Source: Clostridiales bacterium (GTDB lineage Bacteria; Bacillota; Clostridia; Oscillospirales; CAG-272). Taken from it: a stretch of DNA of 49,684 nt. Below are positions 1-49,684 of the stretch, in pieces (the first letter of the stretch is position 1; every line of letters starts with the position of its first letter). The notes under the pieces are model-generated. The model did no database searches. It saw only the letters and a program-made list of their open reading frames with translations, and was not told the DNA's origin. The translations under genes were made by a program, and so were the position numbers. The stretch covers positions 1 to 49,684 of the forward strand of contig JAAYLD010000005.1 of assembly GCA_012522015.1 (NCBI GenBank). The letters run 5' to 3'.

Positions 1-318
1 AAAAAATACAATTATTGTGGCTATGGCTGTTGCAGCTGCGACGGCGGCATCTCCACCGATGCGGATGGCAATGACTGCAGAAACTGTGGCGCACCCTGTG
101 CTGAATATGTTGCTGCAGATAAGCGTTGTCGTAAGCGCACGGTCAAAATTGGTAAGAACATATAAAACGCGCATTGCCCGCCTATCCCCATCTGCCGCTC
201 GGCTCATAATCCGGACACGGTTTACACTCGTCAAGGCTGTCTCTGTTGCGGAACAGACCATCATTCCGAAAATGCAAAGTAAAAACAGTATTATACTTCG
301 CGCGGGGACATCGTCCAT
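1..318 (-). CDS. CNNM/DUF21 transmembrane domain protein (HlyC/CorC hemolysin-like family), N-terminal part, truncated by window start
   Basis: Minus-strand translation from ATG at 318 is open to base 1: MDDVPARSIILFLLCIFGMMVCSATETALTSVNRVRIMSRAADGDRRAMRVLYVLTNFDRALTTTLICSNIFSTG...; SATETALTSVNRVRI is typical of CNNM domains; AAAGGAG upstream. Not in the ORF track because it runs off the edge. Confidence 0.82.
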   Translation of the reverse strand, partial: MDDVPARSIILFLLCIFGMMVCSATETALTSVNRVRIMSRAADGDRRAMRVLYVLTNFDRALTTTLICSNIFSTGCATVSAVIAIRIGGDAAVAAATAIATIIVFF

Positions 319-397
319 TAAGAACCCATCGACTCCTTTGGTTTAAAATCAGATTTTTTTATTATTTTAACTGTATAACTGCCGTGGATAATTGAAA

Positions 398-431
398 ACA
401 AGCCGGACCGCGCATAAACGGCCCGGCTTGT
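398..431 (-). terminator. Rho-independent terminator downstream of ispH
   Basis: ACAAGCCGGACCG-CGCATAAA-CGGCCCGGCTTGT hairpin; on the minus strand it is followed by TTTTC. Confidence 0.75.
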
Positions 432-482
432 AAAATACTTTTTACAAAACTTCTGTATGAGTTTAATTTTTGGCGGTATCTT

Positions 483-2543
483 TTAAGTCACGCTGTCCTC
501 GGGTGAATCGCTCGAATAAACAAGCCCGCCGGTCTGTGAATCGTCCTCGTCGGTAATAGGTAACTCGGTGTCGAGGAGTGCCCTTATGGAAAGGCTGATG
601 TTTTTCTTTTCATCATTTATGTCGATTATTTTGGCATCGACATTTTGACCAATCTTTAAAACTTCAGACGGCATTGAAATGCGTTTGTCCGAAATTTCTG
701 AGATATGGATAAGCCCGTCCTGTCCGGGAACGACTTCAGCAAATGCTCCAAACAGTGTGAAACTAACTATTTTTACGTTTACAACATCGCCAACGGAATA
801 CTTATTCTTGAATATCGTCCACGGATTATTTTCCTCGGTTTTGCAGCTAAGTGAAATGCGGCGACGTTCACGGTCAAAGTCAATTACGTGAACATCGAGC
901 ATATTCCCAACGGAAACAACCTCAGATGGATGGTGAATGCGGTGCCATGTAAGCTCGCTCATATGAACCATTCCATCAATACCTGTTCCAAGATCAACAA
1001 AAACACCGTACGGGGTTATGCTCTTAATAGCCCCTGTAAATTTTTTGCCGACCTCTAATGAGTTCCAAAACTCATTCTCGCGAGCCTTGCGTTCTGCACG
1101 AAGTGCATCACGTATTGAGCCATATGCTCTCTTCCCACGTTTGTTCGCTTCTTTAATCTTTACGCGCTGCTTTGTACCAACGAGTGAAGAAAGATCACCG
1201 TCTTTCGGAACACCGGTGAGCGCTGCCGGGACAAATACGCGCACAGAGTTGACGTTCATCACAACGCCGCCTTTGACAGCTTCCGTGACAGTTCCTTCAA
1301 GAATAGTGCCTTCCTTTTCAGCATCTACGATACAAGCCCAGTTGGCGTCAGCGTCGACACGACGCTTAGAAAGCATTGCAATGCCATCAACATCACTTAC
1401 TTTAATAACATAAGCTTTTATTTCGTCTCCGACTTTAACGACATCGGTCAGTTTAACCGACGGGTCATCAGAGAATTGTTCCTGCGTTATTATGCCAGTA
1501 GATTTAACTCCGAGATCTAAGTGAACCTCGTTCGCCGTGACGGAGGTAACTACACCGATCACAATGTCTCCTGGATTTAATGTTTTAAATGATTTATTGA
1601 GCAATTCCTCAAAGGTTTCGTTCATTTGCTTACGCTCCGTCATCTTGCGTGCAACCTCCTCGATGATACTGTCGGGAGTTGAAGTCCCGGCAGTAATTCC
1701 GACTGTATTAACATTAATATTTTTGAGTAAATCGGACGGAATATCGTCTTTTGTCTCAATATGAAATGAAAGTGGGCATCGGGAGGCGCATATTTCATAG
1801 AGCTTTCTCGTATTGGAGCTGTTTGCCCCACCGATTATAAGCATCGCATCAGCCTTTGCGGCTATTTCTTCGGCTTCCCTTTGTCTTTTGTCCGTAACAG
1901 TACATATTGTATCAAAAAATTTTACGTTTGTATATAGGTTAGCGATAATTTCCTTGCTTTTTTCCCATTCTGACGACGTGAGTGTTGTTTGTCCAGCAAT
2001 AATAATAGTTTTATTTTCTAAAAATGACGCATCATCAGACGACAGAAACTGCAAAAGCTCGCCTGAAGACGAAAAAACAAAAGATTTAGAGCGTGCATAG
2101 CTAACAATTCCGCGAACTTCCGGGTGTTCTGCTGCTCCAATCAGTATAAAAACAGTATCTTCGTTCGTTTCACTCTGTGCTATCGCCTGAGCACGCTTTA
2201 CTATGGGGCATGTGCAATCTACAACGCTAAAGTTCGGCGTGTTTTTCTCCGCACTTAGAAGATTCTCCGTCTCTTCTTTCGTTATGCCATGAGCGCGTAC
2301 AAGAATAGTAACGTTTCTACCACTCCTTGCTTCATCAATTATGCGCAGTATATCGTCACGGCCGATTGTAATAACGCCGGCTGCTCGCATTTTTTCACTG
2401 TACTGTTTATTATGTATGACGTCGCCATATGTGTATACGGCGCCGCCGACCTTACTAGCTTCGGAAGCAATTCGCTCAAGCGTTTCTGTCGCCTGGCGAA
2501 CACCAAAGCAAAAGCCGCAGTTTTTTGCTATAATGACAGTCAA
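483..2543 (-). CDS. ispH: 4-hydroxy-3-methylbut-2-enyl diphosphate reductase fused to C-terminal S1 RNA-binding domains
   Basis: N-terminus MTVIIAKNCGFCFGVRQATE with conserved cysteines; C-terminal half has repeated S1 motifs (GVFVDLGTGIDGMVHMSEL, GAFAEVVPGQDGLIHISEI). Confidence 0.95.
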   Translation of the reverse strand: MTVIIAKNCGFCFGVRQATETLERIASEASKVGGAVYTYGDVIHNKQYSEKMRAAGVITIGRDDILRIIDEARSGRNVTILVRAHGITKEETENLLSAEKNTPNFSVVDCTCPIVKRAQAIAQSETNEDTVFILIGAAEHPEVRGIVSYARSKSFVFSSSGELLQFLSSDDASFLENKTIIIAGQTTLTSSEWEKSKEIIANLYTNVKFFDTICTVTDKRQREAEEIAAKADAMLIIGGANSSNTRKLYEICASRCPLSFHIETKDDIPSDLLKNINVNTVGITAGTSTPDSIIEEVARKMTERKQMNETFEELLNKSFKTLNPGDIVIGVVTSVTANEVHLDLGVKSTGIITQEQFSDDPSVKLTDVVKVGDEIKAYVIKVSDVDGIAMLSKRRVDADANWACIVDAEKEGTILEGTVTEAVKGGVVMNVNSVRVFVPAALTGVPKDGDLSSLVGTKQRVKIKEANKRGKRAYGSIRDALRAERKARENEFWNSLEVGKKFTGAIKSITPYGVFVDLGTGIDGMVHMSELTWHRIHHPSEVVSVGNMLDVHVIDFDRERRRISLSCKTEENNPWTIFKNKYSVGDVVNVKIVSFTLFGAFAEVVPGQDGLIHISEISDKRISMPSEVLKIGQNVDAKIIDINDEKKNISLSIRALLDTELPITDEDDSQTGGLVYSSDSPEDSVT

Positions 2544-3181
2544 TTTTTGTTAGCCTCCGATGTATCTTTAATTTCGGGCGTACTGCTCTCGTAGTCAAGC
2601 TCGCATATTTTGTTAAAAATATATTTTATTACGTCTGTATACTTTCCATCACCATAGTGAGCGGAGTACTCATCATATGGAATTCGACGCCCGAAGATGA
2701 CCTCCGTCCGCCGCAGCAGCCTTGTACGGTTGCCTTTTGTCTTTATATACACGGGCAGCACATCAGCATGTGCCCTGCTCGCTATCATAGCGGCACCTGA
2801 ATATACATCCGTAGTCCTCGGATCAACCTTTGGCTTTCGCGCGCCTTGGGGGAATATGCAGACAAGCTCCCCTTCCGAGAGGAGCCTAACTGAACGTTTT
2901 ATTGAACCTACATCGTTTTGTCCGCGGCGAACAGAATATGCTCCGAGTGATGAAAGAAATTTTGATATAATCGGAATTCGGAAAAGCTCCGCTTTTGCCA
3001 TATATCTAACGCGGCGGTGCGTCACTGCCGACAGTATTATGACGTCTGACATAGACGTATGGTTCGCGCATATAAGGCAAGGCCCCTCCATCGGCTCATT
3101 TTCCGCACCAATGACACGCACACGATATAGGGTGCGCATCATTCCGGCAAAGAGCCGATGCAATGTATCATAAAACGTCAT
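2540..3181 (-). CDS. plsC: 1-acyl-sn-glycerol-3-phosphate acyltransferase
   Basis: Acyltransferase motif NHTSMSD and FPQGAR; adjacent to cmk and ispH. Confidence 0.9.
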   Translation of the reverse strand: MTFYDTLHRLFAGMMRTLYRVRVIGAENEPMEGPCLICANHTSMSDVIILSAVTHRRVRYMAKAELFRIPIISKFLSSLGAYSVRRGQNDVGSIKRSVRLLSEGELVCIFPQGARKPKVDPRTTDVYSGAAMIASRAHADVLPVYIKTKGNRTRLLRRTEVIFGRRIPYDEYSAHYGDGKYTDVIKYIFNKICELDYESSTPEIKDTSEANKN

Positions 3182-3854
3182 CGTATAAGGCTCCGGTTTT
3201 TTCGTTTATGATTTTTATGGCTGCTGCAAATGTATCAGCAGGAGAAGCAAAGGACGAATTGTCAAGTAAAACAGCATCCTCTGCGGGGACTGCAGGCGCA
3301 ATTTTTCGGCCGCTGTCTTGGCTATCCCTCTTTTTCATATCAGCAAGCACTTCTTCATAAGTAACTGATATGCCTTGACGCTTCAGCTCATCATAGCGAC
3401 GCTTGGCCCGGTCCTCAACAGATGCATAAAGAAATATCTTAACGTCGGCATCAGGCATTATCACTGTGCCAATGTCGCGCCCATCCATGACAACATTGTC
3501 ATTTGCGGCGAGTGTGCGCTGTAAATCAAAAAGGAATGCTCTTACTTCCGACACGGCGGAAACGGCAGACGCATAAAGAGATATTTCAGGGGTGCGTATA
3601 GCGTCCGACACATCCTCGCCCGAAAGAAAAACGCACTGCCTTCCATCTTTATAATCAAGCGATATATCGACATCCGGCAGCATCTCCGCGATAGCGGCAG
3701 TGTCATCCATTTTTATGCCCCGCCGAGCCGCAAAAAGACCTATTGTGCGGTAAAGCGCTCCCGTATCTACATATTTAAGCCCAAGTTTTTGTGCCAGGTT
3801 CCTCGCAAGATAGCTCTTCCCTGCGCCGCCAGGCCCATCAATCGCTATTTTCAT
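3168..3854 (-). CDS. cmk: (d)CMP kinase
   Basis: MKIAIDGPGGAGKSYLARNLAQKLGLKYVDTGALYR; DGRDIGT motif. Confidence 0.95.
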   Translation of the reverse strand: MKIAIDGPGGAGKSYLARNLAQKLGLKYVDTGALYRTIGLFAARRGIKMDDTAAIAEMLPDVDISLDYKDGRQCVFLSGEDVSDAIRTPEISLYASAVSAVSEVRAFLFDLQRTLAANDNVVMDGRDIGTVIMPDADVKIFLYASVEDRAKRRYDELKRQGISVTYEEVLADMKKRDSQDSGRKIAPAVPAEDAVLLDNSSFASPADTFAAAIKIINEKTGALYDDVL

Positions 3855-3916
3855 AATACTGTTAATAAAACCTCCGCAGACACTTCTCTTGTCAAATGAT
3901 TAATTGCTTTAAGTTT

Positions 3917-5185
3917 TCAGCTTTTAGGCGCAGCAGTGGCTTTTCCAGCCGCTCTTCCGGTAGAAAATGCTATCTGCAGATTATAACCGCCTGTATAGGC
4001 ATCGACATCTATAACTTCACCGCAGAAATACAGTCCCGACACAGTCTTTGCTTCCATTGTACGTGGGTTAAGACACCTAACATCGACGCCACCTGATGTG
4101 ATAACGGCTTCCTCAATCGGTCTTTTGCGTAAAATAGGTATTTTAAAACCTTTTAACGTCATAATAAGCGCGCGCCGCTCTTCTTTTGTAACTATATTGC
4201 ACTTTTTACGTTCGTCAATGCCCGCTCTCTTAAGCACAACGGGCACAAGAGCCGAAGGAAGCAAATCGGAGCATGCGTTAATCAAATCACGGTTTATATA
4301 TTTAGCAAAATCTGACAGTATTCGTTTATCAAGCTGCGCTTCATTAAGCCCGGGCTTTAAATCTATCGACGCTGTGTATTTCCCGGGTAAAAGATCACCC
4401 ATACGCGCGGATGCCGACAGCACAAGCGGCCCGCTTATGCCGAAATGAGTGAAAAGCATCTCACCAATTTCAGAAAAAATAGCACATGAGCTTTTCTCTG
4501 TTTCAAACATAGTCAGCCTGACATTCTTAAGCGTAAGCCCGGCAAGTGTTTTACATGGCTCGCCTGCCTCAAGCGGTACGAGCGACGGCGATGTGTCGGT
4601 CACTACAAGCCCAGCTTCACGTGCGAAGCGGTATCCGTCACCATCAGAGCCTGTCGCAGGATATGAAAGCCCGCCGCATGCAACGATAACACAGTCGTAC
4701 GGAATAAACTTCCCGCACACTTCAATGCCTCGCACGGCGCCATCTTCTGTCACGACGCGAGTGACGCGCTCATTTATAATGCTTACGCCGTTTGTGCGGC
4801 AATATCGAATAAGAGCATCAGCAATGTCACGTGAGCGATCGGATACTGGGAAAACACGGCGTCCGTGTTCTGTCTTCAGCGGGACACCGAGCGATTCAAA
4901 AAAAGATATTGTGTCAGTTGGCGTAAAACTGGAAAGCGAAGCGTACAAAAACTTAGGATTTCGAGGCACATGAAGTAAAAATTCGCTGACATCACAGTTA
5001 TTTGTCACATTACAGCGACCCTTCCCTGTGATTGCCAGCTTTCGCCCGCATCGGTGGCCACGCTCATACAGCGTCACGCGCGCGCCCGCTGCTGCGGCCG
5101 TACCTGCCGCCATCATACCGGAAGCGCCTCCGCCTATGACGGCGACAGTGGGTCGTGTGGTGTGTGTACCGTCAGATTCAGTCAT
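3917..5185 (-). CDS. NAD(P)/FAD-dependent oxidoreductase, HI0933/BaiN-like flavoprotein
   Basis: VAVIGGGASGMMAAGTAAAAGARVTLYERG dinucleotide fold; GKGRCNVTN; GGYNLQIAFSTGRAAG. ORF track starts at 5233, but the ATG at 5185 (ATGACTGA overlap with the upstream stop) is more plausible. Confidence 0.9.
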   Translation of the reverse strand: MTESDGTHTTRPTVAVIGGGASGMMAAGTAAAAGARVTLYERGHRCGRKLAITGKGRCNVTNNCDVSEFLLHVPRNPKFLYASLSSFTPTDTISFFESLGVPLKTEHGRRVFPVSDRSRDIADALIRYCRTNGVSIINERVTRVVTEDGAVRGIEVCGKFIPYDCVIVACGGLSYPATGSDGDGYRFAREAGLVVTDTSPSLVPLEAGEPCKTLAGLTLKNVRLTMFETEKSSCAIFSEIGEMLFTHFGISGPLVLSASARMGDLLPGKYTASIDLKPGLNEAQLDKRILSDFAKYINRDLINACSDLLPSALVPVVLKRAGIDERKKCNIVTKEERRALIMTLKGFKIPILRKRPIEEAVITSGGVDVRCLNPRTMEAKTVSGLYFCGEVIDVDAYTGGYNLQIAFSTGRAAGKATAAPKS

Positions 5186-6047
5186 TATCGGTATCCTTTT
5201 CGTAAAGGTGGTATTCGTCCCAAATTCGCTCAAGTTTTAATAATGTATCAGAAAGCTCGTCCTGCTTTTTGCGCCCAATCGCAACAATAATTGCGTTTAT
5301 CAGCGAGAGCGGTGCGACAAGTGAGTCCATATATGACGCCATATCGCTCTTTGCAAAAAGGAGCCTGTCCGACCGAGAAGCGATGGGCGAAGATACACCG
5401 TCTGTTACGCCGATGACTTTTGCCCCCTGCGCTGATGCGAATGATACAGCTTTTATAATGCGGCGGGAATATCGCGGAAACGTTATCGCAATTAAAATAT
5501 CGCCTTCCCCGATACGCAGCATCTGCTCGTAAATGCTGTCCTCACTCTCGGTATTTACACATTTTACATTATCAAAAACAAGGCTTAGATTATACGCAAG
5601 CATTTGTGCTATAAATGATGACAGCCGTACACCTGCAATATATATGTTTTTCGCCTCTATTATTTCATCAATGGCGGCTGCAAAATCATCAGGATTATTT
5701 TCTTCTATTGTCGCGCGAATATTCGCTATATCTGATAGCAATGTTTTTTCCAAGGGGCTTGAATCTCCAAGACGTTCGTTTGTCACTTCAATGCGCTGAA
5801 CTGATGTCAGCTTTGAGCGCACAGTATCCTTAACAGCCCTCATAAGCTCAGGATAGCCATCAAAACCAAGCTCAATGGCAAAGCGCACCACGGTAGATTC
5901 GGAAACTCCAGCCTGACGTCCAAGCTTTGCTGCGGTCATAAAAGCAGCCCTATCATAATGGTTTAAAATATACTCGGCTATCCGGCGCTGTCCTTTTGAC
6001 ATCTCCGGCATCCGAGACTTTATTTCGTTTAAAATATTCGTATTCAT
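5178..6047 (-). CDS. MurR/RpiR-family transcriptional regulator (HTH + SIS domain)
   Basis: MSKGQRRIAEYILNHYDRAAFMTAAKLGRQAGVSESTVVRFAIELGFDGYPELMRAVK plus C-terminal SIS-type domain. Confidence 0.92.
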   Translation of the reverse strand: MNTNILNEIKSRMPEMSKGQRRIAEYILNHYDRAAFMTAAKLGRQAGVSESTVVRFAIELGFDGYPELMRAVKDTVRSKLTSVQRIEVTNERLGDSSPLEKTLLSDIANIRATIEENNPDDFAAAIDEIIEAKNIYIAGVRLSSFIAQMLAYNLSLVFDNVKCVNTESEDSIYEQMLRIGEGDILIAITFPRYSRRIIKAVSFASAQGAKVIGVTDGVSSPIASRSDRLLFAKSDMASYMDSLVAPLSLINAIIVAIGRKKQDELSDTLLKLERIWDEYHLYEKDTDND

Positions 6048-6109
6048 TTATACTCCGACCGCCCGTATATGTAAAAACGGCGCAACATTTATTTTTGGTA
6101 TTTGTTTTA

Positions 6110-6138
6110 ATTATATTTTAATAATTAATGTGTGTCAA
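6110..6138 (-). promoter_or_regulatory. Sigma-A promoter for the rpiR-like operon
   Basis: Minus strand TTGACA (6138..6133), 17-nt spacer, TATAAT (6115..6110). Confidence 0.8.
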
Positions 6139-6141
6139 TAG

Positions 6142-6156
6142 ATGCAAGTCTTGCAT
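6142..6156. promoter_or_regulatory. Candidate operator palindrome immediately upstream of the -35
   Basis: ATGCAAG-T-CTTGCAT, perfect 7-bp arms, 3 nt from the -35. Confidence 0.5.
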
Positions 6157-6187
6157 GATGAAATTGCATAAATAAACACATGCAAAA

Positions 6188-6215
6188 AATCCCGCCCGAA
6201 AAAACGGGCGGGATT
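6188..6215 (-). terminator. Rho-independent terminator of the 6242..7075 gene
   Basis: AATCCCGCCCG-AAAAAA-CGGGCGGGATT; minus strand followed by TTTTTT. Confidence 0.88.
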
Positions 6216-6241
6216 CGCATTTTTCCCCGCGCTCCGACGAT

Positions 6242-7075
6242 TCAGCAATGGCGGCAGCCGGAGCCGTCTCCATCCCCTTGCGGTAAAAATGATGGCGGGT
6301 AAAATTCGTTTACTGGGAAAGCCATGCTGCGGAAAAGCTTGCAAGGATCGTCGTCAGAGGGACTGACGCATTCCTTATCAGGAACGGTATATTCCGTTGC
6401 GGTGATTAGATACTGTGCCGGGCGCTCAATGCGGACGACTGAGAAGAAACCAAGTGATACTACAAGGAATCTGTCTTCGTCACCGCCGATAAGGCTTCCG
6501 CTTACCGATTTTGTAACCGATTCAGGTATCTCGTCAACGGAGCAGCAGCAACAGCAGCAAGTGTGCGGCTCAACGATTTTAGCGTTCAGAATAATCGGGT
6601 CGACCGTTTCCAATACGGCTACCGGCATATTTGTGCTAACGCGGTTTCCGGAAAGGTTCGGGCGGCGGCACGGATTATCCTCAAACGGATCGCTGCGGAA
6701 TATGCTTACATTGCCCTCAGACGCAAAAAGGATAACGCGTTTTTCTACAACAGCGATACCTTCAAGCTCGTGCGGAACACCGTTGCAGCAAACTTCGCAG
6801 AAAACTTTTACGTAAATACGTATTGTAATTTGATAAAATCCGCGGTTAAATGGGACATTGTCCACATCAAGTGTCGCCCATACAATATGAGCGTGCTTTG
6901 TGCGAACTGACTGTGTACGCTCGATAAGCTCCTGTCCAAATGGAGTAAGATAAACTCTTACATCTTCAAAGCAATCTTTGTCGCGGCAGGAATCGAGCAC
7001 TCTGTATGTGTCAATGCAGACTGTTTCGCGCTGTGAGCATGAACCAGCTGCGCCAAATGTTTTCTTTTCAGGCAT
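6242..7075 (-). CDS. Conserved clostridial hypothetical protein, Cys-rich (contains CCCCCC), possibly sporulation/coat related
   Basis: 277 aa starting MPEKKTFGAAGSCSQRETVCIDTYRVLDSCRDKDCFEDVRVYL; contains HTCCCCCCSVDEIP and ends GSGCRHC; AGGAGG upstream; own terminator. Confidence 0.8.
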   Translation of the reverse strand: MPEKKTFGAAGSCSQRETVCIDTYRVLDSCRDKDCFEDVRVYLTPFGQELIERTQSVRTKHAHIVWATLDVDNVPFNRGFYQITIRIYVKVFCEVCCNGVPHELEGIAVVEKRVILFASEGNVSIFRSDPFEDNPCRRPNLSGNRVSTNMPVAVLETVDPIILNAKIVEPHTCCCCCCSVDEIPESVTKSVSGSLIGGDEDRFLVVSLGFFSVVRIERPAQYLITATEYTVPDKECVSPSDDDPCKLFRSMAFPVNEFYPPSFLPQGDGDGSGCRHC

Positions 7076-7141
7076 AGATTGAGTTTGCCTCCTGTGATAA
7101 TTGGGGACTCGCGTTGTTTTTACATACGCGTCCTACAATCA

Positions 7142-7170
7142 TAGAATATGCCGAACACAAGTTATTTGTC
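7142..7170 (-). promoter_or_regulatory. Candidate sigma-K-type promoter
   Basis: Minus strand gACa (7170..7167), 16 nt, CATATTCTA (7150..7142), matching mACm-N16-CATANNNTA except the first base. Confidence 0.4.
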
Positions 7171-7215
7171 ACGGTATTAACTTATCATGCGTCATATATA
7201 GTCATATATATATAT

Positions 7216-7257
7216 AAAATAAATCCTCCGATGGCGGTTCCTCGGAGGATTTATTTT
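7216..7257 (-). terminator. Rho-independent terminator downstream of the P-loop protein gene
   Basis: AAAATAAATCCTCCGA ... TCGGAGGATTTATTTT, 16-bp stem. Confidence 0.85.
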
Positions 7258-7275
7258 ATTTTTGTTTTATTCTCA

Positions 7276-7680
7276 TTAGATAAACCTTTTCATGGTTTCA
7301 GTCGCTTCAGATGGGTCAATAGTTGATGTCATGACACATCTGAATCCATGCTTTTTCTCAAGCTGCTCAATCTCAAGAAGGAACTTATCAAAGGCTTCTA
7401 AATCGCCACGGCATATTTTTAAGGCAGAGTCGATAAAAAGGTCGGTGATGTCGTGATTGCTTGCTATTATTCCACTTACGAAGCCGAAAAGCGACTGCGC
7501 GTCGGATATCATGTAATCGTCCGCTTCTATCAAACGGCACTGATATTTTACCTGGTAACGTAGCTTATTGCTCTTTTCGATACATACAACAGAACCATTT
7601 GTTGTTTCAACAGCATCATTCACCATCTTAGTCAGAGCTTTTGTTTTACCTGTTCCGCTTTGCCCGATGATTAATTTCAA
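7276..7680 (-). CDS. Small P-loop ATP-binding protein
   Basis: MKLIIGQSGTGKTKALTKMVNDA Walker A; FIDSALKICRG; TTG start with AGGGGGT upstream. Confidence 0.75.
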   Translation of the reverse strand: MKLIIGQSGTGKTKALTKMVNDAVETTNGSVVCIEKSNKLRYQVKYQCRLIEADDYMISDAQSLFGFVSGIIASNHDITDLFIDSALKICRGDLEAFDKFLLEIEQLEKKHGFRCVMTSTIDPSEATETMKRFI

Positions 7681-7732
7681 AATCGTTACCCCCTAATTAT
7701 AATCCGACACCCAACGTGCCACCTTTTTTTTT

Positions 7733-7762
7733 ATTATACCATGACTTGCCCGAAGGTTTCAA
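7733..7762 (-). promoter_or_regulatory. Sigma-A promoter for the P-loop protein gene
   Basis: Minus strand TTGAAA (7762..7757), 18-nt spacer, TATAAT (7738..7733). Confidence 0.6.
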
Positions 7763-7839
7763 CTTGTTATACTACATAAATCTGTATGAATACTCTTGTT
7801 TATCGTATTGATGCTGCATATGTTAATATTTATTAAAAA

Positions 7840-9171
7840 TCATAGTCTTTTTTGAAGGGCGTTTCGTAGCTCCTCATATCCCGGTTTTCCAAGAAGCGCA
7901 AACATATTTTTCTTATATGCTTCAACGCCAGGCTGGTCAAACGGGTTGACACCTAACATATATCCGGACACAGCACATGCAAGCTCAAAGAAGTAAACAA
8001 GCTCACCAAAGCTGCCCGCACTCATGTCATTTGCTTCTATGACAATGTTCGGAACACCTCCGTCAGCGTGAGCGATAAGTGTTCCCATCATAGCCGTACG
8101 GTTAATTTCGCCAAGTGTCCGACCAGAGAGGAAGTTCAGACCGTCGATATTATCCGGATCGTGCGGTACCGTGACTATTGCTGATGGTGTCTTTATATCA
8201 AGCACGGTTTCAAATATATTACGCTGCCCGTCTTGAATATACTGTCCGAGAGAATGAAGGTCTGTCGAGAACATAACAGACGATGGGTATATGCCCTTGC
8301 CATCCTTGCCCTCGCTCTCACCGTAAAGCTGCTTCCACCACTCAGCAAAAAGAGCAAGCGACGGCTCATAACCGACAAGTATTTCGGTTGTTTTGCCCTT
8401 TCTGTAAAGTATGTTGCGAAGTGATGCGTAACGAAGGCAATCATTGTCAGCTCCTTCACGCAGGAAAGTGTCGCGTGAAGCAGCAGCACCAGCCATCATC
8501 GCGTCTATGTCAATGCCAGCGACTGCAATCGGCAAAAGCCCGACGGATGTCAGGACGGAATATCTGCCGCCAATATAGTCCGGCACTACAAACGTTTCGT
8601 ATCCGGCGCGGTCGGCAAACGCCTTCAGCGTACCATGCTCACGATCCGTTGTGACGAATATGCGTTTTTTTGCTCCGTCAGTACCGTATTTCTCCTCAAG
8701 AATACTACGGAATATGCGGAACGCGACAGCAGGTTCCGTCGTTGTTCCCGATTTTGAAATGACGTTTACACATACATCCTCATCGCGGCAAATTTCAAGA
8801 ATGTCTGCCAAAGCGGACGGACTTATCGTATTACCGGCAAAATATATTTTTGGTGTATTCTTTGCGAGCGCGTTATAATTATGCGATTTTACAAACTCTA
8901 TCGCAGCGCGTGCACCAAGATAAGACCCGCCTATACCAATGACAACAAAGACACCGCACATTGAACGTACGCGATGTGCAACATCTTTTATACGGGCATA
9001 TTCATCACGGTCATAAGAAACCGGAAGGTCAAGCCAGCCAATAAAATCGGATCCAGGCCCTTTTTTTGACTTCAGAAGAGAAAGAGCAACTTCAGCCTGT
9101 GGCGCGATATATTCAAGCTCACTTTCTTTTACAAATTCGCGTGTGAAACTGTCATTTAGTTTAACGCTCAT
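7840..9171 (-). CDS. pgi: Glucose-6-phosphate isomerase
   Basis: [31 protein letters not shown]-type PGI domains. Confidence 0.96.
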
Positions 9172-9235
9172 TTTTGCTTGTTTTTACTTCCTTTCATTTA
9201 ATGGGGTTTTTCGGTAACACACCATAAGTTATTTT

Positions 9236-9264
9236 ATTATAATATATGCGTTGCTATTTTTCAA
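9236..9264 (-). promoter_or_regulatory. Sigma-A promoter for pgi
   Basis: Minus strand TTGAAA (9264..9259), 17-nt spacer, TATAAT (9241..9236). Confidence 0.72.
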
Positions 9265-9286
9265 TTATTTGCTGCCAGAAACGCTA

Positions 9287-10546
9287 TTAATTGAGCAAAA
9301 AGCTCCTAATCAGCCTTAAAAGTAAGCCTCCATACCCAATTTTTGCAACAGAACCTACTGCCTTTATCGGAACGGTGCCAATTTCTTCTCCGTCAAGCGT
9401 ATATGTAACAACACCAAGCTCGTCACCCTCATTGACAGGCGCCGCAACGCTTTCGTTGAGCTTTATTTCCTCAACTACGTTTTTATCCTTCCCTTTCGGT
9501 AAAACAGCAGAGAACTTGCCATAATAAGCTTCCGCTGTCGGCGCTACGCCGCCTGTGACGGGAATAAGACCAGCTGAGCCTCCTTCTGTTGAGTAAACGC
9601 AAAAATTTGCAAAACCATAATCAAGGAGCGTTTTTGCCGCTTCATTTCTTATATCGCGTGTCGGCGATGCCATAACCACAGCGATGAGCGACATTCCATC
9701 GCGCTCAGCAGTTGCGCTTATGCAAAATCCTGCTTTTGATGTCGATCCTGTCTTAAGCCCGGTTGCGCCGCGATAAAAGCGAATGAGCCTGTTCGTATTT
9801 GTCAGTCCAAAAGCACCGTTTCGTATTGAATCCATCCATACTGTTGAGTACTTAAAAACCTCGGTGTGGTTATTTACAATCTCACGCGACATAATAGCAA
9901 CATCGCGAGCGCTTGTCAGATGCTTATCTGATTCAGGCAAGTCATCAAGACCGCTTGTATTGACAAAATTCGTATTTATCATTCCAAGCTGCTCGGCTCT
10001 TTCGTTCATCCGCTGTATGAAAGCTTCCTCGCTTCCAGCAACATGCTCCGCAAGCGCCACGGACGCGTCATTTGCAGAGGAAATAATCACACATTTGAGG
10101 AGTTCTTCGACGCTCATTTGCTCACCAGGCGCAAGATAAACTTGAGAGCCTCCCATTGAGGCCGCGTTTTCACTGACTGATATTATGTCATCAGCGGATA
10201 TAGTACCTGACTTGATAGCTTCCATGACAAGAAGTATCGTCATTATTTTCGTCACAGACGCAGGACGGAGTTTTTCGTCAGCATTAGATTCATAAAGCAC
10301 ACGCCCCGTCGATGCTTCCATTAAAATTATGCTTTTTGCGTTAAGCGAAAGCGCCGTCGCTTGAACAGCATCAGCTTCAGATGTTAAGACTTCGGCACCT
10401 GTTAAGACGTTAGCACTGACCTCCACTTCATCATCGTCGGGCTCCATCCCATCCGATGCTACTACAATCATCCATGACACAAATATCAGCGCCATCGCAG
10501 ACACGACGGCAACAAGACGTTTTATCGCCGTTTTCATTATAATCAA
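9287..10546 (-). CDS. D-alanyl-D-alanine carboxypeptidase (PBP5/DacF type)
   Basis: Signal peptide; RPASVTKIMT (SxxK), SSANDASVAL (SxN), LKTGSTSKAG (KTG). Confidence 0.94.
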   Translation of the reverse strand: MIIMKTAIKRLVAVVSAMALIFVSWMIVVASDGMEPDDDEVEVSANVLTGAEVLTSEADAVQATALSLNAKSIILMEASTGRVLYESNADEKLRPASVTKIMTILLVMEAIKSGTISADDIISVSENAASMGGSQVYLAPGEQMSVEELLKCVIISSANDASVALAEHVAGSEEAFIQRMNERAEQLGMINTNFVNTSGLDDLPESDKHLTSARDVAIMSREIVNNHTEVFKYSTVWMDSIRNGAFGLTNTNRLIRFYRGATGLKTGSTSKAGFCISATAERDGMSLIAVVMASPTRDIRNEAAKTLLDYGFANFCVYSTEGGSAGLIPVTGGVAPTAEAYYGKFSAVLPKGKDKNVVEEIKLNESVAAPVNEGDELGVVTYTLDGEEIGTVPIKAVGSVAKIGYGGLLLRLIRSFLLN

Positions 10547-10687
10547 CAGTCCTCCCTAGCCTTTCCCTCAAAAATCAATACCATTACGTTTGAATTATAC
10601 GGGGACAGGCGAGAAATTATGATGGAATGGGAGGCATAATAAAATGAAATAAGGCGATATGAGCTCATATACTATGAAATATAAAAA

Positions 10688-10712
10688 AAGAGGTACCCAA
10701 AAGGCACCTCTT
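10688..10712 (-). terminator. Rho-independent terminator of the lipoprotein gene
   Basis: AAGAGGTACC-CAAAA-GGCACCTCTT; minus strand followed by TTTTT. Confidence 0.8.
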
Positions 10713-10751
10713 AATATGCGTGATATATGCAATTATAATTGAAAGTCTTTC

Positions 10752-11270
10752 TTATGGCAGTTCCCTCGTATCCTCTTTGTATTCACTCTCAGATGCAGAT
10801 GTAAGCATGAATACAACTTTATCTCCGTCCTTTACGTAATTCGTACCGGCACGGCCTTCTTTCGGTTCAATTCCGTTTATTGTATAAGACCAGAAAAACG
10901 TTACAGCTTCGCCATCGATCGTTGCGTATTCCTTTTTGTAATTCTTAATGCTTTCTATTGAAAGCTCATCCTCCGTTAATTGATAAGTATCAATACCATA
11001 GTTAGCGGCAGCTTCACGGAAGACACGAATGACACTTATTTTTTCACCCTCTTTGTGTTTTATCGGTATGTCTACATCGTTAAGAATCACTCTATCTTCC
11101 TGAGGGATTATAAACTCCTCATTGTCGGCGTTCTTGTCATACATGTAATTAATATACTTCTCGTCAAGCTTTATGGTTACCTTTACAGTCATAGTATTAC
11201 CGCATGCTGCAAGCATTGTACCCAGCATTGCAGTTAATACCATAAGAGCTATAAACTTAACTTTTTTCAT
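10752..11270 (-). CDS. Lipoprotein, possibly DUF4430-like
   Basis: MKKVKFIALMVLTAMLGTMLAACGNT lipobox; FWSYTINGIEPKEGRAGTNYVKDGDKVVF. Confidence 0.75.
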   Translation of the reverse strand: MKKVKFIALMVLTAMLGTMLAACGNTMTVKVTIKLDEKYINYMYDKNADNEEFIIPQEDRVILNDVDIPIKHKEGEKISVIRVFREAAANYGIDTYQLTEDELSIESIKNYKKEYATIDGEAVTFFWSYTINGIEPKEGRAGTNYVKDGDKVVFMLTSASESEYKEDTRELP

Positions 11271-11299
11271 ATATACGGTCGATCCCTCCCATAATTTTT

Positions 11300-11326
11300 A
11301 TTATACTTGTACAAAATAAGTATAAT
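11300..11326. promoter_or_regulatory. Inverted repeat (candidate operator) overlapping the lipoprotein promoter -10
   Basis: ATTATACTT-N9-AAGTATAAT, perfect 9-bp arms. Confidence 0.45.
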
Positions 11327-11347
11327 TTATATACAGCTTTGTGTCAA
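11319..11347 (-). promoter_or_regulatory. Sigma-A promoter for the lipoprotein gene
   Basis: Minus strand TTGACA (11347..11342), 17-nt spacer, TATACT (11324..11319). Confidence 0.75.
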
Positions 11348-11384
11348 GATATTTTACCTTATTTCATATAATTACTTATGGTTG

Positions 11385-11858
11385 TTAAGACATTATGATA
11401 TAACTTTTAACCATCATGAGAAGCGTTATAATAAGAGCAGCTATTGTCGCAATGCGTGATTTCATACCGACGACTGACGATTTGCTCACAGCGCAAACGA
11501 TAAGCATCGAAGAAACAGCGGCACACGCAAACGCAAGTGGTGGAATCACAGAGTATGTAAGCAGAGGATACCAAGGGAAAGCCATAGCAGCAGCGCTGTT
11601 AAGAAAAAGCATGTACTTTATTTTCTCCGGCCTATTTTTTGCATCGACATCCACTACAAGCCCGGCAGCAAATCCAAAGGCTATATACCCTAAAATACAT
11701 ATCACACAATCAAGGACATTGTTGCTTGGGGCGCCGCCGCATATAAGCGAAAGAACCGATGCTATCAAGTAAACAACTGTCCATTTTGCAACAGTGCGCA
11801 CCATTCGGTTAAGCGCATGATGGCGCTGCCCGTCGTCCTTGCCATTTATCTGATTCAT
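11385..11858 (-). CDS. Hypothetical multi-pass membrane protein
   Basis: Hydrophobic segments VAKWTVVYLIASVLSLICGG, CVICILGYIAFGFAAGLVV, AALIITLLMMVKSYIIM. The ORF track start at 11873 lies inside a terminator hairpin; ATG 11858 (MNQINGKDDG) preferred. Confidence 0.6.
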   Translation of the reverse strand: MNQINGKDDGQRHHALNRMVRTVAKWTVVYLIASVLSLICGGAPSNNVLDCVICILGYIAFGFAAGLVVDVDAKNRPEKIKYMLFLNSAAAMAFPWYPLLTYSVIPPLAFACAAVSSMLIVCAVSKSSVVGMKSRIATIAALIITLLMMVKSYIIMS

Positions 11859-11860
11859 AA

Positions 11861-11896
11861 AAAACCACCCCATATGATTTATATGAGGTGGTTTTT
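11861..11896 (-). terminator. Rho-independent terminator of the PBP1A gene
   Basis: AAAAACCACC ... GGTGGTTTTT hairpin; minus-strand T6 runs directly into the ATG at 11858. Confidence 0.75.
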
Positions 11897-11933
11897 ATAA
11901 TATGCTTTTTTAAAGCATTATTACATACTGCGG

Positions 11934-14702
11934 TCATTCATTTCGGTCTGGGGAGTCGGATGGGTTTGGTGTCTCATCTGGCGGACTGTCCGCATTATCA
12001 CCGCCATCGCCATCAGTAGTTGTCGTATCAGACGTTTTCGACTCTGCCGTCGTTGTTGTTTCGGCTGTTGTTGTCTCGGCCCTCGTCGTTTCTGTTTCTC
12101 TGCCATCGTCGGAAAATTTCGAAGTATCAATGCCTGTCGAATGGTTAAAATCGTAATGCTGATAACAGAATCTATTGAACGGCTTATTTACATTCGACAT
12201 CCCGCAATACTCCCCATCCTTCAGAATATTTTGGAAGAAGGGCACGCCCCACCACCCGGCAGGTGCAACATTTGACGGCAGGTCACGGTAAACATACTGC
12301 GCGTCGGTAACTACTATTTGCTTCGGGAAGTTTCTGTCTTCTACCCTAATCAGCGAATGCTTTTCGATATTTTTCTTGTTGCAGTACTGGCTTGCAACAC
12401 CGCCCGTTGTTTTATCAAAATTGACTATGACATGAACGTCGCATTCTTCTGTCGGTGCTGTGTCTACCGTAAAATAACCCGTCTGCGAGCGATCCCCGCG
12501 CGGATCAAGCTTGCACGCTTCAGATATCAGTTTGCCTGAATCTTTACAGTATGTGCATTTTATTAAACCTGTCGCGTCGGTGAACTTCTTCATCTTCTCT
12601 TTACCGGCTTTAGCGTTGGCAATGATATCTTCATGAATTATCGTCATAATGTTGTCCCATATCGTCATTGCCGGGTTTACGGAGAAGTTCGTCAAAGTCT
12701 GGTTTAAATCGTAGCCAAACCATACACCGCAAAGGTGATATGGAGTATAGCCAATAAACCAGCGGTCATAATCTGCGTTCGTAGTACCAGTCTTACCCGC
12801 GACATCTATTGATTTCTTAAGCGTAATCTTTCGTGCAGTACCGTCATCAACGACTGCCTCAAGGAGCTTTGTCATAATCGACGCCGTCTGCTCACTTATA
12901 ACAACCTCGCTTGATTGATTGTTTGTGAGTATTACTTCTCCTTGTGAATCTGTCACTTCAATAAACGTTCGCGAGTAGTTATACACACCTTTGTTAGCAA
13001 ATATCTGGAATGCCGTCGTTACATCGCGTACGGTAAGACCGTAGGTGAGCTGTCCGAGTGCCAGCGGAGCAAGCGATTTATCTGAATATACAATTCCTGC
13101 TTCGCTTGTATAGCTGTCGATTATATCAAGATGGAGTTTTTCAGTCAAAAACGAGAACGAATTTTCAATGCCAAGCGCTTGTAGTACACGAACAGCTATT
13201 GTGTTCGTTGACTTACGGAGCCCGTCGTATACGGTAGTAAGGCCTTCATAAGTTAACGTAGAGTTTTTCGGCCATGGAACAGCTTCAGATGGATCGGTAT
13301 AATTACCGAAGCTTACAGGAACATCGTCGAATACACTGCCCCAAGTTACAACTCCATACTCAATTGCAGGCGCATAGACAGAAAGCGGCTTTATCGCCGA
13401 ACCGACAGGGCGCTTCGACTGTGTTGCGCGGTTTAGTATTCGGCTGCCTTCTTTTTCACCGCGGCCGCCAACAAGGCCAAGAATGTCGCCTGTTGCCGGA
13501 TCAATAACAACAGCAGCTGACTGCGGTTGTATTCCGGTGTCGTTTTTGGGGAAAAAGCTGTCATCTAAATACGCAGTCTCAAGTATATGCTGTATTTTCG
13601 GATCCATGACGGTATAAATATTAAGACCGCCGGTGTATACCATAAGCTCTGCTATTTTTCTTGATATGTTATACTTTTCGACATATGCGTCGATAACATC
13701 CGAGATTACAGCATCCGTATACCACGATGTTGGCGATGTTTCTGCGGAAGAACGCTGGACATTGAGCTGTAAGTCTGCGTAAAAAACTTCGTCATATTGC
13801 GCTCTTGTTATTTTGCCAAGTTCAAGCATCTTGTTGAGGACGTACTGACGGCGCTCTTTGTTTGCCTCCGGATGGCGTATCGGATCATACTGATATGGTG
13901 ACTTGGGGATGGCGGCGAGCGCCGCGCATTCAATCAGCGACAGCTCGCTTACATCTTTGCCAAAATATGTCCATGCTGCGCTCTGCACACCATAACAGTT
14001 TTGGGATAGAGATATAACATTCAGGTACATTGTTAATATCTCTTCCTTACTGTGTGTGCTTTCAAGATTCATCGCGCGCAGTATTTCCTGTATCTTGCGC
14101 TGAATCGTAAAATCATTGTCGCCTGTTGCGTTTTTGACAAGCTGCTGAGTTATAGTAGAGCCGCCGAAGGTATCTTTGATGTGCAAAACCTGGTTTGCAG
14201 CGGCGGCAAGGGTGCGGAACCAGTCAACACCGTTATGACTCCAAAAACGCTCGTCCTCAATGGCTATAAATGCGTTTATAAGATCTTGAGGCAGGCTTGA
14301 ATAATCAGCCCAAACGCTGTATTGCGCGCCAATAAGCTGCTGATCCTCGATTAAGACAGGCTCCCCTATCCTGTTTTCGCGATCAACATAATCCATATAG
14401 TAAAGCTGGGATGTTTTATCTATGGATGTTATGATAAGCGAATCATCAAAGGTCGGATCGATATTGTTTTTGATGTAAATTGCAAATGCTGTTGCAACAA
14501 TAATGCCTGTGACAGCGCAAACAAGAAGCACCGTCACAAGAACATCGAGAATAATTGTAATTGCGACGTACAAAACATTCGCTGCTATTCGTCCGGCTGT
14601 ACGGAATTCCGCTCGCCAGTCGACTTGACGTATCTTTTGAGATACGCTGCGCATCCATGACGAAACTCCACTACTCGGCTCTTTTATACGGGAATCGTCC
14701 AT
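11934..14702 (-). CDS. Penicillin-binding protein 1A (transglycosylase/transpeptidase) with Thr/Glu/Asp-rich C-terminal tail
   Basis: GT51 motif IEDERFWSHNGVDWFRTL, GGSTITQQLVKN; transpeptidase KRPVGSAIKPLSVY and AGKTGTTNADYDRWF; tail TTRAETTTAETTTTAESKTSDTTTTDGDGG. Confidence 0.95.
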   Translation of the reverse strand: MDDSRIKEPSSGVSSWMRSVSQKIRQVDWRAEFRTAGRIAANVLYVAITIILDVLVTVLLVCAVTGIIVATAFAIYIKNNIDPTFDDSLIITSIDKTSQLYYMDYVDRENRIGEPVLIEDQQLIGAQYSVWADYSSLPQDLINAFIAIEDERFWSHNGVDWFRTLAAAANQVLHIKDTFGGSTITQQLVKNATGDNDFTIQRKIQEILRAMNLESTHSKEEILTMYLNVISLSQNCYGVQSAAWTYFGKDVSELSLIECAALAAIPKSPYQYDPIRHPEANKERRQYVLNKMLELGKITRAQYDEVFYADLQLNVQRSSAETSPTSWYTDAVISDVIDAYVEKYNISRKIAELMVYTGGLNIYTVMDPKIQHILETAYLDDSFFPKNDTGIQPQSAAVVIDPATGDILGLVGGRGEKEGSRILNRATQSKRPVGSAIKPLSVYAPAIEYGVVTWGSVFDDVPVSFGNYTDPSEAVPWPKNSTLTYEGLTTVYDGLRKSTNTIAVRVLQALGIENSFSFLTEKLHLDIIDSYTSEAGIVYSDKSLAPLALGQLTYGLTVRDVTTAFQIFANKGVYNYSRTFIEVTDSQGEVILTNNQSSEVVISEQTASIMTKLLEAVVDDGTARKITLKKSIDVAGKTGTTNADYDRWFIGYTPYHLCGVWFGYDLNQTLTNFSVNPAMTIWDNIMTIIHEDIIANAKAGKEKMKKFTDATGLIKCTYCKDSGKLISEACKLDPRGDRSQTGYFTVDTAPTEECDVHVIVNFDKTTGGVASQYCNKKNIEKHSLIRVEDRNFPKQIVVTDAQYVYRDLPSNVAPAGWWGVPFFQNILKDGEYCGMSNVNKPFNRFCYQHYDFNHSTGIDTSKFSDDGRETETTRAETTTAETTTTAESKTSDTTTTDGDGGDNADSPPDETPNPSDSPDRNE

Positions 14703-14855
14703 CGCTCATCACCCACTCTCGGTTTATATAAAGAATGATACGCTAAATTAAACAGAGTTATTTTATACAAATTGTAACTTTTATATTTGAATACTTTTTT
14801 AACAACCGTAAATAATAGTATTACACGGAAAAATTTTATGTTTTACGGAGAAATT

Positions 14856-15383
14856 ATGTTAAAAGCGCTAAAAACACTAATTAAGTTTATAACGATATCG
14901 CTTCCGTATATCTGTGTAGGCGCATTTTTAGCTGTGAGCTTCTCGCTTGCGTCAATCTTTTTCGGTGCCGGTAATGCTATTATAGCAAAAGACGCATATA
15001 AAAGCGTTTTTGTTCCACATAATTCCGATGTCAACAGCTCATCTTCGGACGTCAATGCTTCGGGCGACAGCAAAACACAAGACGGTGTTATTCCCGTGAT
15101 TTCACCGGGCGAAGAAACAGATGTCAGCAGCAAAAAAGATAAAAAAGATACCGATATTATAAGCGATAACTCAAAATACGAAAACGATGAATATATACGC
15201 GGTTATATCGTGAAGCGATATGGCGATATAATCGGTGTTTTTGATGCTGGTGATGAAATTCCGTTTTTGACGATAGATGTTTTTGTATTCACACTTCCGG
15301 ATTATGAGCAGGAGCAGCTTAAGAGTGGCATTATTGTCCCTGCAAATGAGCTGGAAGAGCTAATAGAGGCATACACAAGCTGA
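14856..15383 (+). CDS. Membrane-anchored protein with BofC C-terminal-like domain
   Basis: N-terminal TM segment, acidic linker, then GYIVKRYGDIIGVFDAGDEIPFLTIDVFVFTLPDYEQEQLKSGIIVPANELEELIEAY. ORF track starts at 14787; ATG 14856 follows ACGGAGA. Confidence 0.65.
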   Translation: MLKALKTLIKFITISLPYICVGAFLAVSFSLASIFFGAGNAIIAKDAYKSVFVPHNSDVNSSSSDVNASGDSKTQDGVIPVISPGEETDVSSKKDKKDTDIISDNSKYENDEYIRGYIVKRYGDIIGVFDAGDEIPFLTIDVFVFTLPDYEQEQLKSGIIVPANELEELIEAYTS

Positions 15384-15471
15384 CGCATTATAACACAAAT
15401 TACCTTAATACACCATTAAATACCGCTGATAGCATAAATAATATATAATTATCATTGTAATTAATTATTGC

Positions 15472-18400
15472 TTATTTCCATACAACATTTTTATCTCCTA
15501 AAAGAGATCGAAGCTCGCGCTCAAGAACCGGTGCCGTATCAGCACCTATAGATAACATTTCATATTTACCGGATGATGCGTCGTAGATATAAACCGGTAC
15601 CGTCCCGCAGAATATTTCAATGAGAGCTACCGCGCGTCGGCAAAGTGTGTCATCTTTTGCAGGCACACGCAAAAAGAGGCGCCGCGGTAGTTTTTTTTCG
15701 TTTTCATATTTAGCCGAAGTGTCGCTGTATTCGCCAGAGTTAGTTTCAACATGCAACGGTGATACTTCAGCTTTAGTCTGACGCTTGGCGTCTTCTGTTG
15801 CGTCGACAAGAGTTTTAATTGAACGCATAAGGAGCTTTGGCGCTTCGTCCTCACGTATGGATACTTGACCTACAACGACAACAGGATCTTCGGTGTTGAG
15901 TGTGGAGCTGTATCGCAATAAAATCTTTGGGAAAATAACAAGCTCAATCTCACCTGTTTTATCTTCAAGTGAGGCGAACATCATGCTCTCTCCCGCCCTT
16001 GTCTCTTTATGCGTGCGGCGTGTTATCACACCTGCTACCGTCACGGTGTCTCCGTCGTTATATTCTGCTGTAGCGACGGGAGCGCCATTTTTTATTATTT
16101 CTATATTATTACCTACATCTTGATCCTCTTGAAAATCACCGCTATCAGTATCTACGTCAGCGTTTTTAACATCAGCACGTCCGCCGGTCACATCAATGAT
16201 AGGTGTAGGACGTAAAAGAGCCAGCTCATCTGTGTAATCATCAAGAATATGTCCTGAAAAATACATACCCGACACTTGCTTTTCCATCGCAAGGAGCTGT
16301 GCGCGCGTAAACTCCTGTAAATTCGGATAAACAAACTCCGGCAGAGCGACATCTTCATTTTCAGAAGATATGGCGCTAAACATATCAAGCTGCCCTTTTA
16401 TACCTATACGCTTCTTATCGTGCAGATAGTCAAGGATTCGCTCATATGAAGCTATAAGGCGGCTGCGAGGTTCGCCACAACTATCAAAAGCCCCGCTTTT
16501 AATAAGCACTTCCGCTTGACGGCGGTTAAGCCCTCCATCGGATGAAATACTCATGCGGCGGGCAAAGTCGTAAAACGAGCGGAAACGCCCGCCTTCCTCA
16601 CGCTCCGCAACAACGGAATCAATAAAAGCGCGGCCAAGCCCCTTAAGCACAAGAAGACCAAAACGTATGCCATCATCACTAACCGTATAGTCAGCGTAGC
16701 TTTCGTTTATGTCGGGCGGTAAGACCTTAATGCCATAACGCGTACATTCGGCAATATATTCGGCTGTTTTACCTTCCACGCCAATCACAGAATCAAGAAG
16801 CGACGCCATGTATTCCATCGTTTTATGGCGTTTTAGGTATGCAGTCTGATATGAAATCACAGCATAGCAAGCTGCGTGGCTTTTATTGAAAGCATAGCTT
16901 GCAAACGACGCCATTTCGTCAAACAGTGCGGTCGCATCGGCGGCGTTCATGCCGCGCTCTGTCGCGCCACGCACGAAATCATCTCTCTCGGCTTCAAGCA
17001 CATCAGCTTTTTTCTTTGCCATTGCTCGGCGCACAACATCAGCACGCGCATATGAATAACCGGCAACCTCACGGAATATCTGCATTACCTGCTCCTGATA
17101 AACGATACAACCGTATGTCTCAGAGAGAATATTTTGGAGCTCCGGATGCTTATAATTGATTTTCCTCTTTCCATGGCGCCCCTCGATGTATAAAGGTATG
17201 CTTTCCATCGGTCCCGGACGGAAAAGTGCAATAACCGCGATAATATCGTTTAGCGACGATGGTTTTAACTGCATTAAAAGTTGCCGCATCCCGGCGCTTT
17301 CAAGCTGGAAAACGCCATCCGTATGCCCTGAGCTTATCATATCAAGCGTCGCCTGATCATTTTGCGGGATGAGAGCAATATCAAATGTAGGGTCTGTTTC
17401 GCGAATGCGTTTTACGGTATTTGATATTATGGTTATATACCGAAGCGCAAGAAAATCAAACTTGACAAGTCCAAGCTGAGCGACGGTATCCATGTCAAAC
17501 TGTGTAACAACCGTTCCGCTGTTGACTGCAAGCGGCACTATCTCCGTCAGCGGTACATCCGATATAACGACGCCCGCCGCATGTGTCGACGCGTGGCGCG
17601 GCGTACCCTCAAGCGCCTGTGCCGTATCTATAAGCCGTTTTACTTCTGTAGATGAATTGTATAAATCCTTTAGCTCAGGCTGCTTGAGCGCATCTTTTAA
17701 TGTAATATTCAGCGTCCGCGGAATCAGCTTTGCTATCGAATCAACCCTTGCATAGCTCATGCCGAGTGCGCGTCCAACGTCTCGCACGGCAGCTCTCGCA
17801 GCCATAGTCCCAAACGTTATTATTTGAGCGACATAGTCGGCGCCATACTTTTCTCTTACATATTCGATAACTTCGTCGCGTCTGTCATAGCAAAAGTCAA
17901 CATCAAAGTCCGGCAGGCTTATTCGCTCAGGATTGAGGAATCGCTCGAAAAGTAAGCCATATTTTAAAGGGTCAAGGTCTGTTATGCCAAGCAGGTATGC
18001 CACAAGACTTCCGGCTCCACTTCCACGCCCGGGCCCAACGGGAATGCCATGCTCCTTCGCCCATGCTATAAAATCAGCTACTATGAGATAGTATTCGCCA
18101 TAGCCCATACCGTTTATGACAGAAAGCTCGTGTTCAATGCGCGTATTGTACTCCTCCTCCGGGTGCTCACCTGTAAAGACAATATGACCACGCTCAATCC
18201 GGCGACGAAAACCCTCCTCCGTTTCATGGCGGAGGTATTCTTCCGGGGTGAGCTTGCCCGTGAACGGGAAGCGCGGCATGTGTATCGTATCAAAATCAAG
18301 CTCAAGAGAGCACATGTCAGCAATTTTTACTGTGTTTTCAAGCGGCGAACCGTTATCTATTCCGCCGAAAAGGAGCGCCATCTCCTCGGTTGATTTGTAA

Positions 18401-19134
18401 TAAAACTCGTCCGTTTCAAAACCAATGGGGCGGCCGTCTGTTATAACGCTGTTCGTTTGAATACAAAGAAGGATAGCATGCGTGTCGGCATCAGTTCGTG
18501 AGATGTAATGAACGTCGTTTGTTGCGACAAGCGGGATTCCGCATTCGTGCGATAAACGAATGAGTGATGCGTTTACAGTTCTCTGCTCCTCAATTCCATG
18601 ATCTTGAAGCTCAAGGTAAAAGCCGTCCTCGCCAAACATTTCTTTCATCTTCAGCGCAAACTCACGCGCACCGGTGAAATTGCCCGCCGAAATTGCGCGC
18701 GGAATGTACCCTGCAAGGCATGCTGACAGCGCTACCAGCCCTTCACAATGTGATGAAAGGAGCTCCATATCGATACGCGGACGATTGTAGAAACCATCGA
18801 TGAAGCCCCGCGAGACAAGGTACATTAAGTTTTTATAACCGGTTTTATTCTTGCAAAGTAAAACAAGGTGATAAGCTGACGTGGAGTCGCGCAGCGCTTG
18901 TTTTTCAAATCGGGTGTTCGGGGCAACGTAAACCTCGCATCCGATGATAGGTTTTATGCCTTGCTCGACGCACGCACGGTAAAATTCGATAACACCATAC
19001 ATAACACCGTGATCTGTAAGCGCAACGGCTGTATGACCCATTCGCTTCGCCACGACCGGAATATCACGAACACGGCAGGCTCCGTCAAGAAGACTGTATT
19101 CGCTATGGAGATGAAGATGTACAAATCCCGCCAT
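15472..19134 (-). CDS. dnaE: DNA polymerase III subunit alpha (DnaE)
   Basis: MAGFVHLHLHSEYSLLDGACRV PHP start; GPGRGSGAGSLVAYLLGITDLDPLKYGLLFERFLNPER; DFDVDF. Confidence 0.98.
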   Translation of the reverse strand: MAGFVHLHLHSEYSLLDGACRVRDIPVVAKRMGHTAVALTDHGVMYGVIEFYRACVEQGIKPIIGCEVYVAPNTRFEKQALRDSTSAYHLVLLCKNKTGYKNLMYLVSRGFIDGFYNRPRIDMELLSSHCEGLVALSACLAGYIPRAISAGNFTGAREFALKMKEMFGEDGFYLELQDHGIEEQRTVNASLIRLSHECGIPLVATNDVHYISRTDADTHAILLCIQTNSVITDGRPIGFETDEFYYKSTEEMALLFGGIDNGSPLENTVKIADMCSLELDFDTIHMPRFPFTGKLTPEEYLRHETEEGFRRRIERGHIVFTGEHPEEEYNTRIEHELSVINGMGYGEYYLIVADFIAWAKEHGIPVGPGRGSGAGSLVAYLLGITDLDPLKYGLLFERFLNPERISLPDFDVDFCYDRRDEVIEYVREKYGADYVAQIITFGTMAARAAVRDVGRALGMSYARVDSIAKLIPRTLNITLKDALKQPELKDLYNSSTEVKRLIDTAQALEGTPRHASTHAAGVVISDVPLTEIVPLAVNSGTVVTQFDMDTVAQLGLVKFDFLALRYITIISNTVKRIRETDPTFDIALIPQNDQATLDMISSGHTDGVFQLESAGMRQLLMQLKPSSLNDIIAVIALFRPGPMESIPLYIEGRHGKRKINYKHPELQNILSETYGCIVYQEQVMQIFREVAGYSYARADVVRRAMAKKKADVLEAERDDFVRGATERGMNAADATALFDEMASFASYAFNKSHAACYAVISYQTAYLKRHKTMEYMASLLDSVIGVEGKTAEYIAECTRYGIKVLPPDINESYADYTVSDDGIRFGLLVLKGLGRAFIDSVVAEREEGGRFRSFYDFARRMSISSDGGLNRRQAEVLIKSGAFDSCGEPRSRLIASYERILDYLHDKKRIGIKGQLDMFSAISSENEDVALPEFVYPNLQEFTRAQLLAMEKQVSGMYFSGHILDDYTDELALLRPTPIIDVTGGRADVKNADVDTDSGDFQEDQDVGNNIEIIKNGAPVATAEYNDGDTVTVAGVITRRTHKETRAGESMMFASLEDKTGEIELVIFPKILLRYSSTLNTEDPVVVVGQVSIREDEAPKLLMRSIKTLVDATEDAKRQTKAEVSPLHVETNSGEYSDTSAKYENEKKLPRRLFLRVPAKDDTLCRRAVALIEIFCGTVPVYIYDASSGKYEMLSIGADTAPVLERELRSLLGDKNVVWK

Positions 19135-19194
19135 GTTGACACATATACCCCCTTACCGATTATTAACGATTAATATTTGTGCGCTTGCGGCGTA

Positions 19195-20046
19195 TCATGA
19201 GTTGCCGCTATCTTTTTTGTATCCGTATTTTTCTGCTGTCTCTGTTATCTTTTTTAGCCTTGTTGCAATACCGGACTTCGTCATGTGCGAAGGCGACACC
19301 GCGGCAAGCTGGAAAAGCGACATATAAGGGTATTCTTCCCGCAAGAGAGCCGTTTCATATAAATCGGGCGGCAGAAGATTAAGCCTGTCCGTTTCGCGTA
19401 GAAAGCGCACAGCGTCGCGCACTCGCTCCGATGCCGCCATTGATTTTTCAATATTGTAGACGTCCGTATTGCGCACACGGTTTGCGTCGTTTTTAACGCC
19501 ACCTGCAATTTTTGTGTTAATTATATCAAATGTTGCCCGAGGTGCACCGATAAGTGCAAAAAAATCACTTATATTATCGCTTGATTTAATGTATGCAATA
19601 TAGTATTCACGCCTTGGCTTTACCTTTGCAGAGATTCCGTTTTCGGCAAGAATTTCAGCAGCAGCATCCGCCGCACTTTTTTCACGGAAGGTAAAGTCAA
19701 GATTATACTCGCGCGCCGACGGATCTGTCACGCTTCCGTATGCGAGGAAAAGCCCGCGTAAAAAAGCTCTCTGACAACCGGAACACCGATATTCTCTTGT
19801 ATCTCCCACCACACCAAGCTCCGACACATCCGGTGTCTCTCCCCGTATGGATGACGGATAAATCTCGCTTAGCAAAGTAAGAAAATACTCACGTATGTCT
19901 TGGCGCCGCATAACAGGCAGCGTGGCACGTCCGTCTGGTGCGGGTGGTGAAAAAAGAAGCGCCGCGCGCAGAATATTCCTGCGGCAGCACTTATTTTTTA
20001 CGCGCGAAGCGCAGATTTCGCGCTTGAGTTCGTACGAGTAAGACAA
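19195..20046 (-). CDS. whiA: WhiA sporulation/cell-division DNA-binding protein
   Basis: KREICASRVKNKCCRRNILRAALLF; RGLFLAYGSVTDPSAREYNLDF. Confidence 0.93.
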   Translation of the reverse strand: MSYSYELKREICASRVKNKCCRRNILRAALLFSPPAPDGRATLPVMRRQDIREYFLTLLSEIYPSSIRGETPDVSELGVVGDTREYRCSGCQRAFLRGLFLAYGSVTDPSAREYNLDFTFREKSAADAAAEILAENGISAKVKPRREYYIAYIKSSDNISDFFALIGAPRATFDIINTKIAGGVKNDANRVRNTDVYNIEKSMAASERVRDAVRFLRETDRLNLLPPDLYETALLREEYPYMSLFQLAAVSPSHMTKSGIATRLKKITETAEKYGYKKDSGNS

Positions 20047-20088
20047 AAGCGCACCCCCCAGTCTATATGTCAGTTGTCAGTTGCTCCA

Positions 20089-21030
20089 TTATAAATAAAT
20101 CAGCTCACGCTCAAGCTCAATACCGCGGTCAGCACGTATCTTTTCAGTAATTATAGCAATCAGCGCACGTACATCGGCAGCAGTCGCATCACCTGTATTG
20201 ATGATAAATCCGGCATGTTTTTCTGATACTTGTGCGCCGCCCACGCGAACACCCTTGAGTCCGGCTTCTTCAATCAGCTTTGCTGTAAAATAGCCAGGAT
20301 AACGCTTAAAAACGCTACCGGCGCTTGGATATTCAAGCGGCTGCTTCTCCCAGCGCTGTTTCTTGAGCTCATTCATATAAGCGCTGATAGTATCCCTATC
20401 TCCACGAGACAGCGAAAATGATGCTGATAAAACTACACGCCGTGGAGCCATACGATAAACACTCATGCGATAACCGAAATTATGCTCAGGGAGAGAGAGC
20501 TTTTCAATCTCGCCTGTCTCACAGTTGTAGGCTTCGCTTGAGATGAGAACACAAGACACCTCACTACTATAAGCTCCCGCATTCATCGTAACGGCGCCGC
20601 CTATGGTTCCAGGTATGCCGTAGAAAAACTCAAGACCCGAAAGTGCAGCATCACGCGCAGCTATTGCCGCATACTCGACTGGCAGGCCGCACTCCGCTGT
20701 AAAAATTGTGCCATTTATGCTACAGCCGCGCATTTTTGATGTAACTATAAGTAAGCCGTCGTAGCCACTGTCGTCAATTAAAAGATTCGTGCACGCACCG
20801 ACGACATCACAGCGCTCGCCGCATACAAGAGCGGCGCGAAGAAGAGATATCAGTGCCACGCGGCTCTTTGGCCATGCGACAAGGGCTACAGGACCACCTA
20901 TTTTAAATGATGTTAAGGACTTACCAAGTACACCTTCAGCGTAATCAAAATCGGCTGCAACCGAGGTGGTAAGCGAAAGCAAGGCTTTAGTATTCAAGTT
21001 TCGGTACCCCGCATATATCGTACAGCTCAT
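20089..21030 (-). CDS. murB: UDP-N-acetylmuramate dehydrogenase
   Basis: TSFKIGGPVALVAWPKS; LEFFYGIPGTIGGAVTMNAGAYSSE; YPSAGSVFKR. Confidence 0.95.
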   Translation of the reverse strand: MSCTIYAGYRNLNTKALLSLTTSVAADFDYAEGVLGKSLTSFKIGGPVALVAWPKSRVALISLLRAALVCGERCDVVGACTNLLIDDSGYDGLLIVTSKMRGCSINGTIFTAECGLPVEYAAIAARDAALSGLEFFYGIPGTIGGAVTMNAGAYSSEVSCVLISSEAYNCETGEIEKLSLPEHNFGYRMSVYRMAPRRVVLSASFSLSRGDRDTISAYMNELKKQRWEKQPLEYPSAGSVFKRYPGYFTAKLIEEAGLKGVRVGGAQVSEKHAGFIINTGDATAADVRALIAIITEKIRADRGIELERELIYL

Positions 21031-21709
21031 CGAGCCTTTTTATAGTGTATGTTGGAATTACATCCCCTGACTCCTGACCGTCCGGATTATACCAGCACGT
21101 GTCAATACCGGCACCATTGCCACCGGCAATATCGCTTGTGAGCGAATCGCCTACTACGAGCACACGGCGTCGCTCATCCTCTGATTTTATGCCGGCTCTT
21201 TCGAGTGCTATATCGAAATACACTCGCTCTGGCTTAGTTGCGCCCATGCTCTCAGAAATAAATGCGTCTTTGAAGTATTTTGAAATAGGTGAGCGCGAAA
21301 AACGGCTTGTTTGTACTCGTGTTAAGCCATTTGTAATGATATAAAGCGACGCATATTTTGATAAATTGCGGCAGACATCTTCCGCACCCGGTATAAGTAT
21401 GCACTTCTCCGATAGCCGCTCAACATAGTATTCGCACAGAGTTAGGGGGTCGGCATTTGACGGCATACCTTGACGTGTCATCTCATCAAGCAAAATGCGA
21501 AAACGGTCAACGCGGAGCTTTTCGCGTGTAGTCTCGCCGCGCTCAAGCGCTTTCCATTGAGCTAAGTTTATATCGTGGTATAAAGCTATAATAGCAGGCG
21601 TCGGTTTAATTCCCGCATTTATGAGTGTTTCAGATAACGCCTCTGCCTCGGATACGTCAAAGTCATATAGAGTGCCGTCAGCGTCAAAAAATATTGTATT
21701 ATATCTCAT
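20987..21709 (-). CDS. HAD-family hydrolase (YjjG/5'-nucleotidase-like)
   Basis: TIFFDADGTLYDFD; YIITNGLTRVQTSR; VLVVGDSLTSDIAGGNGAGIDTCWYNP. Confidence 0.92.
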   Translation of the reverse strand: MRYNTIFFDADGTLYDFDVSEAEALSETLINAGIKPTPAIIALYHDINLAQWKALERGETTREKLRVDRFRILLDEMTRQGMPSNADPLTLCEYYVERLSEKCILIPGAEDVCRNLSKYASLYIITNGLTRVQTSRFSRSPISKYFKDAFISESMGATKPERVYFDIALERAGIKSEDERRRVLVVGDSLTSDIAGGNGAGIDTCWYNPDGQESGDVIPTYTIKRLDELYDICGVPKLEY

Positions 21710-22932
21710 TATTTAAGTTTAAACCTGTGATATGATTTTTTGCCCTTGCGTATGATAATCGATTCCGCGAAATTTTCCTTATCAAAGAATGTGTTTGGTT
21801 CGCTTATTTTACCATCGCCATAAAATACGCCGCCCTGAACAATAAGCGTTCTTGCCTCGCGGCGAGATGAGGCAAGCTTAGACTTTACGAGCATGTCAAT
21901 TATGCTGATTTTACCATCAACAAAATCGTCAAAAGAGAGCTCAGTTGTCGGCATGTCTTCTGTTGCGCCGGCGCCACCAAAGAGGCTGCGCGCAGCTTGA
22001 AGCGCACTGTCGGCTTCATCTTTTCCGTGGACAACAGATGTCAGCTCGTACGCTAACCTTTCTTTTACCTTGTTAAGCTCCGCTCCCTGTAGCTTTTCAT
22101 ATTCGGCTATTTCATCGAGCGGTATAAAAGTGAGCATTTTCATACATTTTATAACGTCAGCATCAGCAACATTGCGCCAATACTGGAAAAAGTCATATGG
22201 CGGTGTCTTTTCAGGATCAAGCCATATGGCGCCTTTTTCTGTTTTGCCCATTTTTTTGCCGTCGCTTGTCAGTAGCAGACGGAAAGTAAGCCCGATGGCT
22301 TCACGGCCGGTTTTACGGCGGATAAGCTCAACACCGGCTATGATATTAGACCACTGGTCGTCTCCGCCAAGCTGCATTTTGCAGTCATATTCTTCGTTTA
22401 AGCGGTAGAAATCATAGGCCTGCATTATCATATAGTTAAATTCAAGGAAGGTAAGCCCCGTCTCCATACGCTGCTTGTAGCATTCGGCTGCAAGCATACG
22501 GTTGACAGAAAAATGCGGACCGATATCACGGAGGAAATCTATATAGTTAAGGTTCCAGAGCCAATCGGCGTTATTAATAAATAATGCTTTGCCGTCTGAT
22601 ATGTCGATAAAACGGGACATCTGATACTTAAAACGCTCAATGTTTGAATTTATCTGCTCCTTCGACAGCATTTTGCGCATATCAGTTTTACCGGACGGAT
22701 CTCCAACCATAGCTGTGCCGCCACCGAATATAGCAATTGGCCTGTGTCCGGCCTTTTGCAGACGCGCCATTATCATCATTTGAAGAAAATGACCAACGTG
22801 GAGACTGTCAGCCGTGGGATCAAAGCCTATATAAAACGTGACAGGCCCGCCATCAAGAAGGCGTTGCGCTTCCTCTTCATTTGTGCACTGTGCTATAAGA
22901 TCTCTATCCTTTAGTTCTTTATAAATGCTCAT
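21709..22932 (-). CDS. tyrS: Tyrosyl-tRNA synthetase
   Basis: FYIGFDPTADSLHVGHF (HIGH-type); LLTSDGKKMGKTEKGA (KMSKS-type); C-terminal S4 domain. Confidence 0.97.
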   Translation of the reverse strand: MSIYKELKDRDLIAQCTNEEEAQRLLDGGPVTFYIGFDPTADSLHVGHFLQMMIMARLQKAGHRPIAIFGGGTAMVGDPSGKTDMRKMLSKEQINSNIERFKYQMSRFIDISDGKALFINNADWLWNLNYIDFLRDIGPHFSVNRMLAAECYKQRMETGLTFLEFNYMIMQAYDFYRLNEEYDCKMQLGGDDQWSNIIAGVELIRRKTGREAIGLTFRLLLTSDGKKMGKTEKGAIWLDPEKTPPYDFFQYWRNVADADVIKCMKMLTFIPLDEIAEYEKLQGAELNKVKERLAYELTSVVHGKDEADSALQAARSLFGGAGATEDMPTTELSFDDFVDGKISIIDMLVKSKLASSRREARTLIVQGGVFYGDGKISEPNTFFDKENFAESIIIRKGKKSYHRFKLK

Positions 22933-22999
22933 TTTATTTGCAGACCTTTCGTTGCGTTTTTTATGTATTAATTATCGTTTGTTATATTTATAACTTATA

Positions 23000-24700
23000 T
23001 TATTTTGTAATCCTCGCACCTTCTGCTAAAAGATCAACTGCTGCCTTTCGCTGTGTTTCCGTTACATTTATGCCACCTATTATGCGCGCTACCTCATTTA
23101 CGCGAGCTTCACCAGATAGTGGGGTGACTTTTGTTTCTGCTCTTCCATCGCGCTCTATTTTTGAGACGAGCAGATGCGTATCAGCCATCGCCGCTATCTG
23201 CGCTGAGTGCGTAACACATATCGTTTGGCCGCCCTGTGCTGTTTTACGCAGCTGCAGGCCAATCTTACCCGATGTCGCACCTGACACGCCTGCATCAATT
23301 TCATCGTAAATGACAGTTATACCAGAATCGTCGTCAGAGACAACACTTTTTACGGCAAGCATTACACGCGACAGCTCACCACCTGATGCGACAAGCGAAA
23401 GCGGACGAATATCCTCTCCCGCATTTGCGGATATGCGGAATTCTACGTCCTCCGCGCCGTGTGGTGAAAGTTCGCGCGGCATAAGAGCTATGTGAAACGA
23501 CACCTTTGGCATGTCAAGTGATGCAAGAATTTCCGTGATTCTATCCGCCATACTCCGCGCGGCATCCGTGCGAAGCGCTGTGAGCGAAGCTGCAAGAGAT
23601 TTTGCTTTTTCTTTTGCTGTTTTAATCTCAGCTTCAATTTGCGCTACAAGCTCCTCGTTGTTCTCGATTGCATTTAGGTGCTCGGCGGCAGAAGCTCTAT
23701 GTGCAAGGACGGACTCTATGTCACCGCCGTACTTGCGCCTCAGGCGGGAGATAAGGTCAAGACGCCCCTCTATTCTATCGAGGCGCTCGGTCGGGTCCTC
23801 GTCATCAGCCCCGTCAAGGTCAAAGTTTGCGTAAGTTCTCCTTGCTATTTCCTCAAGCTCGACGGCTATTGCCGAAACTCTTTCAGCGTCCGCCGCCGCT
23901 TCGTCAGAATATTTAGCAAGCTGTGAGAGCGCCGTCGCTATGCGCTCTGCAAGAACTGACGCAGACACACCCTTATCATTCATATAAGCGGCCCGATAGA
24001 CAAAGTTTGCAAGCTTCACTGTCTTTTCCCTGTCGCGCAGGCGAGCGCGTTCCTTTAAAAGCTCTTCTTCCTCGCCAACACGCAGATTTGCCGCGTCAAT
24101 TTCATTTATCTGATACTTTAAAAGATCAGCTGCAAGAGCACCTTCTTTTACCGCCCGGCGCAGTTCTTCAGCCCTTGAACGAAGTGAAATAAGCTTTGAA
24201 TATGCGTCGCCATAAGCTGTGGCAACCTCACCTGTACCAGCATACACATCAAGCAATGCAAGCTGCGCTTCATGAGATCGCAATAGCATACATTCGTTTT
24301 GCCCGTTTATCGTTATAAGAAGCTCGGCTACACGACGCAAAAGCGATGCTGAAACAGAACGCCCGTTTACCTTTGCCTTGCTTTTTCCGCCGTTCGTAAT
24401 TATCCGCTCAATGTAAACTTCGCCGTCCTCAAGCCCAACACCACATTCGGCAAGACGCCGGGCGGCGGTATCACTAATTTCAGTGAATAGAGCCGCCACA
24501 TATGCTTCAGTCTCGCCTGTACGAATGAGCTGTGGGTTTGGTTTTGCGCCCATTATAAGCCCAATCGAATCGACGATTATTGATTTACCCGCGCCCGTTT
24601 CCCCTGTCAATACAGTAAGCCCGCCGCCAAATTCGACGTCGAGCTTGCGTACAACCGCTATATTCTCAATGTGCAATGATGACAACAAGGCGACAGGCAC
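23000..24700 (-). CDS. recN: DNA repair protein RecN
   Basis: LHIENIAVVRKLDVEFGGGLTVLTGETGAGKSIIVDSIGLIMG; VASGGELSRVMLA. GTG at 24700 is adjacent to AAGGGGA; TTG 24688/24685 are alternative starts. Confidence 0.96.
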   Translation of the reverse strand: MPVALLSSLHIENIAVVRKLDVEFGGGLTVLTGETGAGKSIIVDSIGLIMGAKPNPQLIRTGETEAYVAALFTEISDTAARRLAECGVGLEDGEVYIERIITNGGKSKAKVNGRSVSASLLRRVAELLITINGQNECMLLRSHEAQLALLDVYAGTGEVATAYGDAYSKLISLRSRAEELRRAVKEGALAADLLKYQINEIDAANLRVGEEEELLKERARLRDREKTVKLANFVYRAAYMNDKGVSASVLAERIATALSQLAKYSDEAAADAERVSAIAVELEEIARRTYANFDLDGADDEDPTERLDRIEGRLDLISRLRRKYGGDIESVLAHRASAAEHLNAIENNEELVAQIEAEIKTAKEKAKSLAASLTALRTDAARSMADRITEILASLDMPKVSFHIALMPRELSPHGAEDVEFRISANAGEDIRPLSLVASGGELSRVMLAVKSVVSDDDSGITVIYDEIDAGVSGATSGKIGLQLRKTAQGGQTICVTHSAQIAAMADTHLLVSKIERDGRAETKVTPLSGEARVNEVARIIGGINVTETQRKAAVDLLAEGARITK

Positions 24701-24782
24701 TCCCCTTCATATATTTCTGAATAGAGATATCTTCAATAATGTCATTCTATTTTGGCATTTAGTGGACATCAGATTGTCAACG

Positions 24783-25238
24783 TCAGACTGTTATTATAAG
24801 CTCCCTGATTCTTTCGCTGACCTCGGCAGCAGATTCCTCGTCACGCGTAACGACGATGATAGTATCATCACCCGCGACGCATCCTAAGATTTCAAAGCCA
24901 GATATTGCGTCAATACCTGTTGCCACAGCTTGCGCCATACCTGGGAATGTTCTGATTACAACATTATTCGAGGCAAAATCAACGCTCGTTATTGAATCGG
25001 CAAGCGCGGCGTTGAATTTTGTCATATTAATGTTGTTGTGGTGAGAAGCAGGCACATATTTATATTTACCTTTGTCGGACATTGCTTTTGAGAGCTTCAG
25101 CTCACGTATGTCACGCGACACTGTCGCCTGAGTTACACTAAGATTCTCTTCTCTGAGCTTTGATATAAGTTCTTCTTGTGTTTCAATATCATATTTTTTG
25201 ATAAGTTCAAGTATTTTACTCTGTCGCCTGCTTTTCAT
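24783..25238 (-). CDS. argR: Arginine repressor
   Basis: MKSRRQSKILELIKKYDIETQEELISKL winged helix; GTIAGDDT-like GCVAGDDTIIVV. Confidence 0.95.
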   Translation of the reverse strand: MKSRRQSKILELIKKYDIETQEELISKLREENLSVTQATVSRDIRELKLSKAMSDKGKYKYVPASHHNNINMTKFNAALADSITSVDFASNNVVIRTFPGMAQAVATGIDAISGFEILGCVAGDDTIIVVTRDEESAAEVSERIRELIITV

Positions 25239-25302
25239 TCCGACCTACCTCACTTGATGTTGAGTAATAATTGTAAATGTACATATGGTCATTTGTAAAA
25301 TA

Positions 25303-26187
25303 TTATGGGCGGGCAAGCTTTTTTCTGAAAACACTTCTGAAACCGCCGTTTTTGACTCGGACGAGCTTTGTACGCACGTCACTTTTCTTTATTCTGACGA
25401 TACCTGTTTTCAAAAGCTGTATATTTTCAGAACCGTCCACTGTTATGAACAGCTCAGAACGGCAGTCTTCGGCAGCACGGCACGAAATGATGTTTTCCGC
25501 AGAAAATATCATCGGCCGTGTGAGAAGCGAATGAGGACAAATAGGGGTAACGCATATACAGTCAATCGACGGGTCGACTATTGGGCCGCCTGCCGACATT
25601 GAATATGCTGTTGAACCTGTAGGCGTCGCAAAAATAATGCCGTCGGCGTAATATCTCTCCGGCTCATCCTCCCCGCAAGACAATTCAATCGTCGCCATGC
25701 GTGACAGGGTTCCGTGTGAAACGACAATATCGTTAAGAGCCGCACCTGACTGCCAGATTAATTCCCCGTCGCGCTCTATTTGTGCCATAAGCATCATGCG
25801 CTCTTCAATGCGATAATCTCCTAAAAGGGCGCGTTCGATAAGTTCAAGCTCGTCTGCTTCTATTTCAGCAATATACCCGATACGCCCTAAATTTACGCCC
25901 AAAAGCGGTATGCCGCAAAATGTGTGCGATGCGCGCAGCATACAGCCGTCGCCGCCAAGCACAATAGCAAACTCAATATTGGCAGGCGGCATGTCATCGA
26001 AATACAATACACTCGCGCCGCGCGCAGCAGTTTTGAGGGCTTCGTCTGTCACAGCACGGGCAGAGCTCGGAAGACAAATGCACACATCATATTCCGCTCT
26101 TGTAAGGAGAGCAAACAGCCGGTGCAGCGTTACACCATTTTTATCTTTTTCTTTATCTTCCGCGGGCAACAGCGCAATCTTTCTCAC
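25303..26187 (-). CDS. nadK: NAD kinase
   Basis: VLGGDGCMLRA; NLGRIGYIAEI; TPTGSTAYSMSAGGPIV. Confidence 0.95.
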   Translation of the reverse strand: MRKIALLPAEDKEKDKNGVTLHRLFALLTRAEYDVCICLPSSARAVTDEALKTAARGASVLYFDDMPPANIEFAIVLGGDGCMLRASHTFCGIPLLGVNLGRIGYIAEIEADELELIERALLGDYRIEERMMLMAQIERDGELIWQSGAALNDIVVSHGTLSRMATIELSCGEDEPERYYADGIIFATPTGSTAYSMSAGGPIVDPSIDCICVTPICPHSLLTRPMIFSAENIISCRAAEDCRSELFITVDGSENIQLLKTGIVRIKKSDVRTKLVRVKNGGFRSVFRKKLARP

Positions 26188-26995
26188 TTTTTATCAGCTC
26201 CATTATATCTGCCTGCGTAATAGCGGGAGATGCTTCTTTATCGGTCGTTTTTTCAAAGAGGGCAATATATTCAACGTTGCCGCGACGACGCTCACGCTCA
26301 TTTTCAACGGCTCCGCCAGTCACAGGCGACACCATAAGCGCAAGGGCACACAGGCCATGTGCCGCAGCCGCAGATATGACGCGGCAAACAGCATCAGCGC
26401 GTGCGCGCGGCAATGTTACAACACCACTACTTCCTATACTATCTCGATCAAGCTCAAACTGCGGCTTTATCAGCGCAACAAAATGTCCGCCGGGTGCGAT
26501 TATTTCATTCACAGCGGGAATTATAAGCGTAAGTGATATGAAACTGACGTCGCACACCACAACGGAGCACATCTCAGGAAGAGTGTCCGCCGTCATCTCG
26601 CGGGCATTTTTCCCTTCCATCACAACAACGCGGCTGTCAGCGCGCAGCGAAGGATGAAGCTGTAATGTACCGGAGTCAATAGCATATACGCGCGCAGCAC
26701 CGTGACGCAAAAGACAATCGGTAAAACCACCGGTTGAAGCGCCAATATCAGCACAAACAGCCCCCGCCACATCAAGGCCAAAGCGCTCAAGCGCCGCCTG
26801 TAGCTTTAAACCTCCAATGCTGACATATTGCAGAGAGCGCACGTTTATTTCGTGATTTGCGTTCTCATCCACCTCATATGACGGCTTTGTTATTACATTG
26901 CCGTCGATTGTAACACGCCCCTCCGTTATTAAAAAACGGGCACGAGAACGGCTCTCAACGTACCCCATTTTATACAAGTAAACATCAAGCCTCAT
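26153..26995 (-). CDS. tlyA: TlyA-family rRNA 2'-O-methyltransferase (S4 + FtsJ-like)
   Basis: MRLDVYLYKMGYVESRSRARFLITEGRVTIDG; ADIGASTGGFTDCLLRHGAARVYAIDSG. Confidence 0.95.
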   Translation of the reverse strand: MRLDVYLYKMGYVESRSRARFLITEGRVTIDGNVITKPSYEVDENANHEINVRSLQYVSIGGLKLQAALERFGLDVAGAVCADIGASTGGFTDCLLRHGAARVYAIDSGTLQLHPSLRADSRVVVMEGKNAREMTADTLPEMCSVVVCDVSFISLTLIIPAVNEIIAPGGHFVALIKPQFELDRDSIGSSGVVTLPRARADAVCRVISAAAAHGLCALALMVSPVTGGAVENERERRRGNVEYIALFEKTTDKEASPAITQADIMELIKSEKDCAVARGR

Positions 26996-27006
26996 GAATT
27001 ATTCAC

Positions 27007-27035
27007 ATTATATCAAAAATAATGAATACTATCAA
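27007..27035 (-). promoter_or_regulatory. Sigma-A promoter immediately upstream of tlyA
   Basis: Minus strand TTGATA (27035..27030), 17-nt spacer, TATAAT (27012..27007); ATG begins at 26995. Confidence 0.7.
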
Positions 27036-27066
27036 TAGAAATATGAATATATACACACAATATTCA

Positions 27067-28002
27067 TTACCTGTCACGTGTGAGCAGCCATTTTGCAAAG
27101 TCTGTTAGCATCTCGGAGCGAGGATATGACGACACCGCATTTATAGCGTCATTTGTTAGCATTTCAGCGAATTTTCTTGCTTCATCAACGCTCATAAATG
27201 AAAGTATCGTCGTTTTTCCGCGGCTTTCGTCTCTGCCGACAGGCTTACCAAGCTTCACCTCGTCACCTGTTGCCCCTAAAATATCGTCAATCACTTGAAA
27301 AGCAAGCCCGATATTGTAAGCATATTTGCGAGCTGCGGCATAGTCATCTTCTGTCAGACCGCGGCGCTTACCGGCTTTCTCATCATCTGCACCGCCCAAA
27401 TTACAGTCAGCCGCAATACACCCCAGTGTACAAGCCGCGTTAATGATAGCACCCGTTTTCATGCGGTGAGTGTCGAGAAGCATTTCAAATGTAACGTCAG
27501 ATGGCGAGTTTTCATTTTGTAAATCGCAAATCTGACCGCCTATCATACCATCATGCCCTGCTGCGGCAGCTAACGTAGAAATTGCGCGGATGTTTTGAGC
27601 GGGAGTGGTATAAGGGTTGTCCGCGCAAGCGGCAAAGGCGTAGGTCAGAAGCGCATCGCCGGCAAGGAGTGCAAAAGCCTCGCCATAAACTTTATGGCAC
27701 GTAGGACGGCCGCGCCGCATATCGTCATCATCCATGCACGGGAGGTCGTCGTGTATAAGTGAATACGAATGCACCATTTCAACGGCGCACGCATACGGTA
27801 AAGCCGCCGTTGTCTCCCCGCCAAAAAGTCCACAAAAAGCAAGCGTTAGAAATGGCCGGATGCGCTTCCCGCCTCCGAGAGTAGCATAGCGCATAGCGTC
27901 GTACACGACGCTATGTGCAACATCCCCCCGGGGCAGAAGCTCGTCAAGCGCGGCTTCCGTCAGCGCAGCACAGGAGGTTAGTTTTTCTTCAATGCTGCTC
28001 AT
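27067..28002 (-). CDS. ispA: Polyprenyl (farnesyl) diphosphate synthase
   Basis: LGGGKRIRPFL; SLIHDDLPCMDDDDMRRG; FQVIDDILGATGD. Confidence 0.95.
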   Translation of the reverse strand: MSSIEEKLTSCAALTEAALDELLPRGDVAHSVVYDAMRYATLGGGKRIRPFLTLAFCGLFGGETTAALPYACAVEMVHSYSLIHDDLPCMDDDDMRRGRPTCHKVYGEAFALLAGDALLTYAFAACADNPYTTPAQNIRAISTLAAAAGHDGMIGGQICDLQNENSPSDVTFEMLLDTHRMKTGAIINAACTLGCIAADCNLGGADDEKAGKRRGLTEDDYAAARKYAYNIGLAFQVIDDILGATGDEVKLGKPVGRDESRGKTTILSFMSVDEARKFAEMLTNDAINAVSSYPRSEMLTDFAKWLLTRDR

Positions 28003-28265
28003 TTATCTGCGCCCCCGAAGTCCTCTTCGCTTGTAGTGCCATCCGGGCCTGTCGTGAGGAGCTTAACTTTTTGCTCCGCTGCATCAAGCTTTTCGTTGCA
28101 TAACTTTACAAGCGAAACTCCTTCTTCAAAAAGCGAAAGTGACTCGTCAAGCGGCGCACCGCCGCTCTCAAGCGCCCGTACAATCTCCTCAAGGCGTGCT
28201 ATTGCCGCTTCAAATGTAGTGTTTGTGTTGTTGCCTTCTGGCTTATTATCTTTATTTTCGACCAT
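27999..28265 (-). CDS. xseB: Exodeoxyribonuclease VII small subunit
   Basis: TFEAAIARLEEIVRALESGGAPLDESLSLFEEGVSLVKLCNEKLDAAEQKV. Confidence 0.95.
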   Translation of the reverse strand: MVENKDNKPEGNNTNTTFEAAIARLEEIVRALESGGAPLDESLSLFEEGVSLVKLCNEKLDAAEQKVKLLTTGPDGTTSEEDFGGADK

Positions 28266-28325
28266 ATGAAGTGTTTCCTCCCGCTTTTTATATACGCCCC
28301 GTACGGTGCGGATTTTTTGTTCAGT

Positions 28326-29615
28326 TTATTTTAAATCAACCAAATCTGATGATAATCCATCAAAACCTTTGTCTTTTTGCTCGACTCCTGTGACATTAGC
28401 TCTTATAATACCATCAGCAGCACGCAGTTTTAGCCTATCTCCCACCTTTACGCGGGATACTCTTGTGATAACGTCTCCGTCCTCGCCAAAAACAGCAAAA
28501 TAACCGCGTGATAAAACAGACAGCGGATTCATCGCCTCAAGTTTCCCTGCCACACGCGATAACGCAAGCCGTCCTGCAGTGCAGCGTGTCTTAGCCGCGA
28601 CTGTAAGCTTGTCGGCAAGGGAAACCGTAAGCATACGGCGATCATCTATGATAAATCTCGGATCACGAATTACCTTGCGGGACGCTATAGCTTCAAGCCT
28701 GCGGCGCATCTCGGACGTCTTGCGGGTAAGCGACATCGCCATATGCGTAATGACGTTGCCGAACCGCCACTTCAGCTCTGAGACTTCAGGCAGTGCAAGC
28801 TCCGCCGCGGCAGACGGTGTCGGAGCCCGTAAATCGGCGACAAAATCGCAAATCGTAAAGTCAGTTTCATGGCCAACAGCGGATATTACAGGAACGGAGC
28901 ACGCAGCAACAGCTCTTGCAACACCTTCGTCGTTGAACGCCCATAAATCTTCGATTGAGCCGCCACCGCGCCCAATTATAACGACGTCAACAGATTTCGT
29001 TTCGCTGAAATGGCGAAGCCCTGCGATAAGTGTCGGCGGGGCATCCGGTCCCTGAACAAGCGCCGGATAGAGTATAAGCTCAGCAATCGGAAACCGCCTT
29101 TTTGCTATGTTAATCATGTCGCGAATGGCGGCGCCTGTTGGCGATGTTATAATTCCTACGCGCGTTGGAATTTTTGGCAACGGACGCTTTCTTTCTTGTG
29201 CGAAAAGCCCCTCTGCTTCAAGTTTTCGCTTTAGCTGCTCAAACGCGATGTAAAGCGAACCGATGCCTTCAGGCTCCATAGAATCGACGTATAGCTGGTA
29301 CTGCCCGTCACGCACAAAAACAGTTACACGGCCGTGAGCTATGACCTTCATGCCGTTTTCGGGCATGAAGGCAAGGCGGGATGAATAGGAGCGAAACATA
29401 ACGGCACGAAGGTTTCCGCCCTCATCCTTTAACGTGAAATAAAAATGCCCCGTTTTATAGTGATTTGTAAAATTTGAGATTTCGCCCTTTACATATATGT
29501 CGCCGAGTACCGGATTCGACTCGAGCGACATTTTTAAATATTCATTCAGCTCCGTGACAGTCATTGTCACCGGAATTACACTGAAGTCAGCAGTACCGCT
29601 TGAATTCATGCTCAT
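28326..29615 (-). CDS. xseA: Exodeoxyribonuclease VII large subunit
   Basis: VTELNEYLKMSLESNPVLGDIYVKGEISN; IIGRGGGSIEDLWAFNDE; SAVGHETDFTICDFVADLRAPTPSAAAE. Confidence 0.96.
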   Translation of the reverse strand: MSMNSSGTADFSVIPVTMTVTELNEYLKMSLESNPVLGDIYVKGEISNFTNHYKTGHFYFTLKDEGGNLRAVMFRSYSSRLAFMPENGMKVIAHGRVTVFVRDGQYQLYVDSMEPEGIGSLYIAFEQLKRKLEAEGLFAQERKRPLPKIPTRVGIITSPTGAAIRDMINIAKRRFPIAELILYPALVQGPDAPPTLIAGLRHFSETKSVDVVIIGRGGGSIEDLWAFNDEGVARAVAACSVPVISAVGHETDFTICDFVADLRAPTPSAAAELALPEVSELKWRFGNVITHMAMSLTRKTSEMRRRLEAIASRKVIRDPRFIIDDRRMLTVSLADKLTVAAKTRCTAGRLALSRVAGKLEAMNPLSVLSRGYFAVFGEDGDVITRVSRVKVGDRLKLRAADGIIRANVTGVEQKDKGFDGLSSDLVDLK

Positions 29616-30640
29616 AGTTGTCCTGCCTTACTTTTTTTCATCTCCGCTTCATGACGCAGCTTACATAAGACAGCCGTGCCAACAGCGTTATCGGAAGAAT
29701 ATCCGTGACCGGCAAAATATACATTTTCGTGTTTCTTAAGCGTATCTCTTATGCGGGCGCATGACATAACACCTCCCGCATAAATAATTGTGATAGAACC
29801 GTACTCACAACGCAGGTTTTTTGTTATTTCATCAAGAGAGGCGCCGATAAAGTCAAGCACAAAAGCCGCGACGAGCGCAGCGTCGCCTGTCTTGCGCCAA
29901 AGCACCTCAGCTATATTTTCAGCACCCGATAAGTTAACAGACAGCCCGTTTACATTAGGTTTACGGCTGTATTCACCGATGCGGCGCGACGATGCAATCT
30001 TCTCAAGCTCCGGCCCGCACGGAAAATGCAGTCCTATCATAACGCCGACACGGTCAACAAGCTGTCCTGCGTTTAAGTCAAGCGTTCCGCCTATCCGTTC
30101 AATTTCAAAATTAGCACCGCCCATCGGTGTCACCAGCAATACATCAGTCGTTCCGCCTGACACATGGAAAGCGGCAAACTTTTCTTCTGAATCAAGAAGC
30201 GACAGCTTCCCTGCCGAATAAAGAGCTGCAGCTATATGCCCGGCCTGATGCGAAAACTCATAAGCCGGCACACCTGCCGCGGCAGCTGCCGCATGCGCAG
30301 CGGCAACACCCGGTAAAAAGCACGGCATATATGAGCCTTCTGTTCCGCGCGGCGCCGACGAGTAGCCAACAGCAGCGATATCGCTGCCGTTGATAACACC
30401 ACCGGCAATATTACCGTCATCCATACCCGATATAGCGGCGGCGATTTTATCCATGACACCGGGGAGGTTTTTTACATGCGCGAAAACGGCGTCGCTCTGG
30501 CGAAGGCCGCGTGCACCATCTGCCACCTCAAGCATAACGCGTTCGTCGCACACGACTCCTCCGTCAGAGGATAGAAGCGCGGCGGATGTTGTATAATTGC
30601 TCGTATCTATACCAAGATATATAGATTTTCTTTTATTCAT
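29612..30640 (-). CDS. Kae1/TsaD-like (O-sialoglycoprotein endopeptidase-like) protein
   Basis: YLGIDTSNYTTSAALLS; EFSHQAGHIAAAL (HxxxH); HVSGGTTDVLLV; located between nusB and xseA. Confidence 0.82.
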   Translation of the reverse strand: MNKRKSIYLGIDTSNYTTSAALLSSDGGVVCDERVMLEVADGARGLRQSDAVFAHVKNLPGVMDKIAAAISGMDDGNIAGGVINGSDIAAVGYSSAPRGTEGSYMPCFLPGVAAAHAAAAAAGVPAYEFSHQAGHIAAALYSAGKLSLLDSEEKFAAFHVSGGTTDVLLVTPMGGANFEIERIGGTLDLNAGQLVDRVGVMIGLHFPCGPELEKIASSRRIGEYSRKPNVNGLSVNLSGAENIAEVLWRKTGDAALVAAFVLDFIGASLDEITKNLRCEYGSITIIYAGGVMSCARIRDTLKKHENVYFAGHGYSSDNAVGTAVLCKLRHEAEMKKSKAGQL

Positions 30641-30646
30641 ATTTAT

Positions 30647-31087
30647 TTATGACTTCTTTTTTTGCGGGTATAGAATCTTGACAATCTCCGGATCTTTCGA
30701 TATTCGGTTTAGTACGCCATTTACAAAGGCCGGTGCTTCATCGGTATCGTATTTTTTTGCAAGCTCAACTGCTTCGTTAAGCGAAACGTTTATGGGTATC
30801 GTTTTTTCATAGAAAAGCTCGTATACACACAGCCGCATTATAGAAATCGTGACACGCGACATGCGCTCGACATGCCACCCTTCCGACGCACCCGCTATTT
30901 TCGCGTCAATCTCTGCAATTTTTTCGGAAACACCAAAAAAAGCGTTGCGCACATATACGTTGTTCTCAAGTTCACGTATCTTGAGCGCATCTTCATATAT
31001 TTTCTCTGGAGTATCGTCTTTCCTGAATTCGCGCTCGTATATAAGCGCGAAGGCGGCTTCCCTCGCTTCGCGTCTTGTCATGATCAA
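30647..31087 (-). CDS. nusB: Transcription antitermination factor NusB
   Basis: TRREAREAAFALIYEREF; INVSLNEAVELAKKYDTDEAPAFVNGVLNRI. Confidence 0.95.
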   Translation of the reverse strand: MIMTRREAREAAFALIYEREFRKDDTPEKIYEDALKIRELENNVYVRNAFFGVSEKIAEIDAKIAGASEGWHVERMSRVTISIMRLCVYELFYEKTIPINVSLNEAVELAKKYDTDEAPAFVNGVLNRISKDPEIVKILYPQKKKS

Positions 31088-31152
31088 TGCTTACCTCAAA
31101 TTAAAAGTGAAAAAACGCTAATTAAGCTATTTTTTTATAAACTACGTCTTCA

Positions 31153-31181
31153 ATTATATTATTTGAGAGGTAAAAAGTCAA
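31153..31181 (-). promoter_or_regulatory. Sigma-A promoter for nusB-xseA-xseB-ispA
   Basis: Minus strand TTGACT (31181..31176), 17-nt spacer, TATAAT (31158..31153). Confidence 0.75.
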
Positions 31182-31287
31182 TCAAAAGCGGAAACTATTG
31201 CGTGCCGCGTGATAATTTACCCGGCATAAGTGCTCGCCTTTGCGTCAATATATAATAATGGATCGTTTTATGATTGCGGAGGCAATT

Positions 31288-32451
31288 TTGAAAAGCAGGA
31301 TTTTAGCGGCGAGTGCTGCTATAAGCATTTTATCAGCTATTGTTTTATTTAATATCAAAACATATAACTATCGGGCGAGCGCTGCAGCAGGCGGCGTTTC
31401 TTTAAAAGTATTTGAATGTGTTAACGACAGCTCATCAGATGAAACAACAGAGCTTAAGCCCATTCAAAATGCGAGCGCTGATAAGAATGACGAAAACTCT
31501 GATAACGCTGAAAAAAATGACGGAACAGAAAAAAACGAGAAAAAAACATACATTAAGTGGGTCGATTTTAACATTCCTGTCTCTGTCCTGCGCGCTGCAG
31601 CCAAAATTGATATAGACACTCACACAAACAGCAGCGTCACACCTGTTGGATGGATAGACCTTCTCTCTCTTCTTGCCGCAAAGTATGGCGGTAATTTTTC
31701 TCTTTATAAGCAATCAGACCTAAAGCATTTCGCAGATAATTTGGCATCGGGCAAAAAAGGTGAAGAACTGTCTGCTAATCTAAAGCTTTATAAATATTAC
31801 TCCGAAGCATACGGCGCCGTGCTTGGCGGTATGCTCGGTAAGTATATAAAAACCGAGCGTGCGGAGGATGGTACGATAACTGTGTCAGAAGGTTACGGCT
31901 TACGCGTTTACTCACCATTTGCACGCGGATACTACTATTCTCACTCCGACGATTTCGGAAAATCGCGTTCCTTTGGGTATAAACGCCAGCATCTTGGTCA
32001 CGACATGATGGGGTCTGTCGGCACGCCGATAATATGCGTCGAGAGCGGTTATGTTGAAGCTCTTGGCTGGAACATGTATGGCGGATGGCGCGTTGGCATA
32101 CGGAGTTTTGACGGCAAACGATATTATTATTATGCTCATATGCGCCGCAATCACCCCTACAACAACCTTTATGAGGGCAAAATTGTCAACGCCGGCGAAG
32201 TTATCGGTTATCTTGGTATGACTGGGTACAGCCGCCGTGAAAACGTCAACAATATTAAGACGCCGCACCTGCACATCGGTCTTCAAGTAATATTTGACCC
32301 TTCACAAAAAGACGGATGGAACCAAATCTGGATTGACGTTTACGAACTAACGAAGTTATGGGAAACTCAAAGAGCTCCCGTTTATCTCGATAAAGAGGCA
32401 AATGAAAGATTCAGCCGCTCATATATGACATATCCCGAAGCTCCGGACTAA
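31288..32451 (+). CDS. Membrane-anchored M23-family metallopeptidase
   Basis: LytM-type GHDMMGSVGTPIICVESGYV and HLHIGL; N-terminal TM segment and acidic linker. ORF track start is 31240; TTG 31288 has GGAGG 5 nt upstream and a signal-like N-terminus. Confidence 0.85.
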   Translation: MKSRILAASAAISILSAIVLFNIKTYNYRASAAAGGVSLKVFECVNDSSSDETTELKPIQNASADKNDENSDNAEKNDGTEKNEKKTYIKWVDFNIPVSVLRAAAKIDIDTHTNSSVTPVGWIDLLSLLAAKYGGNFSLYKQSDLKHFADNLASGKKGEELSANLKLYKYYSEAYGAVLGGMLGKYIKTERAEDGTITVSEGYGLRVYSPFARGYYYSHSDDFGKSRSFGYKRQHLGHDMMGSVGTPIICVESGYVEALGWNMYGGWRVGIRSFDGKRYYYYAHMRRNHPYNNLYEGKIVNAGEVIGYLGMTGYSRRENVNNIKTPHLHIGLQVIFDPSQKDGWNQIWIDVYELTKLWETQRAPVYLDKEANERFSRSYMTYPEAPD

Positions 32452-32500
32452 TTCGTAAAAGCAGTAATATTTATGACATGTAAATAATGCCTCAGCTCAC

Positions 32501-32529
32501 TTGATATTTTTGCACGGCGGTGTTATTAT
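32501..32529 (+). promoter_or_regulatory. Sigma-A promoter for the small membrane protein gene
   Basis: TTGATA (32501..32506), 17-nt spacer, TATTAT (32524..32529). Confidence 0.65.
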
Positions 32530-32553
32530 ATTTTATAGATATTTATAAATGAA

Positions 32554-33021
32554 ATGGCGTTTTGCGCTATATTAGGCAAAATGAAACAAAAATTAAAGTC
32601 ATTTATCATAAAGTACGTCACACCCGCGTGCGTTTACTTTACGATACTCACCGTTTTTTTCTACTTTTTAGGTGAGGTTATCAGCGAAGACAACAGACAT
32701 CTGATTCCCAACTTTCGCATGATACTTCTTTTTCTGCTCTTCGGTTTTGCATTCAATGCGGCAAATAAAGTATTTAAAAATAATAAACTGAGCGTCGCTT
32801 TGCGTGTAATTATACACTATGCAATCTGTACTGCATATCTCATAATATTTATGTTGTCATCGCTGGCTGACATCAGCCCAAGTACATCGTTTACCATGTT
32901 TGCTGTTTTTACCGTGATATATTTTATTATAGTTGGCACAATACTTGCGGTTCGCACGAACATTAACCGCCGCCGCAACAGTAAAAGCGAATATAAAGCA
33001 ATTTACGATAAAACAATTTAA
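32554..33021 (+). CDS. Small 4-TM membrane protein, possibly DUF3021-like
   Basis: Four hydrophobic segments including RMILLFLLFGFAFNAANKVFKNN and RVIIHYAICTAYLIIFML; ATG 32581 (MKQKLKSF) is an alternative start. Confidence 0.65.
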   Translation: MAFCAILGKMKQKLKSFIIKYVTPACVYFTILTVFFYFLGEVISEDNRHLIPNFRMILLFLLFGFAFNAANKVFKNNKLSVALRVIIHYAICTAYLIIFMLSSLADISPSTSFTMFAVFTVIYFIIVGTILAVRTNINRRRNSKSEYKAIYDKTI

Positions 33022-33123
33022 TGCCGGTGCCAATGCTTTTGATGTGAGGCATAAACTTAATCTGTTTAAAATTCAACATAGTTTAATTATTGATAAATTC
33101 TCCGGAAAGGAGAGATCGACCGC

Positions 33124-34146
33124 TTGAGGTTAAAAATAAAAAACAGTAACAGCAGCAAAAACATACCAACACAGACAGGTGACGTTTGGCTGCCGATAAT
33201 TACTGCTGCAATCATAATTTTTATTATCCTGCTAATTATCTTCGTGCCTCGTTCATGCTCATCGGATGAAAATGACAGCACAAAGCAAAACACCATCACA
33301 TCCGAGTCAAATAATGATAATAGCAGCGACAAAGTCGATTCATCTCCTAATAGCACAAGCAGCTCAGAAGACAAAGATAACGAAGGCGGGTACGGCAATA
33401 ATAACACGCACACAACCGATAGCAACTCCGATATCGATAAAAATGCGCATTTATACCCCGCCACAACAACGCTTTCACCTGCATTGCTTGACGCTGCAAT
33501 CCTTAAAAAAACGCAGGATCTTGGCACCGATTACACATCAAAGATTGTATTTCTCTGCGATTCTGTGACATACGGCTTAAAATCTCTTTCAATGCTTGTG
33601 GAAGGACGCGAAACAGCCCGCGTATGGAGTGGCCCCGCCGGCTCATATTATATCGGTAAAGCAAGTGATACCGACAATTTGTTCTACATACCCGGCACTG
33701 ACCAGCTCCTTACACTCCCCGAAGCGGTAGGAAGAATTAAACCGGAGATTATTTTGATTGCAGCAGGAGCCGACAGCGTTTTTTCCCTGACACCTGCTGA
33801 GTTTAAGGAATGTTATGCCTCTATCATAAATTCTATTAAAACCAATTCACCAAACACAAAGATAATATGTATGTCTCTTCTCCCCGGCTCAAAGAGCAGC
33901 GGATTTTCAATCGGAGATGCTAAGTATTATAATGACGCTATCCTATATGCAGCAGCGGAGGCAGGAGCCCGCTACCTTGACGCTGCTTCCGCTTTTGCCG
34001 CAAGCAACGGATACTTAAGAGGTGACTACGACGCAGGCTCATCACGTCTTAGTACAACAGGTCTTAAGACACTGCTTGATATTATCCGCACTCACGGAAT
34101 AAACGGTGATACTTTTTCCGAATCAAACGACACAAGCGAATCATAA
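33124..34146 (+). CDS. Membrane-anchored SGNH/GDSL hydrolase-like protein
   Basis: TTG start after GGAGAG; N-terminal TM, Ser/Asn/Asp-rich linker, SGNH-like fold signature KIVFLCDSVTYGL ... PEIILIAAGADSV. Confidence 0.75.
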   Translation: MRLKIKNSNSSKNIPTQTGDVWLPIITAAIIIFIILLIIFVPRSCSSDENDSTKQNTITSESNNDNSSDKVDSSPNSTSSSEDKDNEGGYGNNNTHTTDSNSDIDKNAHLYPATTTLSPALLDAAILKKTQDLGTDYTSKIVFLCDSVTYGLKSLSMLVEGRETARVWSGPAGSYYIGKASDTDNLFYIPGTDQLLTLPEAVGRIKPEIILIAAGADSVFSLTPAEFKECYASIINSIKTNSPNTKIICMSLLPGSKSSGFSIGDAKYYNDAILYAAAEAGARYLDAASAFAASNGYLRGDYDAGSSRLSTTGLKTLLDIIRTHGINGDTFSESNDTSES

Positions 34147-34170
34147 ATAAGCGGTTGATAATTAATGACA

Positions 34171-34207
34171 AAAAAAGACTGCAGCAGTTTTAGCTGCAGT
34201 CTTTTTT
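34171..34207. terminator. Bidirectional terminator between convergent SGNH-like and divIC genes
   Basis: AAAAAAGACTGCAGC-AGTTTTA-GCTGCAGTCTTTTTT. Confidence 0.9.
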
Positions 34208-34246
34208 AATTTCTATATCATACAATTATTCTCGGCGAAGTACATA

Positions 34247-34531
34247 TCATTTACGGATGTTGCTATAAAAAACGATTTCCTCCGGCAGGCGCATGTTCAG
34301 CTTTGCTTTTGCAACTTTGATGATATATTCGTCGTCAAGCGGCTGTGCTAAATCGTTTTTGAGCTCCAATATTTCATTTTCATAATAAGATATTTGTGAA
34401 TTAAGTTCATCAAGGTATGCACGCAAATGCTTTTCTTCGTTTTTTAGGTTTACTATTGAAACAATAGCAAAAGCAACAAAGATAAACATCGCCAACTTAA
34501 CAAATATATTGCCTTGATTTTTGTACTTCAT
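34247..34531 (-). CDS. divIC: Septum formation initiator (DivIC/FtsB family)
   Basis: Single TM then coiled coil NLKNEEKHLRAYLDELNSQISYYENEILELKNDL; placed after yabQ. Confidence 0.85.
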   Translation of the reverse strand: MKYKNQGNIFVKLAMFIFVAFAIVSIVNLKNEEKHLRAYLDELNSQISYYENEILELKNDLAQPLDDEYIIKVAKAKLNMRLPEEIVFYSNIRK

Positions 34532-34598
34532 TCCGAGAAACCTCTTTATACGTTCATTGACTTCATTTCTTCGTTGAAATTTCTGTATTCAGTTATGC

Positions 34599-35471
34599 TC
34601 ACGCGCCAAGAGCATCGTCACCTGCCACCGCAAGCGCGCGCTTTATGGCTTGTGGCACTACACGACGCATAAGACGTACAGCTTTTGCACGGCGTATAGA
34701 GCGGATAATCTTCCCTGCTGTCGAGCGTACAATAAAGAGCATCGCCGCACAGGTAAACCTTGTCACATAAACAACAGGATACGCCACCGCGCGTACAAAT
34801 ATAGCTACAATCGCTCGTATGATAAATAAAATTACTTCGGATGCTCCTGCTACAAGCCTGCCAACAGTTTTATAGTAGATGTAAAACCCAAGGGCACAAG
34901 CAGCTCCCATAAACCATCTTGCACGCCCGTGATTTGTGTGATAGATGAAAATAACGTATATAACCGTTATAAGGATGGAGTAAATAATGTCCGTCGCAAA
35001 TATGAAAAGCCACGCAGATACACCAACAAGCTTTTTTGAGCCCGGTGATGCTTTGTTTTCGCCTTTTACGGTATCTTTGCCGCTATTTTCGCGATTTTCA
35101 CTTCTGTTTTCGCTGACGCTATCACCGGTTTCGTCGATACTATTACTGTCTATACGGTCAATACTATCTGTTCCGCTGCCAACGTTTACACTTGCGCTAC
35201 ACTTGCTTTGTTTTTTACTTTTACCTTTATCTTTTTTCTTGGGAGTACTGTCTGCCTTTGTGCTTCTCTTTGGGATTATGGGGTTTTTCTTTCTAAGTGT
35301 ACCGACGAGCGGCAGCTTTTTATTATAAAGAGAATGTGATATTTTTGATCGTACGCCGCAACCGAAGGCGATACGCGTCACACGGAAAACATCATAAAGC
35401 GCACCAAGCGAGGCGCCGAGGAACAGCGAATAGACAAGAAGCCATATATGCTCTTCTATGTAGACAAGCAT
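34599..35471 (-). CDS. yabQ: Spore cortex biosynthesis protein YabQ with hydrophilic insertion
   Basis: YSLFLGASLGALYDVFRVTRIAFG; NHGRARWFMGAACALGFYIYY; adjacent to yabP. Confidence 0.88.
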   Translation of the reverse strand: MLVYIEEHIWLLVYSLFLGASLGALYDVFRVTRIAFGCGVRSKISHSLYNKKLPLVGTLRKKNPIIPKRSTKADSTPKKKDKGKSKKQSKCSASVNVGSGTDSIDRIDSNSIDETGDSVSENRSENRENSGKDTVKGENKASPGSKKLVGVSAWLFIFATDIIYSILITVIYVIFIYHTNHGRARWFMGAACALGFYIYYKTVGRLVAGASEVILFIIRAIVAIFVRAVAYPVVYVTRFTCAAMLFIVRSTAGKIIRSIRRAKAVRLMRRVVPQAIKRALAVAGDDALGA

Positions 35472-35474
35472 TAT

Positions 35475-35750
35475 TCATCCTCGCTTGCCGCCGAAAAGCG
35501 TCTTTTTACCGCTTTTTCTCACCTCAAAATATACAATCGCATCAACAGTTCCCGATATCGTCATATCTCCTGTTACACTGTCGAAACGATCAATATGTAA
35601 ACCGCTTCCCTGTATTGTCAGCCCGCCGTTACATGTCCGCATTACTATGTTGTTCTCGTCGAATCCATCTATGCTAAGTATGCCGGATAATGCTGCTTTA
35701 GACCTGTCCTTAAGTGATATAGAATGCTCTTTTATGTTTTCTGTGTTCAT
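35475..35750 (-). CDS. yabP: Sporulation protein YabP
   Basis: HSISLKDRSKAALSGILSIDGFDENNIVMRTCNGGLTIQGSGLHI. Confidence 0.92.
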   Translation of the reverse strand: MNTENIKEHSISLKDRSKAALSGILSIDGFDENNIVMRTCNGGLTIQGSGLHIDRFDSVTGDMTISGTVDAIVYFEVRKSGKKTLFGGKRG

Positions 35751-35813
35751 TTTTCACCCCGACGACACTCTTTTGAGTTATATCGTATCGGTGAATTTAT
35801 ATGCAAGAGCACA

Positions 35814-36059
35814 TCATTCTATGACTTCATACATTGAATCAGCGTCTGATTTCGTTGCGTTTTCACGTACATCGACGACACGGACGCGCAGCTTTTTTCC
35901 TTGCCCGAACTTTATTTCAATAATATCGCCCGGTTTAACGTTGTAAGACGCTTTCGCAGGACGCCCGTTTACACTGACATTATCCCCGTCACAGGCATTG
36001 TTTGCGACCGTTCTGCGTTTTATGATTCTTGAAACTTTAAGGTATTTATCGAGCCTCAT
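35814..36059 (-). CDS. rqcP: S4-domain RNA-binding protein RqcP (YabO)
   Basis: MRLDKYLKVSRIIKRRTVANNACDGDNVSVNGRPAKASYNVKPGDIIEIKFG. Confidence 0.92.
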   Translation of the reverse strand: MRLDKYLKVSRIIKRRTVANNACDGDNVSVNGRPAKASYNVKPGDIIEIKFGQGKKLRVRVVDVRENATKSDADSMYEVIE

Positions 36060-36126
36060 ATTTTTTATAGCCCCTTACTTGTGCGTATATTGTCGTAACT
36101 TCAACTGCCCACCGACACACGGTGCA

Positions 36127-36180
36127 ATAATCCGATTTTATCAGTGCGTAATCGCAGTCGGATTATGGGGTATTTTCCCC
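36127..36180 (-). other. Structured intergenic element with two adjacent hairpins upstream of rqcP
   Basis: ATAATCCGA...TGCG-TAAT-CGCA...TCGGATTAT followed by GGGG-TATTTT-CCCC. Confidence 0.4.
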
Positions 36181-36189
36181 TAAAACGAG

Positions 36190-36226
36190 CCGAGGGCGAC
36201 ATCTCGTTATAAACGAGATGCCGCCT
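36190..36226 (-). terminator. Probable terminator hairpin downstream of the HU gene
   Basis: GGCGACATCTCGT-TATAA-ACGAGATGCCGCC; minus strand has a T-tract shortly after. Confidence 0.55.
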
Positions 36227-36327
36227 TCGTCTTATTCGTGCTATATGATATTCAAATGTGTTTACGTTTTATTCTTTTTATCCGTGGTAAAACCGATACT
36301 TGCTTAAAATTCTTTTTCTTAATATTT

Positions 36328-36600
36328 TTACTTAACGCTCTCTTTGAGTGACTTGCCGGGAACAAATATGGGATTCTTAGACGCAGCTATTCTAATCTTT
36401 TCACCAGTTTTGGGGTTGCGTCCATCGCGCTCTTCTTTTATTTTAATCTTAAATGTGCCGAAACCGACTATCTGGACTTTTTCGCCTTTAGCAAGGTTTT
36501 CCTCGATTATGTTGAATACGGAAGAAACGGCTGCTTCCGCATCTGTTTTCTTAAGCCCCGTCTCTTTTGAAACCGCGTTAATAAGCTGTACTTTATTCAT
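36328..36600 (-). CDS. HU family DNA-binding protein
   Basis: MNKVQLINAVSKETGLKKTDAEAAVSSVFNIIEENLAKGEKVQIVGFGTFKIKIKEERDGRNPKTGEKI. Confidence 0.97.
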   Translation of the reverse strand: MNKVQLINAVSKETGLKKTDAEAAVSSVFNIIEENLAKGEKVQIVGFGTFKIKIKEERDGRNPKTGEKIRIAASKNPIFVPGKSLKESVK

Positions 36601-36662
36601 CCATAAAATCCTTTCGATTGCATGTTATCTCGGCGGTATTCCGCCGTTTAATTTCGTTTTAT

Positions 36663-36691
36663 ATTATAGCATTCGTTTAATTATATTGCAA
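36663..36691 (-). promoter_or_regulatory. Sigma-A promoter for the HU gene
   Basis: Minus strand TTGCAA (36691..36686), 17-nt spacer, TATAAT (36668..36663). Confidence 0.7.
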
Positions 36692-36708
36692 TACTTTTTT
36701 TAATTATT

Positions 36709-37551
36709 TCAATGTTTTTTATGCATTTTGTCGACATTATAAGTACACTTTTTCTTCGCTTCATTCCACTCAGCGTCAAGTTCATCCTGAGAAAGCTCTT
36801 CAGGTGTGACTCCCTTTTTGGCAAGCTCGCTCTCAAGCGCTTCAAAGCGCTGAATATATTTTTCACATGCAATATTAAGCGCCCTCTCAGAATCCACTCC
36901 AGCGAGGCGTGCTGTATTGACTACAGCAAGCAAAAGATCGCCTATCTCATTTGTAATCGCTGCCACATCCCCTGACGAAAGAGCCTCTTGAACCTCAGCC
37001 GCTTCTTCGCCTATCTTTAAAAATGCGTCCTCAGCTGATGTAAAATCAAAGCCTGCTTTACGCGATATGCGCCCGAGCTTGTCCGCACGCATGAGCGCCG
37101 GCAGCGGCGCCGGCACGCTCCGAAGCTTATCGGAGATAGTATTACGCTCCTTTTCCTCCGCTTTTATGGCGTCCCAGTTTGACAGCACTTCTTCACTTGT
37201 ATCAGCGACAACATCGCCGAAAATGTGCGGGTGGCGAAGCACAAGCTTTTTGCAGATATCATCAATAACATCGTTTATGTCAAAAACTCCACGCTCACGC
37301 TCCATTTCAGCATGAAAAACAATCTGAAGCATCACATCTCCAAGCTCCTCGCGAAGCAGCTTCATATCGTTTTTATCAATAGCTTCAACAGCTTCATACG
37401 TTTCTTCAATTAAGTTTGAACGTATTGATGCGTGAGTCTGTTCCTTATCCCACGGACAGCCATCATCGCTCCGCAGTAGCGTTATAATATCGCAAAGATC
37501 AGAAAACTTATAATGTTTTTTATTTTTTAGTGCTTTTGCTTTTTCGTTCAT
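36709..37551 (-). CDS. mazG: Nucleoside triphosphate pyrophosphohydrolase MazG
   Basis: CPWDKEQTHASIRSNLIEETYEAVEAI; REELGDVMLQIVFHAEM; tandem MazG domains. Confidence 0.95.
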   Translation of the reverse strand: MNEKAKALKNKKHYKFSDLCDIITLLRSDDGCPWDKEQTHASIRSNLIEETYEAVEAIDKNDMKLLREELGDVMLQIVFHAEMERERGVFDINDVIDDICKKLVLRHPHIFGDVVADTSEEVLSNWDAIKAEEKERNTISDKLRSVPAPLPALMRADKLGRISRKAGFDFTSAEDAFLKIGEEAAEVQEALSSGDVAAITNEIGDLLLAVVNTARLAGVDSERALNIACEKYIQRFEALESELAKKGVTPEELSQDELDAEWNEAKKKCTYNVDKMHKKH

Positions 37552-37568
37552 TTTAAAATTCCCTTTCG

Positions 37569-39269
37569 TCAGATGAGACGGACACGCTCAAGAATACGTA
37601 TTATTTTACTACTGCTGGGTAATAGTTCAAGCTCCTCACGTGAAATGGTGCCAAGCTTGAAAATCGCAATAACATATATAATGACAGCGATACCAATGCC
37701 AAGCAGCGTAGCTGCATATAACGGAATAAAGCGAATTGTAAAATAATATGTTCCGTAAGCGGCGGCGGAACATAAAACTGCCGCCAGAAGCGGACGCATA
37801 AACATCTGGCTGAAGGAAAGCTTTACGCCGACATGTTTAATCAAATAATACATATTGATTGCTGATATTGCCATATAGCATAAAAACGTGCCAATGGGCG
37901 TTCCATATATGCCGAGGTAAACACTTTTGCCCGCGCTATCCACCCCGATTTTTAATCCGACAAGCAGATATGTAGCGAGAAGTTTTACAACGGCACCCGC
38001 AGCCATTGATATTATAGGTTTGCGTTCATGTCCGCTTGCCTGAAGAAGCGCGTTCGATATCGAAAGCATCGACACAAAGAAAATTGACGGTGATAATATC
38101 ATCAGAAGCGGCGCTCCCATTGTAGCGCCCTCTTTTGAAAATATAAGCGACAGAATTGGCTTTGCCATGACAGACATACCGAGCGCGCATGGCAACGAAA
38201 GAATCGCACAGATGCGTATTGATGTGTGCATATAAATTGATGTGCGTTCAACTTCCCCGCGCGTGATCGTCGCGCGTATCATCGGCACAAGCGAATACGA
38301 TATCGGATAAATTAAAACAAGGGGCATGTTGAACATCGGCACAACGCATGTCTTCCAGTTACCATAAAGGGCGTTTGCCGCTGCCTCTGTCAAGCCGATA
38401 CCCTGAAGGCGGCGCATCAGCACGGCAAGATCTATGAATTCTGTCATGCTCATCATCGACGCGCTTATAGTTATTGGTACGGCGATGATGATTAGACGTT
38501 TTAGAATAGTGCTAACGGGCTTTGGTGTGATGATGGCATTATCAGGAAGAAGATATTCCTCGTTGTATTTACTCTCATTGAAAAACCACTTTGAGAGAAG
38601 AAGATAAAAAGCACCAAGCCCGGCGCCGATTGTAATACCAAGGATTGCGTAGGCGGCAATTTTGGGCGTTGAATAACCCTGCGATATTGCGTATTTTGCA
38701 AATATAACGCCTATGACAAGTTTGCACAGCGACTCAATAAATTGAGATACGGCTGTGGGTACCATTTGCTGATACCCTTGAAAATACCCGCGCAGAGCGC
38801 TTGCAATACATATAAAGAACAGCGTAGGGCCGATATAGATGATTGACAGCTTTGCGTTCGGAGACTTGGTCAGAACCGAGAATAAACCCGCGCCCCCCAT
38901 CATAACAATGGTGCCTATGGCACCAATTATAATGAAAAGCACTATCGTCACGCGGAATACGCGTTTTGCGCCGCGTATGTCCCCGAGCGCACGCGACTCC
39001 GATATCAACATCGACACCGCTGTCGGCAGTCCCGTCGTCGACACCATATAAAGCCATGTGTATATTGTGTACGCCTGGTTAAAATAGCCCATGCCCTCAC
39101 GGCTGACGATGCGCTCAAGCGGTATCTTGAAGCAGAGACCAAGTATTTTATTTACTATGTTGGCCACTGTCAGCACAAGAACGCCGGAAATGAAAAGCTT
39201 CGTACTGCGTTTTACCGTTGTTTTTTCATTTTTAGCTTGTGATGATTGGCCGGTTGATTTGCCCGTCAT
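37569..39269 (-). CDS. SpoVB/MurJ-like polysaccharide biosynthesis flippase
   Basis: Multi-TM MATE-like; NKILGLCFKIPLERIVSREGMGYFNQAYTIYTW; synteny with yabM-mazG. Confidence 0.9.
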   Translation of the reverse strand: MTGKSTGQSSQAKNEKTTVKRSTKLFISGVLVLTVANIVNKILGLCFKIPLERIVSREGMGYFNQAYTIYTWLYMVSTTGLPTAVSMLISESRALGDIRGAKRVFRVTIVLFIIIGAIGTIVMMGGAGLFSVLTKSPNAKLSIIYIGPTLFFICIASALRGYFQGYQQMVPTAVSQFIESLCKLVIGVIFAKYAISQGYSTPKIAAYAILGITIGAGLGAFYLLLSKWFFNESKYNEEYLLPDNAIITPKPVSTILKRLIIIAVPITISASMMSMTEFIDLAVLMRRLQGIGLTEAAANALYGNWKTCVVPMFNMPLVLIYPISYSLVPMIRATITRGEVERTSIYMHTSIRICAILSLPCALGMSVMAKPILSLIFSKEGATMGAPLLMILSPSIFFVSMLSISNALLQASGHERKPIISMAAGAVVKLLATYLLVGLKIGVDSAGKSVYLGIYGTPIGTFLCYMAISAINMYYLIKHVGVKLSFSQMFMRPLLAAVLCSAAAYGTYYFTIRFIPLYAATLLGIGIAVIIYVIAIFKLGTISREELELLPSSSKIIRILERVRLI

Positions 39270-39307
39270 AACTTATCCTTTTATACTAATTTTATCGACG
39301 CACAGCG

Positions 39308-40219
39308 TCAGTGAACAAACTCCCGATAAACAGAGTTTTCGGGAATTAGCCCTGAGGGGATTGGTATGATGTCCGAAAGCCGCTCTATTATCTCATTAGC
39401 TTTGCTTGCGTATGGGCTGTCTGATGTAACCTCACCAAGAACACCGAATAAATAAGGCTTTAAAACACCAACCTCATATTCAAGCAGCGAATTAATCTTC
39501 ACGTCGCCATTTGCGGCGTTTGGTTCAATGTTTTCAATTTCATTGCGGCGCACATCACCCCAGAGATAAAATGTCATCTCCGCCAACGTACCGCGGTAAT
39601 TATAATCGCGTACGAGTCGACGCATGAGCCGTATATCCTCGGGTAAAAAGATCTCGCCGCCTACTTCCAGCGTATCAGCTACGCTTATAAATATCGAGCG
39701 CATTGTAAACTCCGAAAAAAGCGCTCTTACTTCTGGATATATAGCCTGTATGCCTTCAAAAATTATAATGTCGCCTTTGCTGTATTCTATTTTTCGCACA
39801 TCGGTCGCACAGCCGGCGGCAAAATTAAAAACAGGCGAATAAAGTTCGCTGCCCGCCCTCATCGAACGCACGAATTTTTCAACTGCAACAAGGTCTATCG
39901 AGTCTACGGATTCGTAATCCGGCTTCATCGTGCCATCAGATGAAACTTTCCAAACGATTTCTGAACGGTCGCGATAAAAATCATCAATACTGACAACGTG
40001 AGCGCGACGCCCCGCAGCTTCAACACCGCAAATGAGCTTTTTTGCCGTTGTAGTTTTACCTGAACAGGACGGCCCGGACAGAGTTACAATCTCAAGACCA
40101 TCCGTTTCGGTAATCAAGCGTATTGCCCTGTCAACCTCTGCGTCAAAACGCCGCTCACATTCTTCGATATAAAGTCTTTTCTCTTTGTTCGTCCTGTAGT
40201 TTTGCGGATTCTTTGCCAT
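39308..40219 (-). CDS. Uridine kinase-like nucleoside kinase
   Basis: VTLSGPSCSGKTTTAKKL Walker A; VVSIDDFYRDR; IIFEGIQAIYPEV. Confidence 0.85.
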   Translation of the reverse strand: MAKNPQNYRTNKEKRLYIEECERRFDAEVDRAIRLITETDGLEIVTLSGPSCSGKTTTAKKLICGVEAAGRRAHVVSIDDFYRDRSEIVWKVSSDGTMKPDYESVDSIDLVAVEKFVRSMRAGSELYSPVFNFAAGCATDVRKIEYSKGDIIIFEGIQAIYPEVRALFSEFTMRSIFISVADTLEVGGEIFLPEDIRLMRRLVRDYNYRGTLAEMTFYLWGDVRRNEIENIEPNAANGDVKINSLLEYEVGVLKPYLFGVLGEVTSDSPYASKANEIIERLSDIIPIPSGLIPENSVYREFVH

Positions 40220-40264
40220 TTAAACAGTCTTTTTACCGCTATACAGCGGTGTGAGGCTTTCGTG

Positions 40265-41800
40265 TCAGCGCCAATAGCGAGCATAAAACGCTTCAGCCTT
40301 AGCGTTTTTTTCTGCTCGCAGCCGCGCAGCAGAGGCCTCATCCTTCTCCTTTAGATATTCATATGGATATTTTGGGTTAAATATTCGCTCAATGTAAACG
40401 TCTTGCGTGCCAAAGTCGCTGCCGCGGCGTGACACAAGCTTTGTCACAGCGCCAGCGCCGGCTGCAAAAATCGTATGTATTTCCTCCATCATAAAAACAT
40501 TGTAAAAACCCTCGTAGCCATCAAGGGTAAAACCTACATTTTCATAGTTTCCGACGGTGTTTTTTTGCTTGTAAATATAATATGGCTTGTATCCTGATTG
40601 TTTTGTCTTAATCTGTGAATAATCAACGCTTTTTCTCGCATCTTTGTGTATGCGAGCGTAAACCTGCTCACCATGACGCAAAAATTCTGATGATTTTTTA
40701 ACGCAGAAGGTGTGAACAGTCAAGTTTTCAGGATGCATATCTATTACTTTGTCAAGAGATTTTGAAAAACTAATAAAGTCCTCTCCCGGCAACCCTGCAA
40801 TAAGGTCTGTATTTATACAGTCAATGCCTGAGTTAACTGCTATCTCATATGCGCGGTAAAAATCCCTCGATGTATGGCTACGTCCGATAGCACGGAGAAC
40901 ATCGTCGTTTATCGTCTGGGTATTGACGCTGACGCGAGTAACGCCCATGCGCTTAGCAATACGAAGTTTTTCCGATGTTATAGTATCAGGGCGCCCTGCC
41001 TCAAGCGTATATTCGGACAGTAGCGAAACGTCAAGACCGCGCTCTATATGAGATAAAACGCGCTTAAGCTGCTCCTCACTGAGCACGGTGGGAGTGCCCC
41101 CTCCGATATATACAGTGGCGACACGAAGGCCAAGCGAACGTATTAGCGCAAGCTTTTCGTCAATTTCTTTACATAGCGCATCTATATACGAAGGTAAAAG
41201 CGAGAGCAGCTTCCCTGATGCATATGATACAAACGAGCAGTAAGCACAACGTGACGGGCAAAACGGTATTGAAATATAAAAACTGCAAAAACCGTCGTAA
41301 AACCCACGCGCCAGTTTCATATCAAGTGCTGCTATCTCTGTTACGAGCGCAGCTTTTTTCGGATAAACAAAGTATTCGTTGCGCAAAACACTTCTTGTTT
41401 TAGCGGGCGAAAAACTTGCACGCAGATAATCAGCGGCAACTTTAGCCGGGCGCACGCCTGTAAGTATGCCCCAAGACGGCGTATATCCTGTAAAATGCAT
41501 TCCTGCTGCAAGCAAAGCAGCACCGGCAGCCATCTTTGCCGCACGTTCGGGTGTGCGCGCCTCTGCAGGATCAAAGGCAACAGAACGCTCGATTGAAACA
41601 AGCGCCTTGCCGTCTGTTATTGTTGCGCGGGCGCGTATGACGCCACCCTCCTCTGCTGTAATATCGACCTTTATTGAAGGTTCCAAAGACTCATTTGCAG
41701 CTTTATTGCTGAATCTAACACCAGGCCATAAAGTCATGCAAAGTGACTGTATATAGTATAAATTGACGGCAGTGCCGCCGTTATTAAGGGTTACTTTCAT
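40265..41800 (-). CDS. hemZ: Radical SAM coproporphyrinogen dehydrogenase-like protein HemZ
   Basis: SIPFCPSRCAYCSFVSY (CxxxCxxC); VYIGGGTPTVL; DLIAGLPGED. Confidence 0.93.
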   Translation of the reverse strand: MKVTLNNGGTAVNLYYIQSLCMTLWPGVRFSNKAANESLEPSIKVDITAEEGGVIRARATITDGKALVSIERSVAFDPAEARTPERAAKMAAGAALLAAGMHFTGYTPSWGILTGVRPAKVAADYLRASFSPAKTRSVLRNEYFVYPKKAALVTEIAALDMKLARGFYDGFCSFYISIPFCPSRCAYCSFVSYASGKLLSLLPSYIDALCKEIDEKLALIRSLGLRVATVYIGGGTPTVLSEEQLKRVLSHIERGLDVSLLSEYTLEAGRPDTITSEKLRIAKRMGVTRVSVNTQTINDDVLRAIGRSHTSRDFYRAYEIAVNSGIDCINTDLIAGLPGEDFISFSKSLDKVIDMHPENLTVHTFCVKKSSEFLRHGEQVYARIHKDARKSVDYSQIKTKQSGYKPYYIYKQKNTVGNYENVGFTLDGYEGFYNVFMMEEIHTIFAAGAGAVTKLVSRRGSDFGTQDVYIERIFNPKYPYEYLKEKDEASAARLRAEKNAKAEAFYARYWR

Positions 41801-41884
41801 ACCCTATCCCGTATCCCGTTTCAGTTTCGTCTTTTTCTTTTTGTATTAGTATTGCGTCAATATATTATACCCGAATGGGAAATA

Positions 41885-42340
41885 TTACTTTCGAGGAAGC
41901 TCGTGAGAATTAAGAGTAATGATGACAGGGCCGTCCGCTATCATTTCGATTGTCATACGCTCGCCAAACACACCATGCTGTGTTGGTATTCCGGATGAGT
42001 TCATCTCAGCTATAAACATTTCATAAAGCGGTTCGGCTACTTCTCTTGGCGCCGCGTGAGAATAATCGGGGCGCGTTCCACGCCGACAGTTAGCCTGAAG
42101 TGTGAAGTTTGATATTACAAGAGCTTCACCGCCGACATCACGAACAGAAAGGTTAAGCTTACCCGCATCATCACGGAATATGCGAAGCTTGCGAATTTTA
42201 TCAACAAGCGTGCGGACGTCAGCGTCTGTGTCATCAACTGCTATGCCAACTGCTATCATCAGCCCAGTACCGCACCGACCGACTACTTGTCCACCGACAG
42301 ACACCTCAGCACGATGAACACGTTGCAAAACAGCCTTCAT
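41885..42340 (-). CDS. dtd: D-aminoacyl-tRNA deacylase
   Basis: MKAVLQRVHRAEVSVGG; ALVISNFTLQANCRRGTRPDYSHAA. Confidence 0.96.
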   Translation of the reverse strand: MKAVLQRVHRAEVSVGGQVVGRCGTGLMIAVGIAVDDTDADVRTLVDKIRKLRIFRDDAGKLNLSVRDVGGEALVISNFTLQANCRRGTRPDYSHAAPREVAEPLYEMFIAEMNSSGIPTQHGVFGERMTIEMIADGPVIITLNSHELPRK

Positions 42341-42385
42341 CTTTATTACTACCTCTGTTTTGTTACAAACTATTATTTCACAAAA

Positions 42386-44683
42386 TTAAATAAATCCACG
42401 CGTTATCTTTGTTATGTCGGATATACTCTTAAGACGCGATACTATCGACTTATAATGATTCATGTCCTTACAAGCAATTTTCAACATTATGATAATGTCG
42501 TCTTTTGTTTGCTTTTTTGTGTTTATGGCAAGAATCGACACTTTCATATCTGCAAGTATCGCCGTTATATCCGCAATAAGAGTTATGCTGTTGATTGCAT
42601 ATATTTGTAAAAGAGCTTCATAAAGCTCTCTTTCAGATGCGTCGGCGGATATATCCCAGTGAGCCGTTACCCACCTCGTTGGGTCTGCCACCGGATCACT
42701 CATAGCCGTCACGACATTCGGGCAATCACGCTTGTGAATTGAAATACCGTACCCTTTCGTAATATACCCGATGACAGGATCGCCCGGCAGAGGGTTACAG
42801 CATTTTGCGAACTTGACGGCACAACCTGTCTCACCATCGACGACAATACCGCCGGATGAACTCACCTTGCGCTGCGTTGTTTGAACGCGGTCGGTGGTCA
42901 AAACCTCCTGTGGCTGCTCAGCTTTAATTATACGTTCAAGCTCTTCCTTCAGCTTGCCCGTAACTTTCGACATTGATATGCCGCCGTACCCTAACGTGTT
43001 TAAAAGGTCATCTATGGACTGTATGCCAAGCCTGTGGGCAACGGCAAGAAGCGCTTCATTCTTTTGCGCTTCAGTGAATTCATATGGTAGTTTATCTAAC
43101 TCGCGCTTGATTTCAGCGCGTCCGACAAGAATGTTCTCAGCGCGGCGTTCACGTTTAAACCATTGTCTAATTTTGCCACGGGCTTCGCTTGTTGTGACAA
43201 TTTTCAGCCAGTCGCGGCTCGGTCCCTTTGCGCTTGGCGATGTCAGTATCTCAACAATCTCACCGTTTTTCGGAACGGAGTCAATCGGAGCGATCATTCC
43301 ATTGATTTTCGCACCAATCATCCGGTTTCCAACCTCGGAATGTATCGCATATGCAAAATCGATGACTGTTGCGCCCTGCGGCAGGGCTATTACATCGCCT
43401 TTCGGCGTGAAAACGAATGTTTCATCGTGATAAACATCAATTTTGAGCGCATTCATAAACTCGTCCGGGTCACGAGTTGCGTCTTCCGTTTCAATGAGCT
43501 TTGAAATCCAGCTGAGCTTTTGATCTATTTCTTCTTTGCTTTGCTCGCCGGTCTTATATTTCCAGTGTGCGGCAATACCGTATTCAGCGATCTGATGCAT
43601 TACCTGCGTGCGTATCTGCACCTCAAACGGTATACCATCTCGTCCGATAACAGTCGTATGAAGCGACTGATACATATTGGGCTTCGGAGTTGAAATATAA
43701 TCCTTAAAACGTCCGGGAATAGATTTATACAGCTCATGGATGATGCCGAGAACGGTATAACACTCAAGCTCCGTATCAATGATTATTCGTATTGCGTAGA
43801 AGTCATATATCTCGTCGAAGCTCTTCTTTTGGTTATACATCTTATGGTAAATGCTAAAAACAGTCTTAACACGCCCTTCAAGCGTAAATGACAAATCGTA
43901 CTGGCGGAGCTTCTCGCTGATATCCTGCTGGATGTTTTGTATAAAGTCTTTGTTCTGACCGTATTTCTTTTCTATATGCTCGTTTATCTCACGGTAACCA
44001 ATCGGGTCAAGATAAGAAAGCGCAAGATTCTCAAGCTCTTGCTTGATACGCTGTATACCAAGCCTGTGCGCAAGCGGAGCGTAGACATACATCGTCTCAA
44101 GGGCTGTAGCACGGCGCTTGCTTTCCTCAAGCGCGCCAAGAGTCCGCATATTATGCAACCGGTCGCAGAGCTTAATAAAGATAACTCGGATATCCTTCGA
44201 CATGGCAAGAAGCATCTTTCTGATGTTCTCGATGTGGATTTCCTCTTTATCCTCGACTTGAATATGAACCATCTTCGTCAAGCCATCAACAAGCTCGGCG
44301 ACGTTTTCTCCGAACATCGCTGAAATCTGCACAATGTTCGTCCTGTCGCCGCAGTCCTCTACGGTGTCATGAAGCAGAGCAGCAACAATTGAATCCGTGT
44401 CAAGGCCGAGCCATACGACAATTTGCGCGACAGCGACAGGATGGATGATATACGGCTCGCCGCTCTGCCTTAATTGAGAAGCGTGCAACCGCTTTGCATA
44501 TTCATATGCCCTTTGTATTTTGCCGTAGTCATAGTTTTTGCCGGTACTTTTGAGCGACGCGAAAAACTCGTCGCGCAAAAGATCCTCCTCATTTGCCATA
44601 ACCGCGGCATTAACCTCTTCATTTGTTATTGAGATTGTCCGACATTCGCCGGATATTTCCTTCTTTTGTGTGTTTTTTTCCAT
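42386..44683 (-). CDS. Bifunctional (p)ppGpp synthetase/hydrolase RelA/SpoT
   Basis: HD domain AALLHDTVEDCGD; synthetase YISTPKPNMYQSLHTTVIG; TGS and ACT domains. Confidence 0.97.
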   Translation of the reverse strand: MEKNTQKKEISGECRTISITNEEVNAAVMANEEDLLRDEFFASLKSTGKNYDYGKIQRAYEYAKRLHASQLRQSGEPYIIHPVAVAQIVVWLGLDTDSIVAALLHDTVEDCGDRTNIVQISAMFGENVAELVDGLTKMVHIQVEDKEEIHIENIRKMLLAMSKDIRVIFIKLCDRLHNMRTLGALEESKRRATALETMYVYAPLAHRLGIQRIKQELENLALSYLDPIGYREINEHIEKKYGQNKDFIQNIQQDISEKLRQYDLSFTLEGRVKTVFSIYHKMYNQKKSFDEIYDFYAIRIIIDTELECYTVLGIIHELYKSIPGRFKDYISTPKPNMYQSLHTTVIGRDGIPFEVQIRTQVMHQIAEYGIAAHWKYKTGEQSKEEIDQKLSWISKLIETEDATRDPDEFMNALKIDVYHDETFVFTPKGDVIALPQGATVIDFAYAIHSEVGNRMIGAKINGMIAPIDSVPKNGEIVEILTSPSAKGPSRDWLKIVTTSEARGKIRQWFKRERRAENILVGRAEIKRELDKLPYEFTEAQKNEALLAVAHRLGIQSIDDLLNTLGYGGISMSKVTGKLKEELERIIKAEQPQEVLTTDRVQTTQRKVSSSGGIVVDGETGCAVKFAKCCNPLPGDPVIGYITKGYGISIHKRDCPNVVTAMSDPVADPTRWVTAHWDISADASERELYEALLQIYAINSITLIADITAILADMKVSILAINTKKQTKDDIIIMLKIACKDMNHYKSIVSRLKSISDITKITRGFI

Positions 44684-44686
44684 AAT

Positions 44687-46885
44687 TCAATTCTGCTCGC
44701 CAGAAGATTTCTCTTTTACTCTACGGAGAAAGGTTGATTTTTCAATTGCCACCTTTGTCATAAGAGTATTATCTTCAATCTTGATTACATCAGGCTCAAT
44801 CTCTATTTTACTTATTACCTTCAGCTCGGCAAGCACATCAAGAACAAGCCTGAGCTTTATGTATCCCATCGGTCTTATTGGCGAAAGAAGCGACCTAAGA
44901 CGCCCGATGGGCATAATATTTCTGCCCATAGAAACTTCATGGCGTATAATTCTATAAACTGCTGAAAAATCCGCCCTCACCGGTATGTCATCTATAGAAG
45001 CAGGTTCGACCCCGTCGTGTATTTTATCATACAAATTCCGTGCCGCTGCCTCGAGTGCAAATTGCTTTTCGTTTTTCCGCAGAGCGCGCACGGTAAGTTG
45101 TGGGGACGCTTCGCCACGGAACACATTAACGTCAAGTGTATACATAACATCGATAAGCTCGCCGCCATAAACGCCGAGCATGTCAGGCGGACATCCAAAA
45201 CACATTGCTGTCACACATGCGCCGCCGGGTGTTTGTAGCATCATTCTTGTGTGGCGGTCACCGCTAACGCCAGAAACGGCGGAAACAAAGAAGCCGCACG
45301 TCATAAACACTGGGGATGGATTACCGACACCGCATGGCTCAAACAGTGAAAGTCCCTCGGCAAGAGATAAAGTGCATTCATCAGGCTCAATCTCGATATC
45401 GGCAGTCAAAGTAGGTTCAGCGATGATACTTTCACCATCAAATTCACAGCGGACTACATCATTTATCGCACAGCGGAAAGCCGGCAGCATTGATCGTGTC
45501 ACCGTTAAGCCTGCCGCAAGCTCGTGACCGCCATATTTGACTAAATACTCCGAGCAGCGCCCAAGCACCTCGACAAGGTTCAATCCTGCAACGCTGCGTC
45601 CGGAACCCTTTCCCTCATCGCTGGCATTCTTTTCACTGCCAGAGCCTTCAAATGTTATAAGTATTGAGGGCCGCCCGTACTTTTCAGTCACGCGGGACGC
45701 CACAATACCGATTATACCTGCGTTCCAATTCTCGTCGTCAAGAACTATGACAGTATCATTTTCAAATTCAGATGTGGATTCGATTTTTGCGTATGCTTCT
45801 TTGGCGATTTCGTTTTCAAGAAGCTGGCGCTCGCGGTTTATCTCACATAAGCGACGCGCAAGTTCGCCCGCACGCTTTGCATCATCTGTTAGAAAAAGCT
45901 CAACAGCAACTGCTGCATCGCCTATCCGTCCTGCCGCATTTATACGCGGTGCGAGCGTGTAGCTGACATACGAAGATGTAATTTTGCGCTTGCGTTCGCT
46001 GCGCCGGACACCATTCGATATGCCGTCGCTTGCTTTAATGAGCGCGCGCAAGCCGACCAGGCGCGTGTTTTCAATGCGAGCTAAACCAAGCCCGACAATC
46101 AAACGGTTTTCATCGCGAAGCGGCATAACATCGGCAATTGTGCCGATTGCAATAAGATCAATATAGTCGTTTTTAATATTAGTCGCCGCTGCAACCATAT
46201 CTCCGCCTGTACGGAGCTCTGCATCAAGCGCACATAAAAGTTTGAATACTACGCCGACACCCGCAAGATCACAAAATGGATATTTGCTATCCGCACGCCG
46301 CGGATTTATAACAGCAACGGCCTCTGGGAGTGCTTCTCTACATTCGTGATGATCCGTTACTATGACGTCACATCCAAGCTGCCTGGCGGCTTCTATCTCC
46401 TCGATTGCCGTTATGCCGGTATCAACCGTCACGATAAGCTTGCCGCCGTCTGCCGCTATGCTTTGCACGGCGTCAGTTGACATTCCATAGCCCTCGCGGC
46501 TGCGGCAAGGAATGTAATACGAAACATCGGCGCCGAGCTTGCGGAGATATAAATATAATATGCTGACCGACGTTACGCCATCGACGTCATAGTCGCCATA
46601 TATGACTATTTTCTCACCTTCATCTATTGCACGGGCAATACGCTCGATGGCAGCATCCATATCAGGAAGAAGGCGTGGGTCATGAAGCACTTCTCTGTGA
46701 GAAATGAAAATAGACGCAAGCTCCGGTGAACTGTAGCCGCGAAGGCAAAGAAGCTCCGCCGTTACCGATTGCACACCAAGTGCTGATTTTATAATATTAA
46801 CCGATACAGGATCCGGTTTTGGAAGTGTTTCCCACTTTTTATTTGATATATATTTCCTTGCACCCGATAAAATATCTTCTGTCAT
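44687..46885 (-). CDS. recJ: Single-stranded-DNA-specific exonuclease RecJ
   Basis: IYGDYDVDGVTSVSILY; VIVTDHHECRE; PRINAAGRIGD. Confidence 0.96.
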   Translation of the reverse strand: MTEDILSGARKYISNKKWETLPKPDPVSVNIIKSALGVQSVTAELLCLRGYSSPELASIFISHREVLHDPRLLPDMDAAIERIARAIDEGEKIVIYGDYDVDGVTSVSILYLYLRKLGADVSYYIPCRSREGYGMSTDAVQSIAADGGKLIVTVDTGITAIEEIEAARQLGCDVIVTDHHECREALPEAVAVINPRRADSKYPFCDLAGVGVVFKLLCALDAELRTGGDMVAAATNIKNDYIDLIAIGTIADVMPLRDENRLIVGLGLARIENTRLVGLRALIKASDGISNGVRRSERKRKITSSYVSYTLAPRINAAGRIGDAAVAVELFLTDDAKRAGELARRLCEINRERQLLENEIAKEAYAKIESTSEFENDTVIVLDDENWNAGIIGIVASRVTEKYGRPSILITFEGSGSEKNASDEGKGSGRSVAGLNLVEVLGRCSEYLVKYGGHELAAGLTVTRSMLPAFRCAINDVVRCEFDGESIIAEPTLTADIEIEPDECTLSLAEGLSLFEPCGVGNPSPVFMTCGFFVSAVSGVSGDRHTRMMLQTPGGACVTAMCFGCPPDMLGVYGGELIDVMYTLDVNVFRGEASPQLTVRALRKNEKQFALEAAARNLYDKIHDGVEPASIDDIPVRADFSAVYRIIRHEVSMGRNIMPIGRLRSLLSPIRPMGYIKLRLVLDVLAELKVISKIEIEPDVIKIEDNTLMTKVAIEKSTFLRRVKEKSSGEQN

Positions 46886-46896
46886 CTTATTGCCGT

Positions 46897-46918
46897 CCCC
46901 GCCCGAATCCGGGCGGGG
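46897..46918 (-). other. GC-only 9-bp hairpin 11 nt upstream of recJ ATG
   Basis: CCCCGCCCG-AATC-CGGGCGGGG; no T-tract on the minus strand. Confidence 0.6.
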
Positions 46919-46989
46919 CGCCTTTCATCGTTTTTTATATTAAATTATATTAAACCCCCGCACTATTGTTTATGTCTGTTATGATTTTT

Positions 46990-48270
46990 TTAATAAATCT
47001 TAACTTGAACGTTATATTCGCCAATTTCGTATACGACTCCGCTCGAACGTATGTTAATCTCAAGCGGAATTGTTACTACACCTGTAAATGACGATGTGTA
47101 TGAGCTGAGGTCAATTGTTACCTTAACGTTCATAGGAGAAAGAGCGAAAAGATCCGTTGCTTTGCCACGAAATGTCACATTCACTGTGTCTGACAATAGC
47201 TCATACTCGACACCGTTTGAATTGATGATATCGTCTTTATCTATGACAAGAGCCATTGTTCTGGTAGTAGTACCCACTTGACTTATGGTAACTGTTGCCG
47301 ACTGAACATTATCGACATTTTCAACTCCTTCCGGCATTGAAAGCGTGACAGTTGACACATCGACATCCTTAGTTACCTTTTTTTCGTTGATTGCCATTAT
47401 CACAATGGAGTCAAGCGCCGTTATAACCGATGCGTCACCCTTTACTTTAATTGTTTCAGGTGAAATTTTTATATCAACATTATCATCGTTAAAATAACCG
47501 TATTTGTATTCGACAGTCAGCGGAACATCCTTTTCGGCGTAAACAGGGATTTCAACTTTTGCTGTCGACGGGTTCTTGCTGACATAGGGGTTTGTCACGG
47601 TGTCGCCGTCACTATCGACAAGAGTTATATCGCAGTAAACGGTCATTGAGCTTGATACACGCTCAAGCACTGAAATTTTAGCAACGGCTCTCGATATATC
47701 CGCAAGATAGCGGGACGGTCCGGTAACAGTGACGGTATCGACGGATATAACCGGTTCCCCTAAAGAAAAGCCGGAGCCTGTTTCTAATATGAAGTTCGTA
47801 AACTCGTATCCAAGCTCAACATCAATTGATTCTTTTTTATCGATGAACACCGTAATAGTATCACTTGACATTGAAACCAGTTTCACACCGTCAGGTATAA
47901 CAGCCTTTATGTCAAGTGTATATTTTCCGGCTTCCGTTATACCGCTGACGTCTGCCATCAGTTTTATGTCGTCAGCTGTTATGTTGGAGACAAGATTCTT
48001 TCGCCCCTGAACTGTAGCGTTAATTTTTACATCATAACCGCTGTATATTGTAAGCGAATTGTCAATTTCAATCTCCTCAGAATTAATTATCGTCACAGGT
48101 ACAGATTCGATTGTTTGTTCATAATCGGGATTTTCCACGTTCATAACATAAAGCCATATAACAACAGCCGCAAGAAGGCATAAAACCTTTGCCAGATGCG
48201 CATGACGCGTGTCTGATGATGAACTGGATTTTCCAACACCCACCCGTTCTTTTTTAATTTTAGTGCGCAT
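46990..48270 (-). CDS. cdaR: YbbR-domain protein, c-di-AMP cyclase regulator CdaR
   Basis: Single N-terminal TM and repeated YbbR-type beta domains; directly downstream of cdaA. Confidence 0.9.
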   Translation of the reverse strand: MRTKIKKERVGVGKSSSSSDTRHAHLAKVLCLLAAVVIWLYVMNVENPDYEQTIESVPVTIINSEEIEIDNSLTIYSGYDVKINATVQGRKNLVSNITADDIKLMADVSGITEAGKYTLDIKAVIPDGVKLVSMSSDTITVFIDKKESIDVELGYEFTNFILETGSGFSLGEPVISVDTVTVTGPSRYLADISRAVAKISVLERVSSSMTVYCDITLVDSDGDTVTNPYVSKNPSTAKVEIPVYAEKDVPLTVEYKYGYFNDDNVDIKISPETIKVKGDASVITALDSIVIMAINEKKVTKDVDVSTVTLSMPEGVENVDNVQSATVTISQVGTTTRTMALVIDKDDIINSNGVEYELLSDTVNVTFRGKATDLFALSPMNVKVTIDLSSYTSSFTGVVTIPLEINIRSSGVVYEIGEYNVQVKIY

Positions 48271-48275
48271 ACTGG

Positions 48276-49178
48276 TTACCTCCTCGCAGCACCGCGGCTA
48301 TTTTTTTCGTTATGGCCAGCTGTGACACGAAGCTTTCTAATACCACGCTTGCCCATGCCCGAATGCTCGTCAATTAAACAAGATTCAAGCTCGTTTATCA
48401 GTGTGCTGCTCGTGTGATTACGTGTAAGGCGCCCTTCAAATGCGGTAGAGATAATACCGGTTTCTTCTGATACAACGATAACTATCGCGTCGCTGTTTTC
48501 TGAAAGCCCAATGGCAGCCCTGTGACGCGTGCCAAGGTCCTTTATTATATCCGTGTTCATTGAAAGTGGCAAAAGACAGCCAGCAGCATATAGCCGCGTA
48601 CCACGTATTATAAGAGCGCCATCATGCAACGGAGCCTTATTGAAAAAGATATTTTTAATAAGATGAGTTGAAACCTCGGCATCTATTACAGTTCCGGTAA
48701 TAATTTGGTCACCCAGCTTTGTCGTTCGCTCAATAGCAATCAAAGCGCCGGCTTTCATATCCGCCATATCGGTCACGGCTTCCGTGACCTTACGTATCAT
48801 AACGGCAATTTCAGTCGCGCCGCGCTGCTCGCCTATTGATTTGATGCTGCGAAGTGATTCTCCACCGAGCATCTCAAGCGCTGAGCGAAGTTCCGGCTGA
48901 AACACGACGATGACGGTGATAAGACCGATCTGGTATACGTTTGTCAGTATAAAGCGCAGAGCATGCATATTTAAAACGACGCTCAACACGAGTATAAATA
49001 TATATATCAAAATGCCAAGTGCCAGCTTGCCAGCACGCCGAGCACGGATGAATTTATACACATAATAGAGCATCAGTGCGACAACAAGAACATCAAGAAT
49101 GTCGGAAATCCTAACAGAGGTCAATGTCGACCAAATATCCGACGCCAGATCCGATATCCAGTTTTCTATGGTTTTCAC
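48276..49178 (-). CDS. cdaA: Diadenylate cyclase CdaA
   Basis: Three N-terminal TMs; DAC motifs HDGALIIRG and GTRHRAAIGLSE. Confidence 0.96.
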   Translation of the reverse strand: MKTIENWISDLASDIWSTLTSVRISDILDVLVVALMLYYVYKFIRARRAGKLALGILIYIFILVLSVVLNMHALRFILTNVYQIGLITVIVVFQPELRSALEMLGGESLRSIKSIGEQRGATEIAVMIRKVTEAVTDMADMKAGALIAIERTTKLGDQIITGTVIDAEVSTHLIKNIFFNKAPLHDGALIIRGTRLYAAGCLLPLSMNTDIIKDLGTRHRAAIGLSENSDAIVIVVSEETGIISTAFEGRLTRNHTSSTLINELESCLIDEHSGMGKRGIRKLRVTAGHNEKNSRGAARR

Positions 49179-49292
49179 CTGTCAATCACCATCCTCGTCA
49201 CGTGTCACGGCATATAAGAACAGCTATAAAATTCGACCTTGGCGGCTCGACCTCCTCACAGTCAGCAAAACACGTGCCGAATAATACATTAT

Positions 49293-49321
49293 ATTATAGC
49301 ATGACAACAATTGTTTTTCAA
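49293..49321 (-). promoter_or_regulatory. Sigma-A promoter for cdaA-cdaR
   Basis: Minus strand TTGAAA (49321..49316), 17-nt spacer, TATAAT (49298..49293). Confidence 0.7.
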
Positions 49322-49497
49322 ACTATTTGTTTATGTTTAATATATGTATTGTCTATAAAAACTTATAATTTATGACGGTTGTGGTTTAAAAAATAGCTTA
49401 AAATAATCTAAATAGTTAAAATAAGGCTGTTGCCGGCATCCTCATCTTATGGAAGGGTTTAATATTTCAACTTCCCGTGCCCGGTCATTAAGTATGA

Positions 49498-49528
49498 TCA
49501 TATTATCATGTATGTTCATATTATTATG
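49498..49528. repeat. Imperfect direct repeat, 18-bp period, upstream of promoter
   Basis: TCATATTATCATG (49498..49510) and TCATATTATTATG (49516..49528). Confidence 0.6.
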
Positions 49529-49536
49529 CAAAATCA

Positions 49537-49565
49537 TTGACAAAAAGTCTGCGTTCAGGTACAAT
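49537..49565 (+). promoter_or_regulatory. Strong sigma-A promoter for the truncated right-edge gene
   Basis: TTGACA (49537..49542), 17-nt spacer, TACAAT (49560..49565). Confidence 0.8.
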
Positions 49566-49598
49566 GATTTTGGCGATATGCTTCAAATGGAGGTTGAA

Positions 49599-49684
49599 AT
49601 GAAGAAATTATCTGTACCGGATATCAAAAAAGTATCGATTGATGCAAATGGCTTTTTCGGCCGAATAATTGATCTCGTCAGAGA
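49599..49684 (+). CDS. N-terminal fragment of a protein, possibly GH127-like (beta-L-arabinofuranosidase); truncated by window end
   Basis: MKKLSVPDIKKVSIDANGFFGRIIDLVR...; GGAGG 5 nt upstream of ATG; family guess rests on 28 residues only. Confidence 0.35.
   Translation, partial: MKKLSVPDIKKVSIDANGFFGRIIDLVR

Follow-up and report, generated by a model that had tools for sequence, protein, structure and literature searches.

A cysteine-rich candidate spore-surface protein family of Clostridia, with relatives split by recombinase-bearing elements

A cysteine-rich protein of 277 residues, encoded in the window (the whole 49,684-nucleotide stretch of DNA analysed here), most probably builds part of the spore surface, in either coat or exosporium, as a structural protein that only the mother cell produces, late in sporulation. 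Co-occurrence with SpoIVA, a family-wide sigma-K-like promoter and relatives at csxA-type loci all support the proposal of the earlier note that this is a candidate spore coat protein; coat and exosporium are indistinguishable by sequence. Many Clostridia of the gut presumably spread in the form of spores, and their spore-surface proteins are almost unknown. The result gives these bacteria a candidate shell protein that had no name and is widely conserved, a profile with which to find its family and a link from that family to CsxA, the sole well-studied clostridial exosporium lattice protein. The most unusual part of the finding is the interrupted copies: in several relatives the gene lies in two pieces on the same strand.

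Results

An apparent single-gene unit and its neighbours

The window copy of the gene is intact and uninterrupted, lies on the minus strand (left unstated by the earlier note; Table 1) and is single copy in its host assembly (1.82 Mb, 110 contigs, 94% completeness). The run of six consecutive cysteines (Cys173–178) is present as first described, and so is the strong terminator ascribed to the gene, a G+C-rich hairpin with a T run (6191–6208, minus strand) that falls 3′ of the stop codon, just beyond the reported interval 6242–7170. The transcript ended by this hairpin appears to hold one gene. Around the gene lie a phosphoglucose-isomerase-like gene and those of a small P-loop protein and an RpiR-type regulator; they are kept in related genomes, yet have the look of housekeeping genes with no functional link to it, and an operon reading was rejected. 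The P-loop-like protein stays near the gene in 14 related loci, and a perfect TTGACA-N17-TATAAT promoter-like site (6110–6138, minus strand) precedes the RpiR-type regulator gene. Elsewhere in the family, some lineages (L230–L233) have the gene 3–5 kb from spoIVA; in L232 it is also near SpoIVFA/B-like and SPOCS-type ORFs, judged from sequence starts only.

Table 1. Features of the gene and its surroundings in the window, and sites at which the gene is interrupted in relatives
Feature	Position	Strand	Details
CDS, Cys-rich protein of 277 aa (P0001)	6242..7075	minus	ATG start, 277 codons, 18 Cys
Run of six Cys codons, residues 173–178	6542..6559	minus	TGC TGC TGT TGC TGC TGC
Ribosome-binding site AGGAGG	7088..7093	minus	precedes start codon
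-10 element CATATTCTA	7142..7150	minus	sigma-K type CATAnnnTA
-35 element GACA	7167..7170	minus	N16 spacing to -10
Intrinsic terminator hairpin with T run	6188..6215	minus	G+C-rich; palindrome 6188–6215
Small P-loop-like protein, 134 aa	7276–7680	minus	adjoins gene; no confident family
RpiR-type regulator gene	5178–6047	minus	
Interruption site A (relatives)	~ residue 30		between DSCR and DKDC
Interruption site B (relatives)	~ residue 69		
Interruption site C (relatives)	~ residue 156		between AVxE and xVDPI

A family-wide sigma-K-like promoter

The B. subtilis sigma-K consensus reads mACm...CATAnnnTA, and the window promoter, GACA-N16-CATATTCTA, departs from it solely in the G at the first -35 base, in agreement with the one-base mismatch originally claimed. 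Scoring C[AC]-N14..16-CATAnnnT[AG] within 180 bases upstream, we found the pattern before 67 of 75 non-redundant members. Dinucleotide shuffles gave an expectation of 1.7 ± 1.5 matches, and only 6 of 182 neighbouring genes of the same loci carried the pattern, which is therefore more than chance. An AC-type -35 and a CATAnnnTA -10, the sequence mark of the sigma-K regulon, are conserved in orthologues, and the pattern also stands upstream of all 11 distant relatives checked. A sigma-K-like promoter characterises the family as a whole, and points to control of the gene by sigma-K. The CATA core of the -10 is common to sigma-E and sigma-K, and spoIVA is nearby in some lineages, both of which would suit an earlier coat protein expressed in the mother cell from sigma-E; many members have an AC(A/C)-type -35 and a -10 ending in nnnT[AG], however, and we regard sigma-E expression as rather unlikely.

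Conserved residues and predicted fold

Searched with the window protein, Pfam and NCBIfam gave no match, and neither holds a model of the family; Pfam searched with all 49 aligned members returned nothing consistent, only scattered single weak matches. Searches of the PDB by sequence and by fold yielded no credible match to the protein or its model. In the databases searched, this is a new family. Scanning GTDB genomes, we recovered 80 loci, almost all of them in metagenome assemblies of uncultured Clostridia, and an order-level draw (completeness ≥ 90%) contained the family in 180 of 217 genomes. In the alignment of 49 members from which we built profile A1, the conserved core spans residues ~17 to 260; D28, C30, D32, D34, C35, F76, G79 and C236, among others, are invariant, and C96, C136 and C245 are near-invariant cysteines. 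The AlphaFold2 model of the window protein is β-rich and in two parts with a Cys-rich loop between them (mean pLDDT 79.6, pTM 0.67).

The hexa-cysteine run, by which the earlier note named the protein, is not a conserved feature of its family: the longest run among homologues varies from 1 to 8 cysteines, and some members lack the run. The run is a variable loop, and the conserved cysteines lie elsewhere; a CGC-like tail is found in most homologues. Such a Cys-dense loop, together with the CGC tail, might be read as a sign of metal or redox activity during sporulation, the run being the metal site. We disfavour a metal site because the run is so variable, being absent from some members, and some csxA-locus relatives have only 6 cysteines, which makes a metal or redox protein improbable.

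Distant relatives at csxA-type loci

CsxA (UniProt G9F2G0) is the exosporium basal-layer protein of C. sporogenes and C. botulinum group I (PMC4942563, PMC7333573), with 25 cysteines in 299 residues (PMC4942563); it self-assembles and is seen only in sporulating cells (PMC4942563, PMC7333573, PMC13293322). Its gene is reported to have zapA on one side and a U32 peptidase gene on the other, to diverge from a conserved ORF and to have glycosyltransferase and collagen-like genes nearby, a context that its authors note need not be common to more distant homologues (PMC7333573). Profile A1 detects distant relatives elsewhere in Clostridia, and in one genus of family f56 these sit near zapA, in loci that also contain pheS/pheT-like ORFs, glycosyltransferases and a 565-aa ORF of divergent orientation, plus a collagen-like repeat protein in one genome. 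No U32 peptidase gene was seen in the stretch examined around the zapA cluster. In gene content this locus fits the published csxA cluster.

The zapA-linked ORFs of Clostridium (profile A4) have 283–310 codons and 6–22 cysteines. Comparison of A1 with A4 in hhalign gave E 5e-22 and a probability of 99.4 over nearly the full length, at 20% identity, and HMMER matches to csxA-locus proteins ranged from 1e-11 to 1e-16; reversed and shuffled controls of the A1/A4 profile comparison gave no matches. A predicted model of a zapA-linked protein has a similar order of main strands at lower confidence (pLDDT 64). By profile comparison, the window family is thus homologous at the superfamily level to the csxA-type locus proteins, which share with it this strand order and the sigma-K-like promoter. 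The zapA-linked proteins may themselves be CsxA, an assignment drawn from locus, length and Cys content and not from direct alignment with G9F2G0; the plasmid collection searched held no csxA-like record. Both CsxA and the window protein are Cys-rich and ~280–300 residues long. Unlike CsxA, the window protein has a Cys-rich loop between its halves and a Cys-containing tail, comes from an uncultured Clostridia lineage, and is encoded away from the zapA locus, not between zapA and a U32 peptidase gene.

In the mechanism that we favour, sigma-K RNA polymerase would transcribe the single-gene unit, and the protein, two β-rich halves joined by the Cys-rich loop, would be made in the mother-cell cytoplasm. 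It would then, like CsxA, form a packed layer surrounding the forespore, held locked by disulfides that would join conserved cysteines to those of the Cys-rich loop and the tail. We infer localisation, lattice formation and disulfide locking alike; formation of a CsxA-like lattice by the window family is plausible. Alternatively, a mother-cell protein of the spore surface could, without forming a lattice itself, connect or crosslink layers as an adaptor or help to anchor polysaccharide or appendages. Its one copy per genome and its variable Cys-rich loop and tail would suit such a role, as would the CsxA-like domains within appendage anchor proteins described in a preprint (PMC11952670), but a main subunit is what one would expect from its size and from homology to csxA-locus proteins over nearly the whole length, and we rank the adaptor role second, as possible but less likely. 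Against a structural spore-surface protein we count the imperfect -35 in the window, the share of SpoIVA-positive Clostridia that lack the family (below), the want of a resembling solved structure and, for the tie to CsxA, the indirect link to G9F2G0 and the U32 peptidase gene not seen beside zapA.

Two other groups of spore proteins were compared. The BMQ_0737 family morphogenetic spore coat protein of Bacillus megaterium (NCBIfam NF052457) belongs to the outermost spore layer. An intermediate clade, A2 (L155/L172 type), matches the window family and, weakly, NF052457, its best members scoring 19.7–25.5 bits (E 8e-4 to 1e-5) against a curated cut-off of 71 bits. The window protein itself gave no match to NF052457, and profile comparison to the sole true member of the BMQ_0737 family was weak and does not establish homology. 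ExsY and CotY of the B. cereus group, which are Cys-rich, self-assembling exosporium proteins, are possible functional analogues; the window protein has no Pfam or NCBIfam match to them, and the CsxA authors consider them analogous, not homologous, to CsxA (PMC7333573).

Co-occurrence with sporulation genes

The genome that carries the window gene encodes Spo0A, SpoIVA and two sigE/K-class sigma matches. A class-wide draw of 293 Clostridia genomes (completeness ≥ 95%) contained the family in 130 genomes and SpoIVA in 215. Presence in many non-sporulating lineages, which the earlier note had named as refuting its proposal, was not seen: 128 of the 130 carriers have SpoIVA, and only 2 of 78 SpoIVA-negative genomes have the family (Fisher value 1.8e-21, descriptive only because the genomes compared are not phylogenetically independent). 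Strong sigE/sigK-class matches are kept in all ten family-positive, SpoIVA-negative genomes tested, so their missing SpoIVA is likely an assembly gap. A detectable family member is absent from 87 of the 215 SpoIVA-positive Clostridia (~40%), and the family is therefore not universal to sporulation.

Within genus g58, four members (G079, G091, G103 and G126) lack SpoIVA, sigE/K-class matches and the family altogether, and their sister G065 keeps all three; the clade of four seems to have lost sporulation. This parallel loss bears on whether the gene encodes a vegetative Cys-rich protein that is unrelated to sporulation and merely tracks phylogeny. The housekeeping-like neighbours in the window and the phylogenetic dependence of the genomes compared would allow for that, but the loss in step with SpoIVA and sigE/K in one genus, the promoter and the homology to csxA-locus proteins leave a vegetative role very hard to credit.

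Relatives interrupted by recombinase-bearing elements

The split gene is listed in 19 genomes from 10 families of Clostridia, 13 of them with both exons on one contig (split or interrupted loci L160, L161, L162, L166, L235–L238, L243, L245–L259 and L266–L275), and the interruptions fall at three sites (Table 1). The interrupting elements measure 1.4 to 41 kb, and the largest bear phage-like genes; some of the elements are prophages. In nearly all split loci a large serine recombinase (Pfam Resolvase + Recombinase) directly adjoins an exon. These recombinases cluster by site, with 37–68% identity within A, 44–69% within C and ~25% between. Virtual excision at a short shared core yields an uninterrupted ORF of 280–300 codons in 12 loci, so that the split relatives combine in-frame restoration of the ORF with a recombinase borne on the element, as intervening elements do. 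A sigma-K-like -10 stands before most N-terminal exons.

We rejected misassembly as an explanation of the split genes: these sites turn up again in many genomes, and viral contigs show them too, together with the recombinase clade that matches. Comparison of split-gene species gives a dN/dS of ~0.05 for the N-terminal part and ~0.09 for the C-terminal part, figures that are rough because dS is high. Both halves are under purifying selection, and gene decay is at these values an unlikely cause of the split; conceivably, the two halves work separately as independent polypeptides.

Known targets of intervening elements are sigK, spsM, spoVFB, gerE and yabG (2023 paper, PMC10747680). In skin/sigK, SPbeta/spsM, vfbin/spoVFB, gin/gerE and yin/yabG a recombinase element likewise splits a sporulation gene in frame, and in arrangement the split relatives show the sigK–skin and spsM–SPbeta pattern, from which we infer that their elements would be excised during sporulation. 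What sets them apart from the known cases is the host gene, a putative structural gene of the spore surface, and its interruption at three separate sites, each by its own recombinase subfamily, across ten Clostridia families. Our literature search found no paper joining csxA with intervening elements, nor this gene listed as a target. With this recurrence, the family is probably a repeated target of developmentally excised DNA, its protein being made in such relatives only after excision in the mother cell. Recurrent interruption of this kind is consistent with a gene that only a terminal cell requires, and we count it in favour of a spore-surface protein. If phages and small elements do integrate again and again into a spore-surface gene in Clostridia, as the interrupted copies suggest, their excision would be tied to sporulation in many lineages.

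The pairing of site and recombinase is repeated in three viral contigs. IMG/VR contigs L278, L279 and L280 (the last being the terminal part of a viral contig of 109 kb) hold exon fragments of the gene beside the matching recombinase. Integrases of named phage records are only moderately similar, at up to 43% identity. In one genome (G035; L258, L259 and L273) the gene is apparently in three pieces, of which the middle one lies on the other strand; two recombinases of site-A type accompany them, and the arrangement may represent a double insertion with inversion.
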